Source: Novosphingobium lentum NBRC 107847 (GTDB lineage Bacteria; Pseudomonadota; Alphaproteobacteria; Sphingomonadales; Sphingomonadaceae). Taken from it: DNA of 64,000 nt. The notes beneath the pieces were generated by a model, which saw only the letters and a list, made by a program, of their open reading frames with translations, ran no database searches and was not told the origin of the DNA. How positions within the stretch are numbered: the first letter of the stretch is position 1; each line of letters opens with the position of its first letter. The stretch spans positions 1 through 64,000 of the forward strand of contig NZ_BCTW01000014.1 of assembly GCF_001590965.1 (NCBI RefSeq), given 5' to 3'. The translations under genes were made by a program, and so were the position numbers. Of the stretch, positions 1 to 64,000 are shown one piece after another.

Positions 1-2
1 CC

Positions 3-476
3 CGCCACTATGCCGAAAACGGCTTGCGCATCCGCATCGGGTTCGTCCTGTCGGTGGTGCTGGTGTGCCTCTACCTGCCGTGGACTGCGGTGCTGTCCGC
101 GCGGATGCGGCGGATCGAGGGCGCCTCGCCGATGCTCACCTATCTCCAGCTGATCGGCGGCGCGCTGACGGTCATGGTCGTGTCGATGAGCGCGACGTTC
201 TGGATCGCGGCGGCGTTCCGCCCCGAACGCAATCCCGAGATCACGCAGATGCTGCACGACATGGGCTGGCTCACCATCGACCAGCTCTATCTGTGCACGA
301 CGCTCCAGATGATCGCCGCCGCGATCGTCGGGCTGCATGACAAGGCGCCGAAGCCGATGCTGCCCAAATGGGCGTGCTGGTACGCGATCTGGGCCGGCCT
401 GACGTTTTTGCCCGCCAGCCTCACCGCGTTCCTGAAAGGCGGCGTGTTCGCGTGGAACGGCGTGATGAGCTATTAA
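3..476 (+). CDS. Integral membrane protein, 5'-partial, ends at an early TAA
   Basis: The reading frame is already open at the left edge of the window, so the start lies upstream; a TTG at 24 is only an internal codon. The visible part has four hydrophobic segments (roughly codons beginning at 45, 150, 282 and 375), as expected for a polytopic inner-membrane protein. I do not recognise the family. The frame stops at TAA 474-476, but the same frame continues for 28 further sense codons to TAG 561-563 and encodes another membrane-spanning segment (listed separately). The product seen here is therefore probably C-terminally truncated. The convergent P450 gene ends at 557, inside that continuation. 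Confidence 0.6.
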   Translation, partial: RHYAENGLRIRIGFVLSVVLVCLYLPWTAVLSARMRRIEGASPMLTYLQLIGGALTVMVVSMSATFWIAAAFRPERNPEITQMLHDMGWLTIDQLYLCTTLQMIAAAIVGLHDKAPKPMLPKWACWYAIWAGLTFLPASLTAFLKGGVFAWNGVMSY

Positions 477-563
477 TTCCCTTATTTCGCGTGGCTGAGC
501 TGGTTCTCGATCGTCGCCTATTTCATCCTCGCCGCCATCGCCCGGGAGCGGCGCGGTCAATAG
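477..563 (+). pseudogene. In-frame C-terminal continuation after a premature TAA
   Basis: Directly after TAA 474-476 the same frame reads 28 sense codons (Phe-Pro-Tyr-Phe-Ala-Trp-Leu-Ser-Trp...) to TAG 561-563. The segment contains a hydrophobic stretch of about 19 residues followed by a basic tail (ARERRGQ), the usual pattern of a last transmembrane helix. The preceding codon is TAT and the context is aromatic-rich, so one base change of a Tyr codon to TAA would explain it. Alternatives are stop-codon readthrough or a sequencing error. Confidence 0.5.
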
Positions 564-1774
564 CGTTCGAGCGTGACCGGCAATGCCTCGAAGCCGTGGA
601 CGAAGCTTTGTGCGACGCGGATCGGCTCGCCCTCGACATGCACGCGCAGGCGTCGGCTCTGCAGTTCCTCGATCAGGATACGCACCTGCAATTCGGCCAG
701 CCGCGCGCCGACGCAACGGTGCGCGCCGTAGCCGAACGCCAGATGGCGCCGGGCATTATCGCGCCTGAGGTCGAAGCGTTCGGCGTCGGCAAACACGCTT
801 TCGTCGCGGTTGGCCGAGATGTACCACAGCACGACTTTGTCCCCGGCGCGGATGGTCTGGCCTGCCAGCTCGACATCGCGCACCGCGTTGCGCCGCATGT
901 GCGCCAACGGGGTCTGCCAGCGGATCAATTCGGACACCGCGTTGTCGATCAGCCCGGGATCGGCTTCGAGCGCGGCGCGCTGGTCGGGGTATTGGTCCAG
1001 CGCAAACACCAGCCCGCTCATCGTGTTGCGCGTGGTGTCGTTGCCGCCGATCACCAGCAGCGTCAGCGCGCCGATGAATTCGTCCATGTCCATCGATCCG
1101 GTGACGTCTGAGCGGATCATCCGGCTGAGCAGGTCGGGTGCGGCATCACCAGCGATCCGTTCATCCCACAGCCGCTTGAAGTAATGCCCCATGTCGGCAA
1201 GATGGCCGAGGCGTTCGGCCTGCGCCGCTGGATCGTTGAACTGCTCGATGTTGCCCGCAACGTCGGACCAGAACGGCAGCAGCCGCCGATCGTCCCACGG
1301 AAAATCGAACAGCACGGCCAGCATCTGCGTGGTCAGTTCGATCGACACTTTATCGACCCAGTCGAAGCGTTCGCCCAGCGGCAGGGTATCGAGCAGCGCG
1401 CCGGCGCGGGCGCGGATATCGATCGACAGCCGGGCCATCTCGCTGGGCGTGAACGCGGGGGTGACGACCTTGCGCTGCGCCTGGTGTTCGGCCGCGTCCA
1501 TGCGGATGAAATTGGGAAAGCCCGTGCCCGGCGGGCGTTCGGCGATGGTGATGCTGGTTACGCCGCTGCGCCAGCTCGAGGAAAACACCTCGGGCTGCGC
1601 CTCGACCTCGACAATGGTCTGGTAGGTCGAAACCGACCAGTACGGCCCGAACTTGCTGTCTTCCTGCCGGTGGACCGGGGCGTTCTCGCGCAGCCAGGCG
1701 AACGGCTCGCGCCAGCCGTCCTCGGCATAAAGCTCCGCCCGGCTGACGTCGAGGTCGAGCGTCGCGGCGGTCAC
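557..1774 (-). CDS. Cytochrome P450
   Basis: A 405-residue soluble bacterial P450. It shows the I-helix oxygen-activation motif GGNDTT (residues 243-248), the K-helix ExxR pair (E282, R285) and the heme-binding loop FGYGAHRCVG with the thiolate ligand C354. The C-terminal FVHGFEALPV resembles the steroid/terpenoid CYP125/CYP142 group, but the substrate cannot be read from sequence. The GTG start at 1774 was chosen because it forms a GTGA overlap with the stop of the upstream DUF2834 gene, which implies translational coupling. Redox partners (ferredoxin and its reductase) are not encoded nearby. The gene converges on the membrane protein at the window edge. Confidence 0.9.
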   Translation of the reverse strand: MTAATLDLDVSRAELYAEDGWREPFAWLRENAPVHRQEDSKFGPYWSVSTYQTIVEVEAQPEVFSSSWRSGVTSITIAERPPGTGFPNFIRMDAAEHQAQRKVVTPAFTPSEMARLSIDIRARAGALLDTLPLGERFDWVDKVSIELTTQMLAVLFDFPWDDRRLLPFWSDVAGNIEQFNDPAAQAERLGHLADMGHYFKRLWDERIAGDAAPDLLSRMIRSDVTGSMDMDEFIGALTLLVIGGNDTTRNTMSGLVFALDQYPDQRAALEADPGLIDNAVSELIRWQTPLAHMRRNAVRDVELAGQTIRAGDKVVLWYISANRDESVFADAERFDLRRDNARRHLAFGYGAHRCVGARLAELQVRILIEELQSRRLRVHVEGEPIRVAQSFVHGFEALPVTLERY

Positions 1775-2124
1775 GCGACTTGGCCCTGGCGCGCAAGGTG
1801 CCGCTCGCGCATCACCAGATAGAGCGGGAACGCAAAGCAGGTGCCAAGAAACGACAGCGCGAGGAAGATCCAGCCCCAGCGCGCACCCAGCCCGATCCGC
1901 GCGGCATCGCCCACCACCCAGATCATGAAGGTGATCCAGGCCACGACGATGTCGATGGTCAGGAACGCCGCGGCGTTGCCCGAGCGGTAGCTGTCGATGA
2001 AAAAGCTGGGCAAGTTCAGGATATTGCCGCCTTCCTGCATCCACGCAAAGGCGTGCGGCCAGACGGCCAGCAGCGATGCCACCGCGAACACGACGTACAA
2101 GGAATGCTTGGCTGTGGTCGGCAT
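1771..2124 (-). CDS. DUF2834 family small membrane protein
   Basis: A 117-residue protein with three or four hydrophobic segments. The central part (serine/asparagine-rich loop, then AAFLTIDIVVAWITFMIWV) matches what I know of the DUF2834 family. ATG 2124 was chosen because a GGGAGA ribosome-binding site sits about 8 nt upstream; longer in-frame starts lack one. Its stop overlaps the P450 start (GTGA), so the two are co-translated. Function is unknown; the pairing suggests a membrane partner for P450 substrate delivery, which is inference only. Confidence 0.7.
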   Translation of the reverse strand: MPTTAKHSLYVVFAVASLLAVWPHAFAWMQEGGNILNLPSFFIDSYRSGNAAAFLTIDIVVAWITFMIWVVGDAARIGLGARWGWIFLALSFLGTCFAFPLYLVMRERHLARQGQVA

Positions 2125-2255
2125 GGCATCGTCTCCCGTCGCGCAAGCCGGATCATCCGCTTGCGCTTGTTTTCCCCATGGTAAAGCCCGGCCAGCGCAT
2201 CGGGGCAAGTGTCAATCGCGCCGGGAATTCCTTCGCCATGCAGCAGCCGCACGGT

Positions 2256-3200
2256 TCATGCAGGCATCCGCATTGCGGCACGCGCTGCCGCATAATCCTG
2301 CGCCAGCCAATCGATATAGTCGCCCGCCGGCTCCGCGCGGCGCACGGCACCGATGCCCTGCCCGGCGCTCCAGATTTCCTTCCACGCCCTGGCGTTGTCG
2401 CCACCGCCGTCGATGTTGATCGCCTTGCCTTCGGCCCGCTTGAGCTGCGCCGGATCAAGCCCGTTCTCGACCAGCGAGGGCCGCAGGAAATTGGCATCGA
2501 CCCCGGTGAAGCAGTTGGTGGTGACGATGTCGGCGGCGGTGCCTTCCACGATCATGCGGCGGAACCCCGGCTGGGTATTGGCTTCGTCGCTGGCGAGGAA
2601 CGGCGAACCGACATAGGCCAGATCGGCGCCCAGCACTTCGGCGGCGAGCACCGAGCGCCCGTTGGCGATGCACCCCGACAGCAGCAGCAGCCCATCCCAC
2701 CACGCCCGGATTTCCTGGCACAACGCGAACGGTGACAAATCGCCGGTGTGCCCCCCGGCGCCTGCGCCCACGCCGATGATCCCGTCGACGCCGATCTCGG
2801 CGCATTTGCGCGCGTGGCGGTCCTTGATCACGTCCTGGAACACCAGGCTGCCGTTGGCCTGCAGCCGCGCCACCAGATCGCGATTGGCGGCCAGCGCCAG
2901 CACGACGATCGGCACTTTGTGGCGCAACACCACGTCAAGGTCCGCCTCGAGCCGCGAATTGCTGGCGTGGGCGACGAGGTTGATCGCATACGGCGCGTCG
3001 CCCACGGCTTCCCCGATCCTTGCAATATCGGCGTCCAGCGCCGCGCTCGACCGCGGGTTGAGCGCGGGCATCGACCCGATGATCCCGGCGCGGCATTGCG
3101 CGATAACCAGATCGGCGGTCGATGCGATGAACATCGGCCCGGCCATGACCGGCAACCGCAGTTTGCTCTTCAACAGCGCCGCCAGCGCCCTGCCCTTCAT
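2256..3200 (-). CDS. Nitronate monooxygenase / 2-nitropropane dioxygenase-like flavoprotein
   Basis: A 314-residue TIM-barrel FMN enzyme of the NMO/2-nitropropane dioxygenase and enoyl-reductase family. Visible features are the N-terminal LPVMAGPMF strand, the VGAGAGGHTG phosphate-binding loop (about residues 164-173) and the LLLSGCIANGRSVLAAEVLGADLAYVG FMN-site region. Family members oxidise alkyl nitronates, but many in catabolic clusters have unknown CoA-linked roles. Start ATG 3200 is preceded by GGAGACAAC. It is transcribed divergently from the SDR/acyl-CoA dehydrogenase operon, so the 3201-3442 gap probably carries both promoters. Confidence 0.85.
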   Translation of the reverse strand: MKGRALAALLKSKLRLPVMAGPMFIASTADLVIAQCRAGIIGSMPALNPRSSAALDADIARIGEAVGDAPYAINLVAHASNSRLEADLDVVLRHKVPIVVLALAANRDLVARLQANGSLVFQDVIKDRHARKCAEIGVDGIIGVGAGAGGHTGDLSPFALCQEIRAWWDGLLLLSGCIANGRSVLAAEVLGADLAYVGSPFLASDEANTQPGFRRMIVEGTAADIVTTNCFTGVDANFLRPSLVENGLDPAQLKRAEGKAINIDGGGDNARAWKEIWSAGQGIGAVRRAEPAGDYIDWLAQDYAAARAAMRMPA

Positions 3201-3346
3201 GCGTTGTCTCCGGCACGGTTCGCAGATGCCTTCGGATCGCGCCGACGACGCGGTAGATACCCGCCCACCGTATTGATGCCGCGCTTCATCGATCACCCCT
3301 CCGTCGTGCACCTGGGCTGACGCCCGGGCATTCATCGATGCGATGC

Positions 3347-3382
3347 TTGACACGCCCCGGCGTTTTTGTAAACAGGTTCACA
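3347..3382 (+). promoter_or_regulatory. Putative sigma-70 promoter with overlapping TetR-type dyad
   Basis: A consensus -35 TTGACA (3347-3352) is followed after 16 nt by TAAACA (3369-3374) as a weak -10. Overlapping the -10 is the near-perfect 16-bp dyad TGTAAAC-AG-GTTCACA (3367-3382), whose AACnnGTT/AAACnnGTT core is typical of TetR-family acyl-CoA-responsive regulators such as PsrA or KstR. It lies 60 nt upstream of the SDR start and within the divergent intergenic region (3201-3442), so it could control both directions. No TetR gene is in the window. Confidence 0.45.
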
Positions 3383-3442
3383 ATTGCTCGCAAGCCGGCA
3401 ATGTATTTCCGCGGCACGGTGCCAGCGGTCTTTGGGGGCGGT

Positions 3443-4375
3443 ATGAACCAGAAGCGGGACCTGTTTCGCGATGATGCGCTGGACGGCAAGGTCGTGCTCG
3501 TCACCGGTGGTGGCGGCGGTCTCGGCAAGGAGATCGCGCACGCGCTCGCCGGTCGCAAGGCCCGGGTCCACATCTGCGGCCGCCGGTTGGCGCTGCTCGA
3601 GGAAACTGCCGCCGAAATTGCAAAAGCAACCGGCGGAGAGGTCTTTGCCCACGCCTGCGACATTCGCGATGCCGATGCGGTCGACGCGATGGTCGACACG
3701 ATCTGGCAGGACAAGCCGCTGACCGGCCTGGTCAACAATGCCGCCGCCAACTTCATCGCGCCGACCAAGGACCTGTCGGCGCGTGCCTTCCGGGCGGTGA
3801 CATCGACGGTGATGGACGGCACGTTCCACGCGACGCTGTCGTGCGGCAAGCGCTGGATCCGCGACGGCCTGCCGGGTTCGGTCGTGTCCAACCTCACCAC
3901 GTGGGTCTGGACCGGTTCGGCCTTCGTCGTGCCGTCGGCGATGGGCAAGGCCGCGGTCCACGCGATGACGATGAGCCTTGCCGCCGAATGGGGCGGCTAT
4001 GGCATCCGGCTCAACGCCACCGCACCGGGACCGTTTCCGACCGAAGGCGCGTGGGACAAGCTCAACCCGATCCCCGACACGGTATCGTCGGCAACCAGCG
4101 CCGCGACCGTGCCGATGCGCCGCTTCGGGCAGATGGACGAACTGACCAACCTGATTACTTTCCTGCTCTCCGACGCGTGCGATTATCTCACCGGGCAGAC
4201 TATCGCGATCGACGGCGGACAGCATCTCGCCGGACCGGGCACGTTCGCCGACCTCACCAATCTCACGCCCGAACAATGGCAGGCCGCGCGCGACAAGATC
4301 GCCGGTTCGGTGGCGAAGGAAAAGGCGCAGCGGCAAACGACCTCGCCTGCTGCCGACGGAGGATCCGCAGCATGA
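3443..4375 (+). CDS. SDR, 2,4-dienoyl-CoA reductase (DECR)-like
   Basis: A 310-residue short-chain dehydrogenase. The Rossmann motif TGGGGGLG is at 21-28 and an NNAAANF segment at 98-104. The classical catalytic Tyr of YxxxK is absent: the segment reads PSAMGKAAVHAM with S165 in the Tyr position and K169 retained. The same change, and the following SLAAEWGGYGIRLN...PGP sequence, occur in NADPH-dependent 2,4-dienoyl-CoA reductases, which protonate via other residues, so the protein is probably active on unsaturated acyl-CoA esters. ATG 3443 fits the domain start. Its TGA overlaps the next gene's ATG (ATGA at 4372). Confidence 0.82.
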   Translation: MNQKRDLFRDDALDGKVVLVTGGGGGLGKEIAHALAGRKARVHICGRRLALLEETAAEIAKATGGEVFAHACDIRDADAVDAMVDTIWQDKPLTGLVNNAAANFIAPTKDLSARAFRAVTSTVMDGTFHATLSCGKRWIRDGLPGSVVSNLTTWVWTGSAFVVPSAMGKAAVHAMTMSLAAEWGGYGIRLNATAPGPFPTEGAWDKLNPIPDTVSSATSAATVPMRRFGQMDELTNLITFLLSDACDYLTGQTIAIDGGQHLAGPGTFADLTNLTPEQWQAARDKIAGSVAKEKAQRQTTSPAADGGSAA

Positions 4376-5535
4376 TCGAACGCCAGCTGTTCAATGCCGA
4401 GCACGACATGTGGCGCGAAACCGTGCGCAAGTTCGTCGAAAAGGAAATCGTCCCGTTCCACGCCCAGTGGGAAAAGGACGGCATCGTCCCGCGCGAACTG
4501 TGGCTGAAGGCGGGCGAAGCAGGCATGCTTTGCTGCACCGTGCCCGAGGAATACGGCGGCCTGGGGCTCGATTACCTGTTCGACGTGGTGGTGTTCGAGG
4601 AGCTGTGGCGGGTGGGCGCCAGCGGCCCCGGCTTCCTGATCCACACCGACCTGGTCTCGACCTACATCCTCTCGTTCGGCACCGAGGAGCAGAAGCGCCA
4701 CTGGCTGCCGAAAATGGTCACGGGTGAGGCGATCGGCTCGCTCGGCATGACCGAACCGCACGCCGGCAGCGATCTCAAGGCCATCCGCACCCGCGCCGAG
4801 CGCGACGGCGATGATTTCGTCATCAACGGCCAGAAGGTGTTCATTTCCAACGGCCAGATGTGCGACGTGCTGGTGCTGGCCACCAAGACCGACAGCAGCG
4901 CCGGGGCCAAGGGCGTGACGCTGTTCCTGGTCGATGCCAGCCTGCCCGGGTTCAAGCGCGGCCAGAACCTCGACAAGCTGGGGATGAAGGCGCAGGATAC
5001 GTCCGAACTGTTCTTCGACAACTTGCGCGTGCCAGCCGGTGCGATGCTCGGGACCGAGGGCGGCGGCTTCCCGCTGATGATGACCAAGCTTTCGCAGGAA
5101 CGGCTGGCGCAGGCGATCCGTTCGGCCACCGTGACCGAGACGATCATCGAATGGACGGTCGATTACACCGCTGAACGCCGCGCGTTCGACCAGTCGATCG
5201 CCGATTTCCAGAACACCCAGTTCGTGCTCGCCGATCTGAAAGCGCGCAGCGTGATGGCGCGCGTGTTTACCGACAAGTGCATCGAACTGTTCATGGCGGG
5301 CAAGCTCGATCCGGTCGATGCCGCCATGGCCAAGATGACCACGTCCGAACTGCATTGCGAAACCGCCGACAAGTGCCTGCAGTTGTTCGGGGGCTGGGGC
5401 TATATGTGGGAATATCCGATCGCCCGCGCCTATGCCGACGCGCGCATCGTCAAGATCGCGGGCGGTTCGATCGAGGTGATGAAGACGATCATTTCTCGCG
5501 ACATGTTCAAGGGCCGGCTTGGCCGCACCCGGTGA
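4372..5535 (+). CDS. Acyl-CoA dehydrogenase (LCAD/IVD-like)
   Basis: A 387-residue FAD-dependent acyl-CoA dehydrogenase. It carries the FAD/substrate signature SLGMTEPHAGSD (123-134) and the C-terminal GGWGYMWEYPIARAYADARI. The position of the usual catalytic Glu near the C-terminus is Gly (IAGGS), but E260 in ETIIEWTVDY lies where long-chain and isovaleryl-CoA dehydrogenases keep theirs, so it is probably active. In this operon it could introduce the ring double bond of an alicyclic acyl-CoA (AliB/BadJ role); that assignment is from context. The ATG overlaps the SDR stop and the TGA overlaps a GTG of the regulator gene. Confidence 0.9.
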   Translation: MIERQLFNAEHDMWRETVRKFVEKEIVPFHAQWEKDGIVPRELWLKAGEAGMLCCTVPEEYGGLGLDYLFDVVVFEELWRVGASGPGFLIHTDLVSTYILSFGTEEQKRHWLPKMVTGEAIGSLGMTEPHAGSDLKAIRTRAERDGDDFVINGQKVFISNGQMCDVLVLATKTDSSAGAKGVTLFLVDASLPGFKRGQNLDKLGMKAQDTSELFFDNLRVPAGAMLGTEGGGFPLMMTKLSQERLAQAIRSATVTETIIEWTVDYTAERRAFDQSIADFQNTQFVLADLKARSVMARVFTDKCIELFMAGKLDPVDAAMAKMTTSELHCETADKCLQLFGGWGYMWEYPIARAYADARIVKIAGGSIEVMKTIISRDMFKGRLGRTR

Positions 5536-5578
5536 CGGTGCCCGTGGTTCCGCTTGCCTCCGACGCCGCAAAGTCCGA

Positions 5579-5599
5579 CCGGGAGGGATCGCCTCCCGG
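5579..5599 (+). promoter_or_regulatory. Perfect 8-bp hairpin/palindrome before the MarR start
   Basis: CCGGGAGG-GATCG-CCTCCCGG is a perfect inverted repeat. Its right arm runs into the GGAG (5598-5601) that serves GTG 5610. As DNA it could be an autoregulatory MarR operator; as RNA it would mask the ribosome-binding site. No U-tract follows, so it is not a terminator. Confidence 0.45.
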
Positions 5600-5609
5600 A
5601 GTATCGCCT

Positions 5610-6086
5610 GTGCAGAAGAACCTCGACGCCAACCTTCGTTTCGGATTCCTGATCCACGACGTTTCGCGCCTGCGCCGCATCGTCGTCGACCGGGCGCTGA
5701 AGCCGCTCGGCATCACCCGCTCGCAATGGTGGGTGCTGGCCTTCCTGTCGCGCCGCGACGGCATGACCCAGACCGCGCTCGCCGCCGACCTAGATCTGAC
5801 CAAGGTCGCGATCGGCGGGCTGATCGATCGCATGGAGACCGGTGGGTTCGTCGAACGCCGCGCCGATGAGCGCGATGCCCGTGCGCGCCGGGTCTACCTG
5901 ACCCGCGCCGGCAAGCAACTGGTCGCCACGATCCGCGAGAACGTCGATGTCGTCGAAACCGACATCCTCTCGGCGGTCAGCGAAAACGAGCTCGACGATG
6001 CCGCGCGCTCGCTCGTGAAGATCAAGGCGCGGTTGCTCGAAATCGTCGGCAACGATGCCGAAAGCGGCCAGGACATCGAAACCTGA
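5610..6086 (+). CDS. MarR family transcriptional regulator (BadR-like context)
   Basis: A winged-helix regulator of 158 residues from GTG 5610. The MarR fold is clear: an N-terminal dimerisation helix, the recognition region TQTALAADLDLTKVAIGGLIDRMETGGFVERR, then a wing with DERDARARRVYLT. The start is ambiguous: GTG 5610 has GGAG 9 nt upstream, while GTG 5532 (184 residues) forms a GTGA overlap with the acyl-CoA dehydrogenase stop. The first 26 residues of the longer form are Pro/Ser-rich and unlike the family. In Rhodopseudomonas palustris a MarR protein, BadR, controls cyclohexanecarboxylate genes next to badH/badI; the same arrangement here suggests an acyl-CoA-responsive repressor. Confidence 0.85.
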   Translation: MQKNLDANLRFGFLIHDVSRLRRIVVDRALKPLGITRSQWWVLAFLSRRDGMTQTALAADLDLTKVAIGGLIDRMETGGFVERRADERDARARRVYLTRAGKQLVATIRENVDVVETDILSAVSENELDDAARSLVKIKARLLEIVGNDAESGQDIET

Positions 6087-6115
6087 CCGCAGGTTCAATT
6101 GGGATGGAGGATTTG

Positions 6116-6874
6116 GTGCAGGGATTGGCAGGCAAGGTCGCGATCGTCACGGGCGGCGGACAGGGTATCGGGCGGGCACTGGTGCTGCGGCTGGCGGCGG
6201 AAGGCTGCAAGGTCGCGATCTTCGACCTCAGCACTGAAGCAGGTGCCGAAACCGCAAAGCTCGCGGGCGATGCCGTGGTCAGGACGTGGCAGGTCGACGT
6301 CAGCGATCTGGCCGGTGTGGAAAAGGCCGTGGGTGAAGTCGAGGCGGACCTCGGCCCGATCTGGGTGCTGGTCAACAACGCCGGGTGGGATCGCCCGCAG
6401 CCGTTCCTGAAGACCACCCCGGAATTCTGGGACAAGGTCATCGCCATCAACCTGACCGGCAACCTCAACACGCACTTCGCCGTGGCGGGCCGTATGGTCG
6501 CCAATGGCGGCGGGCGGATCATCAACATCGCGTCCGACGCGGCCAAGGTCGGCACCGCGATGGAAGCGGTCTATTCGGCATGCAAGGGCGGCCTGATCAG
6601 CTTCACCAAGTCGATCGCGCGCGAATTGGCGCGCAAGAACGTGCTTGCCAACTGCGTCTGCCCGGGACCGACCAACACCCCGATGATGGCCGAAGTGGCC
6701 GGCACCGGTCCGGACGCGGAAAAGTGGAAGGCCTCGCTCGAACGCGGCATCCCGCTGGGCCGCATGGGTGAGCCCGAGGATTATGCCGGGATCGTCGCGC
6801 TGCTCGCCTCGGACGATGGCAAGTACATCACCGGCCAGGCCATCTCGGTCTCCGGCGGAATGAACATGGTCTGA
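6116..6874 (+). CDS. badH: 2-hydroxycyclohexanecarboxyl-CoA dehydrogenase-like SDR
   Basis: A 252-residue classical SDR. It has the nucleotide-binding GGGQGIG (13-19), NNAG (87-90) and an intact catalytic set S140, Y153, K157 (YSACK). The stretches LVNNAGWD, INIASDAAKVG, AVYSACKGGL and ITGQAISVSGGMNMV follow R. palustris BadH closely as I remember it. BadH oxidises 2-hydroxycyclohexane-1-carboxyl-CoA to the 2-keto ester with NAD. GTG 6116 is preferred because GGAGG lies 5 nt upstream (6106-6110); the in-frame ATG 6104 has no ribosome-binding site. A BadI-like ring hydrolase lies one gene downstream, which supports the assignment. Confidence 0.82.
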   Translation: MQGLAGKVAIVTGGGQGIGRALVLRLAAEGCKVAIFDLSTEAGAETAKLAGDAVVRTWQVDVSDLAGVEKAVGEVEADLGPIWVLVNNAGWDRPQPFLKTTPEFWDKVIAINLTGNLNTHFAVAGRMVANGGGRIINIASDAAKVGTAMEAVYSACKGGLISFTKSIARELARKNVLANCVCPGPTNTPMMAEVAGTGPDAEKWKASLERGIPLGRMGEPEDYAGIVALLASDDGKYITGQAISVSGGMNMV

Positions 6875-6876
6875 GA

Positions 6877-7308
6877 GTGACGGACGGGCAGCAGCAGCAC
6901 CCCCCCATTGCCGGTGACTGGCAAGCGGGGGAGGTGACCGCCACCGGGCCTTGGACGGTCGGTCAACTGTCGATCGACTGGGCCACGCACCGCTATGCCC
7001 TGTGCATCGAGGAACGGCATTGCAACGCGACCGGCGTGATGAACGGTGGGGCCATGGCGACCTTCCTCGATGGCCAGGCGTTCGTGGTCATCAACGACAA
7101 GCTGCACGACTACCACCGGCCCACGATTTCGCTGAGCGTCGACTTGCTGGCCCCGACGCTGGTCGGCGATTGGCTGGTGGCCGAAGTCACCTTGGTCAAG
7201 ATCACGCGCAGCATGATCGTGACCCAGGCGCTGGCGAAAGTCGGCGACCGTGTCGTCGCCCGGTCCAATGCCATCTATAGCAATACCCAGAGAAAGGACG
7301 CGCCATGA
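6877..7308 (+). CDS. Hotdog-fold thioesterase (PaaI/4HBT family)
   Basis: A 143-residue hotdog protein. The central helix motif reads GVMNGGAMATFLDGQAF, in which Asn replaces the more usual His of the PaaI HGG motif; the Asp of FLD is kept. Members hydrolyse acyl- or aroyl-CoA thioesters and often recycle CoA from dead-end intermediates. GTG 6877 starts 2 nt after the SDR stop, and its TGA overlaps the next ATG (ATGA at 7305). Its likely role is CoA release within the ring-cleavage operon. Confidence 0.75.
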   Translation: MTDGQQQHPPIAGDWQAGEVTATGPWTVGQLSIDWATHRYALCIEERHCNATGVMNGGAMATFLDGQAFVVINDKLHDYHRPTISLSVDLLAPTLVGDWLVAEVTLVKITRSMIVTQALAKVGDRVVARSNAIYSNTQRKDAP

Positions 7309-8099
7309 GCGGCACCCCCCAGTTCGAAGACATCCTTTATGAAGTGCGCGGCCGCGCCGCGTGGATCATCATCAACCGCCCCAAGCTGTACAACGCGTTC
7401 CGCGCGCAGACGATCGAGGAACTGATCGCCGCGTTCAAGCTGGCGGCCGACGACAAGGGCGTATCGAGCGTCGTGCTGACCGGCGCAGGCGACAAGGCGT
7501 TCTGCACCGGCGGCGATCAAAGCGCCAAGGATGGCCAGTACGACGGACGCGGCATCGTCGGCCTGCCGATCGACGAGTTCCAGTCGGTCATCCGCGACAT
7601 TCCCAAGCCTGTCATCGCCCGCGTCAACGGCTTTGCCATCGGCGGCGGCAATGTCTTCGCGACGCTGTGCGATCTGACCATCGCGGCCGATACGGCCAAG
7701 TTCGGCCAGGTCGGTCCCAAGGTCGGCTCGGTCGATGCCGGCTGGGGTACCGCGTTCCTCGCCCGCCATGTGGGTGACAAGAAGGCGCGCGAGATCTGGT
7801 TCCTGAACCTGCAGTATTCGGCGCAGGAAGCGCTGGAAATGGGACTCGTCAACAAGGTCGTCCCGGCCGCCGAGCTCGATGCGGCGGTCGATGAATGGAC
7901 CGAAATGCTGGGTCAGCGCTCGCCCACGGCGATTGCCCTCGCCAAGCGCAGCTTCAATGCCGACAGCGACAACATTCGCGGCATTTCGATGCTGGCGCTC
8001 AATTCGGTGAAGCTGTTCTACGATACCGAGGAATCGAAGGAAGGCATGCGCGCCTTCCAGGAAAAGCGCGCGCCGGACTTCCACAAGTACGTCAAGTAA
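7305..8099 (+). CDS. badI: 2-ketocyclohexanecarboxyl-CoA hydrolase-like (crotonase/MenB subfamily)
   Basis: A 264-residue crotonase-fold protein. Its motifs are those of the MenB/BadI branch: FCTGGDQ (67-72), FAIGGGNV (110-117), GQVGPKVGSVDAGWGTAFLAR (S142 and D144 at the MenB Ser/Asp positions) and the C-terminal FYDTEESKEG with the family Tyr. The N-terminal QFEDILYEVRG and AWIIINRP also match BadI from memory. BadI adds water to 2-ketocyclohexane-1-carboxyl-CoA and opens the ring to pimeloyl-CoA. The start overlaps the thioesterase stop. A generic enoyl-CoA hydratase is the alternative, but the DQ and SVDAGWGT motifs argue against it. Confidence 0.83.
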   Translation: MSGTPQFEDILYEVRGRAAWIIINRPKLYNAFRAQTIEELIAAFKLAADDKGVSSVVLTGAGDKAFCTGGDQSAKDGQYDGRGIVGLPIDEFQSVIRDIPKPVIARVNGFAIGGGNVFATLCDLTIAADTAKFGQVGPKVGSVDAGWGTAFLARHVGDKKAREIWFLNLQYSAQEALEMGLVNKVVPAAELDAAVDEWTEMLGQRSPTAIALAKRSFNADSDNIRGISMLALNSVKLFYDTEESKEGMRAFQEKRAPDFHKYVK

Positions 8100-8103
8100 G
8101 CCC

Positions 8104-8156
8104 ATCCGGGCGCGGGGGACACGGGCGATGCACGCCCGGCCCCCTCGCGCCCGGAT
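8104..8156 (+). repeat. Long imperfect intercistronic hairpin
   Basis: Two 24-nt arms (8104-8127 and 8133-8156) pair around a 5-nt loop ATGCA: 11 bp at the base (ATCCGGGCGCG), 3 bp in the middle and 6 bp near the loop. It fills most of the 87-nt gap between the BadI-like gene and the hydratase gene. No T-run follows, so it looks like an RNA-stability or attenuation element rather than a terminator. Confidence 0.5.
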
Positions 8157-8186
8157 CGCCCGGCACATCCGCGTCGAGGACATCGC

Positions 8187-9479
8187 ATGACCCAAATCGA
8201 GCCCCCGGTGCTGCCGCAGCTCACGCAGTTCCGCGTCGAACCGCAGGCCAGTGGCCTCGTCCACCTCGTGTTCGATTGCCCCGATCGTTCGATGAACGTG
8301 TTTTCGAACAAGGCGATCCACGAACTGGGCGCGTTCGCCGAGTGGCTGCATGGCAGCGACGCGCGCGGCGTCGTGGTCCGGTCGGGCAAGGCCAGCGGGT
8401 TCTGCGCGGGCGCCGATCTTACCGAGCTGGGCGTGGCCTACGACATGATCGTCGCGGCTCCGCCTGCCGACCGCTTCGACATCGCCTTCAACCACTTTTT
8501 TCCGCTCAGCCACGCGCTGCGCCGGCTCGAAACCGCCGGCAAGCCGGTTGCCGCAGCGATTGCCGGGGTAGCGCTGGGCGGCGGCTGCGAGCTGGCACTG
8601 GCTTGTCACTATCGCGTGGTGACCAGCTCGCCACGCGCCATTATCGGCCTTCCCGAATGCGCGGTCGGACTGCTGCCGGGCGGCGGCGGCACCCAGCGCA
8701 TGCCGCGCCTCGTCGGGGTCGACCTCGGGCTCGACGTGCTGCTCAAGGGAACGAACCTGGATGGCACCGCCGCCGTCGCGGCGGGCTTGGCCGACGTCGT
8801 GGTCGAACCGGGCGAGGACGTCGCAGCCGCTGAAGCCTGGCTGTTGTCGGCCGCCGCGCACGCCCGCCAGCCGTGGGACGCGCCCGACGCGACGCCGCTG
8901 GCCCACGCCAGCTACGCCTCTTCGCTGCTGCGCGAACGCACGCGCGAGCTGGCGCGGATGCTGGGCCACGAACCGGCGCCGCTGGCCATTCTCGATTGTA
9001 TCGAATTCGGCCTGATGCAGCCGTTCGACGGGGCCATTCGTGCCGAAATGTCGGTGTTTGCGCGGCTGATCCAGCGGCCAGAGCCGCGCAACATGATCCG
9101 CACGATGTTCCTGGGTAAACAGGCCAGCGACAAGGCTCGGCGCAGCGGAGACGTTGCGCCGCAGGTCCAGGCTGCTGTGGACGCCGCAAGCGGATTGGTG
9201 CGCGAAGCAGCCGCCATCAGTCCGATCCTGGTGAGCGCGGGGTTCCTGCGCGGTACGGATCAGAGCGCGCCGGTCCAGCCTGCAGTCGCTGCAGATTACT
9301 GGTTCCGTTCGCATAGCGAGGCCGCAGCCGCCATGCGCACTTTGGCACAGCCACTCGCCGGGATCGTCGCGTCGCTGTCCGACGACGACCGTCTGCAGGT
9401 CGATTTCAAGGTGTGCGAGGCAGGGGTCATTCCGGCCTATCTCGGCGGCGTTTCGGGCCTGATTGCAGCCCTGACCTGA
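8187..9479 (+). CDS. Enoyl-CoA hydratase/isomerase, FadJ-N-like, without dehydrogenase domain
   Basis: A 430-residue protein. The first 200 or so residues are a crotonase domain with the oxyanion loop FCAGADL (72-78), GVALGGGCELALAC (E135) and LPECAVGLLPGGGGTQRMPRL (E157). Both catalytic Glu residues of true hydratases are therefore present. The sequence is closest to the N-terminal hydratase module of FadB/FadJ fusion proteins, but no 3-hydroxyacyl-CoA dehydrogenase Rossmann domain follows; the last 200 or so residues are helical and unassigned. It may supply the BadK step, hydrating cyclohex-1-ene-1-carboxyl-CoA. It is last in the operon. Confidence 0.8.
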   Translation: MTQIEPPVLPQLTQFRVEPQASGLVHLVFDCPDRSMNVFSNKAIHELGAFAEWLHGSDARGVVVRSGKASGFCAGADLTELGVAYDMIVAAPPADRFDIAFNHFFPLSHALRRLETAGKPVAAAIAGVALGGGCELALACHYRVVTSSPRAIIGLPECAVGLLPGGGGTQRMPRLVGVDLGLDVLLKGTNLDGTAAVAAGLADVVVEPGEDVAAAEAWLLSAAAHARQPWDAPDATPLAHASYASSLLRERTRELARMLGHEPAPLAILDCIEFGLMQPFDGAIRAEMSVFARLIQRPEPRNMIRTMFLGKQASDKARRSGDVAPQVQAAVDAASGLVREAAAISPILVSAGFLRGTDQSAPVQPAVAADYWFRSHSEAAAAMRTLAQPLAGIVASLSDDDRLQVDFKVCEAGVIPAYLGGVSGLIAALT

Positions 9480-9671
9480 CAGCGAGCCACGCCCGGTCGC
9501 TACAGAAATTGGTCCCGATCAGCGCATGCGACCGGTTCGCTGGTCGCGTGTCCGGGCTTCGGTCCGGCGCCGTCGATGGCGCGGACGAAGCGATCGCAGA
9601 CCTTGCCTTGGTCTAAGGCGACGGGGTAACCGGTTTGATCGAAACCAACGACGTGATGATCGGGAAATGAC
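9480..9671. other. Intergenic gap after the catabolic operon
   Basis: This stretch lies between the FadJ-like gene and the ModE-type gene. I see no gene, no strong terminator and no clear promoter in it. Confidence 0.3.
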
Positions 9672-10052
9672 ATGCGTGTCGGGCCACTGAAGCTCAAGAT
9701 CCAGCTGATCTGCGGCGACGAGATCGCCATGGGACCGGGCAAGGCGGACGTACTCGAAGCCATCGACCGCGAAGGCTCGATCTCGGCGGCGGGGCGGGCG
9801 CTGGGCATGAGCTATCGCCGGACCTGGCTGCTGGTCGATGAGATGAACCGGTGCTTTTCCGAAAAGGTCGTGGAGACGCATCAGGGCGGCCGCCACGATC
9901 GCGGCGCCGAATTGACCGAGCCCGGCCGCGCTGTGCTTGCTGCTTACCGGGCACTGGAAAAACAGGCGGGCCGGATTGCCCGCAGCCCGGAGAATTCGCA
10001 ACTGGCGGCCGCCCTGCGCGACCAGCCGCTTCCCGCCAAATCCGACGTGTGA
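9672..10052 (+). CDS. ModE-type N-terminal HTH regulator without molybdate-binding domain
   Basis: A 126-residue winged-HTH protein of the LysR/ModE N-terminal type: ADVLEAIDREGSISAAGRALGMSYRRTWLLVDEMN, then a wing with GGRHDRGAELTEPGRAVL. It stops after the HTH and has none of the C-terminal Mop/TOBE domains by which E. coli ModE binds molybdate. It must either sense metal differently, need a partner, or act constitutively. It sits immediately upstream of a TonB-dependent receptor, and the intervening DNA holds a dyad with an ATATA...TATAT core like ModE operators. Confidence 0.8.
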   Translation: MRVGPLKLKIQLICGDEIAMGPGKADVLEAIDREGSISAAGRALGMSYRRTWLLVDEMNRCFSEKVVETHQGGRHDRGAELTEPGRAVLAAYRALEKQAGRIARSPENSQLAAALRDQPLPAKSDV

Positions 10053-10082
10053 TTGCGCGCAAGCCGTTTCCCAGCCTTTCCT

Positions 10083-10130
10083 CGCATGCCCTTATCTATA
10101 TACGATGAGATATATCGAATCGGGCATGCG
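10083..10130. promoter_or_regulatory. 48-bp nested dyad, candidate ModE-type operator
   Basis: The outer arms CGCATGCCC (10083-10091) and GGGCATGCG (10122-10130) are perfect inverted repeats. About the same centre, the inner arms TC-N-ATATA (10095-10102) and TATAT-N-GA (10111-10118) also pair. TATAT-type half-sites separated by about one helical turn are the hallmark of ModE boxes. It lies 16 nt before the receptor ATG, so binding would affect transcription or translation of the receptor. Confidence 0.5.
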
Positions 10131-10145
10131 GGGAAGTTCGGACTC

Positions 10146-12563
10146 ATGCATCACAACTTTATCCCAGCGGCGACGGTCGGATTTGCGCTGGCTCTGGCGG
10201 TGTCCGCAGTCGCATCTCCCGCCCGCGCCGGAACGGCTGGGAACGAGATCGAACCCGGCGCAGCGCCTGCGGCCGATGCTGGCGATGCTGGCGACGGCGC
10301 CATCGTGATCGTCACCGCGCGCCGCCGGGCAGAGGATGCGCAGACCGTCCCGGCGGCGCTGTCGGTGGTCGGCGGGGCGCTGCTCGACCGGTCGTACACG
10401 GTGAACACCCAGCAGCTGTCGCAGCTCGTGCCCGCGCTCAACTACAGTTCGGCCAACCCGCGCAACACTGCCTTCACCATCCGTGGATTGGGCAGCAGCG
10501 TGGTCGCGGTGAGCCAGGCCAACGACGGGCTGGAACCCGGCGTCGGGTTCTATGTCGATCAGGTCTATCACGCGCGGCCCGCCACCGCCGCGTTCGACTT
10601 TGCCGATCTCGATCAGGTCGAGGTGCTGCGCGGGCCGCAGGGCACGTTGTTCGGCAAGAACAGCACCGCCGGCGCGATCAACATCACCACCCGCGCGCCC
10701 ACGTTCACGCCCGAGGCGAGCCAGGAATTCTCCTACGGCAGCAACAACTTCGCGCAGGCCAGGGTTGCGGCGTCGGGGCCGCTGGTGGGTGACACTCTGG
10801 CGGGCCGCATCTCGGGCGTGGTCACCCGCCGCGATGGGGTGATCGACAACGTCCGCACCGGCCAGGCCAACAACCTGATCGGCAACCAGGCGGTGCGCGG
10901 CCAGTTGCTGTTCAAGCCCTCGGCCACCTTCCAGCTCAAGCTGTCGGCCGATTTCACCAACTTCCAGAGCGACTGCTGCACGCAAGTGTTCCTGCGCGTG
11001 GCGCCCACGCTCAAGTCGGCGGCGCGCCAGTATCCGGCGTTGGCCGCGCATTTCGGCTACGTGCCGCCCAGCCTCAATCCTTATGACCGGGTGACCGACA
11101 TCGATGCGCCGATCGGGGTCAAGACCAGCGAGGGCGGCGTGGCCGCAATCGCCGACTGGACCATCGGCGGCGCGACGCTGACTTCGGTCAGCGCGTGGCG
11201 ATTCTGGAACTGGGACGCCGCGAACGACCGCGATTACACCGGGCTGCCGATCCAGACCACGCAGCACATCCCCTCGCGGCAGGACCAGTACAGCCAGGAA
11301 CTGCGCATCGCCTCGAACGGCAGCGGTCCGTTCACGTATGTCGGCGGGCTCTACTTCTTCCACCAGCGCGTCACCGGGCGGCCGATCTCGATCTACGGGG
11401 CCGACGCGGCCTATTGGCTGATCGGGCCGACTACCGGCACCGCGCCCAACACCATCACCGTGCCCGCCAACCTGCTGGATGGCTACGGCACCGATGGCCA
11501 TACCGATTTCCGCTCGAGCAGCTACGCCGCGTTCGGCGAGGTCAACTGGCGCCCGCTGTCGCGCCTGACACTCACCGGCGGCCTGCGCTATACTTACGAA
11601 CGCAAGAGCGGCACATACGACACGTTCGTGTTCGGCGGGCCGGTGGTGAAGGACGCGCGGCTGATCGCGGCGCAACTGTCCATCCTGCGCGGCCAGACTT
11701 ATGCGGCCAAAGTCAACGGCGGCGCGCTCACCGGGCGCGCCAACATCGCCTACCAGCTGACCGACGCGGTGATGGGCTATGCCAGCTTCGCGCGCGGCGC
11801 CAAGTCGGGCGGCATCAACATGTCGGGCCTGCCACTCAACGATGCCAACCAGCCCGCGCTGGGCACGGCGGTGGTCCGCCCCGAACAGAACACCGCCTAC
11901 GAGGCAGGGCTCAAGACCAGCCTGTTCGATCGGCGGCTGACCTTCAACATCGACGGGTTCTACACCCGCGTCACCGATTTCCAGACCAACGTCACCGACA
12001 CCGGGGCGGCGGTCGCGCTGCGCACCTACCTGGCCAACATCCCCAAGGTCACCGTGCGCGGGTTCGAGGCCGATGCCACCGCCGCGATCACACGCCGGTT
12101 CTCGCTGCGCGCATCGGTCGCCTATGCCGATGGTCGTTACGATTCCTACCCCGCCGGGCCGTGCCCGATCGAGGCGATCGGCAGCGGCACGGCAGCCTGC
12201 AACCTCAGCGGACGCGCACTGCCCAGCCTGCCCAAGTGGTCGATGACGCTGGGCAGTGATTACGAACAACCCGTCGCCGCATTGCGCGGCAGCATGCTGC
12301 TCCACGCCGATCTCAACAGCCGCACCAGGCAATTCGGCGACCCCACCGGCTCGGCCTACACCGTGATCGGCGGCTACACCATGGTCAACGGCAGCATCGG
12401 CTATCGCTCGGACAAAGGCTGGGAACTGGCGGTGTTCGCGCGCAACCTGTTCGACCGCGACTATATCCAGAACGTGACGATCCAGGCGGGCAATTCGGGC
12501 CTGATCCTGGGCACACCAAGCGATCCGCGCGTGGTCGGCGTGACGTTCCGCGCGCGGGAGTGA
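10146..12563 (+). CDS. TonB-dependent outer membrane receptor
   Basis: An 805-residue TonB-dependent receptor. It has a signal peptide of about 28 residues (ending SPARA), a TonB-box-like IVIVTA at 53-58, a plug domain with FTIRGLGSS and VEVLRGPQGTLFGKNSTAGAINI, and a 22-strand-type beta-barrel ending VGVTFRARE with a C-terminal amphipathic strand. Such receptors import scarce ligands such as metal chelates, carbohydrates or aromatics using TonB-ExbBD. The ligand is unknown. The preceding ModE-type regulator and TATAT dyad suggest an oxyanion (molybdate/tungstate) or a metallophore. ATG 10146 was chosen because the signal peptide begins there. Confidence 0.92.
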   Translation: MHHNFIPAATVGFALALAVSAVASPARAGTAGNEIEPGAAPAADAGDAGDGAIVIVTARRRAEDAQTVPAALSVVGGALLDRSYTVNTQQLSQLVPALNYSSANPRNTAFTIRGLGSSVVAVSQANDGLEPGVGFYVDQVYHARPATAAFDFADLDQVEVLRGPQGTLFGKNSTAGAINITTRAPTFTPEASQEFSYGSNNFAQARVAASGPLVGDTLAGRISGVVTRRDGVIDNVRTGQANNLIGNQAVRGQLLFKPSATFQLKLSADFTNFQSDCCTQVFLRVAPTLKSAARQYPALAAHFGYVPPSLNPYDRVTDIDAPIGVKTSEGGVAAIADWTIGGATLTSVSAWRFWNWDAANDRDYTGLPIQTTQHIPSRQDQYSQELRIASNGSGPFTYVGGLYFFHQRVTGRPISIYGADAAYWLIGPTTGTAPNTITVPANLLDGYGTDGHTDFRSSSYAAFGEVNWRPLSRLTLTGGLRYTYERKSGTYDTFVFGGPVVKDARLIAAQLSILRGQTYAAKVNGGALTGRANIAYQLTDAVMGYASFARGAKSGGINMSGLPLNDANQPALGTAVVRPEQNTAYEAGLKTSLFDRRLTFNIDGFYTRVTDFQTNVTDTGAAVALRTYLANIPKVTVRGFEADATAAITRRFSLRASVAYADGRYDSYPAGPCPIEAIGSGTAACNLSGRALPSLPKWSMTLGSDYEQPVAALRGSMLLHADLNSRTRQFGDPTGSAYTVIGGYTMVNGSIGYRSDKGWELAVFARNLFDRDYIQNVTIQAGNSGLILGTPSDPRVVGVTFRARE

Positions 12564-12608
12564 TTTTAGGGCCGGGCAGTTTGCAACGCGCCCCGCGCGT
12601 CGGTCCGG

Positions 12609-12828
12609 CTACGCTGCGATAAGCGCGTACTGCGCGCCCAGCGGCACGGCGGCCAACGCCGGTTCAAGGCCGCGCAGCATCCGCAAAAAAGCCCGGGAAG
12701 AACATCTTGTACTGGATCGCGGGATTGCCGAACCCGGCCGCCCTCGCCCGCCGGCGCATTTCGGGCGCCGAGATCAGCACGGCATGTTCGTCGAACGGGC
12801 CCGGCGCGCCGACTTGTTCGGCAAAGGT
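12609..12828 (-). pseudogene. Remnant of a SAM-dependent methyltransferase 3' end, frameshifted
   Basis: Read on the minus strand, the frame open from 12828 encodes AEQVGAPGPFDEHAVLISA, EMRRRARAAGFG and YKMFFPGFF, then stops. A shift near the six-A run at 12685-12690 restores a frame reading RMLRGLEPALAAVPLGAQYALIAA to TAG at 12609. Both halves together resemble the C-terminus of class I methyltransferases (MRRRA..AGF, then PLGAQY). There is no 5' part: the fragment starts immediately beyond the 3' end of tRNA-Lys. It is a decayed, truncated gene. Confidence 0.55.
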
Positions 12829-12835
12829 TTATTTG

Positions 12836-12911
12836 TGGTGAGCCCTGCTGGGTTCGAACCAGCGACCTACTGATTAAAAGTCAGTTGCTCTACCGACTGA
12901 GCTAAGGGCCC
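12836..12911 (-). tRNA. tRNA-Lys(TTT)
   Basis: On the minus strand the 76-nt sequence folds as a cloverleaf. The acceptor GGGCCCT (12911-12905) pairs with AGGGCTC, the D-arm is TAGCTCAGTCGGTAGAGC, the anticodon loop CTTTTAA carries anticodon TTT, and the T-arm is CTGGTTCGAACCCAG. The CCA end is encoded (12838-12836). It reads Lys codons AAA/AAG. Confidence 0.97.
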
Positions 12912-12922
12912 CCACCGACGCG

Positions 12923-13441
12923 TCACCTAGGGGCGCGGCTGGTGCGGGTCAAGCGCACGCGAAGATGTGTCAGCGTCAGGCCGGTTTGCGGATCGCGCCA
13001 GCGCCGTGCGATGGCTTCGGCGGGATCCAGCACGAAGCGGCGCTGGCGGAACGCCGGGTGCGGGATCGATAGACTGCGCGATTGCCAGCTCCCCCCGCTC
13101 CACAGCACGATATCGAGATCGAGCACCCGCGCAGACCATCTCCGGCCGCGACGGCGGCGACCGAACGCGGCTTCGGTCTGCTGGAGCAGGGCGAGCAGCG
13201 CCGGTGGATCGCGATCCGTGGCGATCACCGCTGCGCCATTGGCATAGCACCGCCGCGACGGGCCCAGCGGCGCGCTGGCGATGATCGGGCCGACCCGTTC
13301 GACCACGAGGCCGCCGTGCTCCAGAGCCGCCAGCGCCGCCGCCAGCACGCGCGGCGGCAGCCCGTGGCGCGGGTGCCGCACGTTGGAGCCGAGCGCGATC
13401 AGGTAGCGCTGGCGGGCCCCGCCACGATACCCTGCGCTCAA
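12923..13441 (-). CDS. folK: 2-amino-4-hydroxy-6-hydroxymethyldihydropteridine pyrophosphokinase
   Basis: HPPK, about 172 residues, transfers pyrophosphate from ATP to 6-hydroxymethyl-7,8-dihydropterin in folate synthesis. Visible motifs are YLIALGSN at the N-terminus, the RRGRRWSARVLDLDIVLW metal/ATP segment with DxD, and IPHPAFRQRRFVLDP. No ATG or GTG is available at the N-terminus; TTG 13441 forms a TTGA overlap with the stop of the upstream amidase gene and leaves 12 residues before the first beta strand. The segment PLGPSRRCYANGAAVIAT is slightly diverged from the usual P..DQ..F.NA.. pattern. Confidence 0.88.
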   Translation of the reverse strand: MSAGYRGGARQRYLIALGSNVRHPRHGLPPRVLAAALAALEHGGLVVERVGPIIASAPLGPSRRCYANGAAVIATDRDPPALLALLQQTEAAFGRRRRGRRWSARVLDLDIVLWSGGSWQSRSLSIPHPAFRQRRFVLDPAEAIARRWRDPQTGLTLTHLRVRLTRTSRAPR

Positions 13442-14307
13442 ATGTCCTGCACCAGGCGGGTGTAGAGTTCGGGCCGGCGATCGCGGAAAAAGCCCATGCC
13501 CGCACGGTGGCGCGCGGCGGCGGCCAGATCGAGCGTCGCGGTCAGCGCGCCGGTTTCGTCGCAGCCGTATTCGCCCAGAAAATCGCCCCACTGGTCGGCG
13601 ATGAAGCTGTGCCCGTAGAAGCGCTGGCCGCCTAGTCCGTCCCCGACACTCTCGGTGCCGATGCGGTTGGCGGCGACCACCGGCATGCAGTTCGACGCGG
13701 CGTGGCCGATCATCGCCCGGCGCCAGATGCGGCTGGTGTCGAAATCGGCGTCGTACGGTTCGGAGCCGATCGCGGTGGGATAGAACAGCACTTGCGCGCC
13801 CATCAGCGCCATTGCCCGCGCGCATTCGGGATACCACTGGTCCCAGCACACGCCCACGCCGATGCGCGTGCCGAACACGTCCCACACCTTGAACCCGGTG
13901 TTGCCGGGGCGGAAATAGTACTTTTCCTCATACCCCGGCCCATCGGGGATGTGGCTTTTGCGATACGTCCCGAGAATCTCGCCCCCCGCGTCGATCATCG
14001 CCAGCGTGTTGTAGTAATGCTGGCCGTCACGCTCGAAAAAGCTGGTCGGGATGGCGACCTTCAGGCTGCGCGCCAGCCGCTGCATTTCGCGGACCGAGGC
14101 GCTCTGTTCGAGCGGCTGCGCCAGCGCGAACAGCGCCTCGTCCTCGATCGTGCAGAAGTAGGGCCCGGCGAACAGTTCGGGCGGCAGGATCACTTGCGCG
14201 CCCGCTGCGGCCGCCTGTTCGACCAGCGCCGCAACCGCGCCGATATTGTCCGCTTCATCGGCGGCATGGAGCGCCAGTTGCAGCGCGGAAACCGTAAGCG
14301 TCGTCAT
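13438..14307 (-). CDS. aguB: N-carbamoylputrescine amidase
   Basis: A 289-residue nitrilase-superfamily amidase. The catalytic triad is E44 (PPELF), K117 (YRKSHIPDGPGYEEKYYF) and C154 (GVCWDQWYPE). The surrounding sequences are characteristic of AguB, which hydrolyses N-carbamoylputrescine to putrescine, CO2 and ammonia in the arginine-agmatine route. The agmatine deiminase partner (AguA) is not in the window. Its stop overlaps the folK start (TTGA). Confidence 0.9.
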   Translation of the reverse strand: MTTLTVSALQLALHAADEADNIGAVAALVEQAAAAGAQVILPPELFAGPYFCTIEDEALFALAQPLEQSASVREMQRLARSLKVAIPTSFFERDGQHYYNTLAMIDAGGEILGTYRKSHIPDGPGYEEKYYFRPGNTGFKVWDVFGTRIGVGVCWDQWYPECARAMALMGAQVLFYPTAIGSEPYDADFDTSRIWRRAMIGHAASNCMPVVAANRIGTESVGDGLGGQRFYGHSFIADQWGDFLGEYGCDETGALTATLDLAAAARHRAGMGFFRDRRPELYTRLVQDI

Positions 14308-14461
14308 GCGCGCGCTCTAGCCGAGCGTTGTGGCCCGCGCCAGCGCCGGTACGACATTTGATCCGATATGGCCCGAACCGGACAAATGTGCGGGGGCTCC
14401 CGGTGACAAGATGCGTGCCAATACCTATCTTCCCCGCAACAATTCCGAAGGAACCCACGGC

Positions 14462-15001
<540 letters not shown>

Positions 15002-15017
15002 GGCTGTTATGAAATGG

Positions 15018-15107
15018 CGTCGTCCCGGGCTTGACCCGGGACCGCTGGCGTTCATCCGCGACGACAGGCCCAAGCGCCAGCGGTCCCGGATCAAGTCCGG
15101 GACGACG
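15018..15107. repeat. Long palindromic intergenic element, copy 1
   Basis: Arms 15018-15050 and 15075-15107 are inverted repeats matching at 31 of 33 positions around a 24-nt spacer. Each arm is itself partly palindromic (CCCGGGCTTGACCCGGG). A related copy occurs at 53724-53803. It lies between the convergent msrA and rsmB genes, a typical place for dispersed REP-like elements. Confidence 0.8.
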
Positions 15108-15133
15108 TAAGTATCAAGCTTGGGGCGAAGGTA

Positions 15134-16429
15134 TTACTCGCGCGTCCACCGCGCGGCGAAGAATCCGTCGATCCCACCCGCGTCGGACATCATGCCGGGA
15201 TCGCTGCGCAGCCAGCCTTGTTCGGTCGGAACGAGTCCATCCGGCAATTCATCGGCGGCGATCGGGGAGGACACCAACCCCGGCGCGGCGCTTTGCGCGC
15301 GCGCTTCGCTTTCCTCCGGCTCCATCGAGCAGACCGCGTAGACCAGCTGCCCGCCCGGCACGACCCAGCGCGCGGCGTCGTCGAACATCGCCGATTGCAA
15401 CTTCACCAGTTCGGCCAGCGCGGGCGAGCGATGGAGCACGTCGGGGTGGCGGCGGCAGGTGCCGGTGGCGCTGCATGGGGCATCGACCAGCACCGCGTCG
15501 AACGGCGCCTCAGGCTCCCAGCGCAGCACATCGGCAGCGATGACCTCCGCCGCCAACCCGGTCCGCGCGAGATTGGCGCGCAACAGATCCAGCCGCCGCG
15601 CCGACTTGTCGAGCGCGGTGACGTTCCAGCCAGCCGCCGCCAGCTGCAGCGTCTTGCCGCCCGGCGCGGCGCACAGATCGAGCACGCGGCGGCCCTCACC
15701 CGCTCCGAGCAGGCGCGCTGGCAGGCTCGCCGCCAGATCCTGCACCCACCAGCCGCCCTCGGCAAAACCGGCCATCGCCTCGACCGATCCTGCGCGCGCG
15801 ATGCGCAAGTGGCCCGGCATCAGCGAAGTGCCGCCCAGCCGTTCCTGCCACACCGCCGTCTCGCCCGGATCGCGCAACGTCAGGTCGAGCGGTGGGGCCT
15901 GGGCCAGTCCGGCCGCGATTGCTTCGGTCCGGCCGGGCCAGGCCTGCGCCCAGCGCAGCGCGGTGGCGGCCGGCAGCGTGGGTGCGGCGGGCAGTCCGGT
16001 GCCTTCGCGCAGGACGGCGGAAAACACGCCATGCGCCAGCCGGCGCGGTCCGCCCTGCAGCAGCGGCAGTCCGGTGGCGACCACCGCGTGGCCCGGCAGG
16101 CCCAGACGCAACGCCTGCGCCAGCATCAGCTGCAGCACCGCGCGCGCCTTGGCATCGTGGGGCAGCGGCTGGCGCGTGGCGGCATCGATCAGCCTGTCGA
16201 GATCGGCCAGCCAGCGCAGCGCCTCGCTGGCGATGGCGATGGCGAGCTGGCGATCGTCGCCGCGCTCGATCCCGCGCAGGATCGGCGGCGCGGCCTGATC
16301 GAGCGGTTCGCCGCGGCGCAGCACCGCATCGAGCATCCGCAACGCGGCGCGGCGGGCGGGCAGGCCGGCGGGATCATCCGAACCCGGTGCGGGGGGGGAA
16401 GCGGCGGGATTGGGGGGAGTGGCAGCCAT
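15134..16429 (-). CDS. rsmB: 16S rRNA (cytosine-967-C5)-methyltransferase RsmB family
   Basis: A 431-residue two-domain enzyme. An N-terminal NusB-like RNA-binding domain (about 20-150) is followed by a SAM-dependent RNA m5C methyltransferase domain with LDLCAAPGGKT (SAM site), DAPCSATGTCRRHPD (motif IV Cys) and LVYAVCSM (motif VI, catalytic Cys). It probably methylates C967 of 16S rRNA. The first 25 or so residues are Pro/Ala-rich and disordered. Confidence 0.9.
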   Translation of the reverse strand: MAATPPNPAASPPAPGSDDPAGLPARRAALRMLDAVLRRGEPLDQAAPPILRGIERGDDRQLAIAIASEALRWLADLDRLIDAATRQPLPHDAKARAVLQLMLAQALRLGLPGHAVVATGLPLLQGGPRRLAHGVFSAVLREGTGLPAAPTLPAATALRWAQAWPGRTEAIAAGLAQAPPLDLTLRDPGETAVWQERLGGTSLMPGHLRIARAGSVEAMAGFAEGGWWVQDLAASLPARLLGAGEGRRVLDLCAAPGGKTLQLAAAGWNVTALDKSARRLDLLRANLARTGLAAEVIAADVLRWEPEAPFDAVLVDAPCSATGTCRRHPDVLHRSPALAELVKLQSAMFDDAARWVVPGGQLVYAVCSMEPEESEARAQSAAPGLVSSPIAADELPDGLVPTEQGWLRSDPGMMSDAGGIDGFFAARWTRE

Positions 16430-16540
16430 CGCGACGCGCTATCGGCGCTGGCGGACAGTTTGGCAAATGCGGCGGGAGGAGCGCGGTGATTTCACCCGGA
16501 GCCGATTGCATCTGCGCGCGCGCGGGCGCATTCTGCGGCG

Positions 16541-16717
16541 ATGGACAATCCCACTCCCCGCGCCACCACGCGTCCTGCCGGGTTCACCCGCCCGGCCCAC
16601 TGGACCAACGATCCCGCGCCGTCGCCCGTCGCGATCCAGCCGCAGGACGATCCCGACGGTCTCGATCCCACACGCTTCGGTGACTGGGAACGCAACGGGA
16701 TCGCGATCGACTTTTAG
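16541..16717 (+). CDS. DUF1674 / succinate dehydrogenase assembly factor 4-like small protein
   Basis: A 58-residue protein encoded divergently from rsmB. The Pro-rich N-terminus is variable, but the C-terminal DPTRFGDWERNGIAIDF is the conserved signature of the DUF1674/SdhAF4 family (typically PTRYGDWE.NG...DF). The eukaryotic member protects flavinated SdhA during complex II assembly; the bacterial role is assumed to be similar. The SDH operon is not in this window. Confidence 0.8.
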   Translation: MDNPTPRATTRPAGFTRPAHWTNDPAPSPVAIQPQDDPDGLDPTRFGDWERNGIAIDF

Positions 16718-16733
16718 TCCTGCGGGCGAAGGG

Positions 16734-17168
16734 CTACCCTTGCACCACCGTGCTGGTGGCGGGGTGATGCTTGTCCAGATGGCGCTTGATGATCTTCAGG
16801 TTGCGGGTGTTCGAGCGGAACATGAAGTCGAGCGCATCGCCCACCAGCGGCACCAGCCCGATCATCGCGTCGAACCCGACATTGCCCGCCATGCGCCACA
16901 GCTTCCAGCGCGGCATGCCCAGGTTGCGGGCTTCCCACACCAGCCAGGCGCCCATCGCGGCGGTGACGAAATCGCCGGCCACCGGGATCAGCCCGACAAT
17001 CGCATCGAGCCCGATCGGGCGGTTGATGCCGGGGATCACGAACAGCCCTTCGAGCAGGCGCTCCATCGCCTCGATCCGCTGGCGAATGGCGGCGGGATCG
17101 TTGCCGAGGCCGGGCAATTCGATGCCCATCCGCTCGACCCGGGATTTTGCTGCACTGGCTTCGACCAT
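16734..17168 (-). CDS. DUF4112 domain protein
   Basis: A 144-residue protein with two hydrophobic hairpins, GLDAIVGLIPVAGDFVTAAMGAWLV and GFDAMIGLVPLVGDALDFMF, which are the repeated GxDxxxGLxPxxGD motif of DUF4112. It is probably a small membrane-associated protein of unknown function. It converges with the DUF1674 gene and lies downstream of the ABC binding-protein gene. Confidence 0.8.
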   Translation of the reverse strand: MVEASAAKSRVERMGIELPGLGNDPAAIRQRIEAMERLLEGLFVIPGINRPIGLDAIVGLIPVAGDFVTAAMGAWLVWEARNLGMPRWKLWRMAGNVGFDAMIGLVPLVGDALDFMFRSNTRNLKIIKRHLDKHHPATSTVVQG

Positions 17169-17205
17169 GATGTCCGACTTTCCCGATAAGGAAGCATTCG
17201 CCCCC

Positions 17206-18678
17206 TTATCTGGGGATCACGGCCATCGGCGGCAAGGGATGCCAGCCCCACGGGTTCGGCGCGAACCCTGAAACGCGCGCGCGGACCATCGACCAGCGCA
17301 GCGGACGGGCGATGGGGATGTAGAAATTGGCGGCGGTGATTTCGGCCTCGGCCTCGGCCAGCAAGGCCGCGCGTTGCTGCGGATCGCTGGTCGCGCGCGC
17401 TTCGGCCATGCGGGCATCCCCGGTGGGGCTGCACGGAACCCGGCCCGCGCCGCAGCCCAGCTGGTTGAGGAACCATGTTGCCCGGCCATAACGCGCCACG
17501 CTGTCGATCAGCCGCAAGTCGGCGGGTGCGCCTTCGGGCACTTCCCGGACGCCAAGCCCGATCGCGGCAAAATCCTCGGTCAGCCGCGCCAGCACCAGCC
17601 GCGAGCCGGGTCCGCCCGGCATGGCCACGCGCAACTGTTGCACTTGCTGCCCGCCGGCCTTCCACCGCGCAACCCGCGCTGCGGCCACGGCGCGCCGCTC
17701 GACCATCGACATCGCGGTCCAGCGCTCGCCGATCGTGCCCAGGTCGCCATCGACATCGGGCGACACGATCCGCGTCGTGGGGTGCCAGCCGCCGACGTTG
17801 AACGCGCCGATCAGCGCATCGCGGTCGATCGCCATGCCCAGCGCCTCGCGGTTGGAGGGATCGGCGAAGAACCCGCCGTCGTTCTCCACCAGCAGCCCGA
17901 ACAGGCCGATCACCGGATCGAGCTGGACGTTGCCGCGCGACAGGCTGGTGATCCCGGCCAGCGGCAGCGAATCGATCCGCCCGCCCAGCACCACATCGAC
18001 ATCGCCGTCGTTGAAGCGGCCCACCGCGGCGCGCGAGGATTCGAACCGCACCAGCAGCGCCCTGACGTGCTGTTCAAACGCGGCTTGCGCTGGCAGGCCC
18101 CGCTTTTCCGGGGGAATGAGCGTAAGCTGCAGGATCGCGCTATCGCGCCGCTGCGCCATGGGTCCGGTGGCGTGCCCTTTGTAGGGCAGGCCGAGTTCGG
18201 GTTGCGCCAGCAGCGTCAGCAGGTCGGGCATCTGGCTTTTGAGGTCGATCTCCACCACCCGTCCGGCCATCGTGCGGACGTCCTCGACATCGGCAAGATC
18301 AAGGCCCAGCGCCGTCCCGCGCAGCGCGCCGAGCGCCCGACGCAGCGCACCGGCGGCCGATTCGGCGGTGATCGGCGTACCATCGGGCCAGGTCCCGTCG
18401 CGCAGGCGGAAGATGTAGCTTTGGCCGTCGTCGGTCACGATCCAGCGATCGGCGATGGCGGGGACGACACGGCCTTCGGAATCGAACCCCACCAGCCCTT
18501 CGACCGTGGCGTTGCGCAGCAACTGGGCAGCGGGCCCAAGCCGCGATCCGCCGGCGCGCACATCGGCGGCGTCGCCGATCACCGAAACCGGCAACGCCCC
18601 GCCGTTGCCACGCCCGCAGGCTGCGAGCGCCAACGCGGCGCCAAGCGACATCAGCAGGCGGGGATACCGGGCCATCAT
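17206..18678 (-). CDS. Peptide-type ABC transporter substrate-binding lipoprotein (SBP_bac_5), orphan
   Basis: A 490-residue extracytoplasmic solute-binding protein of the DppA/OppA/NikA fold. A lipobox LALAAC near residue 20 predicts a lipid-anchored periplasmic protein. Family features include NATVEGLVGFDSEGRVVPAIADRWIVTDDGQSYIFRLR and SNREALGMAIDRDALI. No permease or ATPase genes lie beside it, so it either works with a transporter elsewhere or has another role. Two adjacent ATGs (18678, 18675) are possible; the first has AGG 5 nt upstream. Confidence 0.82.
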   Translation of the reverse strand: MMARYPRLLMSLGAALALAACGRGNGGALPVSVIGDAADVRAGGSRLGPAAQLLRNATVEGLVGFDSEGRVVPAIADRWIVTDDGQSYIFRLRDGTWPDGTPITAESAAGALRRALGALRGTALGLDLADVEDVRTMAGRVVEIDLKSQMPDLLTLLAQPELGLPYKGHATGPMAQRRDSAILQLTLIPPEKRGLPAQAAFEQHVRALLVRFESSRAAVGRFNDGDVDVVLGGRIDSLPLAGITSLSRGNVQLDPVIGLFGLLVENDGGFFADPSNREALGMAIDRDALIGAFNVGGWHPTTRIVSPDVDGDLGTIGERWTAMSMVERRAVAAARVARWKAGGQQVQQLRVAMPGGPGSRLVLARLTEDFAAIGLGVREVPEGAPADLRLIDSVARYGRATWFLNQLGCGAGRVPCSPTGDARMAEARATSDPQQRAALLAEAEAEITAANFYIPIARPLRWSMVRARVSGFAPNPWGWHPLPPMAVIPR

Positions 18679-18753
18679 CGCGGCCTAGCAGATACGATTG
18701 GGGCGGTCAGCGCCGGCGGCGCGCAATCACCGGAAAATCAGCAACGAAGTCCG

Positions 18754-19116
18754 TCAGATCTTGCGAATGCTGCTGGCCTTGGGGGCGTGCATCGGCGGTT
18801 TGACGAAGCGCGGCGTCATCGATTCGCCGACGGGCACCGGCGCGCGCACCAGCTTGGCGTCGACATCCTCGAAAAAGGCGATACCGAACCGGCTGTCCTG
18901 GATCCAGGCGACCACGCCATCGGTCCAGCCGATATTGCGAAGGTTGACCTGCAACTGGGTGCCGCGCTGCACCTTCATCGGCCCTTCGGCCATCATGCCG
19001 CCGGGCGAAAGGTTGCGCACCTTGATGCGGTGTTCGACATCGGTCCCCGTCAGGCGCACGTCCGCCATCAGGAACAGGCTGTCGCGCCCCAAATGCCGAT
19101 GGTCGAGCTCTGTCAC
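18754..19116 (-). CDS. PilZ domain protein
   Basis: A 120-residue single-domain PilZ protein. It shows RIKVRNLSPGGMMAEG, the (D/N)xSxxG part of the c-di-GMP-binding signature, followed by the beta-barrel VNLRNIGWTDGVVAWIQDSRFGIAFFE. The upstream Arg-rich element is weak (GRDSLF rather than RxxxR), so c-di-GMP affinity is uncertain. It probably couples c-di-GMP to motility or envelope functions. Confidence 0.8.
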   Translation of the reverse strand: MTELDHRHLGRDSLFLMADVRLTGTDVEHRIKVRNLSPGGMMAEGPMKVQRGTQLQVNLRNIGWTDGVVAWIQDSRFGIAFFEDVDAKLVRAPVPVGESMTPRFVKPPMHAPKASSIRKI

Positions 19117-19240
19117 CGATCGGTTTCCGTTCTTCTCCAGGTGTCCGACTGGACGCGAATCGATCCGAGGTTCGATCCGTTCCGGTGGGATATTCGCAAG
19201 TTTTACTGACCAGACCTTATAAGGGCGTGGCCAAGAAATC

Positions 19241-19265
19241 GTTAACGCGCGTGGCCATTAACCAT
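19241..19265. promoter_or_regulatory. Candidate CtrA half-sites upstream of the PilZ gene
   Basis: The gap 19117-19312 contains GTTAAC (19241-19246) and TTAACCAT (19258-19265) in otherwise GC-rich DNA. TTAACCAT is a recognised CtrA half-site form in alphaproteobacteria. The 12-nt spacing does not match the full TTAA-N7-TTAA site, so this is a weak call. Confidence 0.25.
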
Positions 19266-19312
19266 ATTTTGCGCCCGGAATCGACCTTTTTGCGTCACAT
19301 TCCACAATGCGG

Positions 19313-19771
19313 CTACATATCGCGGGAAATCTTCTCGCGTCGTTCGTGCGCTTGCTGGGCTTCGACCGTCATCGTGGCGATCGGACGGGCGACCAGCCGA
19401 CCCAGCCCGATCGGCTCCCCGGTGACCTCGCAAAAGCCGTATTCACCCTCATCGATGCGGCGGATGGCCGAATCGATCTTGGCGATCAGCTTGCGCTGGC
19501 GGTCGCGCGTGCGCAGTTCGATGCCCCAGTCGGTCTCGCTCGACGCGCGATCGTTGAGGTCGGGTTCGCGGATCGGTCCATCCTGCAACGACGCCAGCGT
19601 GCCCGCAGATGCCGAAAGGATCGAACGCTTCCATTCCTGCAGCAGCCGCCGGAAATAATCCTGCTGGGCCTCGCCCATGTAGGGTTCAGTTTCGTTCGGG
19701 ACGTAATCTCCGGGCAAGGCCCGGCGGGCTTTTGCAAGGACATCAATTTCGTCAGTCAAAGTCGCCGCCAT
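19313..19771 (-). CDS. dksA: DksA/TraR family RNA polymerase-binding regulator
   Basis: A 152-residue DksA. An N-terminal coiled-coil region (LLQEWKRSILSAS through IELRTRDRQRKLIAKIDSAIRRID) is followed by the zinc-finger-like globular part YGFCEVTGEPIGLGRLVARPIATM. Only one of the four zinc-ligand cysteines remains (the C of CEVTG), a state common in alphaproteobacterial DksA that probably fold without zinc. It binds the RNA polymerase secondary channel with ppGpp to adjust stable-RNA and biosynthetic promoters. ATG 19771 has GGAGGG just upstream; the preceding TTG does not. Confidence 0.88.
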   Translation of the reverse strand: MAATLTDEIDVLAKARRALPGDYVPNETEPYMGEAQQDYFRRLLQEWKRSILSASAGTLASLQDGPIREPDLNDRASSETDWGIELRTRDRQRKLIAKIDSAIRRIDEGEYGFCEVTGEPIGLGRLVARPIATMTVEAQQAHERREKISRDM

Positions 19772-19981
19772 CCGGCCCTCCGGTTGAACCAAGAATACCG
19801 ACCCCTGGCCCGCGTCACCCGTCGAAAAGCGATGCAGGCTCGTGGCTTGGCGCGCCTATACGAGCGGGCCGGAATCGGCACAAGTCATTCTGCACGCCCC
19901 ATAAGGCGATCAACATCAAGACGGGCCGAACGGAGGTGACGGCGATCACGAAATGCCTGCTCGCGGTACATTTTTGCGGCG

Positions 19982-19996
19982 TTAACCATTTGTTGA
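19982..19996 (+). promoter_or_regulatory. CtrA-like binding site upstream of the Sel1-like gene
   Basis: TTAA-CCATTTG-TTGA matches the CtrA box TTAA-N7-TTAA at 7 of 8 positions and also contains TTAACCAT. It lies about 70 nt before GTG 20065. CtrA control would fit a cell-cycle or envelope gene, but the match is from eye only. Confidence 0.35.
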
Positions 19997-20064
19997 CCTT
20001 GTTTGGTGACTTTGGGGTCACGGACAGGGCCAGGGGGCGCTGCCGAAACGGGGGTTCAACGATC

Positions 20065-20430
20065 GTGGGAAAAGCATGGATCAATCTGGTCGCGGATGGT
20101 GCGGCTACCGATTTCTCGCCCGATTTTTCAAGCGGTGATGATGCCCTGCGCGGCACCGACCTGCTGGTGGCGACATGCCTGGCCGCTGCGGCACAAGGCG
20201 ATGGCAATGCCTTCTTCGACCTGGGCGTCGCGTTCTCGACCGGCAGCCACGGCGTCGATTGCGACCTGGTCGAAGCGCACAAGTGGTTCAACCTGGCCGC
20301 GGTTGCCGGACATGACGAGGCGGCGCTCTGCCGTGCCGACATCTCCGAGGAAATGACCGCGCGTGAAATCGCCGAAGCGCAACGCCGCGCCCGCGAATGG
20401 ATCGCCGCCTCCAGCCGCCGCGCTGCCTGA
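20065..20430 (+). CDS. Sel1-repeat-like small protein
   Basis: A 121-residue protein. The region AAAQGDGNAFFDLGVAFSTGSHGVDCDLVEAHKWFNLAAVAGHDEAALCRADI fits the Sel1/TPR-like repeat (A..G...AFFDLG..Y..G..V..D..EAHKWF.LAA..G...A). The C-terminus is the acidic-basic helix EMTAREIAEAQRRAREW. Such repeats are protein-interaction solenoids. GTG 20065 is preferred because a CtrA-like site lies upstream; GTG 19936 in the same frame would give a longer protein. Confidence 0.7.
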   Translation: MGKAWINLVADGAATDFSPDFSSGDDALRGTDLLVATCLAAAAQGDGNAFFDLGVAFSTGSHGVDCDLVEAHKWFNLAAVAGHDEAALCRADISEEMTAREIAEAQRRAREWIAASSRRAA

Positions 20431-20590
20431 CACGATCTGACGCAAGACTTGCCGGGTTACGATCCGGCCTTCGCTCCCTGTCCTGTCTCTCCGCCGCGTT
20501 CCATCAGGGGCGGCGGGGCAGGAAGCGAGGGCCGGAACTAGCGCTTTCGGTTTGAGTAGACACCGGCCCGTCGCCGTATCCGACGTGAGT

Positions 20591-20620
20591 CGGAGAAAAC
20601 CTGACGGCATCAGCCGTCAG
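20591..20620 (-). terminator. Intrinsic terminator of the FemAB-like gene operon
   Basis: On the minus strand CTGACGGC-TGAT-GCCGTCAG (20620-20601) forms a perfect 8-bp stem with a 4-nt loop, followed by GTTTTC. The TGA stop of the gene (20619-20617) lies inside the stem, so termination follows directly after translation ends. Confidence 0.7.
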
Positions 20621-21753
20621 TCGTGGTCCTTGCGGAACGGCGTGTGCTGCCCCAGCCACTGCGCGTCCTGCGCCACGCCGGCACGCTCGCGCTCGAGAAA
20701 ATCGGCCACCGCCGCGCGAAAGCCCCGGTCGACGATGTAGTGCGCCGAGAATGTGCGCACCGGCTCGTACCCCCGCGCCAGCTTGTGCTGGCCTTGCGCC
20801 CCCGCCTCGACCCGCGACAGACCCAGCGCGATCGCCGCGTCGATCGCCTGGTAATAGCACAGCTCGAAGTGGAGGAACGGCTTGTCCACCACCGACCCCC
20901 AGTACCGCCCATAGAGCGCGTCCTCGCCGATGAAGTTGAGCGCCCCGGCGATCGGCGTGTCCCCGTCGAAGGCCAGCACCAGCAGCACCTTGTCGGCCAG
21001 CCGCTCGCCCAGCAGCGAAAATGCGCGGCGGGTGAGATAGGGCGTGCCCCACTTGCGCGCGCCGGTGTCCTGATAGAACTGCCAGAACGCGTCCCAGTGC
21101 TCGGGCCGGATGTCGGCACCGGTCAGCGCGGCGATCCGCACCCCGGCCTGCGCGGCGGCGCGTTCCTTGCGGATGTCCTTGCGCTTGCGCGACGACAGCG
21201 CGTCCAGGAACGCATCGAAACTGTCGTAGCCCCGGTTTTCCCAGTGAAACTGGATGTCGTTGCGCAACAGCCAGCCCGCAGCCTCGAAATACGGCACCTG
21301 CTCCGGCTCGATGAACGTGGCGTGCGCCGACGACAGCTTGTTGGCGACGCACAGCTGCTCGGCGGCGCGCAGCAGCGGCAGGGCGAGGTCGTCGCGATCG
21401 CCCAGCAGCAGCCTGGGGCCGGTGGCGGGTGTGAACGGCACGCTCAGTTGCAGCTTGGGATAGTAACGCCCGCCGGCGCGGTGCCAGGCATCGGCCCAGC
21501 CCTGGTCGAACACATATTCGCCCTGGCTGTGGTCCTTGAGGTACGCCGGCAGCGCGGCGGCGAGGCGGCCATCGGCGCCGGCGATCGTGATCGGCGCGGG
21601 CGACCAGCCGCTACGCCCACCGACGCTTCCGGAATCTTCCAGCAGCTTGAGGAAGGCATGGCTGGTGAACGGATTGCCCGATCTCGCCAGCCGATCCCAC
21701 GCGTCTGCGGGAAGCGCGCCGACCGATTGCGCGATCGTGGCGGTGATACTCAC
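20617..21753 (-). CDS. FemAB/GNAT-like N-acyltransferase (peptidogalycan biosynthesis family, COG3146)
   Basis: A 378-residue protein of the COG3146/PF04339 family, a tandem GNAT-type fold related to FemAB aminoacyltransferases. Recognisable segments are NPFTSHAFLKLLEDSGSVGG near the N-terminus, SSRKRKDIRKERAAA in the middle, and the C-terminal FELCYYQAIDAAIALGLSRVEAGAQGQHKLARGYEP, which is the signature. The substrate is unknown; a role in cell-envelope or amino-group acylation is inferred. GTG 21753 overlaps the stop of the GDPD gene (GTGA). Last gene of a five-gene minus-strand operon. Confidence 0.8.
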   Translation of the reverse strand: MSITATIAQSVGALPADAWDRLARSGNPFTSHAFLKLLEDSGSVGGRSGWSPAPITIAGADGRLAAALPAYLKDHSQGEYVFDQGWADAWHRAGGRYYPKLQLSVPFTPATGPRLLLGDRDDLALPLLRAAEQLCVANKLSSAHATFIEPEQVPYFEAAGWLLRNDIQFHWENRGYDSFDAFLDALSSRKRKDIRKERAAAQAGVRIAALTGADIRPEHWDAFWQFYQDTGARKWGTPYLTRRAFSLLGERLADKVLLVLAFDGDTPIAGALNFIGEDALYGRYWGSVVDKPFLHFELCYYQAIDAAIALGLSRVEAGAQGQHKLARGYEPVRTFSAHYIVDRGFRAAVADFLERERAGVAQDAQWLGQHTPFRKDHD

Positions 21754-22526
21754 GCGGGGAGCCCGGCCCCCTCGGCGATCGGGGCATCGGCATGGCGCGC
21801 AGCACGATCGACGTGTTCGGCCGATCGCACCGTCCAGGTCAGCAGCGGCAACCCGCGCCGACGCTGCGCGCTGGCAAAGCCGCTGGGCAGGTCGCGGATG
21901 TCATAGGCGAGGAACTGCGGCTTGGCCGACCACAGCGCGAGATGGCGGCGCAGGCGCCCCAGCAGCGTGCGCTTGCCATCCTCGGTCACCACCAGCCCGT
22001 GCGCGACGTGGCGCGAATGGACATGGAACCAGCGCGACACGCGCGGGTCGAAGCTCATCACCGCGACCGGCCCGCGATAGCCTTCGAGCACGCGCCGCAC
22101 CGCCAGGCACAGCGGGGCGATGCGCAAGTCGTCCCTCGACTTGATCTCGATCAGCAACGGCACCCGGCCAGCCACCTGATCGAGCAGCTGGCGCAGCGTT
22201 GGAATGCAATCCGCGCTGCCCGACAGCGTCATGCGCCCCAGTTCGGCGGCGCTGTGTTCGATCACCGGGCCGCTCTGGCCGGTCAGCCGGTCAAGCTCCC
22301 AGTCGTGGAACACCATCGCCGCATCGTCGCTGCTGCGCTGGACATCGCATTCGATGCCGTGCCCGCGTGCGATCGCGGCGGCGAAAGCCGATGGCGAGTT
22401 TTCGGGCACGCCGGACCCGTGCAGCCCGCGATGGGCGTACGTCGCGTCGCGCAACCAATCGACCTGACCGGGTTTCGGCGCAGGCGCGAACCAGGCGTCA
22501 AGCAGGGTGGAGGGCAACAATCGCAT
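21750..22526 (-). CDS. Glycerophosphodiester phosphodiesterase
   Basis: A 258-residue GDPD/PLC-like TIM-barrel phosphodiesterase. The catalytic region is YAHRGLHGSGVPENSPSAF (HR and EN) followed by GIECDVQRSSDDAAMVFHDWELDRLT (E-x-D metal ligands and the second His). LLIEIKSR is the next metal-ligand strand. It hydrolyses glycerophosphodiesters to glycerol-3-phosphate and an alcohol. The ATG at 22526 lies inside the 3' end of the RidA gene (29-nt overlap), and its stop overlaps the next start. Confidence 0.88.
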   Translation of the reverse strand: MRLLPSTLLDAWFAPAPKPGQVDWLRDATYAHRGLHGSGVPENSPSAFAAAIARGHGIECDVQRSSDDAAMVFHDWELDRLTGQSGPVIEHSAAELGRMTLSGSADCIPTLRQLLDQVAGRVPLLIEIKSRDDLRIAPLCLAVRRVLEGYRGPVAVMSFDPRVSRWFHVHSRHVAHGLVVTEDGKRTLLGRLRRHLALWSAKPQFLAYDIRDLPSGFASAQRRRGLPLLTWTVRSAEHVDRAARHADAPIAEGAGLPA

Positions 22527-22968
22527 CGATTTCCACTGCTGCGCCCAGCGGCAGGACGGGAACGCCCACCGCGCTGCGGGCATGGCGGCCCGCATCGCCG
22601 AATACCGCGACCATAAGTTCCGAGGCGCCGTTGGCGACTTTGGGCTGATCGGTGAACGTGCCGGTCGAATTGACGAACGCGCCCAGCTTGACGATCCGCG
22701 CGACGCGGTCGAGCGATCCGCCAAGCGCAGCCTGCACTTGCGCCAGAATCATCAGCGCGCAGGCCTGCGCAGCGGCGACGCCCTGCTCCAGCGTCACATC
22801 CTCGCCCAGCCGCCCGGTGACCAGCGCGCCATCGACGAACGGCAGCTGCCCCGAAACGTGCAGCAGCCCGCCCGCCTCGACCGTGGGCACATAGGCCGCC
22901 ACCGGCGCGGCGGCCTTGGGCAAAGTGAGGCCGAGTTCGGCAAGCCGTGCCGCGACCGTATCCGTCAT
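22498..22968 (-). CDS. RidA/YjgF family reactive-intermediate deaminase
   Basis: A 156-residue RidA-superfamily protein of the longer YjgF-like subgroup. Conserved parts are LLHVSGQLPF, GVAAAQACALMILAQVQAALGGSLDRV and RSAVGVPVLPLGAAVEIDAIV, which includes the Arg that binds substrate carboxylates. RidA members hydrolyse enamine/imine by-products of PLP enzymes. ATG 22968 overlaps the HAD gene stop by 4 nt (ATGA). Confidence 0.88.
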   Translation of the reverse strand: MTDTVAARLAELGLTLPKAAAPVAAYVPTVEAGGLLHVSGQLPFVDGALVTGRLGEDVTLEQGVAAAQACALMILAQVQAALGGSLDRVARIVKLGAFVNSTGTFTDQPKVANGASELMVAVFGDAGRHARSAVGVPVLPLGAAVEIDAIVALHPA

Positions 22969-23681
22969 GTTCGCGATTCCTTCGTCAAAGCTTCGTGCTC
23001 GTGCGAGCCCCCGTGCAATTCGGCACCCGTCAGGCGGTCGAGCAGCCACGGCAGCGCGCTGGCCCAATCGTCGATCCGGGCGTGGGCATCGCCCGCCGCA
23101 TGCGCGCAATCGATGTGCGGGGCAAGCAGCGGTTCGCCGCACAAGTGCAGCCGCGCAATGTGCGGCACCACGTCGCGCGCCGAGCCGTGGTGCTGCGGCA
23201 GATCGTCGATGAACACCGCGCGGCTGGGCCGGTATTCGTCGAGGATCGCCTTCAGCGCCGGGCCTTTCGGCCCCGAATTGGTGAACACCCGGGCGTGGAT
23301 GCCGACATCGCGCAACTGCTGCGCGCGATGTTCCTGCCGGTGATCGCCCAGATTGGTAAGGATCACCACATCGGCGTGTTCGGCCAGCTTGTTAATCCCC
23401 TCGACCGCGCCGGCGATCGCCTGCTGGCGGTGCATCTCGGTATCGAAGAACAAGTTGAGGTAGCGCCAGATGTCCGACGGTTCGACCAGCGAGCCGCTGG
23501 CGCGATGGCGCAGCGCCTGGCCGAAATCGGCGTTCTTCATCGAAAAGTCGACGTCATGCGCTTCGGCCAGCCAATCGCGGAACGGTGCTACCATGTGCAG
23601 CAGCACTTCGTCGCAATCGCTGATGACCAGCGGGCGGCCGGTGGCGGAGAACGTGGCGGAGACCGGCGGGGCGGCGCTCAC
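22965..23681 (-). CDS. HAD superfamily hydrolase
   Basis: A 238-residue HAD-fold protein. Motif I is ISDCDEVLL with D22 and D24, motif II the Thr in VVILTNLGD, and motif IV FIDDLPQHH. The DCDE form is unusual compared with DxDGT. It is probably a phosphatase with an unknown substrate. GTG 23681 overlaps the stop of the DUF3572 frame (GTGA), and its own stop overlaps the RidA start, so the genes are translationally coupled. Confidence 0.82.
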   Translation of the reverse strand: MSAAPPVSATFSATGRPLVISDCDEVLLHMVAPFRDWLAEAHDVDFSMKNADFGQALRHRASGSLVEPSDIWRYLNLFFDTEMHRQQAIAGAVEGINKLAEHADVVILTNLGDHRQEHRAQQLRDVGIHARVFTNSGPKGPALKAILDEYRPSRAVFIDDLPQHHGSARDVVPHIARLHLCGEPLLAPHIDCAHAAGDAHARIDDWASALPWLLDRLTGAELHGGSHEHEALTKESRT

Positions 23682-23950
23682 GACAGCGCCTCGCGCGCGG
23701 CGACCAGATCCTGCGGGCGGACGGCCAGCGCATCGGCGGCGGCGACCAGATCGGTTTCGTGCGCCGCCAGGAAATCGAGCACCGCGCCCAGCACGGCGGG
23801 ATCGCTCAGCCCGGCGCGCAAGTCGTCGGGGGCCAGGCCGGTCAGCGCCAGCAGGCGGTCGGCGCGGGCCGGGTCGGCCAGTACCCAGCCCAGCGCACCC
23901 AGCGCCAGCGCCTGCGGATCGGCGGCATGTCCGGATGATTTCTCGCGAAT
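23678..23950 (-). CDS. DUF3572 family protein with a non-canonical start codon
   Basis: The minus-strand frame from 23956 to the TGA at 23680-23678 encodes DPQALALGALGWVLADPARADRLLALTGLAPDDLRAGLSDPAVLGAVLDFLAAHETDLVAAADAL..., a clear DUF3572 protein of about 90 residues. No ATG, GTG or TTG exists between the upstream stop (TGA 23959-23957) and the conserved domain. ATT 23950 (90 aa) or ATC 23953 (91 aa, with AAAGG 9 nt upstream) would give the usual length. The nearby ATG in gacATGccg is in another frame. Function unknown; first gene of the HAD-RidA-GDPD-FemAB-like operon. Confidence 0.6.
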   Translation of the reverse strand: MREKSSGHAADPQALALGALGWVLADPARADRLLALTGLAPDDLRAGLSDPAVLGAVLDFLAAHETDLVAAADALAVRPQDLVAAREALS

Positions 23951-24038
23951 GATTTGTCAGGACCTTTCCGGGTCAATAGAGCGCCTGCCATTGGATTGGG
24001 TCGGTCGGCGGGCTTCGATCGGCATGTAGGGGCGGTAG

Positions 24039-24401
24039 GTGGCAAAAAGAATATTGGTTGTCGAGGACAACGACCTCAATCGCAAATTGTTCTGCGATCT
24101 GCTGAGGGCCAACGGCTTTGCGGTGGAGCCCGTGGCCGACGGGCGCGAGGCGATCGACCGCGCGCGCAGCTTTGTCCCCAACCTGGTGATCATGGACATC
24201 CAGCTGCCCAATGTCTCGGGGCTGGAACTGATCGAGGCGCTGAAGGCCGACAAGGACTTGCGCGCGATCCCGGTGCTGGCGGTAACCGCCTATGCCGGCA
24301 AGGGCGACGAGGAACGCATCCGCGACGCCGGCGCCGAGGGTTACCTGGCCAAGCCGGTGTCGATCGGCCCGTTCATGGAAGCGGTGCGCAAGCTGGTGTG
24401 A
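24039..24401 (+). CDS. divK: DivK-like single-domain response regulator
   Basis: A 120-residue CheY-fold receiver with no output domain. The acidic pocket is VVEDND, the phosphoacceptor Asp is D53 in VIMDIQLPNVSGLELI, and the conserved Thr and Lys are in AVTAYAGKGDEERIRDAGAEGYLAKPVS. AGKGDEERIR and YLAKPVS are typical of DivK, the cell-cycle regulator acting through DivJ/PleC and DivL. GTG 24039 follows a GGGG-rich ribosome-binding region. Confidence 0.87.
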   Translation: MAKRILVVEDNDLNRKLFCDLLRANGFAVEPVADGREAIDRARSFVPNLVIMDIQLPNVSGLELIEALKADKDLRAIPVLAVTAYAGKGDEERIRDAGAEGYLAKPVSIGPFMEAVRKLV

Positions 24402-24416
24402 GCGCCGCGCCGCTTG

Positions 24417-25001
24417 CTAGCCGTGCAGGTAATGCACCGCATGCTCGATGATGAAGGTCGTCACCGTCAGGCACAGGCCCACCATGAATATCTTGTAGGC
24501 GATGGCGAGAAACTTGTACTTCTTGCGCTGCAGCACCTGCCCGTTCTGGTAGATATCGTGCAGCATGGTCCGGAACACGGTTTCATCGGCGCGCAGTTCG
24601 CCGATCACGTCATCGATCCATTCCCTTTCGTCCATGTGGGTGAAATAGCCGAAGAACAGCTTGTTCGGGTTGTCGCCGCCCGGGTTGTGCTTGCCGGGGG
24701 TCGAAATCGACGGCAGCACCGCGAACACCGCCGACAGCGCCGAGGCGAAGGCGAACATCGCCAGCACCATCAGCGACCACGGCATCGATCCGTTCTTGGC
24801 CTGCCCGACCGAGATCGTGAACACCAGGAACGTCGCGCCCATCAGGATCGAGGCCTTGGCATCGGCCATCTGGCTCAACGTGAGGTTGATCTGCTGCGAT
24901 GTGCGGACCAGGTGGATCGCGTGATTGGAAAAGCCGGTGGGCGAAGGCATCGACGGTGACGCCTTGGGCCGTTCGCCGGCGGCGTCGGGCATATCGGCCA
25001 T
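24417..25001 (-). CDS. Pycsar-type membrane effector (DUF5706), orphan
   Basis: A protein of about 194 residues. An amphipathic segment HLVRTSQQINLTLSQMADAKAS is followed by two hydrophobic helices (ILMGATFLVFTISVGQ and SLMVLAMFAFASALSAVFAV) and a C-terminal helix near FLAIAYKIFMVGLCLTV. The (Q)QINLxLSQMADxKASIL motif is the hallmark of DUF5706, the transmembrane effector (PycTM) of Pycsar antiphage systems, which damages the membrane on sensing cCMP/cUMP. No pyrimidine cyclase gene is adjacent. ATG 25001 is preferred by spacing from GGGGGA; 25004 is the alternative. Confidence 0.75.
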   Translation of the reverse strand: MADMPDAAGERPKASPSMPSPTGFSNHAIHLVRTSQQINLTLSQMADAKASILMGATFLVFTISVGQAKNGSMPWSLMVLAMFAFASALSAVFAVLPSISTPGKHNPGGDNPNKLFFGYFTHMDEREWIDDVIGELRADETVFRTMLHDIYQNGQVLQRKKYKFLAIAYKIFMVGLCLTVTTFIIEHAVHYLHG

Positions 25002-25048
25002 CATTTCCCCCAATTGCTTATAGTTGCACGCAGTTTCAGCAGGGCATG

Positions 25049-25070
25049 GCATGACACAAAACTGTCATGC
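25049..25070. promoter_or_regulatory. 22-bp perfect dyad operator in a divergent promoter region
   Basis: GCATGACA-CAAAAC-TGTCATGC is a perfect inverted repeat. It lies between the divergent DUF5706 gene (start 25001) and the acp-spt pair (start 25188) and abuts a -35-like TTGACA (25071-25076) reading toward acp. Its size and symmetry fit a dimeric repressor site; the regulator is unknown. Confidence 0.5.
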
Positions 25071-25187
25071 TTGACAAGCGGCGCCGCTGGCCGCTTTTCA
25101 GCCGCAATCGTCTGCCACGGCGCGCCGGTGTCATGGTAAAACCGCTGATCGGGCCTTCCCGCTGACGGGACCGCTTTGGAGAATATG

Positions 25188-25430
25188 ATGGATCGCGCAG
25201 AAACCGCCGCCCGCATCGCCGGGCTGATCGAGCCTTTCAACAAGAAGGGCGTCGCGATCGCCGACTACACCAGCTTTGCCGGCGATCTGGAATGGGACAG
25301 CCTGACGGTGATGGACTTCGTCGCCGCGATCGAGGACGAATTCGACATCATCATCACCATGAACCAGCAGGCCGAGATCGAGACTTACGGCCAGTTGATC
25401 GACGCGGTGGTCAAGCTGCAGGGTGCCTGA
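25188..25430 (+). CDS. Acyl carrier protein paired with serine palmitoyltransferase
   Basis: An 80-residue ACP. The phosphopantetheine attachment site is the Ser of LEWDSLTVMDFV, a variant of the usual DSL motif. It is acidic and four-helical, with the helix III region FDIIITMNQQAEIETYGQLIDAV. It is a specialised ACP that presumably presents the acyl chain to the adjacent serine palmitoyltransferase, as in other sphingolipid-producing alphaproteobacteria. Two ATGs (25185, 25188) follow GGAG 25178-25181; the second has better spacing. Confidence 0.88.
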   Translation: MDRAETAARIAGLIEPFNKKGVAIADYTSFAGDLEWDSLTVMDFVAAIEDEFDIIITMNQQAEIETYGQLIDAVVKLQGA

Positions 25431-25442
25431 GGGAGCGAGACG

Positions 25443-26714
25443 ATGAGCGAAGGTATCAGCCAGGCCGACCGCCCCGACGTGGCCGAAAGCACCAAACCCG
25501 GCCCGGCCCCTGCGGCCACCGACCTGTTCTCCAAATTCGATCCGCTGATCGAACAGCGCCGCGCGCTGCTCGCCGGCGGGGTCGAGGATCCGTTCAGCCT
25601 GGTGATGGAGCGCGTGCTGTCGCCCACCGTGGCGATCTGCAACGGCCGCGAGACGATCCTGCTGGGCACGTACAACTACATGGGCATGACCTTCGACCCC
25701 GACGTGATCGCGGCGGGCAAGCAGGCGCTCGACGATTACGGCGCGGGCACCACCGGCAGCCGCGTGCTCAATGGCACATACGCCGGACACCGCGCGGTCG
25801 AGGAGGCGTTGAAGGATTTCTACGCCATGGACCACGCCATGGTCTTCTCCACCGGATACCAGGCCAACCTGGGCATCATCTGCACCATCGCCGGCAAGGG
25901 CGATTACATTGTGCTCGACATCGACAGCCACGCTTCCATCTGGGACGGCTGCAAGATGGGCGACGCCGAAGTGGTGCCGTTCAAGCACAACGACATCGAA
26001 GCCATGGAAAAGCGCCTGAAGCGCATTCCGGCGGGCGCAGGCAAGCTGGTCGTGCTCGAAGGCGTCTACTCGATGCTGGGCGACATTGCGCCGCTCAAGG
26101 AGATGGTCCGCGTCGCCAAGGAAAACGGCGCGATGGTGCTGGTCGATGAAGCGCACTCGATGGGCTTCATCGGCCCCAACGGGCGCGGCGTGGCCGAAGA
26201 TCAGGGCTGCCTCGACGATGTCGATTTCGTGATCGGCACGTTCTCCAAGTCGGTCGGCACGGTGGGCGGCTTCTGCGTTTCCAACCACCCCAAGTTCGAG
26301 ATCATGCGGCTGGTGTGTCGCCCGTACGTGTTCACCGCCAGCCTGCCGCCAAGCGTGGTGGCGACCGCCGCCGTCTCCATCCGCAAGCTGATGCACGGCG
26401 CGGCCAAGCGCGCGCATCTGTGGGAAAACAGCCGCACGCTGCACCAAGGCCTGCGCGATCAGGGCTTCACCCTGGGCACCGACACCCCGCAAAGCGCGAT
26501 CATCGCGGTGATCATGCCCGATCTGGAACGCGGCGCGGCGATGTGGGAAGCGCTGCTGCACGAAGGGCTGTACGTGAACCTCGCCCGCCCGCCGGCCACC
26601 CCTGCGGGCATGACTCTGCTGCGCTGCTCGCTGTGCGCCGAACATTCGCCCGCGCAAGTGCAGACCGTGCTCGGCATGTTCGAACGCGCCGGCAAGGCGG
26701 TGGGGATTATCTGA
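25443..26714 (+). CDS. spt: Serine palmitoyltransferase
   Basis: A 423-residue PLP-dependent alpha-oxoamine synthase that condenses L-serine with an acyl thioester to 3-ketosphinganine, the first step of sphingolipid synthesis. Key residues are H163 in DSHAS (stacks on PLP), VDEAHSMG (D235) and the Schiff-base lysine K269 in GTFSKSVGTVGG. The length and motifs match the well-studied soluble SPT of Sphingomonas paucimobilis. It follows its ACP by 12 nt. It is the strongest taxonomic marker in the window. Confidence 0.95.
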   Translation: MSEGISQADRPDVAESTKPGPAPAATDLFSKFDPLIEQRRALLAGGVEDPFSLVMERVLSPTVAICNGRETILLGTYNYMGMTFDPDVIAAGKQALDDYGAGTTGSRVLNGTYAGHRAVEEALKDFYAMDHAMVFSTGYQANLGIICTIAGKGDYIVLDIDSHASIWDGCKMGDAEVVPFKHNDIEAMEKRLKRIPAGAGKLVVLEGVYSMLGDIAPLKEMVRVAKENGAMVLVDEAHSMGFIGPNGRGVAEDQGCLDDVDFVIGTFSKSVGTVGGFCVSNHPKFEIMRLVCRPYVFTASLPPSVVATAAVSIRKLMHGAAKRAHLWENSRTLHQGLRDQGFTLGTDTPQSAIIAVIMPDLERGAAMWEALLHEGLYVNLARPPATPAGMTLLRCSLCAEHSPAQVQTVLGMFERAGKAVGII

Positions 26715-26727
26715 GCGGTCGATTAGG

Positions 26728-26844
26728 CCGGGATACGCAACAGCATGTCCCGGCGGTTAGCTGCAGCGATTCCGCGGGGACACGGTATTCGGTGTCCCCG
26801 TCGTCACAGCCGGATGGACGGTGACACGCAGCAGCATGTCACCG
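26728..26844. terminator. Three hairpins between convergent spt and YqaA-type genes
   Basis: Hairpin 1 is CCGGGATA/TGTCCCGG (26728-26753, one T-G wobble) with loop CGCAACAGCA. Hairpin 2 is CGGGGACAC/GTGTCCCCG (26775-26800). Hairpin 3 is CGGTGACA/TGTCACCG (26819-26844) with loop CGCAGCAGCA. Hairpins 1 and 3 share a 10-nt loop differing at one base, while their stems differ by compensating changes. Together they occupy the 132-nt gap and probably end transcription from both sides, although no long T-runs follow. Confidence 0.5.
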
Positions 26845-26846
26845 GA

Positions 26847-27482
26847 TCAGGCCGCAGCGCTTGCCGCCGTATCGCACTTGGCATCGACTTTGTGGTTGCC
26901 CCCGCCGAGCAGCGTGATCGCCAGAAACCCGCCGACCACCAGCACCACGAAGCCCACCGTCACCAGCGCCAGATACTTGTCGATGAACGCCTTGATCGGT
27001 GCGCCGAACAGGCGGAACAGCACGCCCACGATCAGGAAGCTGATCGAGCGGCTGATCACGCTTGCGAGCAGGAACGGGCCGATCGGCATCGCAATGAACC
27101 CGGCGGTGATCGTCAGCAGCTTGAACGGGATCGGCGTGGCGCCCTTGATCATGATGATCTCGGGCCCGTATTCGCGCAAATAGCACGCCGCCTTGGGAAA
27201 GCTTTGCGTCAGGCCGAGCAGGTGGATCAACTGCGTCCCCACCGAATCGTACAGGAAATGCCCGATCGCGTAGCCCAGCATCCCGCCCATGACCGAGGCG
27301 ACGGTGGCGATCACCGCATAGCGGATCGCGCGCTTGGGCTGGGCCAGGCACATCAGCCCGAGCAGCGGATGCGGCGGTATGGGGAAGAAGCTGGCTTCGA
27401 CGAACGCGAACAGCGCCAGCCACAACTCGGCGCGTGGGTGCGCGGCCTTGGCCATGGTCCAGTCGTAAAGGCGGCGCAGCAT
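26847..27482 (-). CDS. YqaA/DedA-like VTT-domain membrane protein
   Basis: A 211-residue inner-membrane protein of the VTT (SNARE-associated) superfamily, YqaA branch. Recognisable elements are the re-entrant EASFFPIPPHPLLGLM, GGMLGYAIGHFLYDSVG and IKGATPIPFKLLTITAGFIAM. DedA/VTT proteins support lipid scrambling and undecaprenyl-phosphate recycling. The start at 27482 has GGAG 9 nt upstream. Four or five transmembrane segments are expected. It converges on spt. Confidence 0.82.
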   Translation of the reverse strand: MLRRLYDWTMAKAAHPRAELWLALFAFVEASFFPIPPHPLLGLMCLAQPKRAIRYAVIATVASVMGGMLGYAIGHFLYDSVGTQLIHLLGLTQSFPKAACYLREYGPEIIMIKGATPIPFKLLTITAGFIAMPIGPFLLASVISRSISFLIVGVLFRLFGAPIKAFIDKYLALVTVGFVVLVVGGFLAITLLGGGNHKVDAKCDTAASAAA

Positions 27483-27576
27483 GGCGGGAACTCCGGCGGG
27501 TGCAGTGGGCCGCGTGTTAGGCGAGCGGATCGAAAAGGGCCAGCCCCGATCAATTAACCTATTTGGCACTTTGCCA

Positions 27577-27605
27577 TTGACATCGTCACGCTGTTTGGGT
27601 ACATA
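27577..27605 (+). promoter_or_regulatory. Putative sigma-70 promoter of the GTA cluster
   Basis: TTGACA (27577-27582) and TACATA (27600-27605) are separated by exactly 17 nt, giving a predicted start near 27612 and a 5' leader of about 70 nt before the small-terminase ATG. It lies in a locally AT-richer part of the gap 27483-27681. TTAACC at 27554-27559 just upstream is a possible CtrA half-site. Confidence 0.5.
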
Positions 27606-27681
27606 AACGGAACATCGCGAAAGACCGAGTCGCTCCGGCGGCCACCTCCGCCTCCTGCTCCCCACCAGCAACGGACACACG

Positions 27682-28248
27682 ATGGCTCCTTCATTCCGGG
27701 TCGCGCTCACCGCGCGTGCCCCCCGCAAGCCTGCGCGCCGCCCCAAGCCGACGCCCAAGTGGGTGCGACCGTTCCTCGCCGCGCTGGCCGACACATCCAA
27801 CGTCAGCGCCGCCGCGCGCAAGGCCGGCATCGCCACGTCGGCGGTGTACGAACGCCGCCGCGCCGACAGCGATTTCAACCGCCGCTGGCAGGTGGCGTTG
27901 TGCGAAGGCTACGACAACCTCGAGATGGAACTGCTCCACCGCCTGCGCACCGGCGAGGTCAAGGTGGCACTGGGCGCGCGCAAGGGATCGCGCAGTTTCG
28001 ACAATGCCACCGCGCTCCGCCTGCTGGCCGCCCACCGCGACAGCACGACGCGGTCCCGCGCGCTGCGCGACAACGTCGATGCCGCCACCATCCGCGCCTC
28101 GATCGACCGCAAGGTTGCCGAAATGCGCGACCGGGTGCTGGCCGCCAAGGCCGCGCGCGAGGCAGCGGCGCAAGCCGACGCCGGCGTTGTCGTACCCGGA
28201 CAGCTTTGCATCGAACACAGCCGAAAGGATGCGGATGAACCCGCCTGA
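27682..28248 (+). CDS. GTA small terminase-like protein (g1 position)
   Basis: A 188-residue basic protein. After a Pro/Arg/Lys-rich N-terminus it has the helix-turn-helix FLAALADTSNVSAAARKAGIATSAVYERRRADSDFNRRW, a layout seen in small terminase subunits that recognise or nucleate on DNA. The C-terminal half is helical. It is the first gene of the GTA-type block and overlaps the large-terminase gene by 14 nt. In GTAs the small subunit has lost sequence specificity, which allows packaging of random host DNA. Confidence 0.75.
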   Translation: MAPSFRVALTARAPRKPARRPKPTPKWVRPFLAALADTSNVSAAARKAGIATSAVYERRRADSDFNRRWQVALCEGYDNLEMELLHRLRTGEVKVALGARKGSRSFDNATALRLLAAHRDSTTRSRALRDNVDAATIRASIDRKVAEMRDRVLAAKAAREAAAQADAGVVVPGQLCIEHSRKDADEPA

Positions 28249-29566
28249 CGCATTCGACTGGCTGGAGGAAGCCGCACCCGACGACATCGACGAACTGGGA
28301 GAAGGCTTGTCCGATAACGAACGCCACGAATGGCCGTACAACTGGCGCCTGTGGGCGCGCAACGAACAGCTGGCACCGCAAGGCGAATGGCGGCTGTGGC
28401 TGGTGATGGCCGGACGCGGCTTCGGCAAGACCCGCGCCGGGGCCGAATGGGTCCGCACCATTGCCGAGGGCATTCCCGAGGCGCGCATCGCGCTGGTCGC
28501 CGCCTCGCTGGGCGAAGCGCGCAGCGTGATGGTTGAAGGCGACAGCGGCTTGCTGTCGGTCAGCCCGCCCGCCCGCCGCCCCCGGTTCGAACCCTCGCTG
28601 CGGCGGGTGACCTGGGACAACGGCGCGCAGGCGACGCTGTATTCGGCGGGCGAGGCGGAATCGCTGCGCGGCCCGCAGCACAGCCACGCCTGGTGCGACG
28701 AGATCGGCAAGTGGGACGATGGCACCGGGCAGGCGCGCCGCAGCTGGGACAACCTGCTGCTGGGCATGCGCCTGGGCGAAACGCCGCGCATCGTGGCCAC
28801 GACCACCCCGCGCACCGTCCCGCTGATCCGGCGGCTGGTGAAACAGGCGGGCGAAGAGGACGACGTCATCCTGACCCGTGGATCGACCCGCGACAACATC
28901 CGCAACCTGCCGGGCCGGTTCATCGCGGATGTCGAGCGCGAGTTCGCCGGCACCACGCTGGGCCGGCAGGAGCTGGACGGCGAGATGATCGAGGACTTGC
29001 CTGGCGCACTGTGGACGCGGGCGCTGCTGGAACGGTGCCGCGAAGCCAAGGCGCCGCCGTGCACGCGCATCGTGGTGGGGGTCGATCCCCCGGCGAGCGC
29101 CACCGGCGACGCCTGCGGGATCGTGGTTGCGGGCATGGGAGACGATCGGATCGCGCGGGTGCTGGCGGACGCCTCGGTCGAACAGGCCAGCCCCGAGCGA
29201 TGGGCGCGCGCCGTGGCCGAGGCGGCGCGCGCCTGGGGCGCCGACCGCGTGGTGGCCGAAGCCAACCAGGGCGGTGCCATGGTCGAAAGCGTGCTGCGCG
29301 CGGCGAACGCCTCGCTGCCGCTGCGGCTGGTCCATGCCAGCCGGGGCAAGTCGGCGCGGGCGGAGCCGGTCGCCGCGCTCTATGAAGCGGGCCGCGTGCG
29401 CCACGCCGGGCTGTTCGCGCGGCTGGAGGACGAGCTGTGCGGGCTGGTGCCGGGCGGCGGCTACCACGGCCCGGGCCGCTCGCCCGACCGCGCCGACGCG
29501 GCGGTGTGGGCGCTGACCGAGCTGATGCTCGGCCGCGCCGGTGAACCGCGCGTGTGGTGGGATTGA
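28235..29566 (+). CDS. GTA/phage large terminase (TerL)
   Basis: A 443-residue ATPase-nuclease that packages DNA. Walker A is AGRGFGKT (59-67 region), with a Walker B-like WCDEIGKW and an ATTTPRT coupling motif. The C-terminal RNase H-like nuclease starts at VVGVDPPASATGDACG with its first Asp. ATG 28235 has AAAGG 6 nt upstream; ATG 28229 has none. The gene order that follows matches Rhodobacter capsulatus GTA (g2 onward). Confidence 0.93.
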   Translation: MNPPDAFDWLEEAAPDDIDELGEGLSDNERHEWPYNWRLWARNEQLAPQGEWRLWLVMAGRGFGKTRAGAEWVRTIAEGIPEARIALVAASLGEARSVMVEGDSGLLSVSPPARRPRFEPSLRRVTWDNGAQATLYSAGEAESLRGPQHSHAWCDEIGKWDDGTGQARRSWDNLLLGMRLGETPRIVATTTPRTVPLIRRLVKQAGEEDDVILTRGSTRDNIRNLPGRFIADVEREFAGTTLGRQELDGEMIEDLPGALWTRALLERCREAKAPPCTRIVVGVDPPASATGDACGIVVAGMGDDRIARVLADASVEQASPERWARAVAEAARAWGADRVVAEANQGGAMVESVLRAANASLPLRLVHASRGKSARAEPVAALYEAGRVRHAGLFARLEDELCGLVPGGGYHGPGRSPDRADAAVWALTELMLGRAGEPRVWWD

Positions 29567-29634
29567 AAGGTGAGCACGCACACTGCGGCAGCCGTGACGC
29601 ACAATGCTCAAACAACTTAACCGAAAGGCGTTTC

Positions 29635-30813
29635 ATGTCGTTTTTCCAATCGATCGCCGACGCCTTCAAGGGCGCGCCGGTGACCGCGCGTCCACCGTTG
29701 GGGCGCAGTTTCGTCTCGCCCTGGCTGAGCGCCGACTGGCGCGCCGGTGGCGGATCGGGCGGCGAGGCGCGCGGGCCGTTCCACTACACCGCCGCGATCC
29801 GCGCGGGCTACCTGCAGAACCCGGTGGCGCAGCGCGCGGTGCGGCTGATTGCCGAAGGCGTGGGCGGCGCCCCGCTGGTCGCCTCCGATCCCGATCTCAA
29901 GGCGCTGGTCTGCGCCACCAGCGCGGGCCAGTCGCTGCTGGAAACGGTGGCGGCGCAGCTGCTGCTGCACGGCAACGCCTTTGTCCAGGTGCTGCGCGAC
30001 AGCGGCGGGCACCCCGCCGAACTGTTCGCGCTGCGCCCCGAACGCGTGACGATCGTGCCCGACGCCAGCGGCTGGCCGGCGGCCTACAACTATCAGGTCG
30101 GCGAAAAGGCGGTGCTGATCGACGCGGTCGATGATCTGGGCCACGCCAATGTCATCCACCTCAAGACCTTCCACCCCGCCGACGACCATTACGGCGCGGG
30201 CTGCCTCGAGGCGGCGGTCGAGGCGGTGGCGATCCACAACGCGGCGAGCGTGTGGAACCGCGCACTGCTGGAAAATGCGGCACGGCCATCGGGCGCGCTG
30301 GTTTATGATACCGGCGAACCGGGCGCGGCGCTGTCGTCCGACCAGTTCGACCGGCTGAAGGCCGAGCTGACCGCCGCCTATTCGGGCCAGGCCAATGCCG
30401 GGCGGCCGATGCTGCTGGAAGGCGGGCTGAAATGGCAGAGCCTGGCGCTGTCGCCCGCCGACATGGATTTCGCCACACTGAAGGCCGCGGCGGCGCGCGA
30501 CATCGCGCTGGGCTTCGGGGTGCCGCCGATGTTGATGGGGCTGCCCGGCGACAACACCTATTCCAATTACCGCGAGGCCAACCGCGCGCTGTGGCGGCTG
30601 ACGCTGCTGCCGCTGGCGGGCAAGATCCTCGCCGGGCTGCTCGAGGGCCTGACGCCATGGTTCGACGGCGCCGGCCTGTCGATCGATCTCGACCGGGTGC
30701 CCGCGCTGGCCGAGGACCGCCAGCAGCTGTGGAGCCAGGTCAGCGCCGCTGGCTTCCTCAGCGACGAGGAAAAGCGCGCGATGCTGGGCATTGCCCCGGC
30801 GGTGGCGGCATGA
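29635..30813 (+). CDS. GTA portal protein (HK97 family)
   Basis: A 392-residue HK97-type portal. Landmarks are the N-terminal AIRAGYLQNPVAQRAVRLIAEGVG, LLLHGNAFVQVLRD, GLEAAVEAV-type clip region (CLEAAVEAVAIHNAASVWN), and GVPPMLMGLPGDNTYSNYREANRALWR. Twelve copies form the DNA channel at the head vertex. It begins 68 nt after TerL, and its TGA overlaps the next ATG. Confidence 0.93.
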   Translation: MSFFQSIADAFKGAPVTARPPLGRSFVSPWLSADWRAGGGSGGEARGPFHYTAAIRAGYLQNPVAQRAVRLIAEGVGGAPLVASDPDLKALVCATSAGQSLLETVAAQLLLHGNAFVQVLRDSGGHPAELFALRPERVTIVPDASGWPAAYNYQVGEKAVLIDAVDDLGHANVIHLKTFHPADDHYGAGCLEAAVEAVAIHNAASVWNRALLENAARPSGALVYDTGEPGAALSSDQFDRLKAELTAAYSGQANAGRPMLLEGGLKWQSLALSPADMDFATLKAAAARDIALGFGVPPMLMGLPGDNTYSNYREANRALWRLTLLPLAGKILAGLLEGLTPWFDGAGLSIDLDRVPALAEDRQQLWSQVSAAGFLSDEEKRAMLGIAPAVAA

Positions 30814-31142
30814 GCCCCTCGCTCGCTCCGGCGATGAACCGCGAAGACATGCTCGCCCGCCTGATCGCGCAGGCCGAGACCGAAGGCTGCGAACTGGTCA
30901 CGCTGCGCGCGATCGTGGAGGAAGCCTGCGATCTGGGTGCGGCGCGGGTGCTCACCCGGATGGGCCTCGCCGATCAGGGCGCGCACGAGGATCTGGTTCA
31001 GCTGCGCGAACTGCTGCGCGCCTGGCGCGACGTGAAATCGAGCGCGTGGAAGGCCGCCGTCGGCTGGATCGTGCGCGGGGTGCTGGCGCTGCTGCTGCTG
31101 GGCATCGCGGTGCGCCTCAATCTGGGGAACGTGATGCCATGA
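30810..31142 (+). CDS. DUF6127 family GTA-cluster protein (g3.5 position)
   Basis: A 110-residue protein. Its N-terminal half is helical (MLARLIAQAETEGCELVTLRAIVEEACDLGAARVL) and the C-terminus has one transmembrane segment (about residues 84-102, WIVRGVLALLLLGIAV). It occupies the position between portal and protease that in RcGTA holds g3.5. Function unknown. It overlaps both neighbours by ATGA. Confidence 0.7.
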   Translation: MSPSLAPAMNREDMLARLIAQAETEGCELVTLRAIVEEACDLGAARVLTRMGLADQGAHEDLVQLRELLRAWRDVKSSAWKAAVGWIVRGVLALLLLGIAVRLNLGNVMP

Positions 31143-31588
31143 CCGATCCGACCCATCCCGCCACCCCCGCCGCTGGCTCCGCCCCGGTCCGGTTCGCTGG
31201 CTATGCCGCGATCTTCGGCAAGCGCGACAGCGGCGGCGACGTGATCCTGCCCGGCGCGTTTGCCGCGACGCTGTCGGCGCGCGCCGCATCGGGCCAGCCG
31301 CTGCCGCTGTTCTGGCAGCACCGGCCCGACCGTCCGATCGGCTGGATCGATACCGTGGCGGAAGATGCGCGCGGCCTGCGCGTGACCGGCACGCTGAGCG
31401 ATCCCGCCGCGACCGGCACCACGCTGCTGCGCGCCGGCAGCGTCAACGGGCTGAGCTTCGGCTACCGCGCCACGGCGGCGCACGGCACGCCCGAGGGGCG
31501 CACGCTGCAGGCGGTCGACCTGGTCGAGGTCAGCCTCGTCACCCGCCCGATGCAGCCGATGGCACGGGTGCATTTCGTCGCCGGGTAA
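31139..31588 (+). CDS. GTA prohead protease (HK97 family, U35)
   Basis: A 149-residue serine protease that matures the capsid. FAGYAAIFGKRDSGGDVILPGAF is the family N-terminus, FWQHRPDRPIGWID holds the catalytic His, and VNGLSFGYRA the catalytic Ser. The MTDP start overlaps the DUF6127 stop. The operon's stop-start overlap pattern ends here: a terminator-like hairpin follows before the capsid gene. Confidence 0.9.
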   Translation: MTDPTHPATPAAGSAPVRFAGYAAIFGKRDSGGDVILPGAFAATLSARAASGQPLPLFWQHRPDRPIGWIDTVAEDARGLRVTGTLSDPAATGTTLLRAGSVNGLSFGYRATAAHGTPEGRTLQAVDLVEVSLVTRPMQPMARVHFVAG

Positions 31589-31641
31589 CGCTTCACGTCA
31601 ATCCTCCGGGCACATCCCGGCACACCCCACGATTCCGACCG

Positions 31642-31668
31642 GCCGCCCCATCCATGGGCGGCTTTTTT
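31642..31668 (+). terminator. Intrinsic terminator/attenuator upstream of the capsid gene
   Basis: GCCGCCC-CATCCAT-GGGCGGC forms a perfect 7-bp GC stem followed directly by six T residues. It lies between the protease stop and the capsid start, inside what should be a single structural operon, so it may reduce or regulate read-through. Confidence 0.7.
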
Positions 31669-31692
31669 CATGCAGAAAGGACGTTGAGTTCC

Positions 31693-32835
31693 ATGGACAT
31701 CGCAACCGAAACCAAGGCCGACCCGCTGGCCGCATCGTTCGACATCGTCGCCCGCCAGGATGCGCAGGACGTGCAGATCAATTCGCTGCAGGGCGATGTC
31801 GAGGAAGTGAAAGGCCGGCTCGACAAAGTCAGCATCGCCGCCTCGCGTCCGCCGCTGGCCGGCGGCGACATCGTGTCACCGCAGGTCAAGGGCTTCGTCG
31901 ACGGCTACTTGCGCCACGGCCGCGAGACCGAGCTCAAATCGCTCACCCAGGGCAGCCTGCCCGACGGCGGTTTTGCCGTGCCGCGCCAGATCGATGAAAT
32001 GATCGCGCTGCGGGTGGTCGAGATCAGCCCGATCCGCGCGATTGCCTCGGTCGTGCAGACCGGGACCAGCGGCTACCGCCGGCTGATCTCGATCGGCGGC
32101 GCGGCATCGGGCTGGGTCAGCGAAACCGCCGCCCGTCCCGAAACCGCCAACCCCAAGCTGGCCGAAATCGTGCCGCCGTCGGGCGAACTGTACGCCAACC
32201 CCTCGGCCAGCCAGCAGATGCTCGACGATTCGGTGTTCGATCTGGAAGGCTGGCTTGCCGGCGAGATCGCGACCGAATTCGCCCGTGCGGAAGGGGCCGC
32301 GTTCGTCAACGGCACCGGCATCAACCAACCCAAGGGCTTCCTGACCGGGCCGACCAGCAATGCCGGCGATACCGCCCGCCCGTTCGGCACGCTGCAGTAC
32401 GTCGTTTCGGGCAACGCCACCGGGTTCGACACTTCGCCCGACAGCAAGATGATCGACATGGTGTTCCAGACCAAGGCGCCGCTGCGCCAGGGCGCGTGCT
32501 GGGTTATGAATTCGGCGACGCTGGCGGCGGTGCGCAAGTTCAAGGCGGCCGACGGCAACTTCCTGTGGCAGCCGGGCCTGGTCGGCGGCCAGCCCGACCG
32601 CCTGCTGGGCTATCCGGTGATCGAGGCGGAAGACATGCCCGATATCGCGGCGGGCAACTTCCCGATGGCATTCGGCAACTTCCGCGCCGGCTACCTGATC
32701 GCGGAGCGCAACACGACCACGATCCTGCGCGATCCATTCACCAACAAGCCCTACGTCCAGTTCTACGCCACCAAGCGCGTGGGCGGACAGCTGGTCGACA
32801 GTGACGCGATCAAGCTGCTCAAGATCTCGACCTGA
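31693..32835 (+). CDS. GTA major capsid protein (HK97 fold)
   Basis: A 380-residue HK97-type major capsid protein. Residues 1-55 or so form the charged, coiled-coil-like delta domain removed by the protease (DAQDVQINSLQGDVEEVKGRLD). The mature part includes GSLPDGGFAVPRQIDEMI, SAS.QMLDDSVFDLEGWLAGEIATEFARAEGAAFVNGTG and the C-terminal FYATKRVGGQLVDSDAIKLL. ATG 31693 follows AAAGG with long spacing. The gene is separated from both neighbours by terminator-like hairpins, unlike the rest of the cluster. Confidence 0.94.
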   Translation: MDIATETKADPLAASFDIVARQDAQDVQINSLQGDVEEVKGRLDKVSIAASRPPLAGGDIVSPQVKGFVDGYLRHGRETELKSLTQGSLPDGGFAVPRQIDEMIALRVVEISPIRAIASVVQTGTSGYRRLISIGGAASGWVSETAARPETANPKLAEIVPPSGELYANPSASQQMLDDSVFDLEGWLAGEIATEFARAEGAAFVNGTGINQPKGFLTGPTSNAGDTARPFGTLQYVVSGNATGFDTSPDSKMIDMVFQTKAPLRQGACWVMNSATLAAVRKFKAADGNFLWQPGLVGGQPDRLLGYPVIEAEDMPDIAAGNFPMAFGNFRAGYLIAERNTTTILRDPFTNKPYVQFYATKRVGGQLVDSDAIKLLKIST

Positions 32836-32906
32836 GCCGGCTGGCCCGAACGGGCCCGACGCACTGAACGGACCGGCGCGCAATCCCTCTCCTTGCGGCC
32901 GGACCT

Positions 32907-32950
32907 GCGCCCGTGGCGGGTATCCCCTTGCCCGCCACGGGCGCCTTTTT
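32907..32950 (+). terminator. Strong intrinsic terminator after the capsid gene
   Basis: GCGCCCGTGGCGGG (32907-32920) and CCCGCCACGGGCGC (32931-32944) form a perfect 14-bp stem with a 10-nt loop, followed by CTTTTT. It lies 26 nt before the g6-like start, so downstream tail genes need read-through or their own promoter. Confidence 0.75.
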
Positions 32951-32975
32951 CCTCCCCATTTTTCCGGAGATTGCC

Positions 32976-33536
32976 ATGAAGCGGGCAATAATCGCGCCGC
33001 CTGCGCTGTCCCCGGCGGCGCTGGACGAGCTCAAGGCGTGGCTCGGCGTCACCACCACGGGCGACGATGCCGAACTGATCGCGCTGCTGCGCACCGCGCT
33101 GGAGCTGTGCGAAGGCTTTACCGGCCGGATGCCGCTGCTTTCGACCTGCGAGGATGTGCTGCCCGGCTGTGCGGGGTGGCAGGCGCTGTCGGTGCGGCCG
33201 GTCCAGACGATCGCCGGGGTGGCCGCGCTGGCGCCCGACGGCACGCGCAGTGCCGTGTCCGCTGCGGGTTACGAGCTGGACCTCGATGCCGAGGGCGGCG
33301 GGCGGGTCCGGTTGCTGGTGCCGATCTCCGTCGCCACGCTGTCGAGCCGGATCGTGGTGACGTTCACCGCCGGGCTGGCCCCGACGTGGGACAGCCTGCC
33401 CGATGCGATCCGCCATGGCGTGATCCGGCTGGCGGCGCACCACCACACCAACCGCGACGCTGGCGCGGGGGCGGCGGAACCGCCTGCCACGGTCGCGGCG
33501 TTGTGGCGGCCCTGGCGGCGGGTGCGCGTCCTGTGA
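32976..33536 (+). CDS. GTA head-tail connector (g6-like)
   Basis: A 186-residue head-tail connector of the phage gp6/phiE125 gp8 type: an N-terminal helix-turn-helix-like pair ALDELKAWLGVTTTGDDAELIALLRTALELCEGFTGR, then a beta domain and the C-terminal helix LPDAIRHGVIRLAAHHHTNRD. It is expected to form the ring below the portal. ATG 32976 has CCGGAGATT upstream. Its stop overlaps the next GTG. Confidence 0.82.
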   Translation: MKRAIIAPPALSPAALDELKAWLGVTTTGDDAELIALLRTALELCEGFTGRMPLLSTCEDVLPGCAGWQALSVRPVQTIAGVAALAPDGTRSAVSAAGYELDLDAEGGGRVRLLVPISVATLSSRIVVTFTAGLAPTWDSLPDAIRHGVIRLAAHHHTNRDAGAGAAEPPATVAALWRPWRRVRVL

Positions 33537-33697
33537 TCAGCGCCAGCGCCAACACCGCCGCGCTGTTCGCGCAGCTTGTCCGCCAGGCGCAGGCGCTGGC
33601 GCAGGCCCGCGCGGCGATGGCCGCGCAAGGCCGCAACGCTGCGCGCTGGCGCAGCGCGAGCCTGCTGTGGCCACTGTTCGGACAGGAGGGAGCATGA
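33533..33697 (+). CDS. Small GTA-cluster protein (g7 position)
   Basis: A 54-residue Ala/Gln/Arg-rich helical peptide from GTG 33533 (GTGA overlap with the connector) to a stop overlapping the next ATG (ATGA). The coupling on both sides supports that it is translated. It sits where RcGTA has the larger g7 head-closure protein, but is only about half the size I would expect and shows no recognisable motif, so equivalence is unproven. Confidence 0.55.
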   Translation: MISASANTAALFAQLVRQAQALAQARAAMAAQGRNAARWRSASLLWPLFGQEGA

Positions 33698-34089
33698 CCA
33701 TGGAAATCGCCTTTCGCGCCGCCCTGCTGGCCTGGCTGGCCGCCGATCCCGCGCTGGCGTCGGGCCTCAACGCCATAGTCGAGGAAGCGCCGCTGCGCAC
33801 CGCCCTGCCGTGGCTGGCGCTGACCGCGAGCGCCAGCATCGACTGGGGCACCAAGGACGGCGCGGGCCGCGAAATCCGCGTCGCGCTGGAGCTCAACTAT
33901 CGCGGCGACGATCCGCTGTCCGAAAGCGCGCTGGTCGCGGCGGTCGAACGGCGGATCGAGAGCCTGCCCGCCACCCAGCCGGGGTTCCGCCTGGTGACGC
34001 TGACGTTCCTGCGCGCGCGGGCGGAGCGGCGCGGCGAAGCCCGGCGCGCGCTGGTGCTGGAATACCGCGCGCGGGTGCTGGCCGGATAG
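33694..34089 (+). CDS. DUF3168 tail terminator-like protein (g8)
   Basis: A 131-residue protein of the DUF3168 family: FRAALLAWLAADPAL at the N-terminus, a central PWLALTASASIDWGTKDGAGREIRVALELNYRG and C-terminal RLVTLTFLRARAERRGEARRALVLEYRARV. In phages and RcGTA this family forms the tail terminator/neck completion ring. ATG 33694 overlaps the previous stop and follows GGAGGG. Confidence 0.85.
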   Translation: MTMEIAFRAALLAWLAADPALASGLNAIVEEAPLRTALPWLALTASASIDWGTKDGAGREIRVALELNYRGDDPLSESALVAAVERRIESLPATQPGFRLVTLTFLRARAERRGEARRALVLEYRARVLAG

Positions 34090-34166
34090 AATTTGTTCCT
34101 CTGGCGTGGAAGCGGCACCGGCCCGCTCCCGCAGACTTTCCCTCACAATCACAAGGAGAACCGACC

Positions 34167-34574
34167 ATGGCAGCCCAGAAGGGAAGCGCCTTCCTGCTGA
34201 AGATCAGCGATGGCGCGGCGACGCCCACTTACGCCACCGTGGCGGGCCTGCGCACCACGCAGATGTCGATCAACGGCGAGACGGTGGTGGTCACCAGCAA
34301 GGATTCGGGCGGCTGGCGCGAGCTGCTGTCGGGCGCGGGCACGCGATCGGTCTCGGTCAGTGCCGCCGGAATCTTCCTGGGCAGTGCGGCCGAAGCGCAA
34401 GTGCGCTCGCGCGCGCTCGACGGGACGATCACCGATTACCAGCTGTCGTTCGACGGCGGGGAAAAGCTGCAGGGCCAGTTCTTGATCCAGCGGCTGGACT
34501 ACTCGGGCGATTTCAACGGCGAGCGCAACTACACGCTGACGCTGGAAAGCTCGGGCGCGGTGGCACCGGCGTGA
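34167..34574 (+). CDS. GTA major tail (tube) protein (g9)
   Basis: A 135-residue tail tube protein of the TP901-1/phage tail_2 family: GSAFLLKISDG, VAGLRTTQMSINGETVVVTSKDSGGWRELL and IQRLDYSGDFNGERNYTLTLESSG. It assembles as stacked hexamers. AAGGAG lies 8 nt before ATG 34167. Confidence 0.9.
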   Translation: MAAQKGSAFLLKISDGAATPTYATVAGLRTTQMSINGETVVVTSKDSGGWRELLSGAGTRSVSVSAAGIFLGSAAEAQVRSRALDGTITDYQLSFDGGEKLQGQFLIQRLDYSGDFNGERNYTLTLESSGAVAPA

Positions 34575-34576
34575 GC

Positions 34577-34903
34577 ATGACCACACCGACCGACGCCCCG
34601 GCCAATTCCTGGCGCGGCGAAACCACGCTGCGGCTGGGCGAAACGGCGCATGTGCTGCGCCCCAGCTTCGCAGCGCTGGTGGCCGCCGAGGACGAGCTGG
34701 GTCCGCTGTTCGCGCTGGTCGAACGTGCGAGTGCGGGCGAGTTGCGGCTGGGCGAGATGGTCGGCCTGTTCTGGCACTGCCTGGCGTCCCGCGAAGGGCA
34801 GACCCGCGACGCATTTGCCGAGGCGGTCGCGCAGGCCGGGCTGGCCGCCTGCACCGCGCCGCTGCGCGCGCTGCTCGTGCAAGTGCTCAAAGGCAGCGCG
34901 TGA
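34577..34903 (+). CDS. GTA gp10 family tail assembly protein
   Basis: A 108-residue protein of the GTA-gp10 family, which belongs with tail assembly chaperones. LRPSFAALVAAEDELGPLFALVERASAGELRLGEMVGLFWHCL is the conserved core. GTG 34571 (110 aa, GTGA overlap with g9) is an alternative start; ATG 34577 lies 2 nt beyond the g9 stop. Its stop overlaps the next gene's GTG. Confidence 0.82.
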   Translation: MTTPTDAPANSWRGETTLRLGETAHVLRPSFAALVAAEDELGPLFALVERASAGELRLGEMVGLFWHCLASREGQTRDAFAEAVAQAGLAACTAPLRALLVQVLKGSA

Positions 34904-35103
34904 GCGAGCGCTTCGGCGCGGCGGCGGCGCGGCTGGCGGGACAGGCCGCGCTGCTGCTGGGCTGGCTGCCCGGCCAGTTCTGGGCCGCGACGCCCGAGGA
35001 ATTCGCCGCGATCCTGTCCGCCGCCGCGCCCACCGGCGGCGCGGGCATGGACCGCACCACCCTCAACGCCCTGATGGAGCGCGAACGCGATGCAAGACCT
35101 TAA
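34900..35103 (+). CDS. Tail assembly chaperone-like protein (rcc01693 family, g10.1)
   Basis: A 67-residue protein with LGWLPGQFWAATPEEFAAIL, the signature of the small rcc01693-type phage tail assembly chaperone between g10 and the tape measure. GTG 34900 overlaps the gp10 stop. It overlaps the tape-measure gene by 14 nt, an arrangement often used to set expression ratios. Confidence 0.8.
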   Translation: MSERFGAAAARLAGQAALLLGWLPGQFWAATPEEFAAILSAAAPTGGAGMDRTTLNALMERERDARP

Positions 35104-35674
35104 TGCACTGGTGATCGACGTGCGCGCCAGCACGTCGGGCTTTGCCGCAGACGTGGCGCAGATGCGCGGCAGTTTCGATTCGATTCTGGTCGACGGGTTC
35201 GTGCGCAGCGGCGACGTGCTCGAAAAAGGGCTGCTCGGCGCGATCCGCCGGGGCAGCCTGGGCTTCGAGGACTTGCGCAAGGTCGCGCTGGGCGTGGTGG
35301 GCGACATCGCCTCGCAGGCGGTGCGCGCCGGTATCGGCTCGCTCGGGCTCGGCGGCGGTGGCGGCGGCCTGGCGGGCGGTGCGGTGCAAGGCCTGGGCAG
35401 CCTGATCGGTTCGATCTTCGGCCTGCCCGGGCGCGCCACCGGCGGTCCGGTCGCCCCGGGGCGCGGTTATCTGGTGGGTGAACGCGGGCCCGAACTGTTC
35501 GTGCCGACATCGTCGGGCAGCATCGCCGCCAATGGCGCCGGCGCCGGCGGGTCGCGCGACGTCAACGTCTCGATCCGCGTGGTCGCGCCGGCTGGATCGG
35601 GCGCGCCCGAAAGCCTGCAGCGATCGAGCCGCCAGGTCGCGCAGGCCGTGCGCCGCGCGCTGGCCGATTACTGA
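35090..35674 (+). CDS. Short GTA tail tape measure protein (g11)
   Basis: A 194-residue tape measure protein. A helical N-terminus (LNALVIDVRASTSGFAADVAQMRGSFDSILVDGFVRSG) and a Gly-rich hydrophobic centre (SLGLGGGGGGLAGGAVQGLGSLIGSIFG) are followed by ATGGPVAPGRGYLVGERGPELFVPTSSGSI, a standard tape-measure C-terminal motif. The short length predicts a very short tail, in line with other GTAs (RcGTA g11 is of similar size). Confidence 0.87.
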   Translation: MQDLNALVIDVRASTSGFAADVAQMRGSFDSILVDGFVRSGDVLEKGLLGAIRRGSLGFEDLRKVALGVVGDIASQAVRAGIGSLGLGGGGGGLAGGAVQGLGSLIGSIFGLPGRATGGPVAPGRGYLVGERGPELFVPTSSGSIAANGAGAGGSRDVNVSIRVVAPAGSGAPESLQRSSRQVAQAVRRALADY

Positions 35675-35689
35675 GAAAGGCCAGATCCG

Positions 35690-38029
35690 ATGACCTATTG
35701 GCTCGCCACGCGCCGCACGGTGCAACAGGCGGACACGATCCAGCGGTTCGATCCGGGGTTCTGGACCGTGGACTTTCCCCGCCCGGCGATGGCGGCGGCG
35801 ACCACGCCCGCGCCCGACGCGTTGCGCGTCGATGCCGTGTTCCAGAAGGCCGACGATCTGGTCGGCGTGATCTGGGACAGCGCGGATCGCTGGGACCACC
35901 CCCTGCTCGCCTACGCTACCGACCGCGATTACGGCCGCACCGCGCTGTCGTTCCGCTGGCGATCGGGCGGCGTGCTGCCGCTCGACGCGGTCAACGGGCC
36001 GACGCTGACGATCGAAGGCCACGATGCCGCCGGCGCGCCGCGCAGCTGGTACGTGCGGCTGTGGAACTATGCCACCGGCACGCCCGAGGATGCGACGGTG
36101 CGCCTGCCGTTCTCGGCGCTGGCGGGCGGGTTCCTGCTGCCGGGCGAGGCCGACCCGGTGTTCCCTGGCGCGATCGACCGGATGTTCATCTCGCTGGTCG
36201 CGCCGGGCTATGCCCCCGGCGTCGCCACCGCGTTTCCCGCTCCGGTAAGCGGTTGGGCGGAACTGAGCGAAATCCGCTGCGACGGCCATCGCGCGATGCT
36301 GGAGATCGGCGACGTGATGGTTCCGGAACACGCGCTGGGCATCGCGACGGGTTATGACGACGCCTACAACCAGACCCCCGCCCGGCTGCTGCGCGCGATC
36401 CGGGGCCTCGGCTATCGCGGCAGCATCAACCATTACGTGGGCATGAGCCATTTCTTTCCGCTGGTCCCCGACGGAGCGGGCGGGTTCGTGGTCGATCCGG
36501 CGCTGCCCGCGCTCAATCCGGCGTCGCTGGCCTGGCATCGCGCATTTTTCGCCGAAGCAGCCGCCACGGGATACAGCGTGATCGTCTCGCAATCGTACGA
36601 ACTGCTGGCGCAGCACTGCCCGCCGGCATGGCAACAGCGCAGCGCCAGCGGCGATCCGGCGCGAACCGGCTGGGTGCCCCCGTCCGCGCTGCTCTCACCC
36701 GCCAATGGCGCGGCGATGGCGTGGCTGCGCAAGGTCGCAAGCGCGTTCGTGGCGTTGCAACGCGAGGCGGGCCTGCCGGTGCGGTTCCAGGTGGGCGAGC
36801 CGTGGTGGTGGGTCACGTCCGACCGGCGCATCTGCCTTTACGACGATGCGGCGAAGGCGGCGCTAGGGGGCAATCCGGTGGCGATTGCCGACCTTGCCGC
36901 ACCGCTTTCGGCCGCGCAGAAGGCGCTGCTCGATCAAGCCGGCGGCCTGCTATCGGCATCGACTGCCGCGCTGACAGCAGCGGTGCGGCTGGCGGCCGGG
37001 AGCGCCGGGGCTGAGGTCCTGCTGCTCGCGTACCTGCCCACGGTGCTCGATCCCGCGATGCCCGAAATGGCACGTGCCAACCTGCCGACCGGGTGGGCGT
37101 CACCCGCGTTCGACGTGCTGCAGCTTGAGGATTACGACTGGGTCACGCAAGGCGCGGATGCCTTGCGCATCACCGCCCGCGCCACGGTCGAAACGCGGCT
37201 GGGTTATCCGCGCAGCCGCCAGCATTACCTCTCCGGCTTCGTGCTGCGGCCCGAAACCGCCGCCACCGACTGGGCGCGGATCGACCGTGCCGCCAGCGAC
37301 GCCGTCACGCTCGGCGTCGCCGAAACGTTCATCTGGGCGCTGCCGCAAGTGGCGCGCGACGGCTTCACCCGCCTTCCCGACCCCCCGCTGGAGGATACCA
37401 TGCAAGCCTTCGATGATGTCGTGTTCCCGCTGGCGCTGGGCCGGGCGGCGACCGTGACGCCCGAATTTTCCACCAACGTCACGATCACCGCCTCCGGCTT
37501 CGAGCGGCGCAACAGCCTGTGGGCCGATGCGCGGCTGCGGTTCGATGTCGGACCGGGCATTCGCTCCGAGGCCGAACTCGGCGAGCTGATCGCGTTCTTC
37601 CGCGCGCGGCGCGGGCAGGCGCGCGGGTTCCGCCTGCGCGATCCGGCCGACTTCAGCTCCAGCGCGATGACCGGCACGCCCGGCATCGCCGACCAGCCGC
37701 TGGGCACGGGCGACGGGGCGACCGCGCGGTTCGAACTGGTCAAGCTGTATGGCGAGGGCGCGGATGCGCAGCGCCGCCGGATCACCCGGCCACGGCCCGG
37801 CAGCGTGCGGATCAGCGTCGGCGGGGTCGCGCCGGGCGGCTGGTCGCTCGAGCCGCTGGGCACGATCGCCTTCGCCGTGGCGCCGCCCGCTGGCGCTGCC
37901 ATCCGCGCCGGGTTCCTGTTCGACGTGCCCGTGCGCTTTGCCGAGGACCGGCTCGATATCGCCGGCACCGTGTTTGCCGCCGGCGAAGCGCCCAGCGTGC
38001 CGCTGATCGAACTGCGCGAGGCGACATGA
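35690..38029 (+). CDS. Fused GTA distal tail protein: large N-terminal TIM-barrel-like domain plus DUF2460
   Basis: A 779-residue protein. The last 210 or so residues (MQAFDDVVFPLALGRAATVTPEFSTNVTITASGFERRNSLWADARLRFDVGPGIRS...) are the DUF2460/TIGR02217 distal tail protein, equal to RcGTA g12, starting at an internal Met near residue 571. The first 570 residues are extra: a beta-rich start, then a region with alternating strands and helices that resembles a glycoside-hydrolase TIM barrel, including SINHYVGMSHFF, VSQSYELL, RFQVGEPWWWV and LQLEDYDWV, with Glu residues at strand ends. A carbohydrate-binding or cleaving role is inferred. Confidence 0.85.
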   Translation: MTYWLATRRTVQQADTIQRFDPGFWTVDFPRPAMAAATTPAPDALRVDAVFQKADDLVGVIWDSADRWDHPLLAYATDRDYGRTALSFRWRSGGVLPLDAVNGPTLTIEGHDAAGAPRSWYVRLWNYATGTPEDATVRLPFSALAGGFLLPGEADPVFPGAIDRMFISLVAPGYAPGVATAFPAPVSGWAELSEIRCDGHRAMLEIGDVMVPEHALGIATGYDDAYNQTPARLLRAIRGLGYRGSINHYVGMSHFFPLVPDGAGGFVVDPALPALNPASLAWHRAFFAEAAATGYSVIVSQSYELLAQHCPPAWQQRSASGDPARTGWVPPSALLSPANGAAMAWLRKVASAFVALQREAGLPVRFQVGEPWWWVTSDRRICLYDDAAKAALGGNPVAIADLAAPLSAAQKALLDQAGGLLSASTAALTAAVRLAAGSAGAEVLLLAYLPTVLDPAMPEMARANLPTGWASPAFDVLQLEDYDWVTQGADALRITARATVETRLGYPRSRQHYLSGFVLRPETAATDWARIDRAASDAVTLGVAETFIWALPQVARDGFTRLPDPPLEDTMQAFDDVVFPLALGRAATVTPEFSTNVTITASGFERRNSLWADARLRFDVGPGIRSEAELGELIAFFRARRGQARGFRLRDPADFSSSAMTGTPGIADQPLGTGDGATARFELVKLYGEGADAQRRRITRPRPGSVRISVGGVAPGGWSLEPLGTIAFAVAPPAGAAIRAGFLFDVPVRFAEDRLDIAGTVFAAGEAPSVPLIELREAT

Positions 38030-38847
38030 GCCGCGCCTGGTTCAGCACCACGCTGGAAACGGTTGCGACCTGGTGGCGGATCGAACGGCGCGACGGCGTG
38101 ACGCTCGGCTTCACCAGCCACGACCACGATATTGCGTTCGACGGCCTGCTCCACCGCACCGCGCCCGGCATGGTCCCCTCGGCCATCCGCCGCACCGCGA
38201 CGTTCGAGGCCGACAGCGCCGAAATCGCGGGCGCGCTGAGCCACGATTCGATCCGCGAGGACGATCTCGCCGCCGGGCGCTTCGACGGTGCGCGCGTGGT
38301 GGTGGGGCTGGTCGACTGGGAAACGCGCGAGCACGACACGCTCTATGCCGGCACGATCGGCGCGGTCGGGCGCGAAGGCGCCGGCTTTTCGGCCGAACTG
38401 CGATCGATCAAGGCGATGCTCGATACCGAACTCGTGCCGCGCACCGCGCCGACCTGCCGGGCCGATTTCTGCGGGACGGGCTGCACCTTGTCTGCCCTGC
38501 GCTTCAGCCATGAAGCCTGGCTGAGCGCCGTATCGACCGATGGAACGGCGGTGCAGCTGACGCTTCCCGTCGATGCATCACGGTTCGCGTTCGGAACCTT
38601 GCGCTGGGTCGATGGCGTCGATGCAGGCGAGGTCCAGCGCATCGAAGACGTCGCGGACGGCTGGCTGGTGCTGGAACGCCCGATCGACCCGGCCACCCCG
38701 GCCGGGCTGCGCGCAACCTTGCGCGAAGGCTGCGATCACACGCTGGATACGTGCGCCACGCGGTTTGCCAACGCGATCAACTTCCAAGGCGAACCGTTCC
38801 TGCCGGGCAACGACCTGCTCGCGCGCTACCCGGCGGCACAATCTTGA
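38026..38847 (+). CDS. GTA hub protein, DUF2163/BR0599 family (g13)
   Basis: A 273-residue baseplate hub protein. N-terminal WWRIERRDGVTLGFTSHDHDI is the DUF2163 signature. Cysteines in TCRADFCGTGCTL and CDHTLDTC are placed like those that ligate an iron-sulfur cluster in RcGTA gp13. The C-terminal RFANAINFQGEPFLPGND is the BR0599 motif. The ATG overlaps the preceding stop, and the TGA overlaps the TTG of the next gene. Confidence 0.88.
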   Translation: MSRAWFSTTLETVATWWRIERRDGVTLGFTSHDHDIAFDGLLHRTAPGMVPSAIRRTATFEADSAEIAGALSHDSIREDDLAAGRFDGARVVVGLVDWETREHDTLYAGTIGAVGREGAGFSAELRSIKAMLDTELVPRTAPTCRADFCGTGCTLSALRFSHEAWLSAVSTDGTAVQLTLPVDASRFAFGTLRWVDGVDAGEVQRIEDVADGWLVLERPIDPATPAGLRATLREGCDHTLDTCATRFANAINFQGEPFLPGNDLLARYPAAQS

Positions 38848-39263
38848 ACCGCGCGTTGGCCGACGCGGCGCTTGACCTCGTCGGCGTTCCGTTCCGGCTC
38901 CACGGTCGCGATCCCGCCACCGGGCTCGATTGCGTTGGGCTGGTGGCCGAGGCCGTGCGCCGCACCGGACGCACCGTGGCACCGCCCCGGGGCTACCGGA
39001 TGCGCATGTTGACGGTCGCGCCGCTGCTGCGGTTCGCCGAGGCGAACGGCCTGGAGCCGACCGCCGCCGATCCCGACGTGATCCTGGCGCAAGTCCATGC
39101 GCTCCAGCCGCATCTGCTTGTCGTCGCGCCGGGCGGCATGGTCCACGCGCATGCCGGACTGGGCCGCGTGACGTTTCTTCCCGATCCGCTGCCCTGGCCG
39201 ATCATCGCCGGCTGGCGCGCCATCCCGACCATCCTTCCGACCATCCCTGCGACAAGGACCTGA
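38844..39263 (+). CDS. NlpC/P60 cell-wall peptidase (g14)
   Basis: A 139-residue NlpC/P60 peptidase. The nucleophile Cys lies in GLDCVGLVAEAV and the His in MVHAHAGLGRVTF. It is thought to cut peptidoglycan peptides during DNA entry. The only suitable start is TTG 38844, which forms a TTGA overlap with the hub gene stop; weak initiation may keep copy number low. Confidence 0.87.
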   Translation: MNRALADAALDLVGVPFRLHGRDPATGLDCVGLVAEAVRRTGRTVAPPRGYRMRMLTVAPLLRFAEANGLEPTAADPDVILAQVHALQPHLLVVAPGGMVHAHAGLGRVTFLPDPLPWPIIAGWRAIPTILPTIPATRT

Positions 39264-39267
39264 TAGC

Positions 39268-41469
39268 ATGGCCACATTGCTGCTCACCGCGGTCGGCACC
39301 GTCTTCGGCGGCCCGCTTGGCGGCGCACTGGGTGCGCTGATCGGCCAGCAAGTCGATAGCGCGATCATCGGTTCGCGCACCGTCGAAGGCCCGCGCCTCA
39401 AGGAACTGACCGTTCAGACGTCGAGCTACGGGTCGACCCTGCCGCGCCATTACGGGCGGATGCGCGCAGCGGGGACGGTGATCTGGTCGACCGAACTGAT
39501 CGAGCACCGCGAGAAGCAGGGCGGCGGCAAGGGCAAGCCTTCGGTCACCGCCTACAGCTACACCGCGTCATTCGCAGTCGCGCTGGCGAGCCGGCCGATC
39601 GCCGACATCAAGCGCATCTGGGCCGACGGCAACCTGCTGCGCGGCGCGGGCGGCGATCTCAAGGCAGGCGGCGCGATGCGGCTGTACACTGGGCATGGCG
39701 ATCAACCGGTCGATCCGCTGCTGGCGCAGGCGGAAGGCATCGCAATGTGCCCCGCCTTCCGCCATTCGGCCTATGTCGTGTTCGAGGACTTGCAACGGGC
39801 GGACTTCGGCAACCGCCTGCCCTCGCTCACGTTCGAAATCCTCGCCGATGACGCCGATATTCCGATCGCGCTCATCGCAGGCGACATCGTGCCCGATGCG
39901 GTGGCGACGGGGCTCGACGAGCAGTTGTCGGGCTTCACCATCGATCGCGGCACGGCTGGCGATGTGCTGGCGACAATCTCGGCGGCCATCCCGCTGGCGT
40001 GCAGCGTGCGCGGCGACAGCCTCGACATCCGGCTGGCCGAATCCCGGCTGGCCGCCCCGCCTGCCAGCCTGCCGCTGCCCGCCGCAGCATCGGGCAGCGA
40101 CCGCGCAGGCCAGCAGGCGCATCATGCCACCGGAATCAGCCGTCGTCGCGAACCGCTGCCCCGCGCGCGGCAGATCGCGCTGCGCTATTACGATCCCGAT
40201 CGCGATTACCAGCCCGGCCTGCAGCGCGGGCGCGGGCGGGCCGAGCCCGGCGATCTTGCGGTGATCGACCTGCCCGCCACGCTCGGCGCTGCACAAGCCA
40301 TGCGCCTTGCCGACAGGGCCTGCCGCCGGACGACCCGCGCCACCGAAACGATGCAGTATCGCGTGACCGAACTCGATGCCGGCGTTGCGCCCGGCGACAT
40401 CGTACGCCTGCCGGCCGAACCCGGCGACTGGCGCGTCGAGCAGTGGGAGTGGCAGGCCGATGGCGTCACCCTCGACCTGGTCGCGCTCGCTGCTGCCGCG
40501 CCCGGATCACCCGCTGCTACCGACCCGGGCCGGATCAACCTCCCGCTCGATCTTACCGCCGCGCCCACCGTGATCGCCGCGTTCGAACTGCCGTGGGACG
40601 GCATCGGCGAGCGCGACCGTCCCGCGCTGTTCGTGGCCGCATCCGCCGCCAGCGCGGGCTGGAGCGGCGCCGCGCTGTTTGCCGAACAGCCCGGCGGAAC
40701 GCTGGTCCCGCTTGGCGCGACCGGGCGACGCCGCGCCGTACTGGGCACCACCACTACGCTACTCGGAAGCGGCTCACCACTGCTGGTCGACCGCCGGAAC
40801 AGCGTGGTCGTGCAGTTGGCCGGGGCCGACCTGGCGTTGGTCGATGCGACGATGGCGCAGCTGCTGCAGGGCGCCAACCGCGCACTTATCGACAATGAAA
40901 TCGTCCAGTTCGGATCGGCTCAGGCGTTGGGCGCAGGGGCCTGGCGGTTGTCGCAATTGCTGCGCGGTCGCGCAGGTTCGGAATGGGCGATTGACGGTCA
41001 CCGCATCGGCGAGCCGTTCGTGTTGCTCGACGATGCGCTGGTGCCGCTCGATCCCGCGCTGCTGGGGGATGCCGCCTTGGCCGGCGTGGTCGCCAGCGGG
41101 CTTGGCGATACGCTGCCAGTGACCTCACCGGTGCACGGAGCCTGCACCACCGTACAGCCGCTGGCCCCCGTCCACGGCACGATTGCGACGGGCGCTACCG
41201 GAGATTTGACGGCCACCTGGGTGCGGCGCTCGCGCGGAGCATGGGCCTGGGCCGACCTGGTCGACGTGCCGCTCAACGAACAGTCCGAAGCGTGGGACAT
41301 CGCGCTGGGCGACCCCGATCAGCCGACGCTGCGCTGGCGGACGACTGAAGCGATGATCGACATTCCGGCCAGCCAGATCGTCGCTCTGCCGTCCGGCACT
41401 CCGCGCATCCTGTCGATTCGTCAGATCGGCAGCCGCGCGCTGTCCCACGCGCTGTCGCTGCCGTTCTGA
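39268..41469 (+). CDS. GTA baseplate megatron/host-interaction protein (g15-like, short form)
   Basis: A 733-residue tail-tip protein. It begins with a Gly-rich hydrophobic segment (TAVGTVFGGPLGGALGALIGQQVD), continues with VQTSSYGSTLPRHYGRMRAAGTVIWSTEL and SYTASFAVALASRPI (phage tail_3 type) and ends with a beta-rich region containing LSQLLRGRAGSEWAIDGH, typical of g15 C-termini. RcGTA g15 is much longer and contains a glycoside-hydrolase-like TIM domain, which I do not see here. Confidence 0.88.
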   Translation: MATLLLTAVGTVFGGPLGGALGALIGQQVDSAIIGSRTVEGPRLKELTVQTSSYGSTLPRHYGRMRAAGTVIWSTELIEHREKQGGGKGKPSVTAYSYTASFAVALASRPIADIKRIWADGNLLRGAGGDLKAGGAMRLYTGHGDQPVDPLLAQAEGIAMCPAFRHSAYVVFEDLQRADFGNRLPSLTFEILADDADIPIALIAGDIVPDAVATGLDEQLSGFTIDRGTAGDVLATISAAIPLACSVRGDSLDIRLAESRLAAPPASLPLPAAASGSDRAGQQAHHATGISRRREPLPRARQIALRYYDPDRDYQPGLQRGRGRAEPGDLAVIDLPATLGAAQAMRLADRACRRTTRATETMQYRVTELDAGVAPGDIVRLPAEPGDWRVEQWEWQADGVTLDLVALAAAAPGSPAATDPGRINLPLDLTAAPTVIAAFELPWDGIGERDRPALFVAASAASAGWSGAALFAEQPGGTLVPLGATGRRRAVLGTTTTLLGSGSPLLVDRRNSVVVQLAGADLALVDATMAQLLQGANRALIDNEIVQFGSAQALGAGAWRLSQLLRGRAGSEWAIDGHRIGEPFVLLDDALVPLDPALLGDAALAGVVASGLGDTLPVTSPVHGACTTVQPLAPVHGTIATGATGDLTATWVRRSRGAWAWADLVDVPLNEQSEAWDIALGDPDQPTLRWRTTEAMIDIPASQIVALPSGTPRILSIRQIGSRALSHALSLPF

Positions 41470-41529
41470 CCGGCGCCCAATTCTGCACCGACTTCATTCT
41501 GCAAAATCCCAACGCCAGGAACAATCGCA

Positions 41530-41988
41530 ATGACCGATCCCATCAGCTTTGCTTCCAGCACGCCACGCTTCGCGCTTCCGCTGCTGTTTTCCGGACAGGC
41601 GCAAAAAGAGGTGACCGTCAACGAAGCGCTGCTGGCAACCGACGTGTTGCTGCACGGGTGTATCGAGGCTGTCGCCAACACGCCGCCCGTCTCGGCCACC
41701 ACTGGCCAGACATGGCTGGTGGGGGACAACCCGACCGGTCTCTGGGCCGGCCATCCGGGCGCGTTGGCCGCGTGGAGCGATGGCGGTTGGCGGTTCGCAT
41801 CGCCGCGCGACGGCATGCGGATATTCGACAAGGTGCAAGCAGCGGACCACCTTTATAATGGCGGCTGGAAGCTTGTTGTATCGCCCGCGCCACCGGTTGG
41901 AGGAACAGTAATCGATGCCGAGGGGCGCAGTGCCCTGATCAACTTGATCGCCGCGCTGAGGTCGGCAGGGATTTTTGCGGCCAATTGA
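41530..41988 (+). CDS. DUF2793 protein at the end of the GTA cluster
   Basis: A 152-residue protein. ARFALPLLFSGQAQKEVTVNEAL-type sequence (here TPRFALPLLFSGQAQKEV) is the DUF2793 signature, followed by TGQTWLVGDNPTGLWAGHPGALAAWSDGGWRFASPRDGM. DUF2793 domains occur at the N-terminus of tail-fibre-like proteins in phages and GTAs. The last 25 residues are helical. A terminal fibre or head-spike role is inferred from position. Confidence 0.8.
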   Translation: MTDPISFASSTPRFALPLLFSGQAQKEVTVNEALLATDVLLHGCIEAVANTPPVSATTGQTWLVGDNPTGLWAGHPGALAAWSDGGWRFASPRDGMRIFDKVQAADHLYNGGWKLVVSPAPPVGGTVIDAEGRSALINLIAALRSAGIFAAN

Positions 41989-42182
41989 CGGGAACCATCC
42001 CTGCATTTGATCATTTCGGCAGGACATGAGGGTACTTTCCGCCGCAGACTTGCTTCAATCCGGTCGCCTCAAAGTGGCCTTTTTGCAACAGTCGGCGTTC
42101 ATGCCCGCTTGCACGAGTATAACATAATCGGTAGACAAACTGCCACGACGTGGCATCTCAATTGCTAAAAGGGGAAATGATA
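41989..42182. other. Intergenic region before the OmpA-family gene
   Basis: The stretch is less GC-rich than its surroundings. TATAAC/CATAAT (42118-42128) are -10-like, but no -35 hexamer lies at the right distance. AAGGGG (42169-42174) serves ATG 42183. No clear terminator for the GTA cluster is visible. Confidence 0.3.
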
Positions 42183-43253
42183 ATGCGGAAAGTGGTCCTT
42201 GGCTTGGCCTTGGCCTCTACTGCCATTGCAGCGCCGGCATTCGCTCGCGACAAGCAGTGGTACGTGGAAGGTGATGCTGGCGGCGTGCTCGTCGAAAACA
42301 TCGCAAATCTCGAAGGTTCGAACCAGAACGGCGTGCTCGACACCAAGTCTGGTTACGATTTCGGCGGCATCGTCGGTTACGATTTCGGCGGTTTCCGTCT
42401 CGAAACCGAAGCCAGCTATCGCCGTGCCGAAGAGAGCAACTATCGTACGGCCGTCGCCACCTTCAACGACCCGCAGGTCGGTGGTGGCGCTGAAGCTCTG
42501 AGCTTCATGGTCAACGGCCTGCTCGATTTCGGTCCCGATGACGGCCTTCAGGGCTTCGTCGGTGGCGGCGTCGGTGTCAGCCGTGCCAAGATCTCGGTCA
42601 TCACCGCAGCCAACCGCCTGTCCGATTCGGACACCGGGTTTGCCTATCAGGCTCTCGCCGGCGTTCGCTATCCGCTGACCGATCACATCGATCTGGGCCT
42701 GAAGTATCGGTTCTTCAACCAGGACCACATCAAGCTGGTTCGTGACGATGGCGTCAAGGCAAAGACCCGCTTCCGCTCGCACTCGCTGCTGGCGACGCTG
42801 GCCTACAACTTCGGTGGCGCTCCGGTAGCACCGCCGCCGCCGCCGCCGCCGCCCCCGCCTCCTCCGCCGCCCCCGCCGCCCCCGCCGCCCCCGGCGCCGG
42901 TGTGCAACAAGGGTCCGTACATCGTGTTCTTCGACTGGGATAAGTCGGACATCACGCCTGAAGCGGCGACGATCCTCGACAACGCGGTTACCGCTTACGG
43001 CAACTGCGATCGCGTTCCGATCATGCTGGCCGGCTATGCCGACCGTTCGGGCAGCACCCGCTACAACCAGGGCCTGTCCGAGCGTCGCAACACGCAGGTC
43101 CGCGGTTACCTCACCACGCACGGTATCCCGGATGGTTCGATCACCAGCCAAGCGTTCGGTGAAAGCAACCCGCGTGTCCCGACCGCCGATGGCGTTCGCG
43201 AACTGCAGAACCGTCGGGTGGAAATCACCTACGGTCCGGGTTCGGGCATGTAA
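42183..43253 (+). CDS. OmpA-family outer membrane protein with polyproline linker
   Basis: A 356-residue porin-like protein. It has a signal peptide (cleavage after APAFA), an eight-strand OmpA-type barrel (about 23-215), then 21 consecutive prolines (42831-42893), and an OmpA-like peptidoglycan-binding domain with VFFDWDKSDITPEA and LAGYADRSGSTRYNQGLSERRNTQVRGYL. Codon use is less GC-biased than neighbouring genes, as for highly expressed proteins. It links the outer membrane to the cell wall. ATG 42183 has AAGGGG 8 nt upstream; ATG 42177 is too close. Confidence 0.95.
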   Translation: MRKVVLGLALASTAIAAPAFARDKQWYVEGDAGGVLVENIANLEGSNQNGVLDTKSGYDFGGIVGYDFGGFRLETEASYRRAEESNYRTAVATFNDPQVGGGAEALSFMVNGLLDFGPDDGLQGFVGGGVGVSRAKISVITAANRLSDSDTGFAYQALAGVRYPLTDHIDLGLKYRFFNQDHIKLVRDDGVKAKTRFRSHSLLATLAYNFGGAPVAPPPPPPPPPPPPPPPPPPPPPAPVCNKGPYIVFFDWDKSDITPEAATILDNAVTAYGNCDRVPIMLAGYADRSGSTRYNQGLSERRNTQVRGYLTTHGIPDGSITSQAFGESNPRVPTADGVRELQNRRVEITYGPGSGM

Positions 43254-43281
43254 GCTTCGATTTCGATCGAACGTTGAAAGA

Positions 43282-43309
43282 GGGGTCGGAGAAATCCGGC
43301 CCCTTTTTT
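43282..43309 (+). terminator. Intrinsic terminator of the OmpA-family gene
   Basis: GGGGTCGG-AGAAAT-CCGGCCCC (one T-G wobble) is followed by six T residues, 28 nt after the stop codon. A textbook rho-independent terminator for a strongly expressed gene. Confidence 0.85.
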
Positions 43310-43388
43310 CATGGCGCTACTCAATCCTCAGCCGATCGGTTAGGATAGGCCAGCCACCCTGGTGCCCACCCCGCTGCGGAGTCTCACC

Positions 43389-43916
43389 ATGAAGACATTC
43401 ACGCCTGTTGCGCTTGCCTGCGTTGCCTTGATCACCGGCTGTGCAACCACTGGGCGGATGGCGCCATCCCGTCTCGCCACGGCGACGATCACCACCAGTG
43501 CGGGCATGCCAGCCGGCACCGCGCAGATCAGCGCCGCGGGCGATCGACTGACGATCGACGTGGCCGTGTCCGGGCTGCAGCCGGGTGCACACGGTTTGCA
43601 CCTTCATGCCGTCGGCATGTGCGACGCTCCGGGATTCACCACCGCCGGTCCGCATCTCAACCCGGCTGGCCACATGCACGGCATGATGAACCCCGCCGGC
43701 CACCATCTGGGTGACCTGCCCAACATCGTCGTCGGCCCGGACGGGACCGCCACGCTCTCGGCACAAATCGATGGAACGCGCGAGGCCATGCTCGCCAGCC
43801 TGTTCGATGCCGATGGAACCGCCATCGTGATTCACGCCGGCCAGGATGACTACAAGACCGACCCCAGCGGCAACAGCGGCCCGCGCATTGCCTGCGGAGT
43901 GTTCAGCAGGCCGTGA
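43389..43916 (+). CDS. sodC: Cu/Zn superoxide dismutase family lipoprotein
   Basis: A 175-residue periplasmic Cu/Zn-SOD. A lipobox LITGC near residue 18 predicts lipid anchoring. Metal-site segments are GLHLHAVGMCDAPGFTTAGPHLNP, HHLGDLPNIVV and VIHAGQDD; the disulfide is C of MCDAPG with C of RIACG. It dismutates superoxide in the periplasm. Its 3' end overlaps the convergent MFS gene by 14 nt. Confidence 0.93.
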   Translation: MKTFTPVALACVALITGCATTGRMAPSRLATATITTSAGMPAGTAQISAAGDRLTIDVAVSGLQPGAHGLHLHAVGMCDAPGFTTAGPHLNPAGHMHGMMNPAGHHLGDLPNIVVGPDGTATLSAQIDGTREAMLASLFDADGTAIVIHAGQDDYKTDPSGNSGPRIACGVFSRP

Positions 43917-45498
43917 CCACGGTTTCGCGCCGCCGCAAATCGCGCCAGGCGATGGCCAATGCGATCAGCGCCGGCGGCACCACCAGCAATGTCGCGGCAA
44001 GGCCATTGCGCAGGCTGCCGGTGACGGTCGAGACCTTGCCTGCCGTATAGGGGCCCAGCGCCAGTCCGATCATGGTGGCGCCGATCAGGAACGTGGCGGT
44101 CGCCGTGCCGCGCGCATTGGCCGGCACGATGTTGACGATGGTTCCCGATGACGCCCCAAGCGCGGCGCTGAACAGGAACCAGCTGGGAAAGACGGTGGCA
44201 TAGAACACCACTTTCGAACCGGTGAGCAGCAAGATTGCCGCTGGGACCAACGCCAGCAGCAGCGCGATGGCGATCACCGCCACCCGTCGCGCGTTGCTGC
44301 CGCCCCGCCCTGCGAAATCGGCCATGGCGCCGCCCGCGATCACCCCGGTCGCACCGCCGAGTGCGCCCGATCCCCCAACCAGCAGCGCCACTTCCGACAC
44401 ATCGGCATGAAAGCGCTCGATCGCGTACAATGGCCCGAACGCGGCGTTGGCATAAGCGATAAATGCGATCAGCCCATAGCCCACGGTGACGCCGAGCATG
44501 GAACGCGATCCCCATATCGCCGCGTAAACCGGCGGATCCCGCTCTTTGACCGCCAGCCGCCACGACGCCACCGCGTAAGCGCCGATGCCCAGCGCCGTCC
44601 ACTGCAGCGGATCGCCGATCAGGCGGGCAAGCCCGAACGCGGCGAGCGCGACCAGCGCGGCGACGGCAAGGTTGGCCCGTAACGCCGCCTGCCCCCGCCG
44701 CATCGCCGCGACCAGCGTAAAGGGCGGCACAATATCGCCCAGGTCCGCGACAAAGCCGAGCCACAGGTCCACGCCAGGAACCACGCGGGCGGCGTCGGAC
44801 GGCGCGGCCCCGTTCACTCCATCGGTTGGCCCGGCATCGTGGCGACCGCGCACCGGCTCACGCAAGGTGCGCACCCACAACGCCAGCAACAGACCCGGCA
44901 GACCGATGGCCAGAAACGCCGCCTGCCATCCGGCCAGCCCGAGCGGCGCGCTGCCGGGAGGAAACGCCGCGTTCCAGCCTTTCGCAATGCCGGTGCCCAG
45001 CGTCAGCGACAGTCCCCCGCCAAGGTAGATGCCCGCCGAATAGATCGCGATCGCGGTCGCGCGCTTGCGCGGCGGGAAGTAGTCGCTGATCAGCGAATAG
45101 CCGGTTGGCCCCGCCGTCGCCTCGCCGATGCCGACACCGATCCGCGCCGCGCCGAGCTGGCCGAAATTGCGCGACAGGCCGGACAGCACGGTCATCGCGG
45201 ACCACAGCGCCAGCCCCAGCGCCAGCAGGCGCACGCGCACCCAGCGATCGGCCAGCTTGCCCAGCGGAATTCCGAACAGCGCGTAGAACACGCCGAACGC
45301 CGTGCCGTAGAGAAAGCCGAACTGGGTATCGTTGATATGCAGGTCGCGCTTCACGTCGGGCGCGAGGATCGTCAGCAGCTGGCGATCGATGAAATTCAGC
45401 ACATAGACCAGCACCAGCAAGCCCAGCGCATACCAGCTGTATCCCTCGATCCGGGGCGATTTCGTCGTACCTGCCGTGCCCGCCTCAGCCGGGGGCAT
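43903..45498 (-). CDS. MFS transporter, spinster-like
   Basis: A major facilitator of about 531 residues with 12 predicted helices. NFIDRQLLTILAPDVKRDLHINDTQFGFLYGTAFGVFYALFGIPLGKLADRWVR is the spinster-like N-terminal domain with motif A. A large cytoplasmic loop with charged residues occurs in the middle. The substrate is unknown. The start is uncertain: ATG 45498 and ATG 45510 both lie inside the end of queC and neither has a good ribosome-binding site. Confidence 0.85.
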   Translation of the reverse strand: MPPAEAGTAGTTKSPRIEGYSWYALGLLVLVYVLNFIDRQLLTILAPDVKRDLHINDTQFGFLYGTAFGVFYALFGIPLGKLADRWVRVRLLALGLALWSAMTVLSGLSRNFGQLGAARIGVGIGEATAGPTGYSLISDYFPPRKRATAIAIYSAGIYLGGGLSLTLGTGIAKGWNAAFPPGSAPLGLAGWQAAFLAIGLPGLLLALWVRTLREPVRGRHDAGPTDGVNGAAPSDAARVVPGVDLWLGFVADLGDIVPPFTLVAAMRRGQAALRANLAVAALVALAAFGLARLIGDPLQWTALGIGAYAVASWRLAVKERDPPVYAAIWGSRSMLGVTVGYGLIAFIAYANAAFGPLYAIERFHADVSEVALLVGGSGALGGATGVIAGGAMADFAGRGGSNARRVAVIAIALLLALVPAAILLLTGSKVVFYATVFPSWFLFSAALGASSGTIVNIVPANARGTATATFLIGATMIGLALGPYTAGKVSTVTGSLRNGLAATLLVVPPALIALAIAWRDLRRRETVVTAC

Positions 45499-46192
45499 AG
45501 CGGGCGCCATCGACCAGACCGGCTTCGGCGAACCCGGCGCGGCGCAGGCGGCAGCTGTCGCAGGCGCCGCAGGCCCGGCCATCGGGCAGCGGATCGTAGC
45601 ACGACCAGCTTTCCGCGCTATCGAGCCCCAGCCGGGCCGCCTCGCGCGCGATGTCTGCCTTGCCCAGGTGCTGTAGCGGCGCGTGGACGCGGACGGTCCC
45701 GCCCTCGCTGCCGAACTTCGTCGCCAGCCGCGCCAGCCCTTCGAACCCGGCGACGAATTCGGGGCGGCAATCGGGATAGCCCGAATAATCGAGCGCGTTC
45801 ACGCCGATAAACAGATCCTTTGATCCCGCCGCCTCGGCCCAGGCGAGCGCCAGCGACAGGAACACCAGATTACGCGCCGGTACATACGTGACCGGAATGT
45901 CGTCGCCGATGCCGTCCTTGGGAACCGCGATCGCGTCGGTCAGTGCCGATCCGCCGAACGCCCGCAGATCCAGCGGGAGGACGACGTGCCGTTCCGCGCC
46001 CAGCCGCTGCGCGATGATCTGCGCGGACTGGAGTTCAACGCGGTGGCGCTGTCCGTAGTCGATCGTCAGCGCACACAGACGAAAGCCCTGTTCGCGCGCC
46101 AGCCCTCCGCATACCATGGAATCGAGCCCGCCCGACAGCAGCAGGACGGCGAGCGGGGCGTCGGGCGAAGTTTCAGCAGCAACCATGACCAT
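45485..46192 (-). CDS. queC: 7-cyano-7-deazaguanine synthase
   Basis: A 235-residue QueC that converts 7-carboxy-7-deazaguanine to preQ0 with ATP and ammonia in queuosine synthesis. The PP-loop is LLLSGGLDSMVC, the adenylation motif includes ALTIDYGQRHRVEL, and four zinc-binding cysteines are in SCYDPLPDGRACGACDSCRLR. ATG 46192 or 46186 could start it. Other queuosine genes are not in the window. Confidence 0.95.
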   Translation of the reverse strand: MVMVAAETSPDAPLAVLLLSGGLDSMVCGGLAREQGFRLCALTIDYGQRHRVELQSAQIIAQRLGAERHVVLPLDLRAFGGSALTDAIAVPKDGIGDDIPVTYVPARNLVFLSLALAWAEAAGSKDLFIGVNALDYSGYPDCRPEFVAGFEGLARLATKFGSEGGTVRVHAPLQHLGKADIAREAARLGLDSAESWSCYDPLPDGRACGACDSCRLRRAGFAEAGLVDGARYAPG

Positions 46193-46260
46193 GGGCTAGC
46201 TTTCGCCGCGCCCGCTGGCAATGTTTGCGATGGTGCCCAGCCGTTTGGAACCCGTTGACG

Positions 46261-46692
46261 CTAAGGTCGGCAGCTGCCGATGCGCCGCGCCTCGGCGCTG
46301 AAGTCGAACGGCAGCCCCGCCGATATGCCCTGCGTCTCGATTTGCGCCAGATGCTCGTTCTCGACGCGGATATGCGTGCGGCCATAGCCGTTGCCTGGGC
46401 AGGTATAATGGACCGTCATCGACGTCGGCGAATCCTCGACCACGAAGCTGCGGCACAGATCGCGCGGGTGGCGGATCTGGATCAGCGCGCGGCCGTTTTC
46501 GATGCACACCTGCTTGTGGCCGCCATCGGCATCGCGCGATCGCACGTCCCACAAGCCCGCTTCGATCCGGTCGAGCCCGGCCAGCGAGGGCGCCTGTGCG
46601 ATCACCGTGCTGGCCGCGAAACCGGATGCAAACACGGCCAGGGCGATCAGGGCCCGGCGCAGCAACGGCGTTGAACGGAGGACGCGTTTCAT
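46261..46692 (-). CDS. DUF3617 family exported protein
   Basis: A 143-residue secreted protein. The signal peptide runs from MKRVLRSTPLLRRALIALAV through SGFAASTVIAQA. The mature part starts with GLDRIEAGLWDVRSRD, typical of DUF3617, and has paired cysteines (KQVCIENGR, RDLCRSF, HYTCPGN, IGSCRP) that probably form disulfides. Function unknown. ATG 46692 fits the signal peptide; a longer frame exists upstream. Confidence 0.75.
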   Translation of the reverse strand: MKRVLRSTPLLRRALIALAVFASGFAASTVIAQAPSLAGLDRIEAGLWDVRSRDADGGHKQVCIENGRALIQIRHPRDLCRSFVVEDSPTSMTVHYTCPGNGYGRTHIRVENEHLAQIETQGISAGLPFDFSAEARRIGSCRP

Positions 46693-46812
46693 CGGCGACG
46701 AGCCATTCCATAGGCGGCGAATCGACCCGATGCCGATCCGCACAACACCGCAGTAGCACAGGCGTTTATACGATGAAATGGTCTGTGCGAGCGACGAGCA
46801 GAGCGCAGTGTC

Positions 46813-47739
46813 TCAATCGGGGATGTCGATGGCGAACTCGCGCGAGCAAAAGGCGCAGTCCACCACGATAAGTCCTTCATCATTCTGCATTTCCACGCGA
46901 TCGACAGCGGGGAACCGCGACAGCACATCGCGATAATGTTCGACGCTGCAGCGGCAGCCACGCGTGAGCGCCGCGCCGGTTTCGACGCGAATCTCGCGCT
47001 CCTCGTGGAACAGTCGCCAGACTATGGTTTCAAGGCCCAGCGCCGGATCGAGCAGTTCGTCGTGGCTGATGCTGCCCGCCAGCGCCGACACGTGATCCCA
47101 TTCGGGATGATCCATGCGGACGTGCAGCCGCTCGCGCCCTTCCTCCCCTTCGGCCAGGTGCTGGACGAGAATTCCCCCGGCGAGGCAATCGCCTGGCGTG
47201 TTGTCCACGGCGACGCGGATCAGCGTGGGCACTTGTTCGGACTGCGCGAAATAGCGCTCGCACGCTTCGGCCAGCGATGCGCCTTCCAGCGGGACGATGC
47301 CCTGGTAGCGCTGGTTGGTGGAGGCCAGATCGAAGGTGATCGCCAGAAACCCTTCGCCGAACAGCGAGAACAGCGATGGGGTGGGGCCAAGCTCGTCCAG
47401 CCGCGATCGATCGTGGCGGGCATAGCCGCGCAGTTCGCCGGCGCGATAGTCACACACCAGCAGTTCCACCGCGCCATCCTCGGTCTTGGCCTGCATGGTC
47501 AACTGGCCCAGCCCGTCCTTCAGCAGCGTGCCGAGCAGCGCGGTCACCGTCAGCGCTTCGGCCAGCAGGCGGCGGATCGGCGCGGGATAGGCGTGCGACG
47601 ACAGGATCGTGTCGAGCACCGGCCCGAGCCGCACCACCCGCCCCCGCGCGTTGCGGCCGGGCAGAGTGAAATGCAGCGGCCGGTCGAAACCGGTCTCGCC
47701 ATCGGCGGGACCGGCATATTCGGGCGTCGTTCCGCTCAC
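46813..47739 (-). CDS. hslO: Hsp33 redox-activated chaperone
   Basis: A 308-residue Hsp33. The C-terminal redox switch has C262-x-C264 (GCRCSVEH) and C295-x-x-C298 (DCAFCSREF), the four zinc ligands that form disulfides on oxidation and unfold the linker. GTG 47739 overlaps the argF stop (GTGA). Grouping with argF is common in alphaproteobacteria. Confidence 0.94.
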
Positions 47740-48662
47740 AGCTGGCCGAACGCCCAGCGCAGCACCGATTTCTGTGCATGGATGCGGTTTTCCGCCTCAT
47801 CCCACACCACCGATTGTGCGCCATCGATCACCGCGTCGGTCACTTCCTCGCCGCGATGCGCGGGCAGGCAGTGCAGGAACAGCGCATCGGGCCGGGCCTG
47901 CGCCATCAGCGCCGGATCGACCCGGTATGGCGCCATCGCCGCCAGCTTGGCCTCGGCATGGTCCTGGCCCATCGAGATCCAGGTGTCGGTCACCACCACG
48001 TCGGCGCCGCGCACGGCTTCGGCGGCATCGCGGGTCACGGTGATGCCGGCGCCCGCCGCCATGGCGGCGGCGATGAACGCGGGGTCGGAATCGTACCCTG
48101 CCGGCACGCCGATGCGCACGTTGAACTTCATCAACCCGGCCGCCTCGACGATCGAGTTGAGCACGTTGTTGCCATCGCCCAGCCATGCGACCTCAAGCCC
48201 CGGCAGCGCCTTGCCATGTTCAATCACCGTCAGCAGATCGGCCATGATCTGGCACGGGTGCGACAGATCGGTCAGGCCGTTGATCACCGGCACGGTGGCG
48301 TGCGCGGCCAGTTCCTCGACCTTGGCGTGATCGTCGGTGCGCAACATGATCGCGTCGGCCATGCGGCTGAGCACGCGGGCGGTGTCGGCAATGCTCTCGC
48401 CCCGGCCCAGCTGGGTCGTCCCGGCATCGAGGATCACTGCGCTGCCACCCAGCTGGCGCATCGCGACATCGAACGACACGCGCGTGCGGGTCGAGCTTTT
48501 CTCGAACACCATCGCCAGCACGTGCCCGGCGAGCGGCGCATCGTCATCGGCGCGGCCCTTGGCGTATCCGGCGCGCGCGGCCTTGCGATCGATCGCATCG
48601 CCAATCATCGCCGCGATCGCATCGCCGCCGGCATCGCCCAGATTGAGAAAATGCCTGGTCAT
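47736..48662 (-). CDS. argF: Ornithine carbamoyltransferase
   Basis: A 308-residue OTC that makes citrulline from ornithine and carbamoyl phosphate. Motifs are [13 protein letters not shown] (carbamoyl-phosphate binding), [19 protein letters not shown] (SMG loop) and [13 protein letters not shown] (catalytic Cys). ATG 48662 shares one base with the argD stop (TGATG). Confidence 0.96.
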
Positions 48663-49852
48663 CACGCAACCGCCTCGGGCTGATAGCTGGCGGCGCCGGC
48701 CGAGAGCCGGTCCATGAACTCGTCGATGTGGCTGTCGTCGATCACCAGCGGCGGCAGCACGCGCACGGTGTTGTCGCCCGCCGCGACGGTGAGCAACTGG
48801 TGCCGGTCGCGCAAGTGGGCGACGAAACCGCGTGGTTCGATCTTCAACTTCACGCCCAGCATCAGCCCGCGCCCGCGCACCGAATCGAACAGCTCGGGGT
48901 AGTTGCCGATGAACTGTTCCAGCCGGCCGCGCAGCCGCTCGCCCTTGGCGCGCACTTCGGCGAGGAAGGTGTCGTTGGCAACCACGTCGAGCACCGCTTC
49001 GCCCGCCGCCATCGCCAGCGGGTTGCCGCCATAGGTGCTGCCGTGCGTGCCCACGACCATGCCGCGCGCCGCCTTTTCGGTGGCGAGGCACGCGCCCATC
49101 GGGAACCCGCCGCCGATGCCCTTGGCGGTCGCCATGATATCGGGCGTCAGGCCGTATTGTTCATAGGCATAAAGCGTGCCGGTGCGCGCTACGCCGCACT
49201 GCACTTCGTCGAAGATCAGCAGCAGGTCGTGCTCGTCGGCCAGATCGCGCAAGCCCTGCAGGAACTCATCCGACGCGGCGCGGATGCCGCCCTCGCCCTG
49301 GATCGGCTCGACCAGGAAGCCTGCAGTGTGCGGACCGATCGCCGCTTTCGCGCCTTCAAGATCGTCGAAATCGACGTACTTGAAACCCTCCAGCAGCGGC
49401 AGGAAGCCCTTGTGCATCTTGTCCTGGTTGGACGCGCTGATCGTAGCCATGGTGCGGCCGTGGAACGCGTTCTTGAACGTGATCAGCTCGTACCGGTCGG
49501 TGTTGCCGGCGGACTGGTGATAGGCGCGCGCGGTCTTGATCGCACACTCCACCGCCTCTGCGCCCGAATTGGTGAAGAACACCGTGTCGGCAAATGTGAG
49601 GTCGACCAGCCGCTGCGCCAGGCTTTCACCCTGCGGACTGCCATACAGGTTGGACACGTGCATCAGCGTGGCCGCCTGGCGCTGGATCGCGCCGATCAGG
49701 TGTTCGTGACTGTGGCCCAGCAGGTTGACCGCGATGCCGCTGGCGAAATCGAGGTAACGCGTGCCGTCCTCGGAAATCAGGTGGCAGTTCTCGCCACGCA
49801 CCGGACGCACGCCGCACCGGGGGTAGACGGGCATCAGCGGGGTGATCGACAT
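48662..49852 (-). CDS. argD: Acetylornithine/succinyldiaminopimelate aminotransferase
   Basis: A 396-residue class III PLP aminotransferase. [18 protein letters not shown] and FHGRTMAT are present, [15 protein letters not shown] binds PLP, and the Schiff-base Lys lies in [14 protein letters not shown]. It converts N-acetylglutamate semialdehyde to N-acetylornithine in arginine synthesis. ATG 49852 gives the usual N-terminus; the operon continues argF-hslO with overlapping ends. Confidence 0.95.
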
Positions 49853-49916
49853 GGGATATTCCTTTGCATTTCCGGCCGGGTCTGAATCTGGGCAGGATAT
49901 GTGAAACGCAAACGAC

Positions 49917-49953
49917 AAATGGCGGCCCCCCGGTCACTGGGGAGCCGCCATTT
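49917..49953 (-). terminator. Hairpin terminator after the cold-shock gene
   Basis: On the minus strand AAATGGCGGC-(T)CCCC...GGGG-GCCGCCATTT pairs through 10 + 4 bp with one bulge, then GTCGTTTG. It lies 60 nt downstream of the cold-shock stop and 64 nt upstream of argD, so it separates the two units. A second hairpin, GCTCTCGG/CCGAGAGC, lies at 49975-49996. Confidence 0.6.
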
Positions 49954-50013
49954 GCGCGTATTTAAGCTGTTGCAGGCTCTCGGTCAAACCCGAGAGCAGC
50001 ACTGCGATCGGTG

Positions 50014-50832
50014 TCAGGCCTGACGCGGCACCAGGTTGACCGCCGAGTGCTTGCCTCGTCGATCGACTTCGAGGTCGAACTCGAGCTTGTCGCCCTCGTT
50101 CAGCTCGCGCATGCCGGACCGTTCCACCGCGCTGATGTGCACGAACGCATCGGGCTGGCCATCATCGCGGGTGATGAAGCCGAAGCCTTTCATGGCGTTA
50201 AAGAACTTGACCGTGCCGGTCGCCTTTTCGCCGGTCAGCTCGCGCTGCGGCGAAGCGGCCTTGGCCGCCACCGGGATGACATCGCCCACGACCTGGAGAT
50301 CGGCGGCGGAAATCTTGCCCCCGCGATCGACCAGATTGAATTCGAGCTGCTGCCCTTCGGCCAGACCTTCAAGACCCGCACGTTCGACCGAGCTGATGTG
50401 CACGAACACATCCTCGCCGCCGTCTTCGCGCTGGATGAAGCCGAAGCCCTTCTGGGTGTTGAAGAACTTGACCACGCCCTTGCCGGTGCCCACGACCTGG
50501 GCGGGCATTCCGCCGCCACCGCCGCCGGCACCACCACCACCGCGGGGGCCGCCGAAGCCGCCACCACCGCCGCCGCTGCGCGGGCCGCCGAAGCCGCCAC
50601 CGCCGCCGCCAGCACCGCCGCCGGAATAGCCGCCGCCACCGCTGCGGTTGCCACCGCCGAAGCCACCCCGATCGCCACCGCCGAAGCCGCCGCGATCGTT
50701 GTAGCCGCCGCCGGAAAAGCCGCCGCCACCGCCGCCGCCGCTACCGCCGCCAGCATAAGGATCGAATGTTTCTTCGCCGAAACCGTCACGCTTGTCACGT
50801 CCGCGACCGCGCCGCCCTCTATCAAAACCCAT
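50014..50832 (-). CDS. Double cold-shock-domain protein with Gly-rich N-terminal region
   Basis: A 272-residue RNA/DNA-binding protein. Residues 1-110 or so are low-complexity, Gly/Arg/Phe/Tyr-rich ([20 protein letters not shown]-type). Two cold-shock domains follow: CSD1 with [31 protein letters not shown] (RNP1 and RNP2) and CSD2 with [31 protein letters not shown]. The GGY/RGG-like tract resembles tails that drive RNA condensate formation, placed N-terminally here. It is likely an RNA chaperone. Confidence 0.88.
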
Positions 50833-50955
50833 AAAAACCGATAAACCTTCGCTCCGCCCCGAACTTCCCCGACACCGCTGGCCGGACGCGGAGGCCGACG
50901 GCGCGACAAGGGAAACCGTACCGGATTTCGGCCGGTCCTCTCCATTGCGCCAAGG

Positions 50956-50985
50956 CTTATAACCAAAAATCCGATCAAGTGCGAA
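50956..50985 (-). promoter_or_regulatory. Putative promoter of the cold-shock gene
   Basis: On the minus strand TTCGCA (50985-50980) and TATAAG (50961-50956) are 18 nt apart in the divergent gap with the TerC gene. The predicted start near 50949 leaves a 5' leader of about 117 nt, in keeping with long cold-shock mRNA leaders. Confidence 0.4.
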
Positions 50986-51087
50986 CGGATTCCTCGTCTT
51001 CTTTCAAAGTCAATTCCGGCGGTGTGACATTTCTGCCCAGAATTGCTTTCCTTGCCTCTTCTGCCGGGTTTCGGCACAAGCCGGACC

Positions 51088-51912
51088 ATGGATATCATGG
51101 CTCTTCTTTCCGATCCCGCAGCATGGGTTGCGCTGGCCACACTGGTGGTTCTCGAAATCGTGCTGGGCATCGACAACCTCGTGTTCATCGCGATTCTGTC
51201 GAACAAGCTGCCGGCGCAGCAGCAGGCCAAAGCGCGGCGGTTGGGCCTGCTGCTGGCCCTGGTGCTGCGGCTGGGGCTGCTCACGCTCATCGGCTGGCTG
51301 GTCACGCTGCAGGCGCCGCTGTTCGATCTGGGGATCGCCGGAAGCCCCGGACCGCACGGCGAACCGACGTTCGAGACGGCGTTTTCAGGACGCGACCTGA
51401 TCCTGCTCGCCGGCGGACTGTTCCTGCTGTGGAAGGCCACCAAGGAAATCCACCACACCATCGATCCCGAACCGAGCGGCGAAATGCTCGATCACAAGGG
51501 CCACGCCGTGCTGGGATTCGGCGCCGCGATCCTCCAGATCATCGCGCTCGACGTGGTGTTCTCGGTCGATTCGATTCTCACCGCCGTGGGCATGACCGAT
51601 CAGGTGCCGATCATGTATGCCGCCGTGGTGATCACGGTGGGTCTGATGCTGTTTGCCGCCGATCCGCTGGCCCGGTTCATCGATCACAATCCCGGGCTGG
51701 TGATGCTCGCGCTGGCATTCCTGGTGATGATCGGGCTGGTCCTGTTGGCAGACGGGTTCGGCGTTCACATTCCCAAGGGCTATATCTATGTGGCCATGGG
51801 CTTTTCGCTCGGCGTCGAACTGCTCAACATCGTGGGCCGCCGCCGCCGCGAGGCACGCCTTGCCAGCACCGAGTCCAAAACCGGAGAGACGATCCATGTT
51901 CCACAAGCTTGA
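51088..51912 (+). CDS. TerC family integral membrane protein
   Basis: A 274-residue polytopic protein of the TerC/Alx family with seven or so helices. Conserved acidic motifs are LEIVLGIDNLVFIAIL and IALDVVFSVDSILTAVG. Members are linked to manganese export or metal loading of exported proteins. Start ATG 51088 or 51097. Its end overlaps the next gene by 17 nt. Confidence 0.9.
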   Translation: MDIMALLSDPAAWVALATLVVLEIVLGIDNLVFIAILSNKLPAQQQAKARRLGLLLALVLRLGLLTLIGWLVTLQAPLFDLGIAGSPGPHGEPTFETAFSGRDLILLAGGLFLLWKATKEIHHTIDPEPSGEMLDHKGHAVLGFGAAILQIIALDVVFSVDSILTAVGMTDQVPIMYAAVVITVGLMLFAADPLARFIDHNPGLVMLALAFLVMIGLVLLADGFGVHIPKGYIYVAMGFSLGVELLNIVGRRRREARLASTESKTGETIHVPQA

Positions 51913-52330
51913 CGACCGCACGTACGCCAGCCCGCAGATCGAGGTTGCCGACGTGGCCGAGGCCAAGGCGCTGGGCGTGGGCCTCATCGTCAACAACCGG
52001 CCCGAGGGCGAATCGGCCGACCAGACGCCGGGCGACGCGATCGAAGCTGCCGCGCGCGCGGCAGGCATCGCCTATGTCGCAATTCCCGTGACCCACGCCG
52101 GCTTTTCCGCCAGCCAGCTCAACGCGCTGCGCACCGCGATGGATGCGGCGGGCGCTGCGCCGGTGCTGGCCTATTGCCGTTCGGGCACGCGATCGACCCT
52201 GCTGTGGGCACTGACCGAAGCGCAGGCCGGGCGCAGCCCGTCCGCGATCGCCGCCGCCGCCGCGCAAGCCGGCTACGACGTCAGCCCGATCCGTGCGCAG
52301 ATCGACATGCTGGCCGCGCAGTCGCGCTAG
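51896..52330 (+). CDS. TIGR01244/DUF442 phosphatase-like protein
   Basis: A 144-residue protein of the Blh/TIGR01244 family, a dual-specificity-phosphatase fold. The CX5R-type loop is YCRSGTRS. SPQIEVADVAEAKALGVGLIVNNRPEGE is the conserved N-terminus. In other bacteria this domain is fused to sulfur-metabolism hydrolases and is implicated in sulfide handling; here it stands alone. ATG 51896 lies within the TerC gene end. Confidence 0.82.
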   Translation: MFHKLDDRTYASPQIEVADVAEAKALGVGLIVNNRPEGESADQTPGDAIEAAARAAGIAYVAIPVTHAGFSASQLNALRTAMDAAGAAPVLAYCRSGTRSTLLWALTEAQAGRSPSAIAAAAAQAGYDVSPIRAQIDMLAAQSR

Positions 52331-52364
52331 CCCGGCGGCGCCGACCTTGAAGGATTCCCGCATC

Positions 52365-52811
52365 ATGGGCCCTGGCCTGTTGCTCCAGCTCGGAACCTCG
52401 CTGGCCGCGATTTTCGGGATCACCTGGCTGGCGCGCAAGCTGCGGCTGGGCGGCGGTGACGTGCGCATCCGCGATGAGGATCACGTGCGCGAACTGGCCG
52501 ACCAGGCGGTCGACGGGTTCGATCCGGTGGCGATCGGGCTCGATCGCGCCCGCGTCGGCGCCATCGCGCGCGATGCCGGCGGTCGGGTGCTGCTGCTGCG
52601 CCGCCACGGTTCGCACTTCGTCGGCCGGCTTCTGACCGATCATGCCGGCGCGCGGCTCGACCGCAACTTCCTGACCATCTCCACCGGCGATCGCCGCTTC
52701 GGCACCTGCGCGCTCGACCTCGGACCCGAGGCGCAAGTCTGGGCGAGCAGCCTGCGGCACTTGCCCGGCGGCGCGGCGGGGCGTGCGATCGGACCGGGCG
52801 GCGGGGCCTGA
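52365..52811 (+). CDS. Hypothetical membrane-anchored protein
   Basis: A 148-residue protein with one N-terminal hydrophobic segment (LLLQLGTSLAAIFGITWLA) followed by a basic stretch and a soluble domain (about 35-148) containing VAIGLDRARVGAIARDAGGRVLLLRRHGSHFVGRLL. I do not recognise the family. It ends 7 nt before the sterol-desaturase-type gene, and both may be co-transcribed with terC. Confidence 0.6.
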   Translation: MGPGLLLQLGTSLAAIFGITWLARKLRLGGGDVRIRDEDHVRELADQAVDGFDPVAIGLDRARVGAIARDAGGRVLLLRRHGSHFVGRLLTDHAGARLDRNFLTISTGDRRFGTCALDLGPEAQVWASSLRHLPGGAAGRAIGPGGGA

Positions 52812-52818
52812 CCACGCG

Positions 52819-53715
52819 ATGCAACCGTTCGATCCGGTCAAGTACGCGATACCCGGCTTCATCGCGCTGATCGTGGCCGAGATGATCTGGGCCAGGCGCA
52901 ACGCCCCGGACAAGTACGAACCGCGCGACATGCTCAATTCGCTGGCGCTGGGACTGGGCAGCACGGTGGCCGGAACGCTGGCGGCGGGTGCGATCTACGC
53001 CGCGGCGACGTGGCTGTACGACCATCGCATCGCCAGCCTTGGCTGGGCGTGGTGGATCTGGATCGCCTGCTTCGTACTCGACGATTTCAACTACTACTGG
53101 GCGCACCGCACCGGGCACCGCGTGCGCTGGTTCTGGGCGAGCCACGTCAACCACCATTCCAGCCAGCATTACAACCTGTCGACCGCGCTGCGGCAGACCT
53201 GGACGGGGTTCGTCGCGCTGAGCTTCGCCTTCCGCATCTGGCCCGCGCTGGTCGGTTTTCCGCCCGCGATGATCCTGACGGTGGGCGGGATCAACCTGAT
53301 CTACCAGTTCTGGATCCACACCGAGGCGATCGGCCGCATGCCGCGCTGGTTCGAGGCGGTGTTCAACACCCCGTCACACCACCGCGTCCACCACGCGACC
53401 AATCCGCTGTATCTCGATCGCAATTATGCCGGGGTGTTCATCGTGTGGGACCGCCTGTTCGGCACGTACGAGCGCGAACGCGACGCCGACGCGCCAGACT
53501 ACACCCCGATCCGCTACGGCATCGTCAAGCAGCTGGGCGGCTTCAACCTGCTGTGGGCGGCGTTCCACGAATGGATCGGCATCGCGGGCGATGTGTGGTC
53601 CGCGCCGTGGCGGCACAAGCTGTCATACGTGTGGCGCCCACCCGGCTGGAGCCACGACGGATCGCGCGACACCAGCGACGCGATCCGCAAGCGGTGGCTG
53701 GAGCGGCGGGGCTGA
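52819..53715 (+). CDS. Sterol desaturase / fatty acid hydroxylase family protein
   Basis: A 298-residue membrane di-iron enzyme. The His clusters are HRTGHR, HVNHHSSQHYN, the single H of WIHTEAIG and NTPSHHRVHHATN, matching the eight-His fatty acid hydroxylase superfamily. Several transmembrane helices precede and separate them. Substrates of the family include sterols, carotenoids and sphingoid or fatty acyl chains; a sphingolipid substrate would fit this organism but is not shown. Confidence 0.88.
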   Translation: MQPFDPVKYAIPGFIALIVAEMIWARRNAPDKYEPRDMLNSLALGLGSTVAGTLAAGAIYAAATWLYDHRIASLGWAWWIWIACFVLDDFNYYWAHRTGHRVRWFWASHVNHHSSQHYNLSTALRQTWTGFVALSFAFRIWPALVGFPPAMILTVGGINLIYQFWIHTEAIGRMPRWFEAVFNTPSHHRVHHATNPLYLDRNYAGVFIVWDRLFGTYERERDADAPDYTPIRYGIVKQLGGFNLLWAAFHEWIGIAGDVWSAPWRHKLSYVWRPPGWSHDGSRDTSDAIRKRWLERRG

Positions 53716-53723
53716 TCCATATC

Positions 53724-53803
53724 CGTGGTCCCGGGCTCGACCCGAGACCGCTGGCAAGTCTGCGCTTTCCTGGCAGCGGTCCCGGATCCGGTCCGGGACG
53801 ACG
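53724..53803. repeat. Long palindromic intergenic element, copy 2
   Basis: The arms 53724-53755 and 53773-53803 form an imperfect inverted repeat with the same design and nearly the same sequence as the element at 15018-15107 (GTCCCGGG...GACCGCTGGC and GCAGCGGTCCCGGA...TCCGGGACGACG). It lies between the sterol-desaturase-type gene and the convergent amt gene. Confidence 0.75.
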
Positions 53804-53829
53804 GTTCCGCCCCGCCCCGCCCTTCCTCG

Positions 53830-53861
53830 CCAGCGACCGCAAGATCGGGTCCGGGACAACG
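53830..53861. repeat. Degenerate half-copy of the palindromic element
   Basis: CCAGCGACCGCAAGATCGG-GTCCGGGACAACG resembles the right arm of the element just upstream, with changes in its inner half. No matching left arm is seen. It indicates local duplication or decay. Confidence 0.4.
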
Positions 53862-53903
53862 TAGTGCATCCAGGCCACTGTCCTGCTCACCCCTCAGACG
53901 CAC

Positions 53904-53940
53904 GAAAAGAGGCCGGAGCGGGCTAGCGCTCCGGCCTTTA
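53904..53940 (-). terminator. Intrinsic terminator of glnK-amt
   Basis: On the minus strand GGCCGGAGCG-CTAGCC-CGCTCCGGCC is a perfect 10-bp stem extended by A-T pairs and followed by TCTTTTC. It ends the glnK-amt transcript. Confidence 0.85.
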
Positions 53941-54041
53941 GTGTGTTCGCAGGAGGAACATGGTCTGGCGGGACCGGGGGGTGTGAGGGAGAGGATCGTT
54001 CCCCCCGCGTCCCGCCAAGCTCGGTATTCAGTAGTTGCCAA

Positions 54042-55547
54042 TCAGTAGTTGTAGGCGCGTTCGCCGTGCTCGCTGATGTCGAGGCCTTCGCGCTCGGCTT
54101 CCTCGCTCGGACGGAGACCCAGGGTCGCCTTGAGGATGAGCAGCAGCACGAGGGTGACGAGACCCGACCACAGCAGCGTGAGGCTGACAGCCTGAACCTG
54201 GATCCACAGCTGCGAAACGATCGAATAATCGCCCGGTGCGACTGCGACGGCAGGGAACTTCGTGTAGTCGAAGTAGCCCTGACCGCCCAGGCTGGGTGCC
54301 GCGACGATCGCCGTGGCAAGCGCCCCGGTGATCCCGCCGATGCAGTGGACACCGAACACGTCGAGCGTATCGTCGTACTTGAACTTGCTCTTCACCGTTC
54401 CGACGAAGAAGAAGCACAGCGGCGAAACGATCAGGCCCAGGACGATCGAGGTCATCGGCGCGCCGAAACCCGAAGCCGGAGTGATCGCGACGAGGCCGGC
54501 AACGGCACCCGAGGCGGCGCCCAGCATCGACGGCTTCTTGTGTACGATCTGTTCGACAACCGCCCAGCTTACGGCAGCGGCGCAAGTGGCGAGCATCGTG
54601 TTGACGAACGCAACCGCGGCGACACCGTTCGATTCCAGGTTGGAACCGGCGTTGAAGCCGAACCAGCCCACCCACAGCAGCGAAGCGCCGATCATGGTCA
54701 TGGTCAGCGAGTGCGGCGGCGTGGCTTCCTTGCCGAAGCCAAGGCGCTTGCCGACGATGATGCAGCCGACCAGGCCGGCGATACCGGCGTTGATGTGAAC
54801 GACCGTGCCGCCCGCGAAATCGAGCGCGCCCTTGGCGAACAGGAAGCCGGAGTCGGTCGGTGCGTCGGGCAGGAAGTCGGGGCCGGCCCAGTACCACACC
54901 ATGTGTGCGATCGGGTAATACGCCAGCAGCGACCACAGCACCGTGAAGATCATCAGCGGGGTGAACTTGATGCGTTCCGCGAACGATCCGATGAACAGCG
55001 CCGGGGTGATCATGGCGAAGGTCATCTGGAACACGAAGTAGCTGAGTTCCGGAATGTAGACGTTGTTGGAGAACGTCGCGGCATACGTGCCGCTGGTGAC
55101 GCCCGCCATCAGCGCCTTGCCGAAGCCGCCGATGAACGGCGAACCGCCGGTGAAGGCGAGCGAATAGCCGACCGTTGCCCACAGCAGTCCGGTGACCGAA
55201 ACGATCATGAACACCTGCATCAGCACGCTCAGCATGTTCTTGGTACGGACGAGGCCGCCGTAGAACAGGGCCAGGCCCGGGACGCTCATCATGAGCACCA
55301 GCACGGACGAGACCAGCATCCAGGTGGTGTCACCCTTGTTGACCATGGTGGCCATCTGCTCGACGGTCGGCGCCTTGATCAGCGTGGTGGCCGCCGTGGC
55401 GACGGCGGAAGCGGAAGCAGCAACGGAAGGCGCGGCGGTGGCGGCGGCATCGGCCGCAGCCGACGAGGCCTCCTGTGCAAAAGCGGCCGTGGCGGCGAAG
55501 AGCGAAACGCCCACGCCGGCCAGGCCACCGATCGTCTTTCGGATCAT
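54042..55547 (-). CDS. amt: Ammonium transporter
   Basis: A 501-residue Amt/MEP/Rh channel with a signal peptide (cleavage after AAFA) and an Ala/Ser-rich periplasmic N-terminal region of about 50 residues. LALFYGGLVRTKNMLS is the family signature, and the pore histidines are in FAGGTVVHINAGIAGL and FGVHCIGGITG. It conducts ammonium and is gated by the PII protein encoded just upstream. Confidence 0.95.
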   Translation of the reverse strand: MIRKTIGGLAGVGVSLFAATAAFAQEASSAAADAAATAAPSVAASASAVATAATTLIKAPTVEQMATMVNKGDTTWMLVSSVLVLMMSVPGLALFYGGLVRTKNMLSVLMQVFMIVSVTGLLWATVGYSLAFTGGSPFIGGFGKALMAGVTSGTYAATFSNNVYIPELSYFVFQMTFAMITPALFIGSFAERIKFTPLMIFTVLWSLLAYYPIAHMVWYWAGPDFLPDAPTDSGFLFAKGALDFAGGTVVHINAGIAGLVGCIIVGKRLGFGKEATPPHSLTMTMIGASLLWVGWFGFNAGSNLESNGVAAVAFVNTMLATCAAAVSWAVVEQIVHKKPSMLGAASGAVAGLVAITPASGFGAPMTSIVLGLIVSPLCFFFVGTVKSKFKYDDTLDVFGVHCIGGITGALATAIVAAPSLGGQGYFDYTKFPAVAVAPGDYSIVSQLWIQVQAVSLTLLWSGLVTLVLLLILKATLGLRPSEEAEREGLDISEHGERAYNY

Positions 55548-55579
55548 GGTGTTACCCCTCGTGTCGGATGGTAAGGCGC

Positions 55580-55918
<339 letters not shown>

Positions 55919-55972
55919 TCACGCCCCCCTTTCGCTGATTGAACCATCCGGGCGACCCGGCTTTCGCAAGCG

Positions 55973-55989
55973 CAGCAAGAGACGTGCCA
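55973..55989 (-). promoter_or_regulatory. Sigma-54 (RpoN) promoter of glnK-amt
   Basis: On the minus strand TGGCAC-GTCTC-TTGCTG matches the -24/-12 consensus TGGCAC-N5-TTGCW at all the key GG and GC positions. The expected start lies about 45 nt before the glnK ATG. This predicts NtrC activation under nitrogen limitation. No clean NtrC palindrome was found upstream. Confidence 0.8.
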
Positions 55990-56116
55990 GATTCAAAAAT
56001 TGCGGATTCCGGTGCCCTGCGCGAACATTTCGCCGCGAGCGATACCGCACCAGCGCCCGAATCTTGTGCAGTGCGGGGTCGCTGCCTGTTTTTTAGGCAG
56101 TCACCGTTGCCCGTTT

Positions 56117-56815
56117 TCAGGCTGGCAGCGTCAACCGGGCCCACACCGGCAAGTGGTCCGATCCAATGGCCGCGAGCGCGCTGTGGTGGACGCCGGCCTG
56201 CTCGACGGTCCAGTCGCGGGTGACCACGATGCGATCGAGATGGGCCACCGGCCGCCGCGCGGGAAAGCTGCGCCCCGGCGCCAGCACGCGGAATCCGTCC
56301 GAAAACCCGCGCAAGGCCCCGCCGTGCGCCGACCACTCGTTGAAATCGCCCATCATCACTGCGGGCATCTTGGCGCCCCGCCCGACGTGGGCGCAGACCG
56401 CATCGACCTGGTGCCGGCGCCTGAGGCCCGACAGGTCGAGATGCATGCCCACCACGCGCAGCCGGCTTCCCCCCACGTCGAGTTCGGCGCAGACCGCGCC
56501 GCGCGGCTCCAGCGTGGGCAGCGGCACCACGCTGACCGCGACCACGTCGATGTCCCGGCGCACCAGCAGCACGTTGCCGTGCCAGCCCATGCTGGCCGAG
56601 CGCATGCCGGGCGACACCGGCTTCCACGGGCTGTGATCGTCGATCGCCTGACGCGGGATCACCGCTTCGCGCGCGCCGAACCGGCGATCGGCCTCCTGCA
56701 GTGCGATGATGTCCGCGTCGATTTCGCGCAACACCGCCAGGATCCGCTCGGGATCGCGGCGCCGGTCCAGCCCCACGCCCTTGTGGATGTTGTAGCTGGC
56801 GAACGTGAGCATCAT
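56117..56815 (-). CDS. Endonuclease/exonuclease/phosphatase family protein
   Basis: A 232-residue EEP-fold metal-dependent hydrolase. Motifs in order are SYNIHKGVG, IALQEADRRFG (catalytic Glu), MGDFNEWSAHGG (Asp/Asn) and GSDHLPVWARL (terminal DH). Substrates of this branch range from nucleic acids to phospholipids and are not predictable. Adjacent ATGs at 56815 and 56812 could start it. A stem with a GTTTTTT loop lies downstream near 56085. Confidence 0.85.
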   Translation of the reverse strand: MMLTFASYNIHKGVGLDRRRDPERILAVLREIDADIIALQEADRRFGAREAVIPRQAIDDHSPWKPVSPGMRSASMGWHGNVLLVRRDIDVVAVSVVPLPTLEPRGAVCAELDVGGSRLRVVGMHLDLSGLRRRHQVDAVCAHVGRGAKMPAVMMGDFNEWSAHGGALRGFSDGFRVLAPGRSFPARRPVAHLDRIVVTRDWTVEQAGVHHSALAAIGSDHLPVWARLTLPA

Positions 56816-56842
56816 GCGGCTGCCAAGCGCCAGCGACGGATT

Positions 56843-57409
56843 TCAGTTCCCGGCAATGTAGCGGTCGGTGGTGCGCGTCGGCAGCCCGTCGATGCTGGTC
56901 GTGCGGCCCTTGACCTTGGCGGTCCACGCTTCGGGATCCGCCTGCGCGTGATACTTGGCCAGCGTCACCCGCTCATGGTCGAGCGTCATCACCGGCACGC
57001 CCCAGCCGCAGCTGGTCTGCACGCTTTCGACCGCGACGTCGAAGATCTGGCGCGTGCCCGGCATCAGCGTGAAATGCGCGGCCAGCGCGTCCCAGCCCGC
57101 CTCCCACGGCAGCACCGGCTTGCCCCGGCCGTAGATCCGCAGGATCAGCGCGGGCTGCTGGAAGTTGCACATCATGATCGTGATGCGGCCCCGGTCGATC
57201 TGGTCCGCGAGCAGGTGCGCGTTGGTCTCGTTGCCCGAGCCACCCAGGTCGAGCCAGGCCACCCGGTTCGGCCCGAGTACGCGGAACGCATCGTAGCCCT
57301 TGGGGCTGAGGTTGATCCGCCCATCGGCAGCCGCCGTGGCGACGAAGAACACGCTTTGCGCGCCGATCATCGCGCGGTGATCGTCGGTCAGGTGATCGCT
57401 GAAATCCAT
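56843..57409 (-). CDS. Pyridoxamine 5'-phosphate oxidase-family flavoprotein
   Basis: A 188-residue split-beta-barrel protein: MIGAQSVFFVATAAADGRINLSPKGYDAFRVLGPNRVAWLDLGGSGNETNAHLL is typical of PPOX-type FMN or F420-binding proteins. The enzymatic role is unknown. Its ATG shares one base with the stop of the upstream hydrolase gene (TGATG). Confidence 0.8.
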   Translation of the reverse strand: MDFSDHLTDDHRAMIGAQSVFFVATAAADGRINLSPKGYDAFRVLGPNRVAWLDLGGSGNETNAHLLADQIDRGRITIMMCNFQQPALILRIYGRGKPVLPWEAGWDALAAHFTLMPGTRQIFDVAVESVQTSCGWGVPVMTLDHERVTLAKYHAQADPEAWTAKVKGRTTSIDGLPTRTTDRYIAGN

Positions 57410-58278
57410 CAGAGGAACCCCTTCAATGTCGCAACGAACCGGTCGAACTGGTCATGGTGGAGCCAGTGCCCGGCATTCTCGAACTCGACCGCCTCGGCGT
57501 TCTGGAAATGCGCGATGCGCCCGTCGCGCACCGGGTTGCCGGCCCAGCTGTCGGCGCCGTTGAGCAGCAGCGTCGGGCAGGTAATCGCTTCCCACATCGC
57601 GTGCTTGCGCTCTTCGGTGATGTCATACGGCGAATCGACGTTGAGGTGCGGATCGAACTTCCAGGTGAACGTCCCGTCCTCGTTGCGGTTGATGCCGTTG
57701 ACGGTAAGGTGCCGGGCCTGCTCGTCGTTGAGGTAGGAGTTTTCCTCCTTCATCCGCGCATAGGCTTCCTGCAGCGTGGCGTAACGGCGCGGCAGGCGGC
57801 CGGCGGCCTTGCGCTTGGCGGCCATGAAATCGCGCACCCGGTCGTTGAAATGCTCCAGTTTCAACTGTGCGCTACGCTCTGGCGTCGGGAAAATGCCCTC
57901 GATCGCCACCAGCTTGCGCATCGCCTCGGGGTAGAGCCCGGCATAGCGCAGGCACACGTTGGCGCCCATCGAGTGCGACACGATCGTCACCGGCGCCAGG
58001 TCGAGCTGGTGAACCAGCTGCGCCACGTCATAGACCATGTCCATGCCGCGATAGTTGCCATCGGCGGTCCATTCGCTGTCGCCGTGGCCGCGATGGTCCA
58101 TCGCGATCACGTGCCAGTCCTCGCGCAATGCCTGCGCGGTCCAGTCCCAGCTGCGGCAATGATCGCGCCCGCCGTGGACCAGCAGCAGCGGCGGCTTTTC
58201 GGCATTGCCCCAGTCGACATAATGCAGCCGCAGCCGCTGCGAGATGAAGCTGTGCGAAGTGGGTCCGTGGATCGTCAT
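57409..58278 (-). CDS. Alpha/beta hydrolase
   Basis: A 289-residue alpha/beta hydrolase. The oxyanion HGG is in LLVHGGRDHCRSWDW, the nucleophile elbow is VSHSMGAN (Ser), and the terminal His is in FENAGHWLHHDQ. The first Gly of GxSxG is replaced by Ser (SHSMG), which some family members tolerate. The substrate is unknown; the one-base overlap with the PPOX gene indicates a shared transcript. Confidence 0.85.
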   Translation of the reverse strand: MTIHGPTSHSFISQRLRLHYVDWGNAEKPPLLLVHGGRDHCRSWDWTAQALREDWHVIAMDHRGHGDSEWTADGNYRGMDMVYDVAQLVHQLDLAPVTIVSHSMGANVCLRYAGLYPEAMRKLVAIEGIFPTPERSAQLKLEHFNDRVRDFMAAKRKAAGRLPRRYATLQEAYARMKEENSYLNDEQARHLTVNGINRNEDGTFTWKFDPHLNVDSPYDITEERKHAMWEAITCPTLLLNGADSWAGNPVRDGRIAHFQNAEAVEFENAGHWLHHDQFDRFVATLKGFL

Positions 58279-58309
58279 GCGATTCGCATAGTCAATTCAG
58301 CCCCGCCCG

Positions 58310-59860
58310 TCACCGTTCCTTGGTGGCGCTGAAGGTCAGCTCGGGGTTGCGTTCCTGCTGGTAGCCGACGTCCCATGCAGAGCGCGCCATGAACACCGGA
58401 TCGCCGTCGCGATCGTGCGCCAGGTTGGACTTGTTGATGTCGGTGAACGCCTTGATCGCCGCTTCGGAGCCCTTGACCCAGCGCGCGGTATCGAACGGGG
58501 AGGACTCCAGCCGGGCATCGACCTTGTATTCCGCCTCCAGCCGCGAGATCAGCACTTCCAGCTGCAGTTGCCCGACCACGCCGACGATCCACTGCGCGCC
58601 GATCTCGGGATAGAACACCTGGATCACGCCTTCCTCGGACAGATCATCCAGCGCCTTGCGCAACTGCTTGGTCTTGGTCGGATCGTTGAGCGCGATGCGG
58701 CGCAGGATTTCGGGGGCGAAGTTGGGCAGGCCGGTGAACCGCACATCGTTGCGCTCGCTCAGCGTATCGCCGACGCGAAGGGTGCCGTGGTTGGGGATAC
58801 CGATGATGTCGCCCGCCTCGGCGGTATCGGCGATTTCGCGGTCCTGCGCGAAAAACAGGATGGGCGAATGCACCGCGATCGGCTTGCCCGATCCCGAAGG
58901 CGTCAGCTTCATACCGCGCCGGAACGTGCCCGACACCATGCGCATGAACGCGATGCGGTCACGGTGCTGCGGGTCCATGTTGGCCTGCACCTTGAAGATG
59001 AAACCGGTCACGTCGGCGCGGTCTGGCGCGATCGTGCCCTGATCGCTGGGCTGCGGGCGCGGCGGCGGCGCGAACTTCGCGATCGCCTCGATCAGTTCCA
59101 GCACGCCGAAGTTCTTGAGCGCGGAGCCGAAATAGACCGGGGTCATGTCCCCGTGGCGATAGGCTTCGATGTCGAAATCGGGATAGGCGCCTTGCGCCAG
59201 CTCGATCTCCTCCGCGAACTCGGGAGGAATATCGGTCGCGATTTCCACTTTGCCGAGGAATTCGCGGCTGGGGCCTTCGGGTCGGCTGACGAGGTTGGTG
59301 GCGAGGTCCATCACCCCCATGAACTGCCCGCCCATGCCCACCGGCCAGCCCATCGGCACCACGTCGAGCGCCAGCGCATCGGCCACTTCGTCGAGCAGTT
59401 CGAACGGGCTGCGGCCCTCGCGATCGACTTTGTTGATGAACGTGATGATCGGCACCGAGCGCATCCGGCACACTTCGAACAGCTTGCGCGTCTGCGGTTC
59501 GATGCCCTTGGCCGCGTCAATCACCATGATCGCCGAATCGACCGCGGTCAGCGTGCGGTAGGTGTCCTCGGAGAAATCCTCGTGCCCCGGCGTATCGAGC
59601 AGGTTGAAGGTGATGCCCTGCCGCTCGAACGTCATCACCGAGCTGGTCACCGAGATGCCGCGCTGCTGTTCGATCTTCATCCAGTCGGACCGCGCGCGCC
59701 GCGCCTGTCCCCGCGCCTTGACCTCACCGGCCAAGTGGATCGCGCCGCCCTGCAGCAACAGCTTTTCGGTCAGCGTGGTCTTGCCGGCGTCAGGATGCGA
59801 GATGATCGCGAACGTGCGGCGGCTGGATGCGGGGGTGGAAGCGTTGGATTCTGCGGTCAT
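58310..59860 (-). CDS. prfC: Peptide chain release factor 3
   Basis: A 516-residue RF3 GTPase that recycles RF1/RF2. G-motifs are ISHPDAGKTTLTEKLL, the RGISVTSSVMTF switch I, LLDTPGHEDFSEDTYR and TFINKVDREGR. Domain II and III features include GVVGQLQLEVLISRLEAEY. ATG 59860 fits the family N-terminus. Confidence 0.95.
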   Translation of the reverse strand: MTAESNASTPASSRRTFAIISHPDAGKTTLTEKLLLQGGAIHLAGEVKARGQARRARSDWMKIEQQRGISVTSSVMTFERQGITFNLLDTPGHEDFSEDTYRTLTAVDSAIMVIDAAKGIEPQTRKLFEVCRMRSVPIITFINKVDREGRSPFELLDEVADALALDVVPMGWPVGMGGQFMGVMDLATNLVSRPEGPSREFLGKVEIATDIPPEFAEEIELAQGAYPDFDIEAYRHGDMTPVYFGSALKNFGVLELIEAIAKFAPPPRPQPSDQGTIAPDRADVTGFIFKVQANMDPQHRDRIAFMRMVSGTFRRGMKLTPSGSGKPIAVHSPILFFAQDREIADTAEAGDIIGIPNHGTLRVGDTLSERNDVRFTGLPNFAPEILRRIALNDPTKTKQLRKALDDLSEEGVIQVFYPEIGAQWIVGVVGQLQLEVLISRLEAEYKVDARLESSPFDTARWVKGSEAAIKAFTDINKSNLAHDRDGDPVFMARSAWDVGYQQERNPELTFSATKER

Positions 59861-59871
59861 GCGCCGGGCGG

Positions 59872-60756
59872 TTAGCCCGGTCGCACGGTCACGTCCATGC
59901 GGAAGCGGCGCGTATCGCCCGGCGGCAGTTCCAGTACCCCCGGCTTGTCGCGGAAATCGCCATCGAAACCCACCGGATCGGCGATCCCGGCCCATGGCTC
60001 GATGCACAAGTATGCGGCGCCGGGTTTCTGCCAGATGCCCAGCATGGCGGTATCGGGAAACGCGATGTCGAGCGCGCTTCCGCCCGGCGCACCCCAGCGC
60101 AGCGCACGGCTGGACAGATGGCCCCAGATGATCGCGTCGGGTACGAACAGCGCCGCATCGGGCGCCAGATCGCGCCCATCGACCGGCGTGGGGAAAGCCT
60201 TGGGCAGCAGTAGGCCGCTGGGCGGATCGATACGGCGGATAGGCTGCGGTTCGGCATCCGCAAACGTCACGCGATGCGCCGCCTTGGGCGCGTCACCGGG
60301 CAACGGCCAGGCAAACGCGGGATGGAAGCCAAAGCTGAACGGCAGCGCGACCGCGCCGGGATTGGCCACGCTGGCCTCCATCTCCAGGCGCATCCCGTCG
60401 AGCCGGAATGCGAGCTCCAGCACGAACGCGAACGGATAGGCCGCGTGGGTCGCCGCGCTGTCGGTCAGGCGGAAGCGGGCTGCATCTCCCGTCGTTTCGA
60501 CCACCTCAAACAGACTGCCGCGCGCAAAGCCGTGCTTGCCCATCGGGTATTCGCTGGTGCCCAACCGATAGCGATCGCCCGCCAGCGCGCCCACGATCGG
60601 AAACAGTACCGGTGCATGGCCGGTCCAGAACGCGGGGTTCGCGTCGGTCATGTACTCGCGGCCCTGCGCATCGGTCAGCGACCAAAGTTCGGCTCCCAGC
60701 GGATTGATCCGGGCCGACAGCCCATCCGATCGTACCTCGACAAGGCTCGCAGTCAC
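59872..60756 (-). CDS. Aldose 1-epimerase family protein
   Basis: A 294-residue beta-sandwich mutarotase-like protein. The active-site strand is FGFHPAFAWPL with His, and KHGFARGSLFEVV holds another. The catalytic Glu is probably in CIEPWAGI. It interconverts anomers of hexoses or hexose-6-phosphates. GTG 60756 has GGAGG 8 nt upstream. It lies 11 nt upstream of prfC. Confidence 0.88.
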   Translation of the reverse strand: MTASLVEVRSDGLSARINPLGAELWSLTDAQGREYMTDANPAFWTGHAPVLFPIVGALAGDRYRLGTSEYPMGKHGFARGSLFEVVETTGDAARFRLTDSAATHAAYPFAFVLELAFRLDGMRLEMEASVANPGAVALPFSFGFHPAFAWPLPGDAPKAAHRVTFADAEPQPIRRIDPPSGLLLPKAFPTPVDGRDLAPDAALFVPDAIIWGHLSSRALRWGAPGGSALDIAFPDTAMLGIWQKPGAAYLCIEPWAGIADPVGFDGDFRDKPGVLELPPGDTRRFRMDVTVRPG

Positions 60757-60886
60757 CGCAGCACCTCCGGAATGAACAAGGTTCCCCAGCGCCCTTTAAG
60801 GTTAATTAAGTCGATCGTGCTAGCCGCATGATCTGAAATCGTCGGATTGGGCAGACGCGGGGGATCGGGCCATGCTCTGGGAGAAA

Positions 60887-61543
60887 ATGAAGGTCACCTG
60901 GCACATGGTGCGGCTGGCCGCGCTCGGTTCGCTGGCCCTGCTGGCGGGCTGCGGTGATGGCAAGGTCTATCCCAGGCCGGTGGCGCAAGTGCGCGATACG
61001 CTGCGCGATACCCATGTGCCGTCGATGATCTTCGGCGAGAACGAGGTGGTGTCCGACGTCGTCCAGCCCGGCAATGACCGGTTCGTGTGGGTGGTATCGG
61101 AACCGTCCGGCCCCGAAATCCTGCGCTTTGCCGCCAACACCAGCGCCGAAGGCCCCGCTGCCACGCGCGTTGTCGTCACCATCCTGCCGCCCGAAGGCGA
61201 AAACAAGCAGGGCGTGTCGGGCCGCCTGAAGGAACGGCCCGAGATCGCCAACCTCTATCAGGCGGCGATGGCCGAGCAGATCGACGCCAGGCTGGAAGGC
61301 AGGCCGTTCAACTTCAACGCAATCAGCGGACAGATGGCCGTGGCCGCGATCGGCAACATGGGCAACATGCAGAAGTCGGTCGAAGCAGCGGCCAGGGCGT
61401 CCGAGGAGATGGAACGCAGCCACCCCCGCCCGACGATCAACGAGGCCCGCGATATCGATGCGGAAAAGGTCCTGAAGGCGAAGGACGACAGCCAGCCGAT
61501 GGATCAGGCGCAGGGCGATTCGGGCGGCAGTTCGACCGAGTAA
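60887..61543 (+). CDS. Hypothetical lipoprotein
   Basis: A 218-residue protein with a lipobox (LALLAGC) after a short basic N-terminus, so it is probably lipid-anchored in the envelope. The mature region (AQVRDTLRDTHVPSMIFGENEV...) has no motif I recognise, and the C-terminus is charged and disordered. ATG 60887 follows GGAG; ATG 60872 and 60905 are alternatives. Its stop codon directly abuts the pheT stop on the other strand (no spacer). Confidence 0.65.
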   Translation: MKVTWHMVRLAALGSLALLAGCGDGKVYPRPVAQVRDTLRDTHVPSMIFGENEVVSDVVQPGNDRFVWVVSEPSGPEILRFAANTSAEGPAATRVVVTILPPEGENKQGVSGRLKERPEIANLYQAAMAEQIDARLEGRPFNFNAISGQMAVAAIGNMGNMQKSVEAAARASEEMERSHPRPTINEARDIDAEKVLKAKDDSQPMDQAQGDSGGSSTE

Positions 61544-63973
61544 TCAGGCTCTCAGCACGCCGCCCACTTTGGCCGCCGCTGCAACAACCTTGTCGGCAAT
61601 CGCCTTGAGCGCGGCTTCGTCGTAGCTTTTGTCGCCGGGCTGGAGCGTGATTTCGACCGCCAGCGACTTGTGCCCATCGGGCACGCCCGCGCCGCGAAAA
61701 TCGTCGAACAGCCGCGCCGCGACGATTTCGACTTTGTCCGCGCCGCGCACCGCGCGCACCAGATCGCCCGCCGGCAGCGTATCGGTCACCAGGAACGCGA
61801 AATCGCGCGTCACCGCCTGCAAGGCGGGCGGAGCATAAGCCGCGCGCGCGAAGCCTGCCGCCGCCTTCTTGGCCGGGATGCGATCGAGGAACAGTTCGGC
61901 CACGGCCACCGGCCCATCGATGTCGAACGCCTTGGCCGTCGCCGGATGAAGCATGCCGAACCGGGCCAGCACCGCCTTGGGGCCCAGCCGCAACGTGGCC
62001 GACTGGCCGGGGTGGAACTGCGACCCCGCCTCGCCCATGACTTGCAGGCTGTCGACCGGCGCGCCCGCTTCGGCCAGCAAGGCCAGCGCTTCGGCCTTGG
62101 CGTCGAACGCGTCGAACGCCCTGGCCTTGCCCCCGTTGACCTTCGGATCCCAGCCACGCGGCGCCGCCTCGCCCGCCAGCACCACCGCCAGCGACAGCTT
62201 TTCGTCGCTCGCGCCGTTTTCGCCGCGCAAATACCGCCGCCCGACCTCGAACAGCCGTACCGACGCCGCGCCGCGCATCAGATTGCGCCGGGTCGCCGCC
62301 AGCAAGCCGGGCAGCAGCGACGGCCGCATCGCCTTGAGATCCTCGCTGATCGGGTTGGCCAGCAGCCACAGCCCGCCGCTGGCTTCGGCAAACGCGCTCG
62401 CGTCCGCTTCGGGCAGGAACGACCAGGTGATCGCCTCGTTCAACCCGCGCGCTGCCGCCGCGCGCCGCACGCGCCGTTCCAGCGCCTGCACCGGCGTCGC
62501 GGTGGGCCTCGCCACGCCGTCGGCACGCGACAGCGGGGTGGAGGGCACCGCGTCGAGCCCGTGGATGCGGATTACTTCCTCGACGATGTCGGCCGCGCCA
62601 TCGATGTCGGGACGCCACGACGGTGCACTGACCGCCCAACGCTCGCCGCCCGAGGCATCGGCCTGCGCCACGATGCTGAAGCCCAGCGCCTCGAGAATGC
62701 GCTTCTGCTCGGGCAGCGGCACATCCACCCCGCCCAGCTTGTCGGCCAGCGCCGGATCGTAGCCGACCACGTGCTGCGCCGATGGCGGCGTACCCGCGCG
62801 AACCACTTCACTGGCCTCGCCGCCGCAGATGTCGAGGATCAGGCGGGTCAACAGGTCCAGCCCGCCGTCAAGGAACCCCGGATCGACCCCGCGCTCGAAT
62901 CGCGTGCGCGCGTCGCTCGACAGCGCCAGTGTCTGCCCGGTGCGCGAAATGCGCTGCGGGTCGAAGTAGGCCACCTCGAGCAGGACATCGGTGGTGGTGT
63001 CGGCCACGCCCGAATGCTCGCCGCCCATGATCCCGGCGATGTCGTGCACCTGCACGTCGTCGGCGATCACGGTCATCCGGTGATCGAGCAGGTAATGCTT
63101 GCCGTTGAGCGCGGTCACGCCCTCACCGTCGCGCGCGCGCCGCGCCACCACCGCACCCGAAAGCTTGGCGAGATCATAGGCATGCGCCGGGCGGCCATAG
63201 CCGAGCATGACGTAGTTGGTGATGTCGACCAGCGCCGAGATCGGCCGCTGTCCGGCCGCCTTCAGCCGCGCCTGCATCCAGTCGGGCGAGGCGCCGTTGG
63301 TCACGCCCCGGATCACCCGGCCATAAAACGCGGGGCACCCTTCGGCATCGTCGGTGCGGATTTCGGTCGGGCAGGGAAAGCTGCCGGCAACGTGATCGAC
63401 CGCGACCGGCTTCATCTTGCCCAGACCCGCTGCCGCCAGATCGCGCGCGATCCCGGCAACGCCCATGCAATCGGGGCGGTTGGGGGTGATCGCCACGTCG
63501 AACACCGGATCGCTGCCGCTGTAGTCGGCAAAGCTTTGGCCCACCGGCGCATGGGCGGGCAGCTCGATGATGCCGTCATGCTCCTCGCCCAGCCCCAGTT
63601 CGCGGGTCGAGCACATCATGCCGTTCGATTCGACCCCGCGAATCGCCGACTTGCGCAGTTCCATGCCGTTGGCGGGCACCACCGCGCCGGGCAGGCCGAG
63701 CACGCCGAGCATCCCGGCACGGGCATTGGGCGCGCCGCACACCACCTGTAGCGGCTGGCCGGACCCAATATCGACCGACAGCACCTGCAGCTTGTCGGCC
63801 TGCGGATGCTTGTCCGCCGTCAGCACGCGCGCGATGCGGAAACCTTCGAGCTTGGCGGACGGATCCTCCACCCCCTCGATCTCGAGCCCGAGCGAGGTCA
63901 ATTTGTCGGCGATCGCGGTCGCATCGGCGTCGGTTGCGAGGAAGTGCCTGAGCCAAGAGAGCGAGAACTTCAT
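61544..63973 (-). CDS. pheT: Phenylalanine--tRNA ligase beta subunit
   Basis: An 809-residue PheT. Domain order is an N-terminal tRNA-binding OB fold (IARVLTADKHPQADKLQVLSVDIG), the B3/B4 editing domain (PISALVDITNYVMLGYGRPAHAYD), B5 (RILEALGFSIV), the core catalytic-like domain and a C-terminal anticodon-binding ferredoxin-like domain (FPAVTRDFAFLV-type, here LQAVTRDFAFLV). It forms the heterotetramer with PheS, whose gene should lie just beyond the right edge. The complete start is inside the window. Confidence 0.96.
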   Translation of the reverse strand: MKFSLSWLRHFLATDADATAIADKLTSLGLEIEGVEDPSAKLEGFRIARVLTADKHPQADKLQVLSVDIGSGQPLQVVCGAPNARAGMLGVLGLPGAVVPANGMELRKSAIRGVESNGMMCSTRELGLGEEHDGIIELPAHAPVGQSFADYSGSDPVFDVAITPNRPDCMGVAGIARDLAAAGLGKMKPVAVDHVAGSFPCPTEIRTDDAEGCPAFYGRVIRGVTNGASPDWMQARLKAAGQRPISALVDITNYVMLGYGRPAHAYDLAKLSGAVVARRARDGEGVTALNGKHYLLDHRMTVIADDVQVHDIAGIMGGEHSGVADTTTDVLLEVAYFDPQRISRTGQTLALSSDARTRFERGVDPGFLDGGLDLLTRLILDICGGEASEVVRAGTPPSAQHVVGYDPALADKLGGVDVPLPEQKRILEALGFSIVAQADASGGERWAVSAPSWRPDIDGAADIVEEVIRIHGLDAVPSTPLSRADGVARPTATPVQALERRVRRAAAARGLNEAITWSFLPEADASAFAEASGGLWLLANPISEDLKAMRPSLLPGLLAATRRNLMRGAASVRLFEVGRRYLRGENGASDEKLSLAVVLAGEAAPRGWDPKVNGGKARAFDAFDAKAEALALLAEAGAPVDSLQVMGEAGSQFHPGQSATLRLGPKAVLARFGMLHPATAKAFDIDGPVAVAELFLDRIPAKKAAAGFARAAYAPPALQAVTRDFAFLVTDTLPAGDLVRAVRGADKVEIVAARLFDDFRGAGVPDGHKSLAVEITLQPGDKSYDEAALKAIADKVVAAAAKVGGVLRA

Positions 63974-64000
63974 GCGCGCGCTCCTGCCTGCGTTCCGACC

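Follow-up and report, generated by a model that had tools for sequence, protein, structure and literature searches.

Two kinds of described gene clusters come closest to the locus analysed here. In the bad-ali clusters of R. palustris and Aromatoleum sp. CIB (PMC9795900), a BadI-branch hydrolase with Ser, Asp and Tyr stands together with a BadH-like short-chain dehydrogenase (SDR), an acyl-CoA dehydrogenase (ACAD), a hydratase and a MarR regulator. The same paper describes clusters of this type in many other bacteria, aerobes among them; the route, whose description in the phototroph R. palustris the original prediction cited, is thus not limited to a phototroph. The edc and oec clusters for estrogens (PMC7793797, PMC12507874) are sphingomonad clusters with a BadI-like hydrolase (joined by BadH in the table of the review), a P450 and an ACAD, and the edc operon OpA holds genes for a P450, a chsH2-like hydratase, a lipid-transfer protein, HMG-CoA synthase, a BadI-like protein and an ACAD (PMC7793797). 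Genomes with a BadI-like match are easily taken for those of cyclohexanecarboxylate or naphthenic acid degraders, and the original prediction read the present locus in this way.

The locus compared with these systems lies in a window of 64,000 nucleotides from Novosphingobium lentum NBRC 107847 (NZ_BCTW01000014.1, positions 1 to 64,000), where seven co-directional genes, all open reading frames, occupy positions 3443–9479 of the forward strand. The first encodes an SDR similar to 2,4-dienoyl-CoA reductases (SDR2, 3443–4375); it is the dienoyl-CoA reductase of the original prediction, and its best NCBIfam match, NF005811, reached 221.6 bits (cut-off 318). It is followed by an LCAD-like ACAD (4372–5535) and a MarR-family regulator (5610–6086, start codon uncertain), both recognised in profile searches, a BadH-like SDR (6104–6874), a hot-dog thioesterase (4HBT, PF03061; 6877–7308), a putative ring-opening hydrolase of the BadI branch (7305–8099) and an enoyl-CoA hydratase of FadB/FadJ type (8187–9479). 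Thus, MarR, the BadH-like and BadI-like proteins, ACAD, hydratase and thioesterase are all present, as had been predicted. The operon was also said to be an overlapping one at 4372–9479, which is correct for two junctions only (4372–4375 and 7305–7308): gaps of about 74 bp and 87 bp precede the genes of MarR and of the hydratase, respectively, and the operon begins already at 3443. The BadH-like SDR, which would act as a 2-hydroxycycloalkane-carboxyl-CoA dehydrogenase, scored 295.7 bits with TIGR03206 (cut-off 431.2) and keeps the expected S-Y-K residues intact (Ser144, Tyr157 and Lys161). The grouping of genes is not accidental, because orthologues of ACAD, MarR, BadH and BadI were found together in all 17 sphingomonad-type loci with full flanks. 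Scanning of 3150–9700 for sigma-70 promoters and terminators gave nothing above chance.

The name BadI2 was coined here for the clade holding the window's BadI-like hydrolase. In a tree with MenB as outgroup its 48 rows (47 different) fell within BadI as a single clade with support 100/100, joined by L128 (98/89) and then, with only moderate support (84/88), by BadI of Nitrobacteraceae. This tree omitted matches to crotonases of the window's own genome (L001–L008 and L089–L096, with the window's own protein retained), duplicates that were identical to or contained in other rows (including L039, L040, L055 and L080), and, by hand, ten beta-proteobacterial near copies (L066, L072, L074, L076, L077, L078, L079, L082, L083, L084). 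The phylogeny proposed as a check therefore placed the hydrolase within the BadI radiation, outside MenB and away from ordinary hydratases, in line with an operon of BadH/BadI type. Its score with TIGR03210 is about 407 bits (407.2 and 406.8), below the cut-off of 467.6 for the canonical BadI equivalog, and 18 proteins scored either 472–528 (n = 7) or 400–418 (n = 11, all BadI2). Ser142, Asp144 and Tyr239 were conserved in 84/84 alignment rows, that is in 51 rows of BadI2, where one locus evidently occurs twice (L053 = L127), and in 33 others, eight of which were scored on the BadI model and the rest called BadI by tree position. These three correspond to the Ser, Asp and Tyr residues of BadI and MenB. 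Diagnostic for BadI2 is Trp147 accompanied mostly by Ala or Gly at position 145, whereas canonical BadI has Tyr or Phe147 and Pro145. Judged from tree and residues, BadI2 is a distinct sister form of ring-cleaving BadI, arising within the BadI branch and separate from MenB.

In sphingomonads as well as in Bradyrhizobium and Paracoccaceae, BadI2 marks a cluster of its own, which in most cases includes genes for BKACE (beta-keto-acid-cleavage), MaoC and CitE-like proteins, and ACAD, BadH and BadI2 were registered together in 17/17 sphingomonad-type and 18/18 Bradyrhizobium-type loci. Among the 17 sphingomonad-type relatives SDR2 was found in 14, CoA hydrolase in 16, BKACE in 14 and CoA ligase in 10. 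In most of them CoA hydrolase/transferase and BKACE genes, and in some a CoA ligase gene, occupy the place of the 87-bp gap at 8100–8186 of the window. All three are missing from the window locus, as is the relatives' divergent operon, and by this gene content the window cluster is a reduced form of a larger BadI2 cluster. The missing CoA hydrolase/transferase, to judge by a quick tree in which it nests among in-cluster genes, is now on contig C5 as an open gene.

An 18-bp palindrome (TTGTAAACAGGTTCACAA, 3366–3383), candidate operator of the operon, was the sole match in the window at up to two mismatches, the search pattern having been derived from this same site. It was found upstream of the operon in 23/23 sphingomonad-type loci at up to three mismatches and in 18 of them at up to two; two of the five loci with three mismatches (L010 and L057) are poor matches, and several of the 23 are near copies (L010/L057, L030/L031, L034/L055). 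Genome-wide it occurs in three places: in the window, 30 bp upstream of the relocated gene on C5 (next-best copy) and at one weaker place. In 26 genomes scanned at up to one mismatch the pattern gave 29 matches in 16 genomes and its reversed control 13 in 10, so single one-mismatch matches mean little. The conservation of the palindrome is a computed result; the intra-operon MarR would be its binder, probably repressing the operon at this site. This MarR is 51% identical to the one adjoining BadI2 of Gemmobacter and showed 25–30% identity, over part of the sequence, to two MarR proteins that lie divergently beside canonical clusters. The relocated gene with its own palindrome looks like a regulon outliving the break-up of its gene cluster.

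The hydratase (430 residues) matched the FadJ/FadB N-terminal model of NCBIfam, while Pfam found ECH domains only and no dehydrogenase domain, and the GxGxxG motif is absent from its sequence. Its AlphaFold model (pLDDT 92) was compared by VIA-align with FadB-type alpha subunits, giving in the best 20 rows Z of 31.2–32.9 and 380–392 aligned residues, with the model covered from residue 8–11 to 430 and the chains from 1–2 to 679–698. As in the alpha subunit of the FadB/FadJ trifunctional enzyme, the hydratase domain has both glutamates (E135 and E157, invariant in 26/26), but the matched chains are 706–729 residues long and the combination of hydratase with NAD-dependent dehydrogenase parts was not found in the operon protein, which, judged from the model, looks like a FadB-type subunit devoid of the NAD-binding part.

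It is very probable that the gene cluster common to the sphingomonad and other alphaproteobacteria serves, by means of BadI2, to open the ring of an alicyclic acid; most likely a substituted alicyclic acyl-CoA undergoes hydrolytic ring opening. We find it rather probable that the operon is a CoA-dependent module opening the ring of an alicyclic carboxylic acid that is not plain cyclohexanecarboxylate; the suggestion of a variant for substituted alicyclic acids, a part of the prediction, is compatible with the relatives' gene content. Having gene content, clade, conserved residues and conservation of cluster and palindrome as computed data, we infer the reactions, their order and the substrate class as follows. 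The LCAD-like ACAD would introduce alpha,beta-unsaturation into the ring, the FadB-type hydratase with its dehydrogenase part lost would add water, the BadH-like SDR would oxidise the 2-hydroxyl, and BadI2 would hydrolyse 2-oxocycloalkane-carboxyl-CoA to an open-chain dicarboxyl mono-CoA, while the dienoyl-CoA-reductase-like SDR and the thioesterase may deal with substituents or stalled thioesters. Counting against this reading, the window operon has no CoA ligase gene, the SDRs and the FadB-type hydratases each form a broad family, only 10 of the 17 relatives were found to have the thioesterase, and with relatives' genes absent the window copy could be losing function. BadI2 is a clade under the cut-off that has fixed residues of its own next to the conserved Asp, distinct partners and, among the sphingomonads, a distinct palindrome. 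It may thus serve as a sequence marker, open to testing, of a second route of ring opening that probably acts on substituted alicyclic compounds.

Possible, though tentative, is a broader reading, in which BadI2 opens the ring in an aerobic pathway, so far undescribed, that degrades alicyclic acids with oxygen functions or methyl branches, for instance terpenoid-derived ones. Here the ring would already bear a second oxygen function and the product of BadI2 would be a beta-keto acid; BKACE of the 3,5-dioxohexanoate type would split it with acetyl-CoA to give acetoacetate, the CoA hydrolase/transferase moving CoA; a MaoC/CitE-like pair, distantly related to itaconate RipB/RipC, would take off the methyl-branched end; and the window species would have dispersed the pathway, yet kept it as one regulon by means of the 18-bp palindrome. 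BadI2 clusters also provide a concrete genomic context for a BKACE subfamily listed in NCBIfam as 3,5-dioxohexanoate:acetyl-CoA acetone transferase. Two BKACE homologues are located elsewhere in the genome. BKACE on C15 is probably a paralogue, because a quick tree placed it apart from the sphingomonad in-cluster group and no palindrome was found in the surrounding 10.9 kb. The openly licensed literature yielded sphingomonad work on estrogens, bile salts and a tetralin metabolic model with no paper on the BadI2 cluster, and for Bradyrhizobium nothing relevant to it.

The bad-ali pathway itself, leading from cyclohexanecarboxyl-CoA to pimeloyl-CoA through AliB, BadK, BadH and BadI roles, is unlikely here, even though two operon proteins have BadI and BadH as best NCBIfam matches, BadI2 arose within BadI, and AliA-like CoA ligases occur in the Bradyrhizobium cluster L041 (701 bits) and in L034 (631 bits; cut-off 792). 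The operon proteins stay under the BadI, BadH and AliB cut-offs, although that for BadH is a weak feature, since BadH of a same-genus control (G345, 371.7 bits) falls under it as well. AliB identity of the operon ACAD was ruled out by its 219 bits with TIGR03207 (cut-off 575.35) and 29–31% identity to two AliB proteins. Genome-wide nothing exceeded the cut-offs for AliB (best 222 bits), AliA (TIGR03208, 383 against 792.3) or PimC (356 against 624), whereas G345 has AliB (592.9) and BadI (468.2) above them and AliA (774.6) just below. The predicted step-by-step mapping on R. palustris is thus unsupported at the ACAD and at AliA, AliB and PimC; for the BadK role, the operon hydratase is FadB/FadJ-like and the genome has 30 ECH_1 matches. 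Nothing supports pimeloyl-CoA as the end product. Compared with bad-ali (PMC9795900), the window operon has BadI2, an LCAD-like ACAD in place of AliB and a FadB-derived hydratase, its MarR is intra-operon rather than divergent, the palindrome is different, and relatives carry BKACE, CoA hydrolase, MaoC and CitE-like genes. The BadR operator CAAN4TTG is absent from 3–10 kb, its only window matches being at 24251, 58661 and 63529. Finally, a Gemmobacter bin (G009), being metagenomic and hence possibly affected by a binning artefact, holds one protein of each kind, BadI over the cut-off and BadI2, and has a bad-ali-like cluster separate from BadI2.

Quite unlikely is the opening of a ring in steroids or in another kind of polycyclic terpenoid, similar to that expected for the BadI-like gene of the Novosphingobium tardaugens estradiol (edc) cluster. 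Fuller sphingomonad BadI2 clusters do carry HMGS-like/DUF35, lipid-transfer-type thiolase and MaoC genes, sharing this theme with edc/oec (PMC7793797, PMC12507874), and TonB receptors adjoin the window operon as well as a weak palindrome site. However, no ring-A or extradiol dioxygenase and no 2-oxoacid oxidoreductase was recognised beside the window operon, among neighbouring genes at about 0.5–12.6 kb. Close orthologues of the HMGS-like protein or lipid-transfer thiolase occurred in 0/18 Bradyrhizobium-type loci within the flanks covered; of the three Paracoccaceae loci L052 has both, and L054 and L056 end on that side and are uninformative. The P450 that the original prediction associated with the pathway is CYP153-like, with CYP153D17 as its nearest solved structure by sequence, and has no orthologue beside the cluster in the 17 full-flank relatives, so its membership is unsupported.

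That the locus is a decaying remnant of a larger BadI2 cluster, now supporting growth on nothing, seems very unlikely. The locus does lack the relatives' divergent operon and their genes for CoA hydrolase, BKACE and CoA ligase, and no HMGS-like/DUF35 homologue was matched in the genome in a search run without positive control; yet none of the seven frames is interrupted, BadI2 shares 97% identity with its nearest relative and retains the conserved residues, the window has a perfect palindrome, the CoA hydrolase gene on C5 is likewise uninterrupted and follows a copy of its own, and BKACE homologues exist elsewhere.

The BadI-like protein has a negligible chance of being MenB or an ordinary enoyl-CoA hydratase: it shares the crotonase branch and a conserved motif with MenB (dihydroxynaphthoyl-CoA synthase), and in a sequence comparison with solved structures MenB proteins came closest (best 305.6 bits), but the tree separates them, MenB models stay below cut-offs (TIGR01929, 314.4 bits against 342.7, with 407 for BadI), and the next best protein of this genome on the BadI model has 163 bits.

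Solved structures gave no substrate hint for the BadH-like SDR or for the divergent neighbour of the operon, a flavoprotein of the nitronate-monooxygenase/FabK family (PF03060; 2256–3194, reverse strand). The latter may resemble the steroid enzyme IpdC and is linked to the cluster in part of the family, its orthologue (77–82%) adjoining the cluster in 4 of the 17 relatives.

The initial 64 kb of contig C14, which make up the window, belong to a genome of 4.41 Mb that is 99.55% complete. From 3443 to 9479 the plus strand of this stretch carries seven genes, which code for SDR2 (of the 2,4-dienoyl-CoA-reductase kind), the acyl-CoA dehydrogenase ACAD, a regulator of the MarR family, an SDR resembling BadH, a thioesterase of the 4HBT type, a hydrolase of the BadI branch and an enoyl-CoA hydratase, with 4-bp overlaps at the SDR2/ACAD and thioesterase/BadI junctions and with Ser144, Tyr157 and Lys161 kept in the BadH-like SDR. 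The original prediction saw the gene content of this operon correctly, but set its start one gene late, SDR2 at 3443 being the first.

With the NCBIfam models the hydrolase (7305–8099, plus strand) reached 407.2 bits for TIGR03210 (BadI), the cut-off of which is 467.6, and 314.4 for MenB. Among the best 80 of 145 loci, retained from a search of genome contigs, the nearest relatives of its gene came from Novosphingobium and other sphingomonads. BadI-model scores of 18 proteins from the genomes of 17 relatives were bimodal (seven at 472–528 bits and 11 at 400–418), and one protein of each group was registered in the Gemmobacter metagenome bin G009. In a 73-row tree with MenB as the outgroup the lower-scoring group, called here BadI2, formed a single clade with support 100/100 (48 rows including the window's, 47 different), sister to one BadI of the same genus (98/89), with BadI of Nitrobacteraceae coming next (84/88, moderate support). 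Ser142, Asp144 and Tyr239, to which BadI/MenB work assigns a catalytic role, did not vary in a wider alignment of 84 rows. Position 147 was occupied by Trp in 51/51 BadI2 rows versus Tyr or Phe in 33/33 other BadI rows, while position 145 was Ala or Gly in 50 of the 51 (Pro in one) and Pro in each of the 33. BadI2 is rare within the order: at an identity of at least 83% it was present in 3 of 396 sampled genomes, the window's own among them. Several copies per metagenome bin were also met (L022, L028 and L032 in one MAG, L009 and L011 in another), which may be true duplications or mixed strains. A MenB/BadI-branch protein from another family of the order (L138 of G066, 9388–10197), 51% identical to that of the window, fell on a long branch outside both BadI2 and the other BadI rows; its gene is found near a ligase-like gene and another crotonase gene.

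It had been supposed that the operon supplies a candidate for each step from cyclohexanecarboxyl-CoA to pimeloyl-CoA, as in the known bad-ali pathway. This assignment was not supported, since AliA, AliB and PimC were all under cut-off genome-wide (best scores 383 vs 792, 222 vs 575 and 356 vs 624, respectively), ACAD is unlike AliB, the MarR gene, in contrast to bad-ali, lies inside the operon, and no match to the BadR operator CAAN4TTG, reported in PMC9795900 for most Gram-negative bad-ali clusters, was found near it. On the AliB model ACAD scored 219 against the cut-off of 575; its identity to two AliB proteins is 29–31%, and among solved structures it comes closest to human long-chain acyl-CoA dehydrogenase. 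The MarR protein has a partial-length identity of 25–30% to two counterparts next to canonical clusters, and of 51% to the one adjoining Gemmobacter BadI2. G345, a congeneric genome with a compact set, served as the positive control. Here BadI (468.2) and AliB (592.9) exceeded their cut-offs, thus the models do respond in this genus, while AliA (774.6) and BadH (371.7) of the same control remained under theirs, so that these two cut-offs are strict. Since the parts specific for plain cyclohexanecarboxylate are missing, and the Gemmobacter bin keeps, besides its BadI2 cluster (L052), a separate bad-ali-like cluster with a divergent MarR (L157), this compound is unlikely to be the substrate.

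The window's copy of the cluster is reduced. Gene presence was counted with identity thresholds that we chose gene by gene. The sphingomonad-type loci with complete flanks numbered 17, proteobacterial L034 counted among them; Novosphingobium colocasiae and N. resinovorum are examples of strains with the fuller cluster. ACAD, MarR, BadH and BadI2 were all universal in these loci (17/17), followed by the hydratase and a gene for CoA hydrolase/transferase (16/17), HMGS-like/DUF35 and lipid-transfer thiolase (15/17), the beta-keto-acid-cleavage enzyme BKACE, CitE-like, MaoC and SDR2 (14/17); thioesterase and CoA ligase were detected in 10 and the flavoprotein of 2256–3194 in four. The proposed association of a P450 with ring cleavage was not borne out, as none of these 17 loci contains its orthologue. 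This CYP153-type P450 (557–1774, minus strand; best solved relative CYP153D17, 506 bits) forms a divergent set together with a membrane protein of the DUF2834 kind and a flavoprotein of the nitronate-monooxygenase family. All 18 Bradyrhizobium-type loci carried ACAD, BadH, BadI2, hydratase, a further ACAD and CitE-like, with MaoC in 17 and BKACE in 14 of them.

BKACE proteins of two relatives' loci, L041 and L018, scored 544 and 541 with NF053538 (3,5-dioxohexanoate:acetyl-CoA acetone transferase, cut-off 430); cleavage of 3,5-dioxohexanoate is described in PMC10470551 as demonstrated for a BKACE of clostridial phloroglucinol degradation. In L041 MaoC and CitE-like had their best matches in RipB and RipC, two enzymes of itaconate metabolism, at scores far under cut-off (143 vs 340 and 149 vs 375), and the CoA ligase was nearest to AliA (701 vs 792). 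The genome under study has two BKACE genes elsewhere (C15, 126683–127573, and C7, 195854–196747) with 537 and 514 against the same cut-off of 430, one solitary among unrelated genes and one within a beta-oxidation cluster. Its MaoC/CitE-like pair on C20 (5994–7465, L140), 54% and 52% identical to the BadI2-cluster pair, could possibly serve the steps missing from the window cluster.

As read from the protein families, a ring acyl-CoA would undergo dehydrogenation, hydration, oxidation and hydrolytic ring opening. The BKACE, CoA hydrolase and MaoC/CitE-like genes of relatives may hint at an oxygenated or methyl-branched ring, which is the weakest link of this scheme. BadI-like genes of sphingomonads, such as that of the edc cluster of N. 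tardaugens, have already been published for estrogen degradation (PMC7793797 and PMC12507874), and in an open-licence library we found no paper on the BadI2 cluster.

The 430-residue hydratase matches FadJ/FadB across its first ~330 residues, contains only ECH domains by Pfam and has no GxGxxG motif in its sequence. Its AlphaFold model (pLDDT 92, 26 sequences) was aligned to FadB-type alpha subunits of 706–729 residues with Z 31.2–32.9, 380–392 residues being superimposed between chain positions 1–2 and 679–698 (top 20 rows). Judging by these matches, the protein appears to keep both ends of the FadB-type subunit without roughly the NAD-binding middle. E135 and E157, presumably equivalent to both hydratase glutamates, were invariant in 26/26. 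Such a dehydrogenase-less hydratase would fit a pathway where the BadH-like SDR oxidises the ring alcohol.

A candidate operator, the 18-bp palindrome TTGTAAACAGGTTCACAA (3366–3383), ends 59 bp upstream of SDR2 and is the sole match in the window at up to two mismatches. The pattern was picked from intergenic DNA of the window, so that its match there is no test and relatives provide one. Within 1.13 kb upstream of ACAD it was found in 23/23 sphingomonad-type loci with up to three mismatches and in 18/23 with up to two, versus 14 of 380 equally long stretches from other parts of these loci; the 23 include the window, leave out L017, where the region is absent from the data, and contain some near copies of each other and two poor matches (L010, L057). 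In the 300 bp before ACAD of Bradyrhizobium-type loci the best match had four mismatches (18/18), and a close orthologue of the window MarR was present in 0/18. A stricter pattern was scanned in 26 genomes, 16 with BadI2 of sphingomonad type and 10 others, including two Bradyrhizobium with BadI2. Exact copies were registered in 9/16 versus 0/10, and copies with at most one mismatch in 13/16 versus 3/10. This pattern gave 29 matches in 16/26 genomes, but its reversed control also gave 13 in 10/26, and lone one-mismatch sites are therefore no evidence.

Genome-wide, the pattern occurred at up to two mismatches in three places, the window, C5 (190676–190693) and C12 (127058–127075), and its reversed control matched nowhere. 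The C5 copy lies 30 bp upstream of a CoA hydrolase/transferase gene (189389–190645, minus strand), which shares 72% identity with the closest relative's cluster gene and groups among in-cluster genes in a quick tree. Across this palindrome a divergent gene codes for a CoA-transferase of class III, which matches succinate-glutarate CoA-transferase best (506 vs 750). In 28 relatives, where the CoA hydrolase/transferase gene comes after BadI2, no palindrome with fewer than five mismatches directly precedes it. The C12 copy (L161, 9558) has a ferredoxin reductase/aldehyde dehydrogenase pair on one side and a TonB receptor on the other; these surroundings may serve the upper pathway and uptake within the same regulon, which at two mismatches is only a lead. 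A membrane protein without Pfam hit is encoded near this copy.
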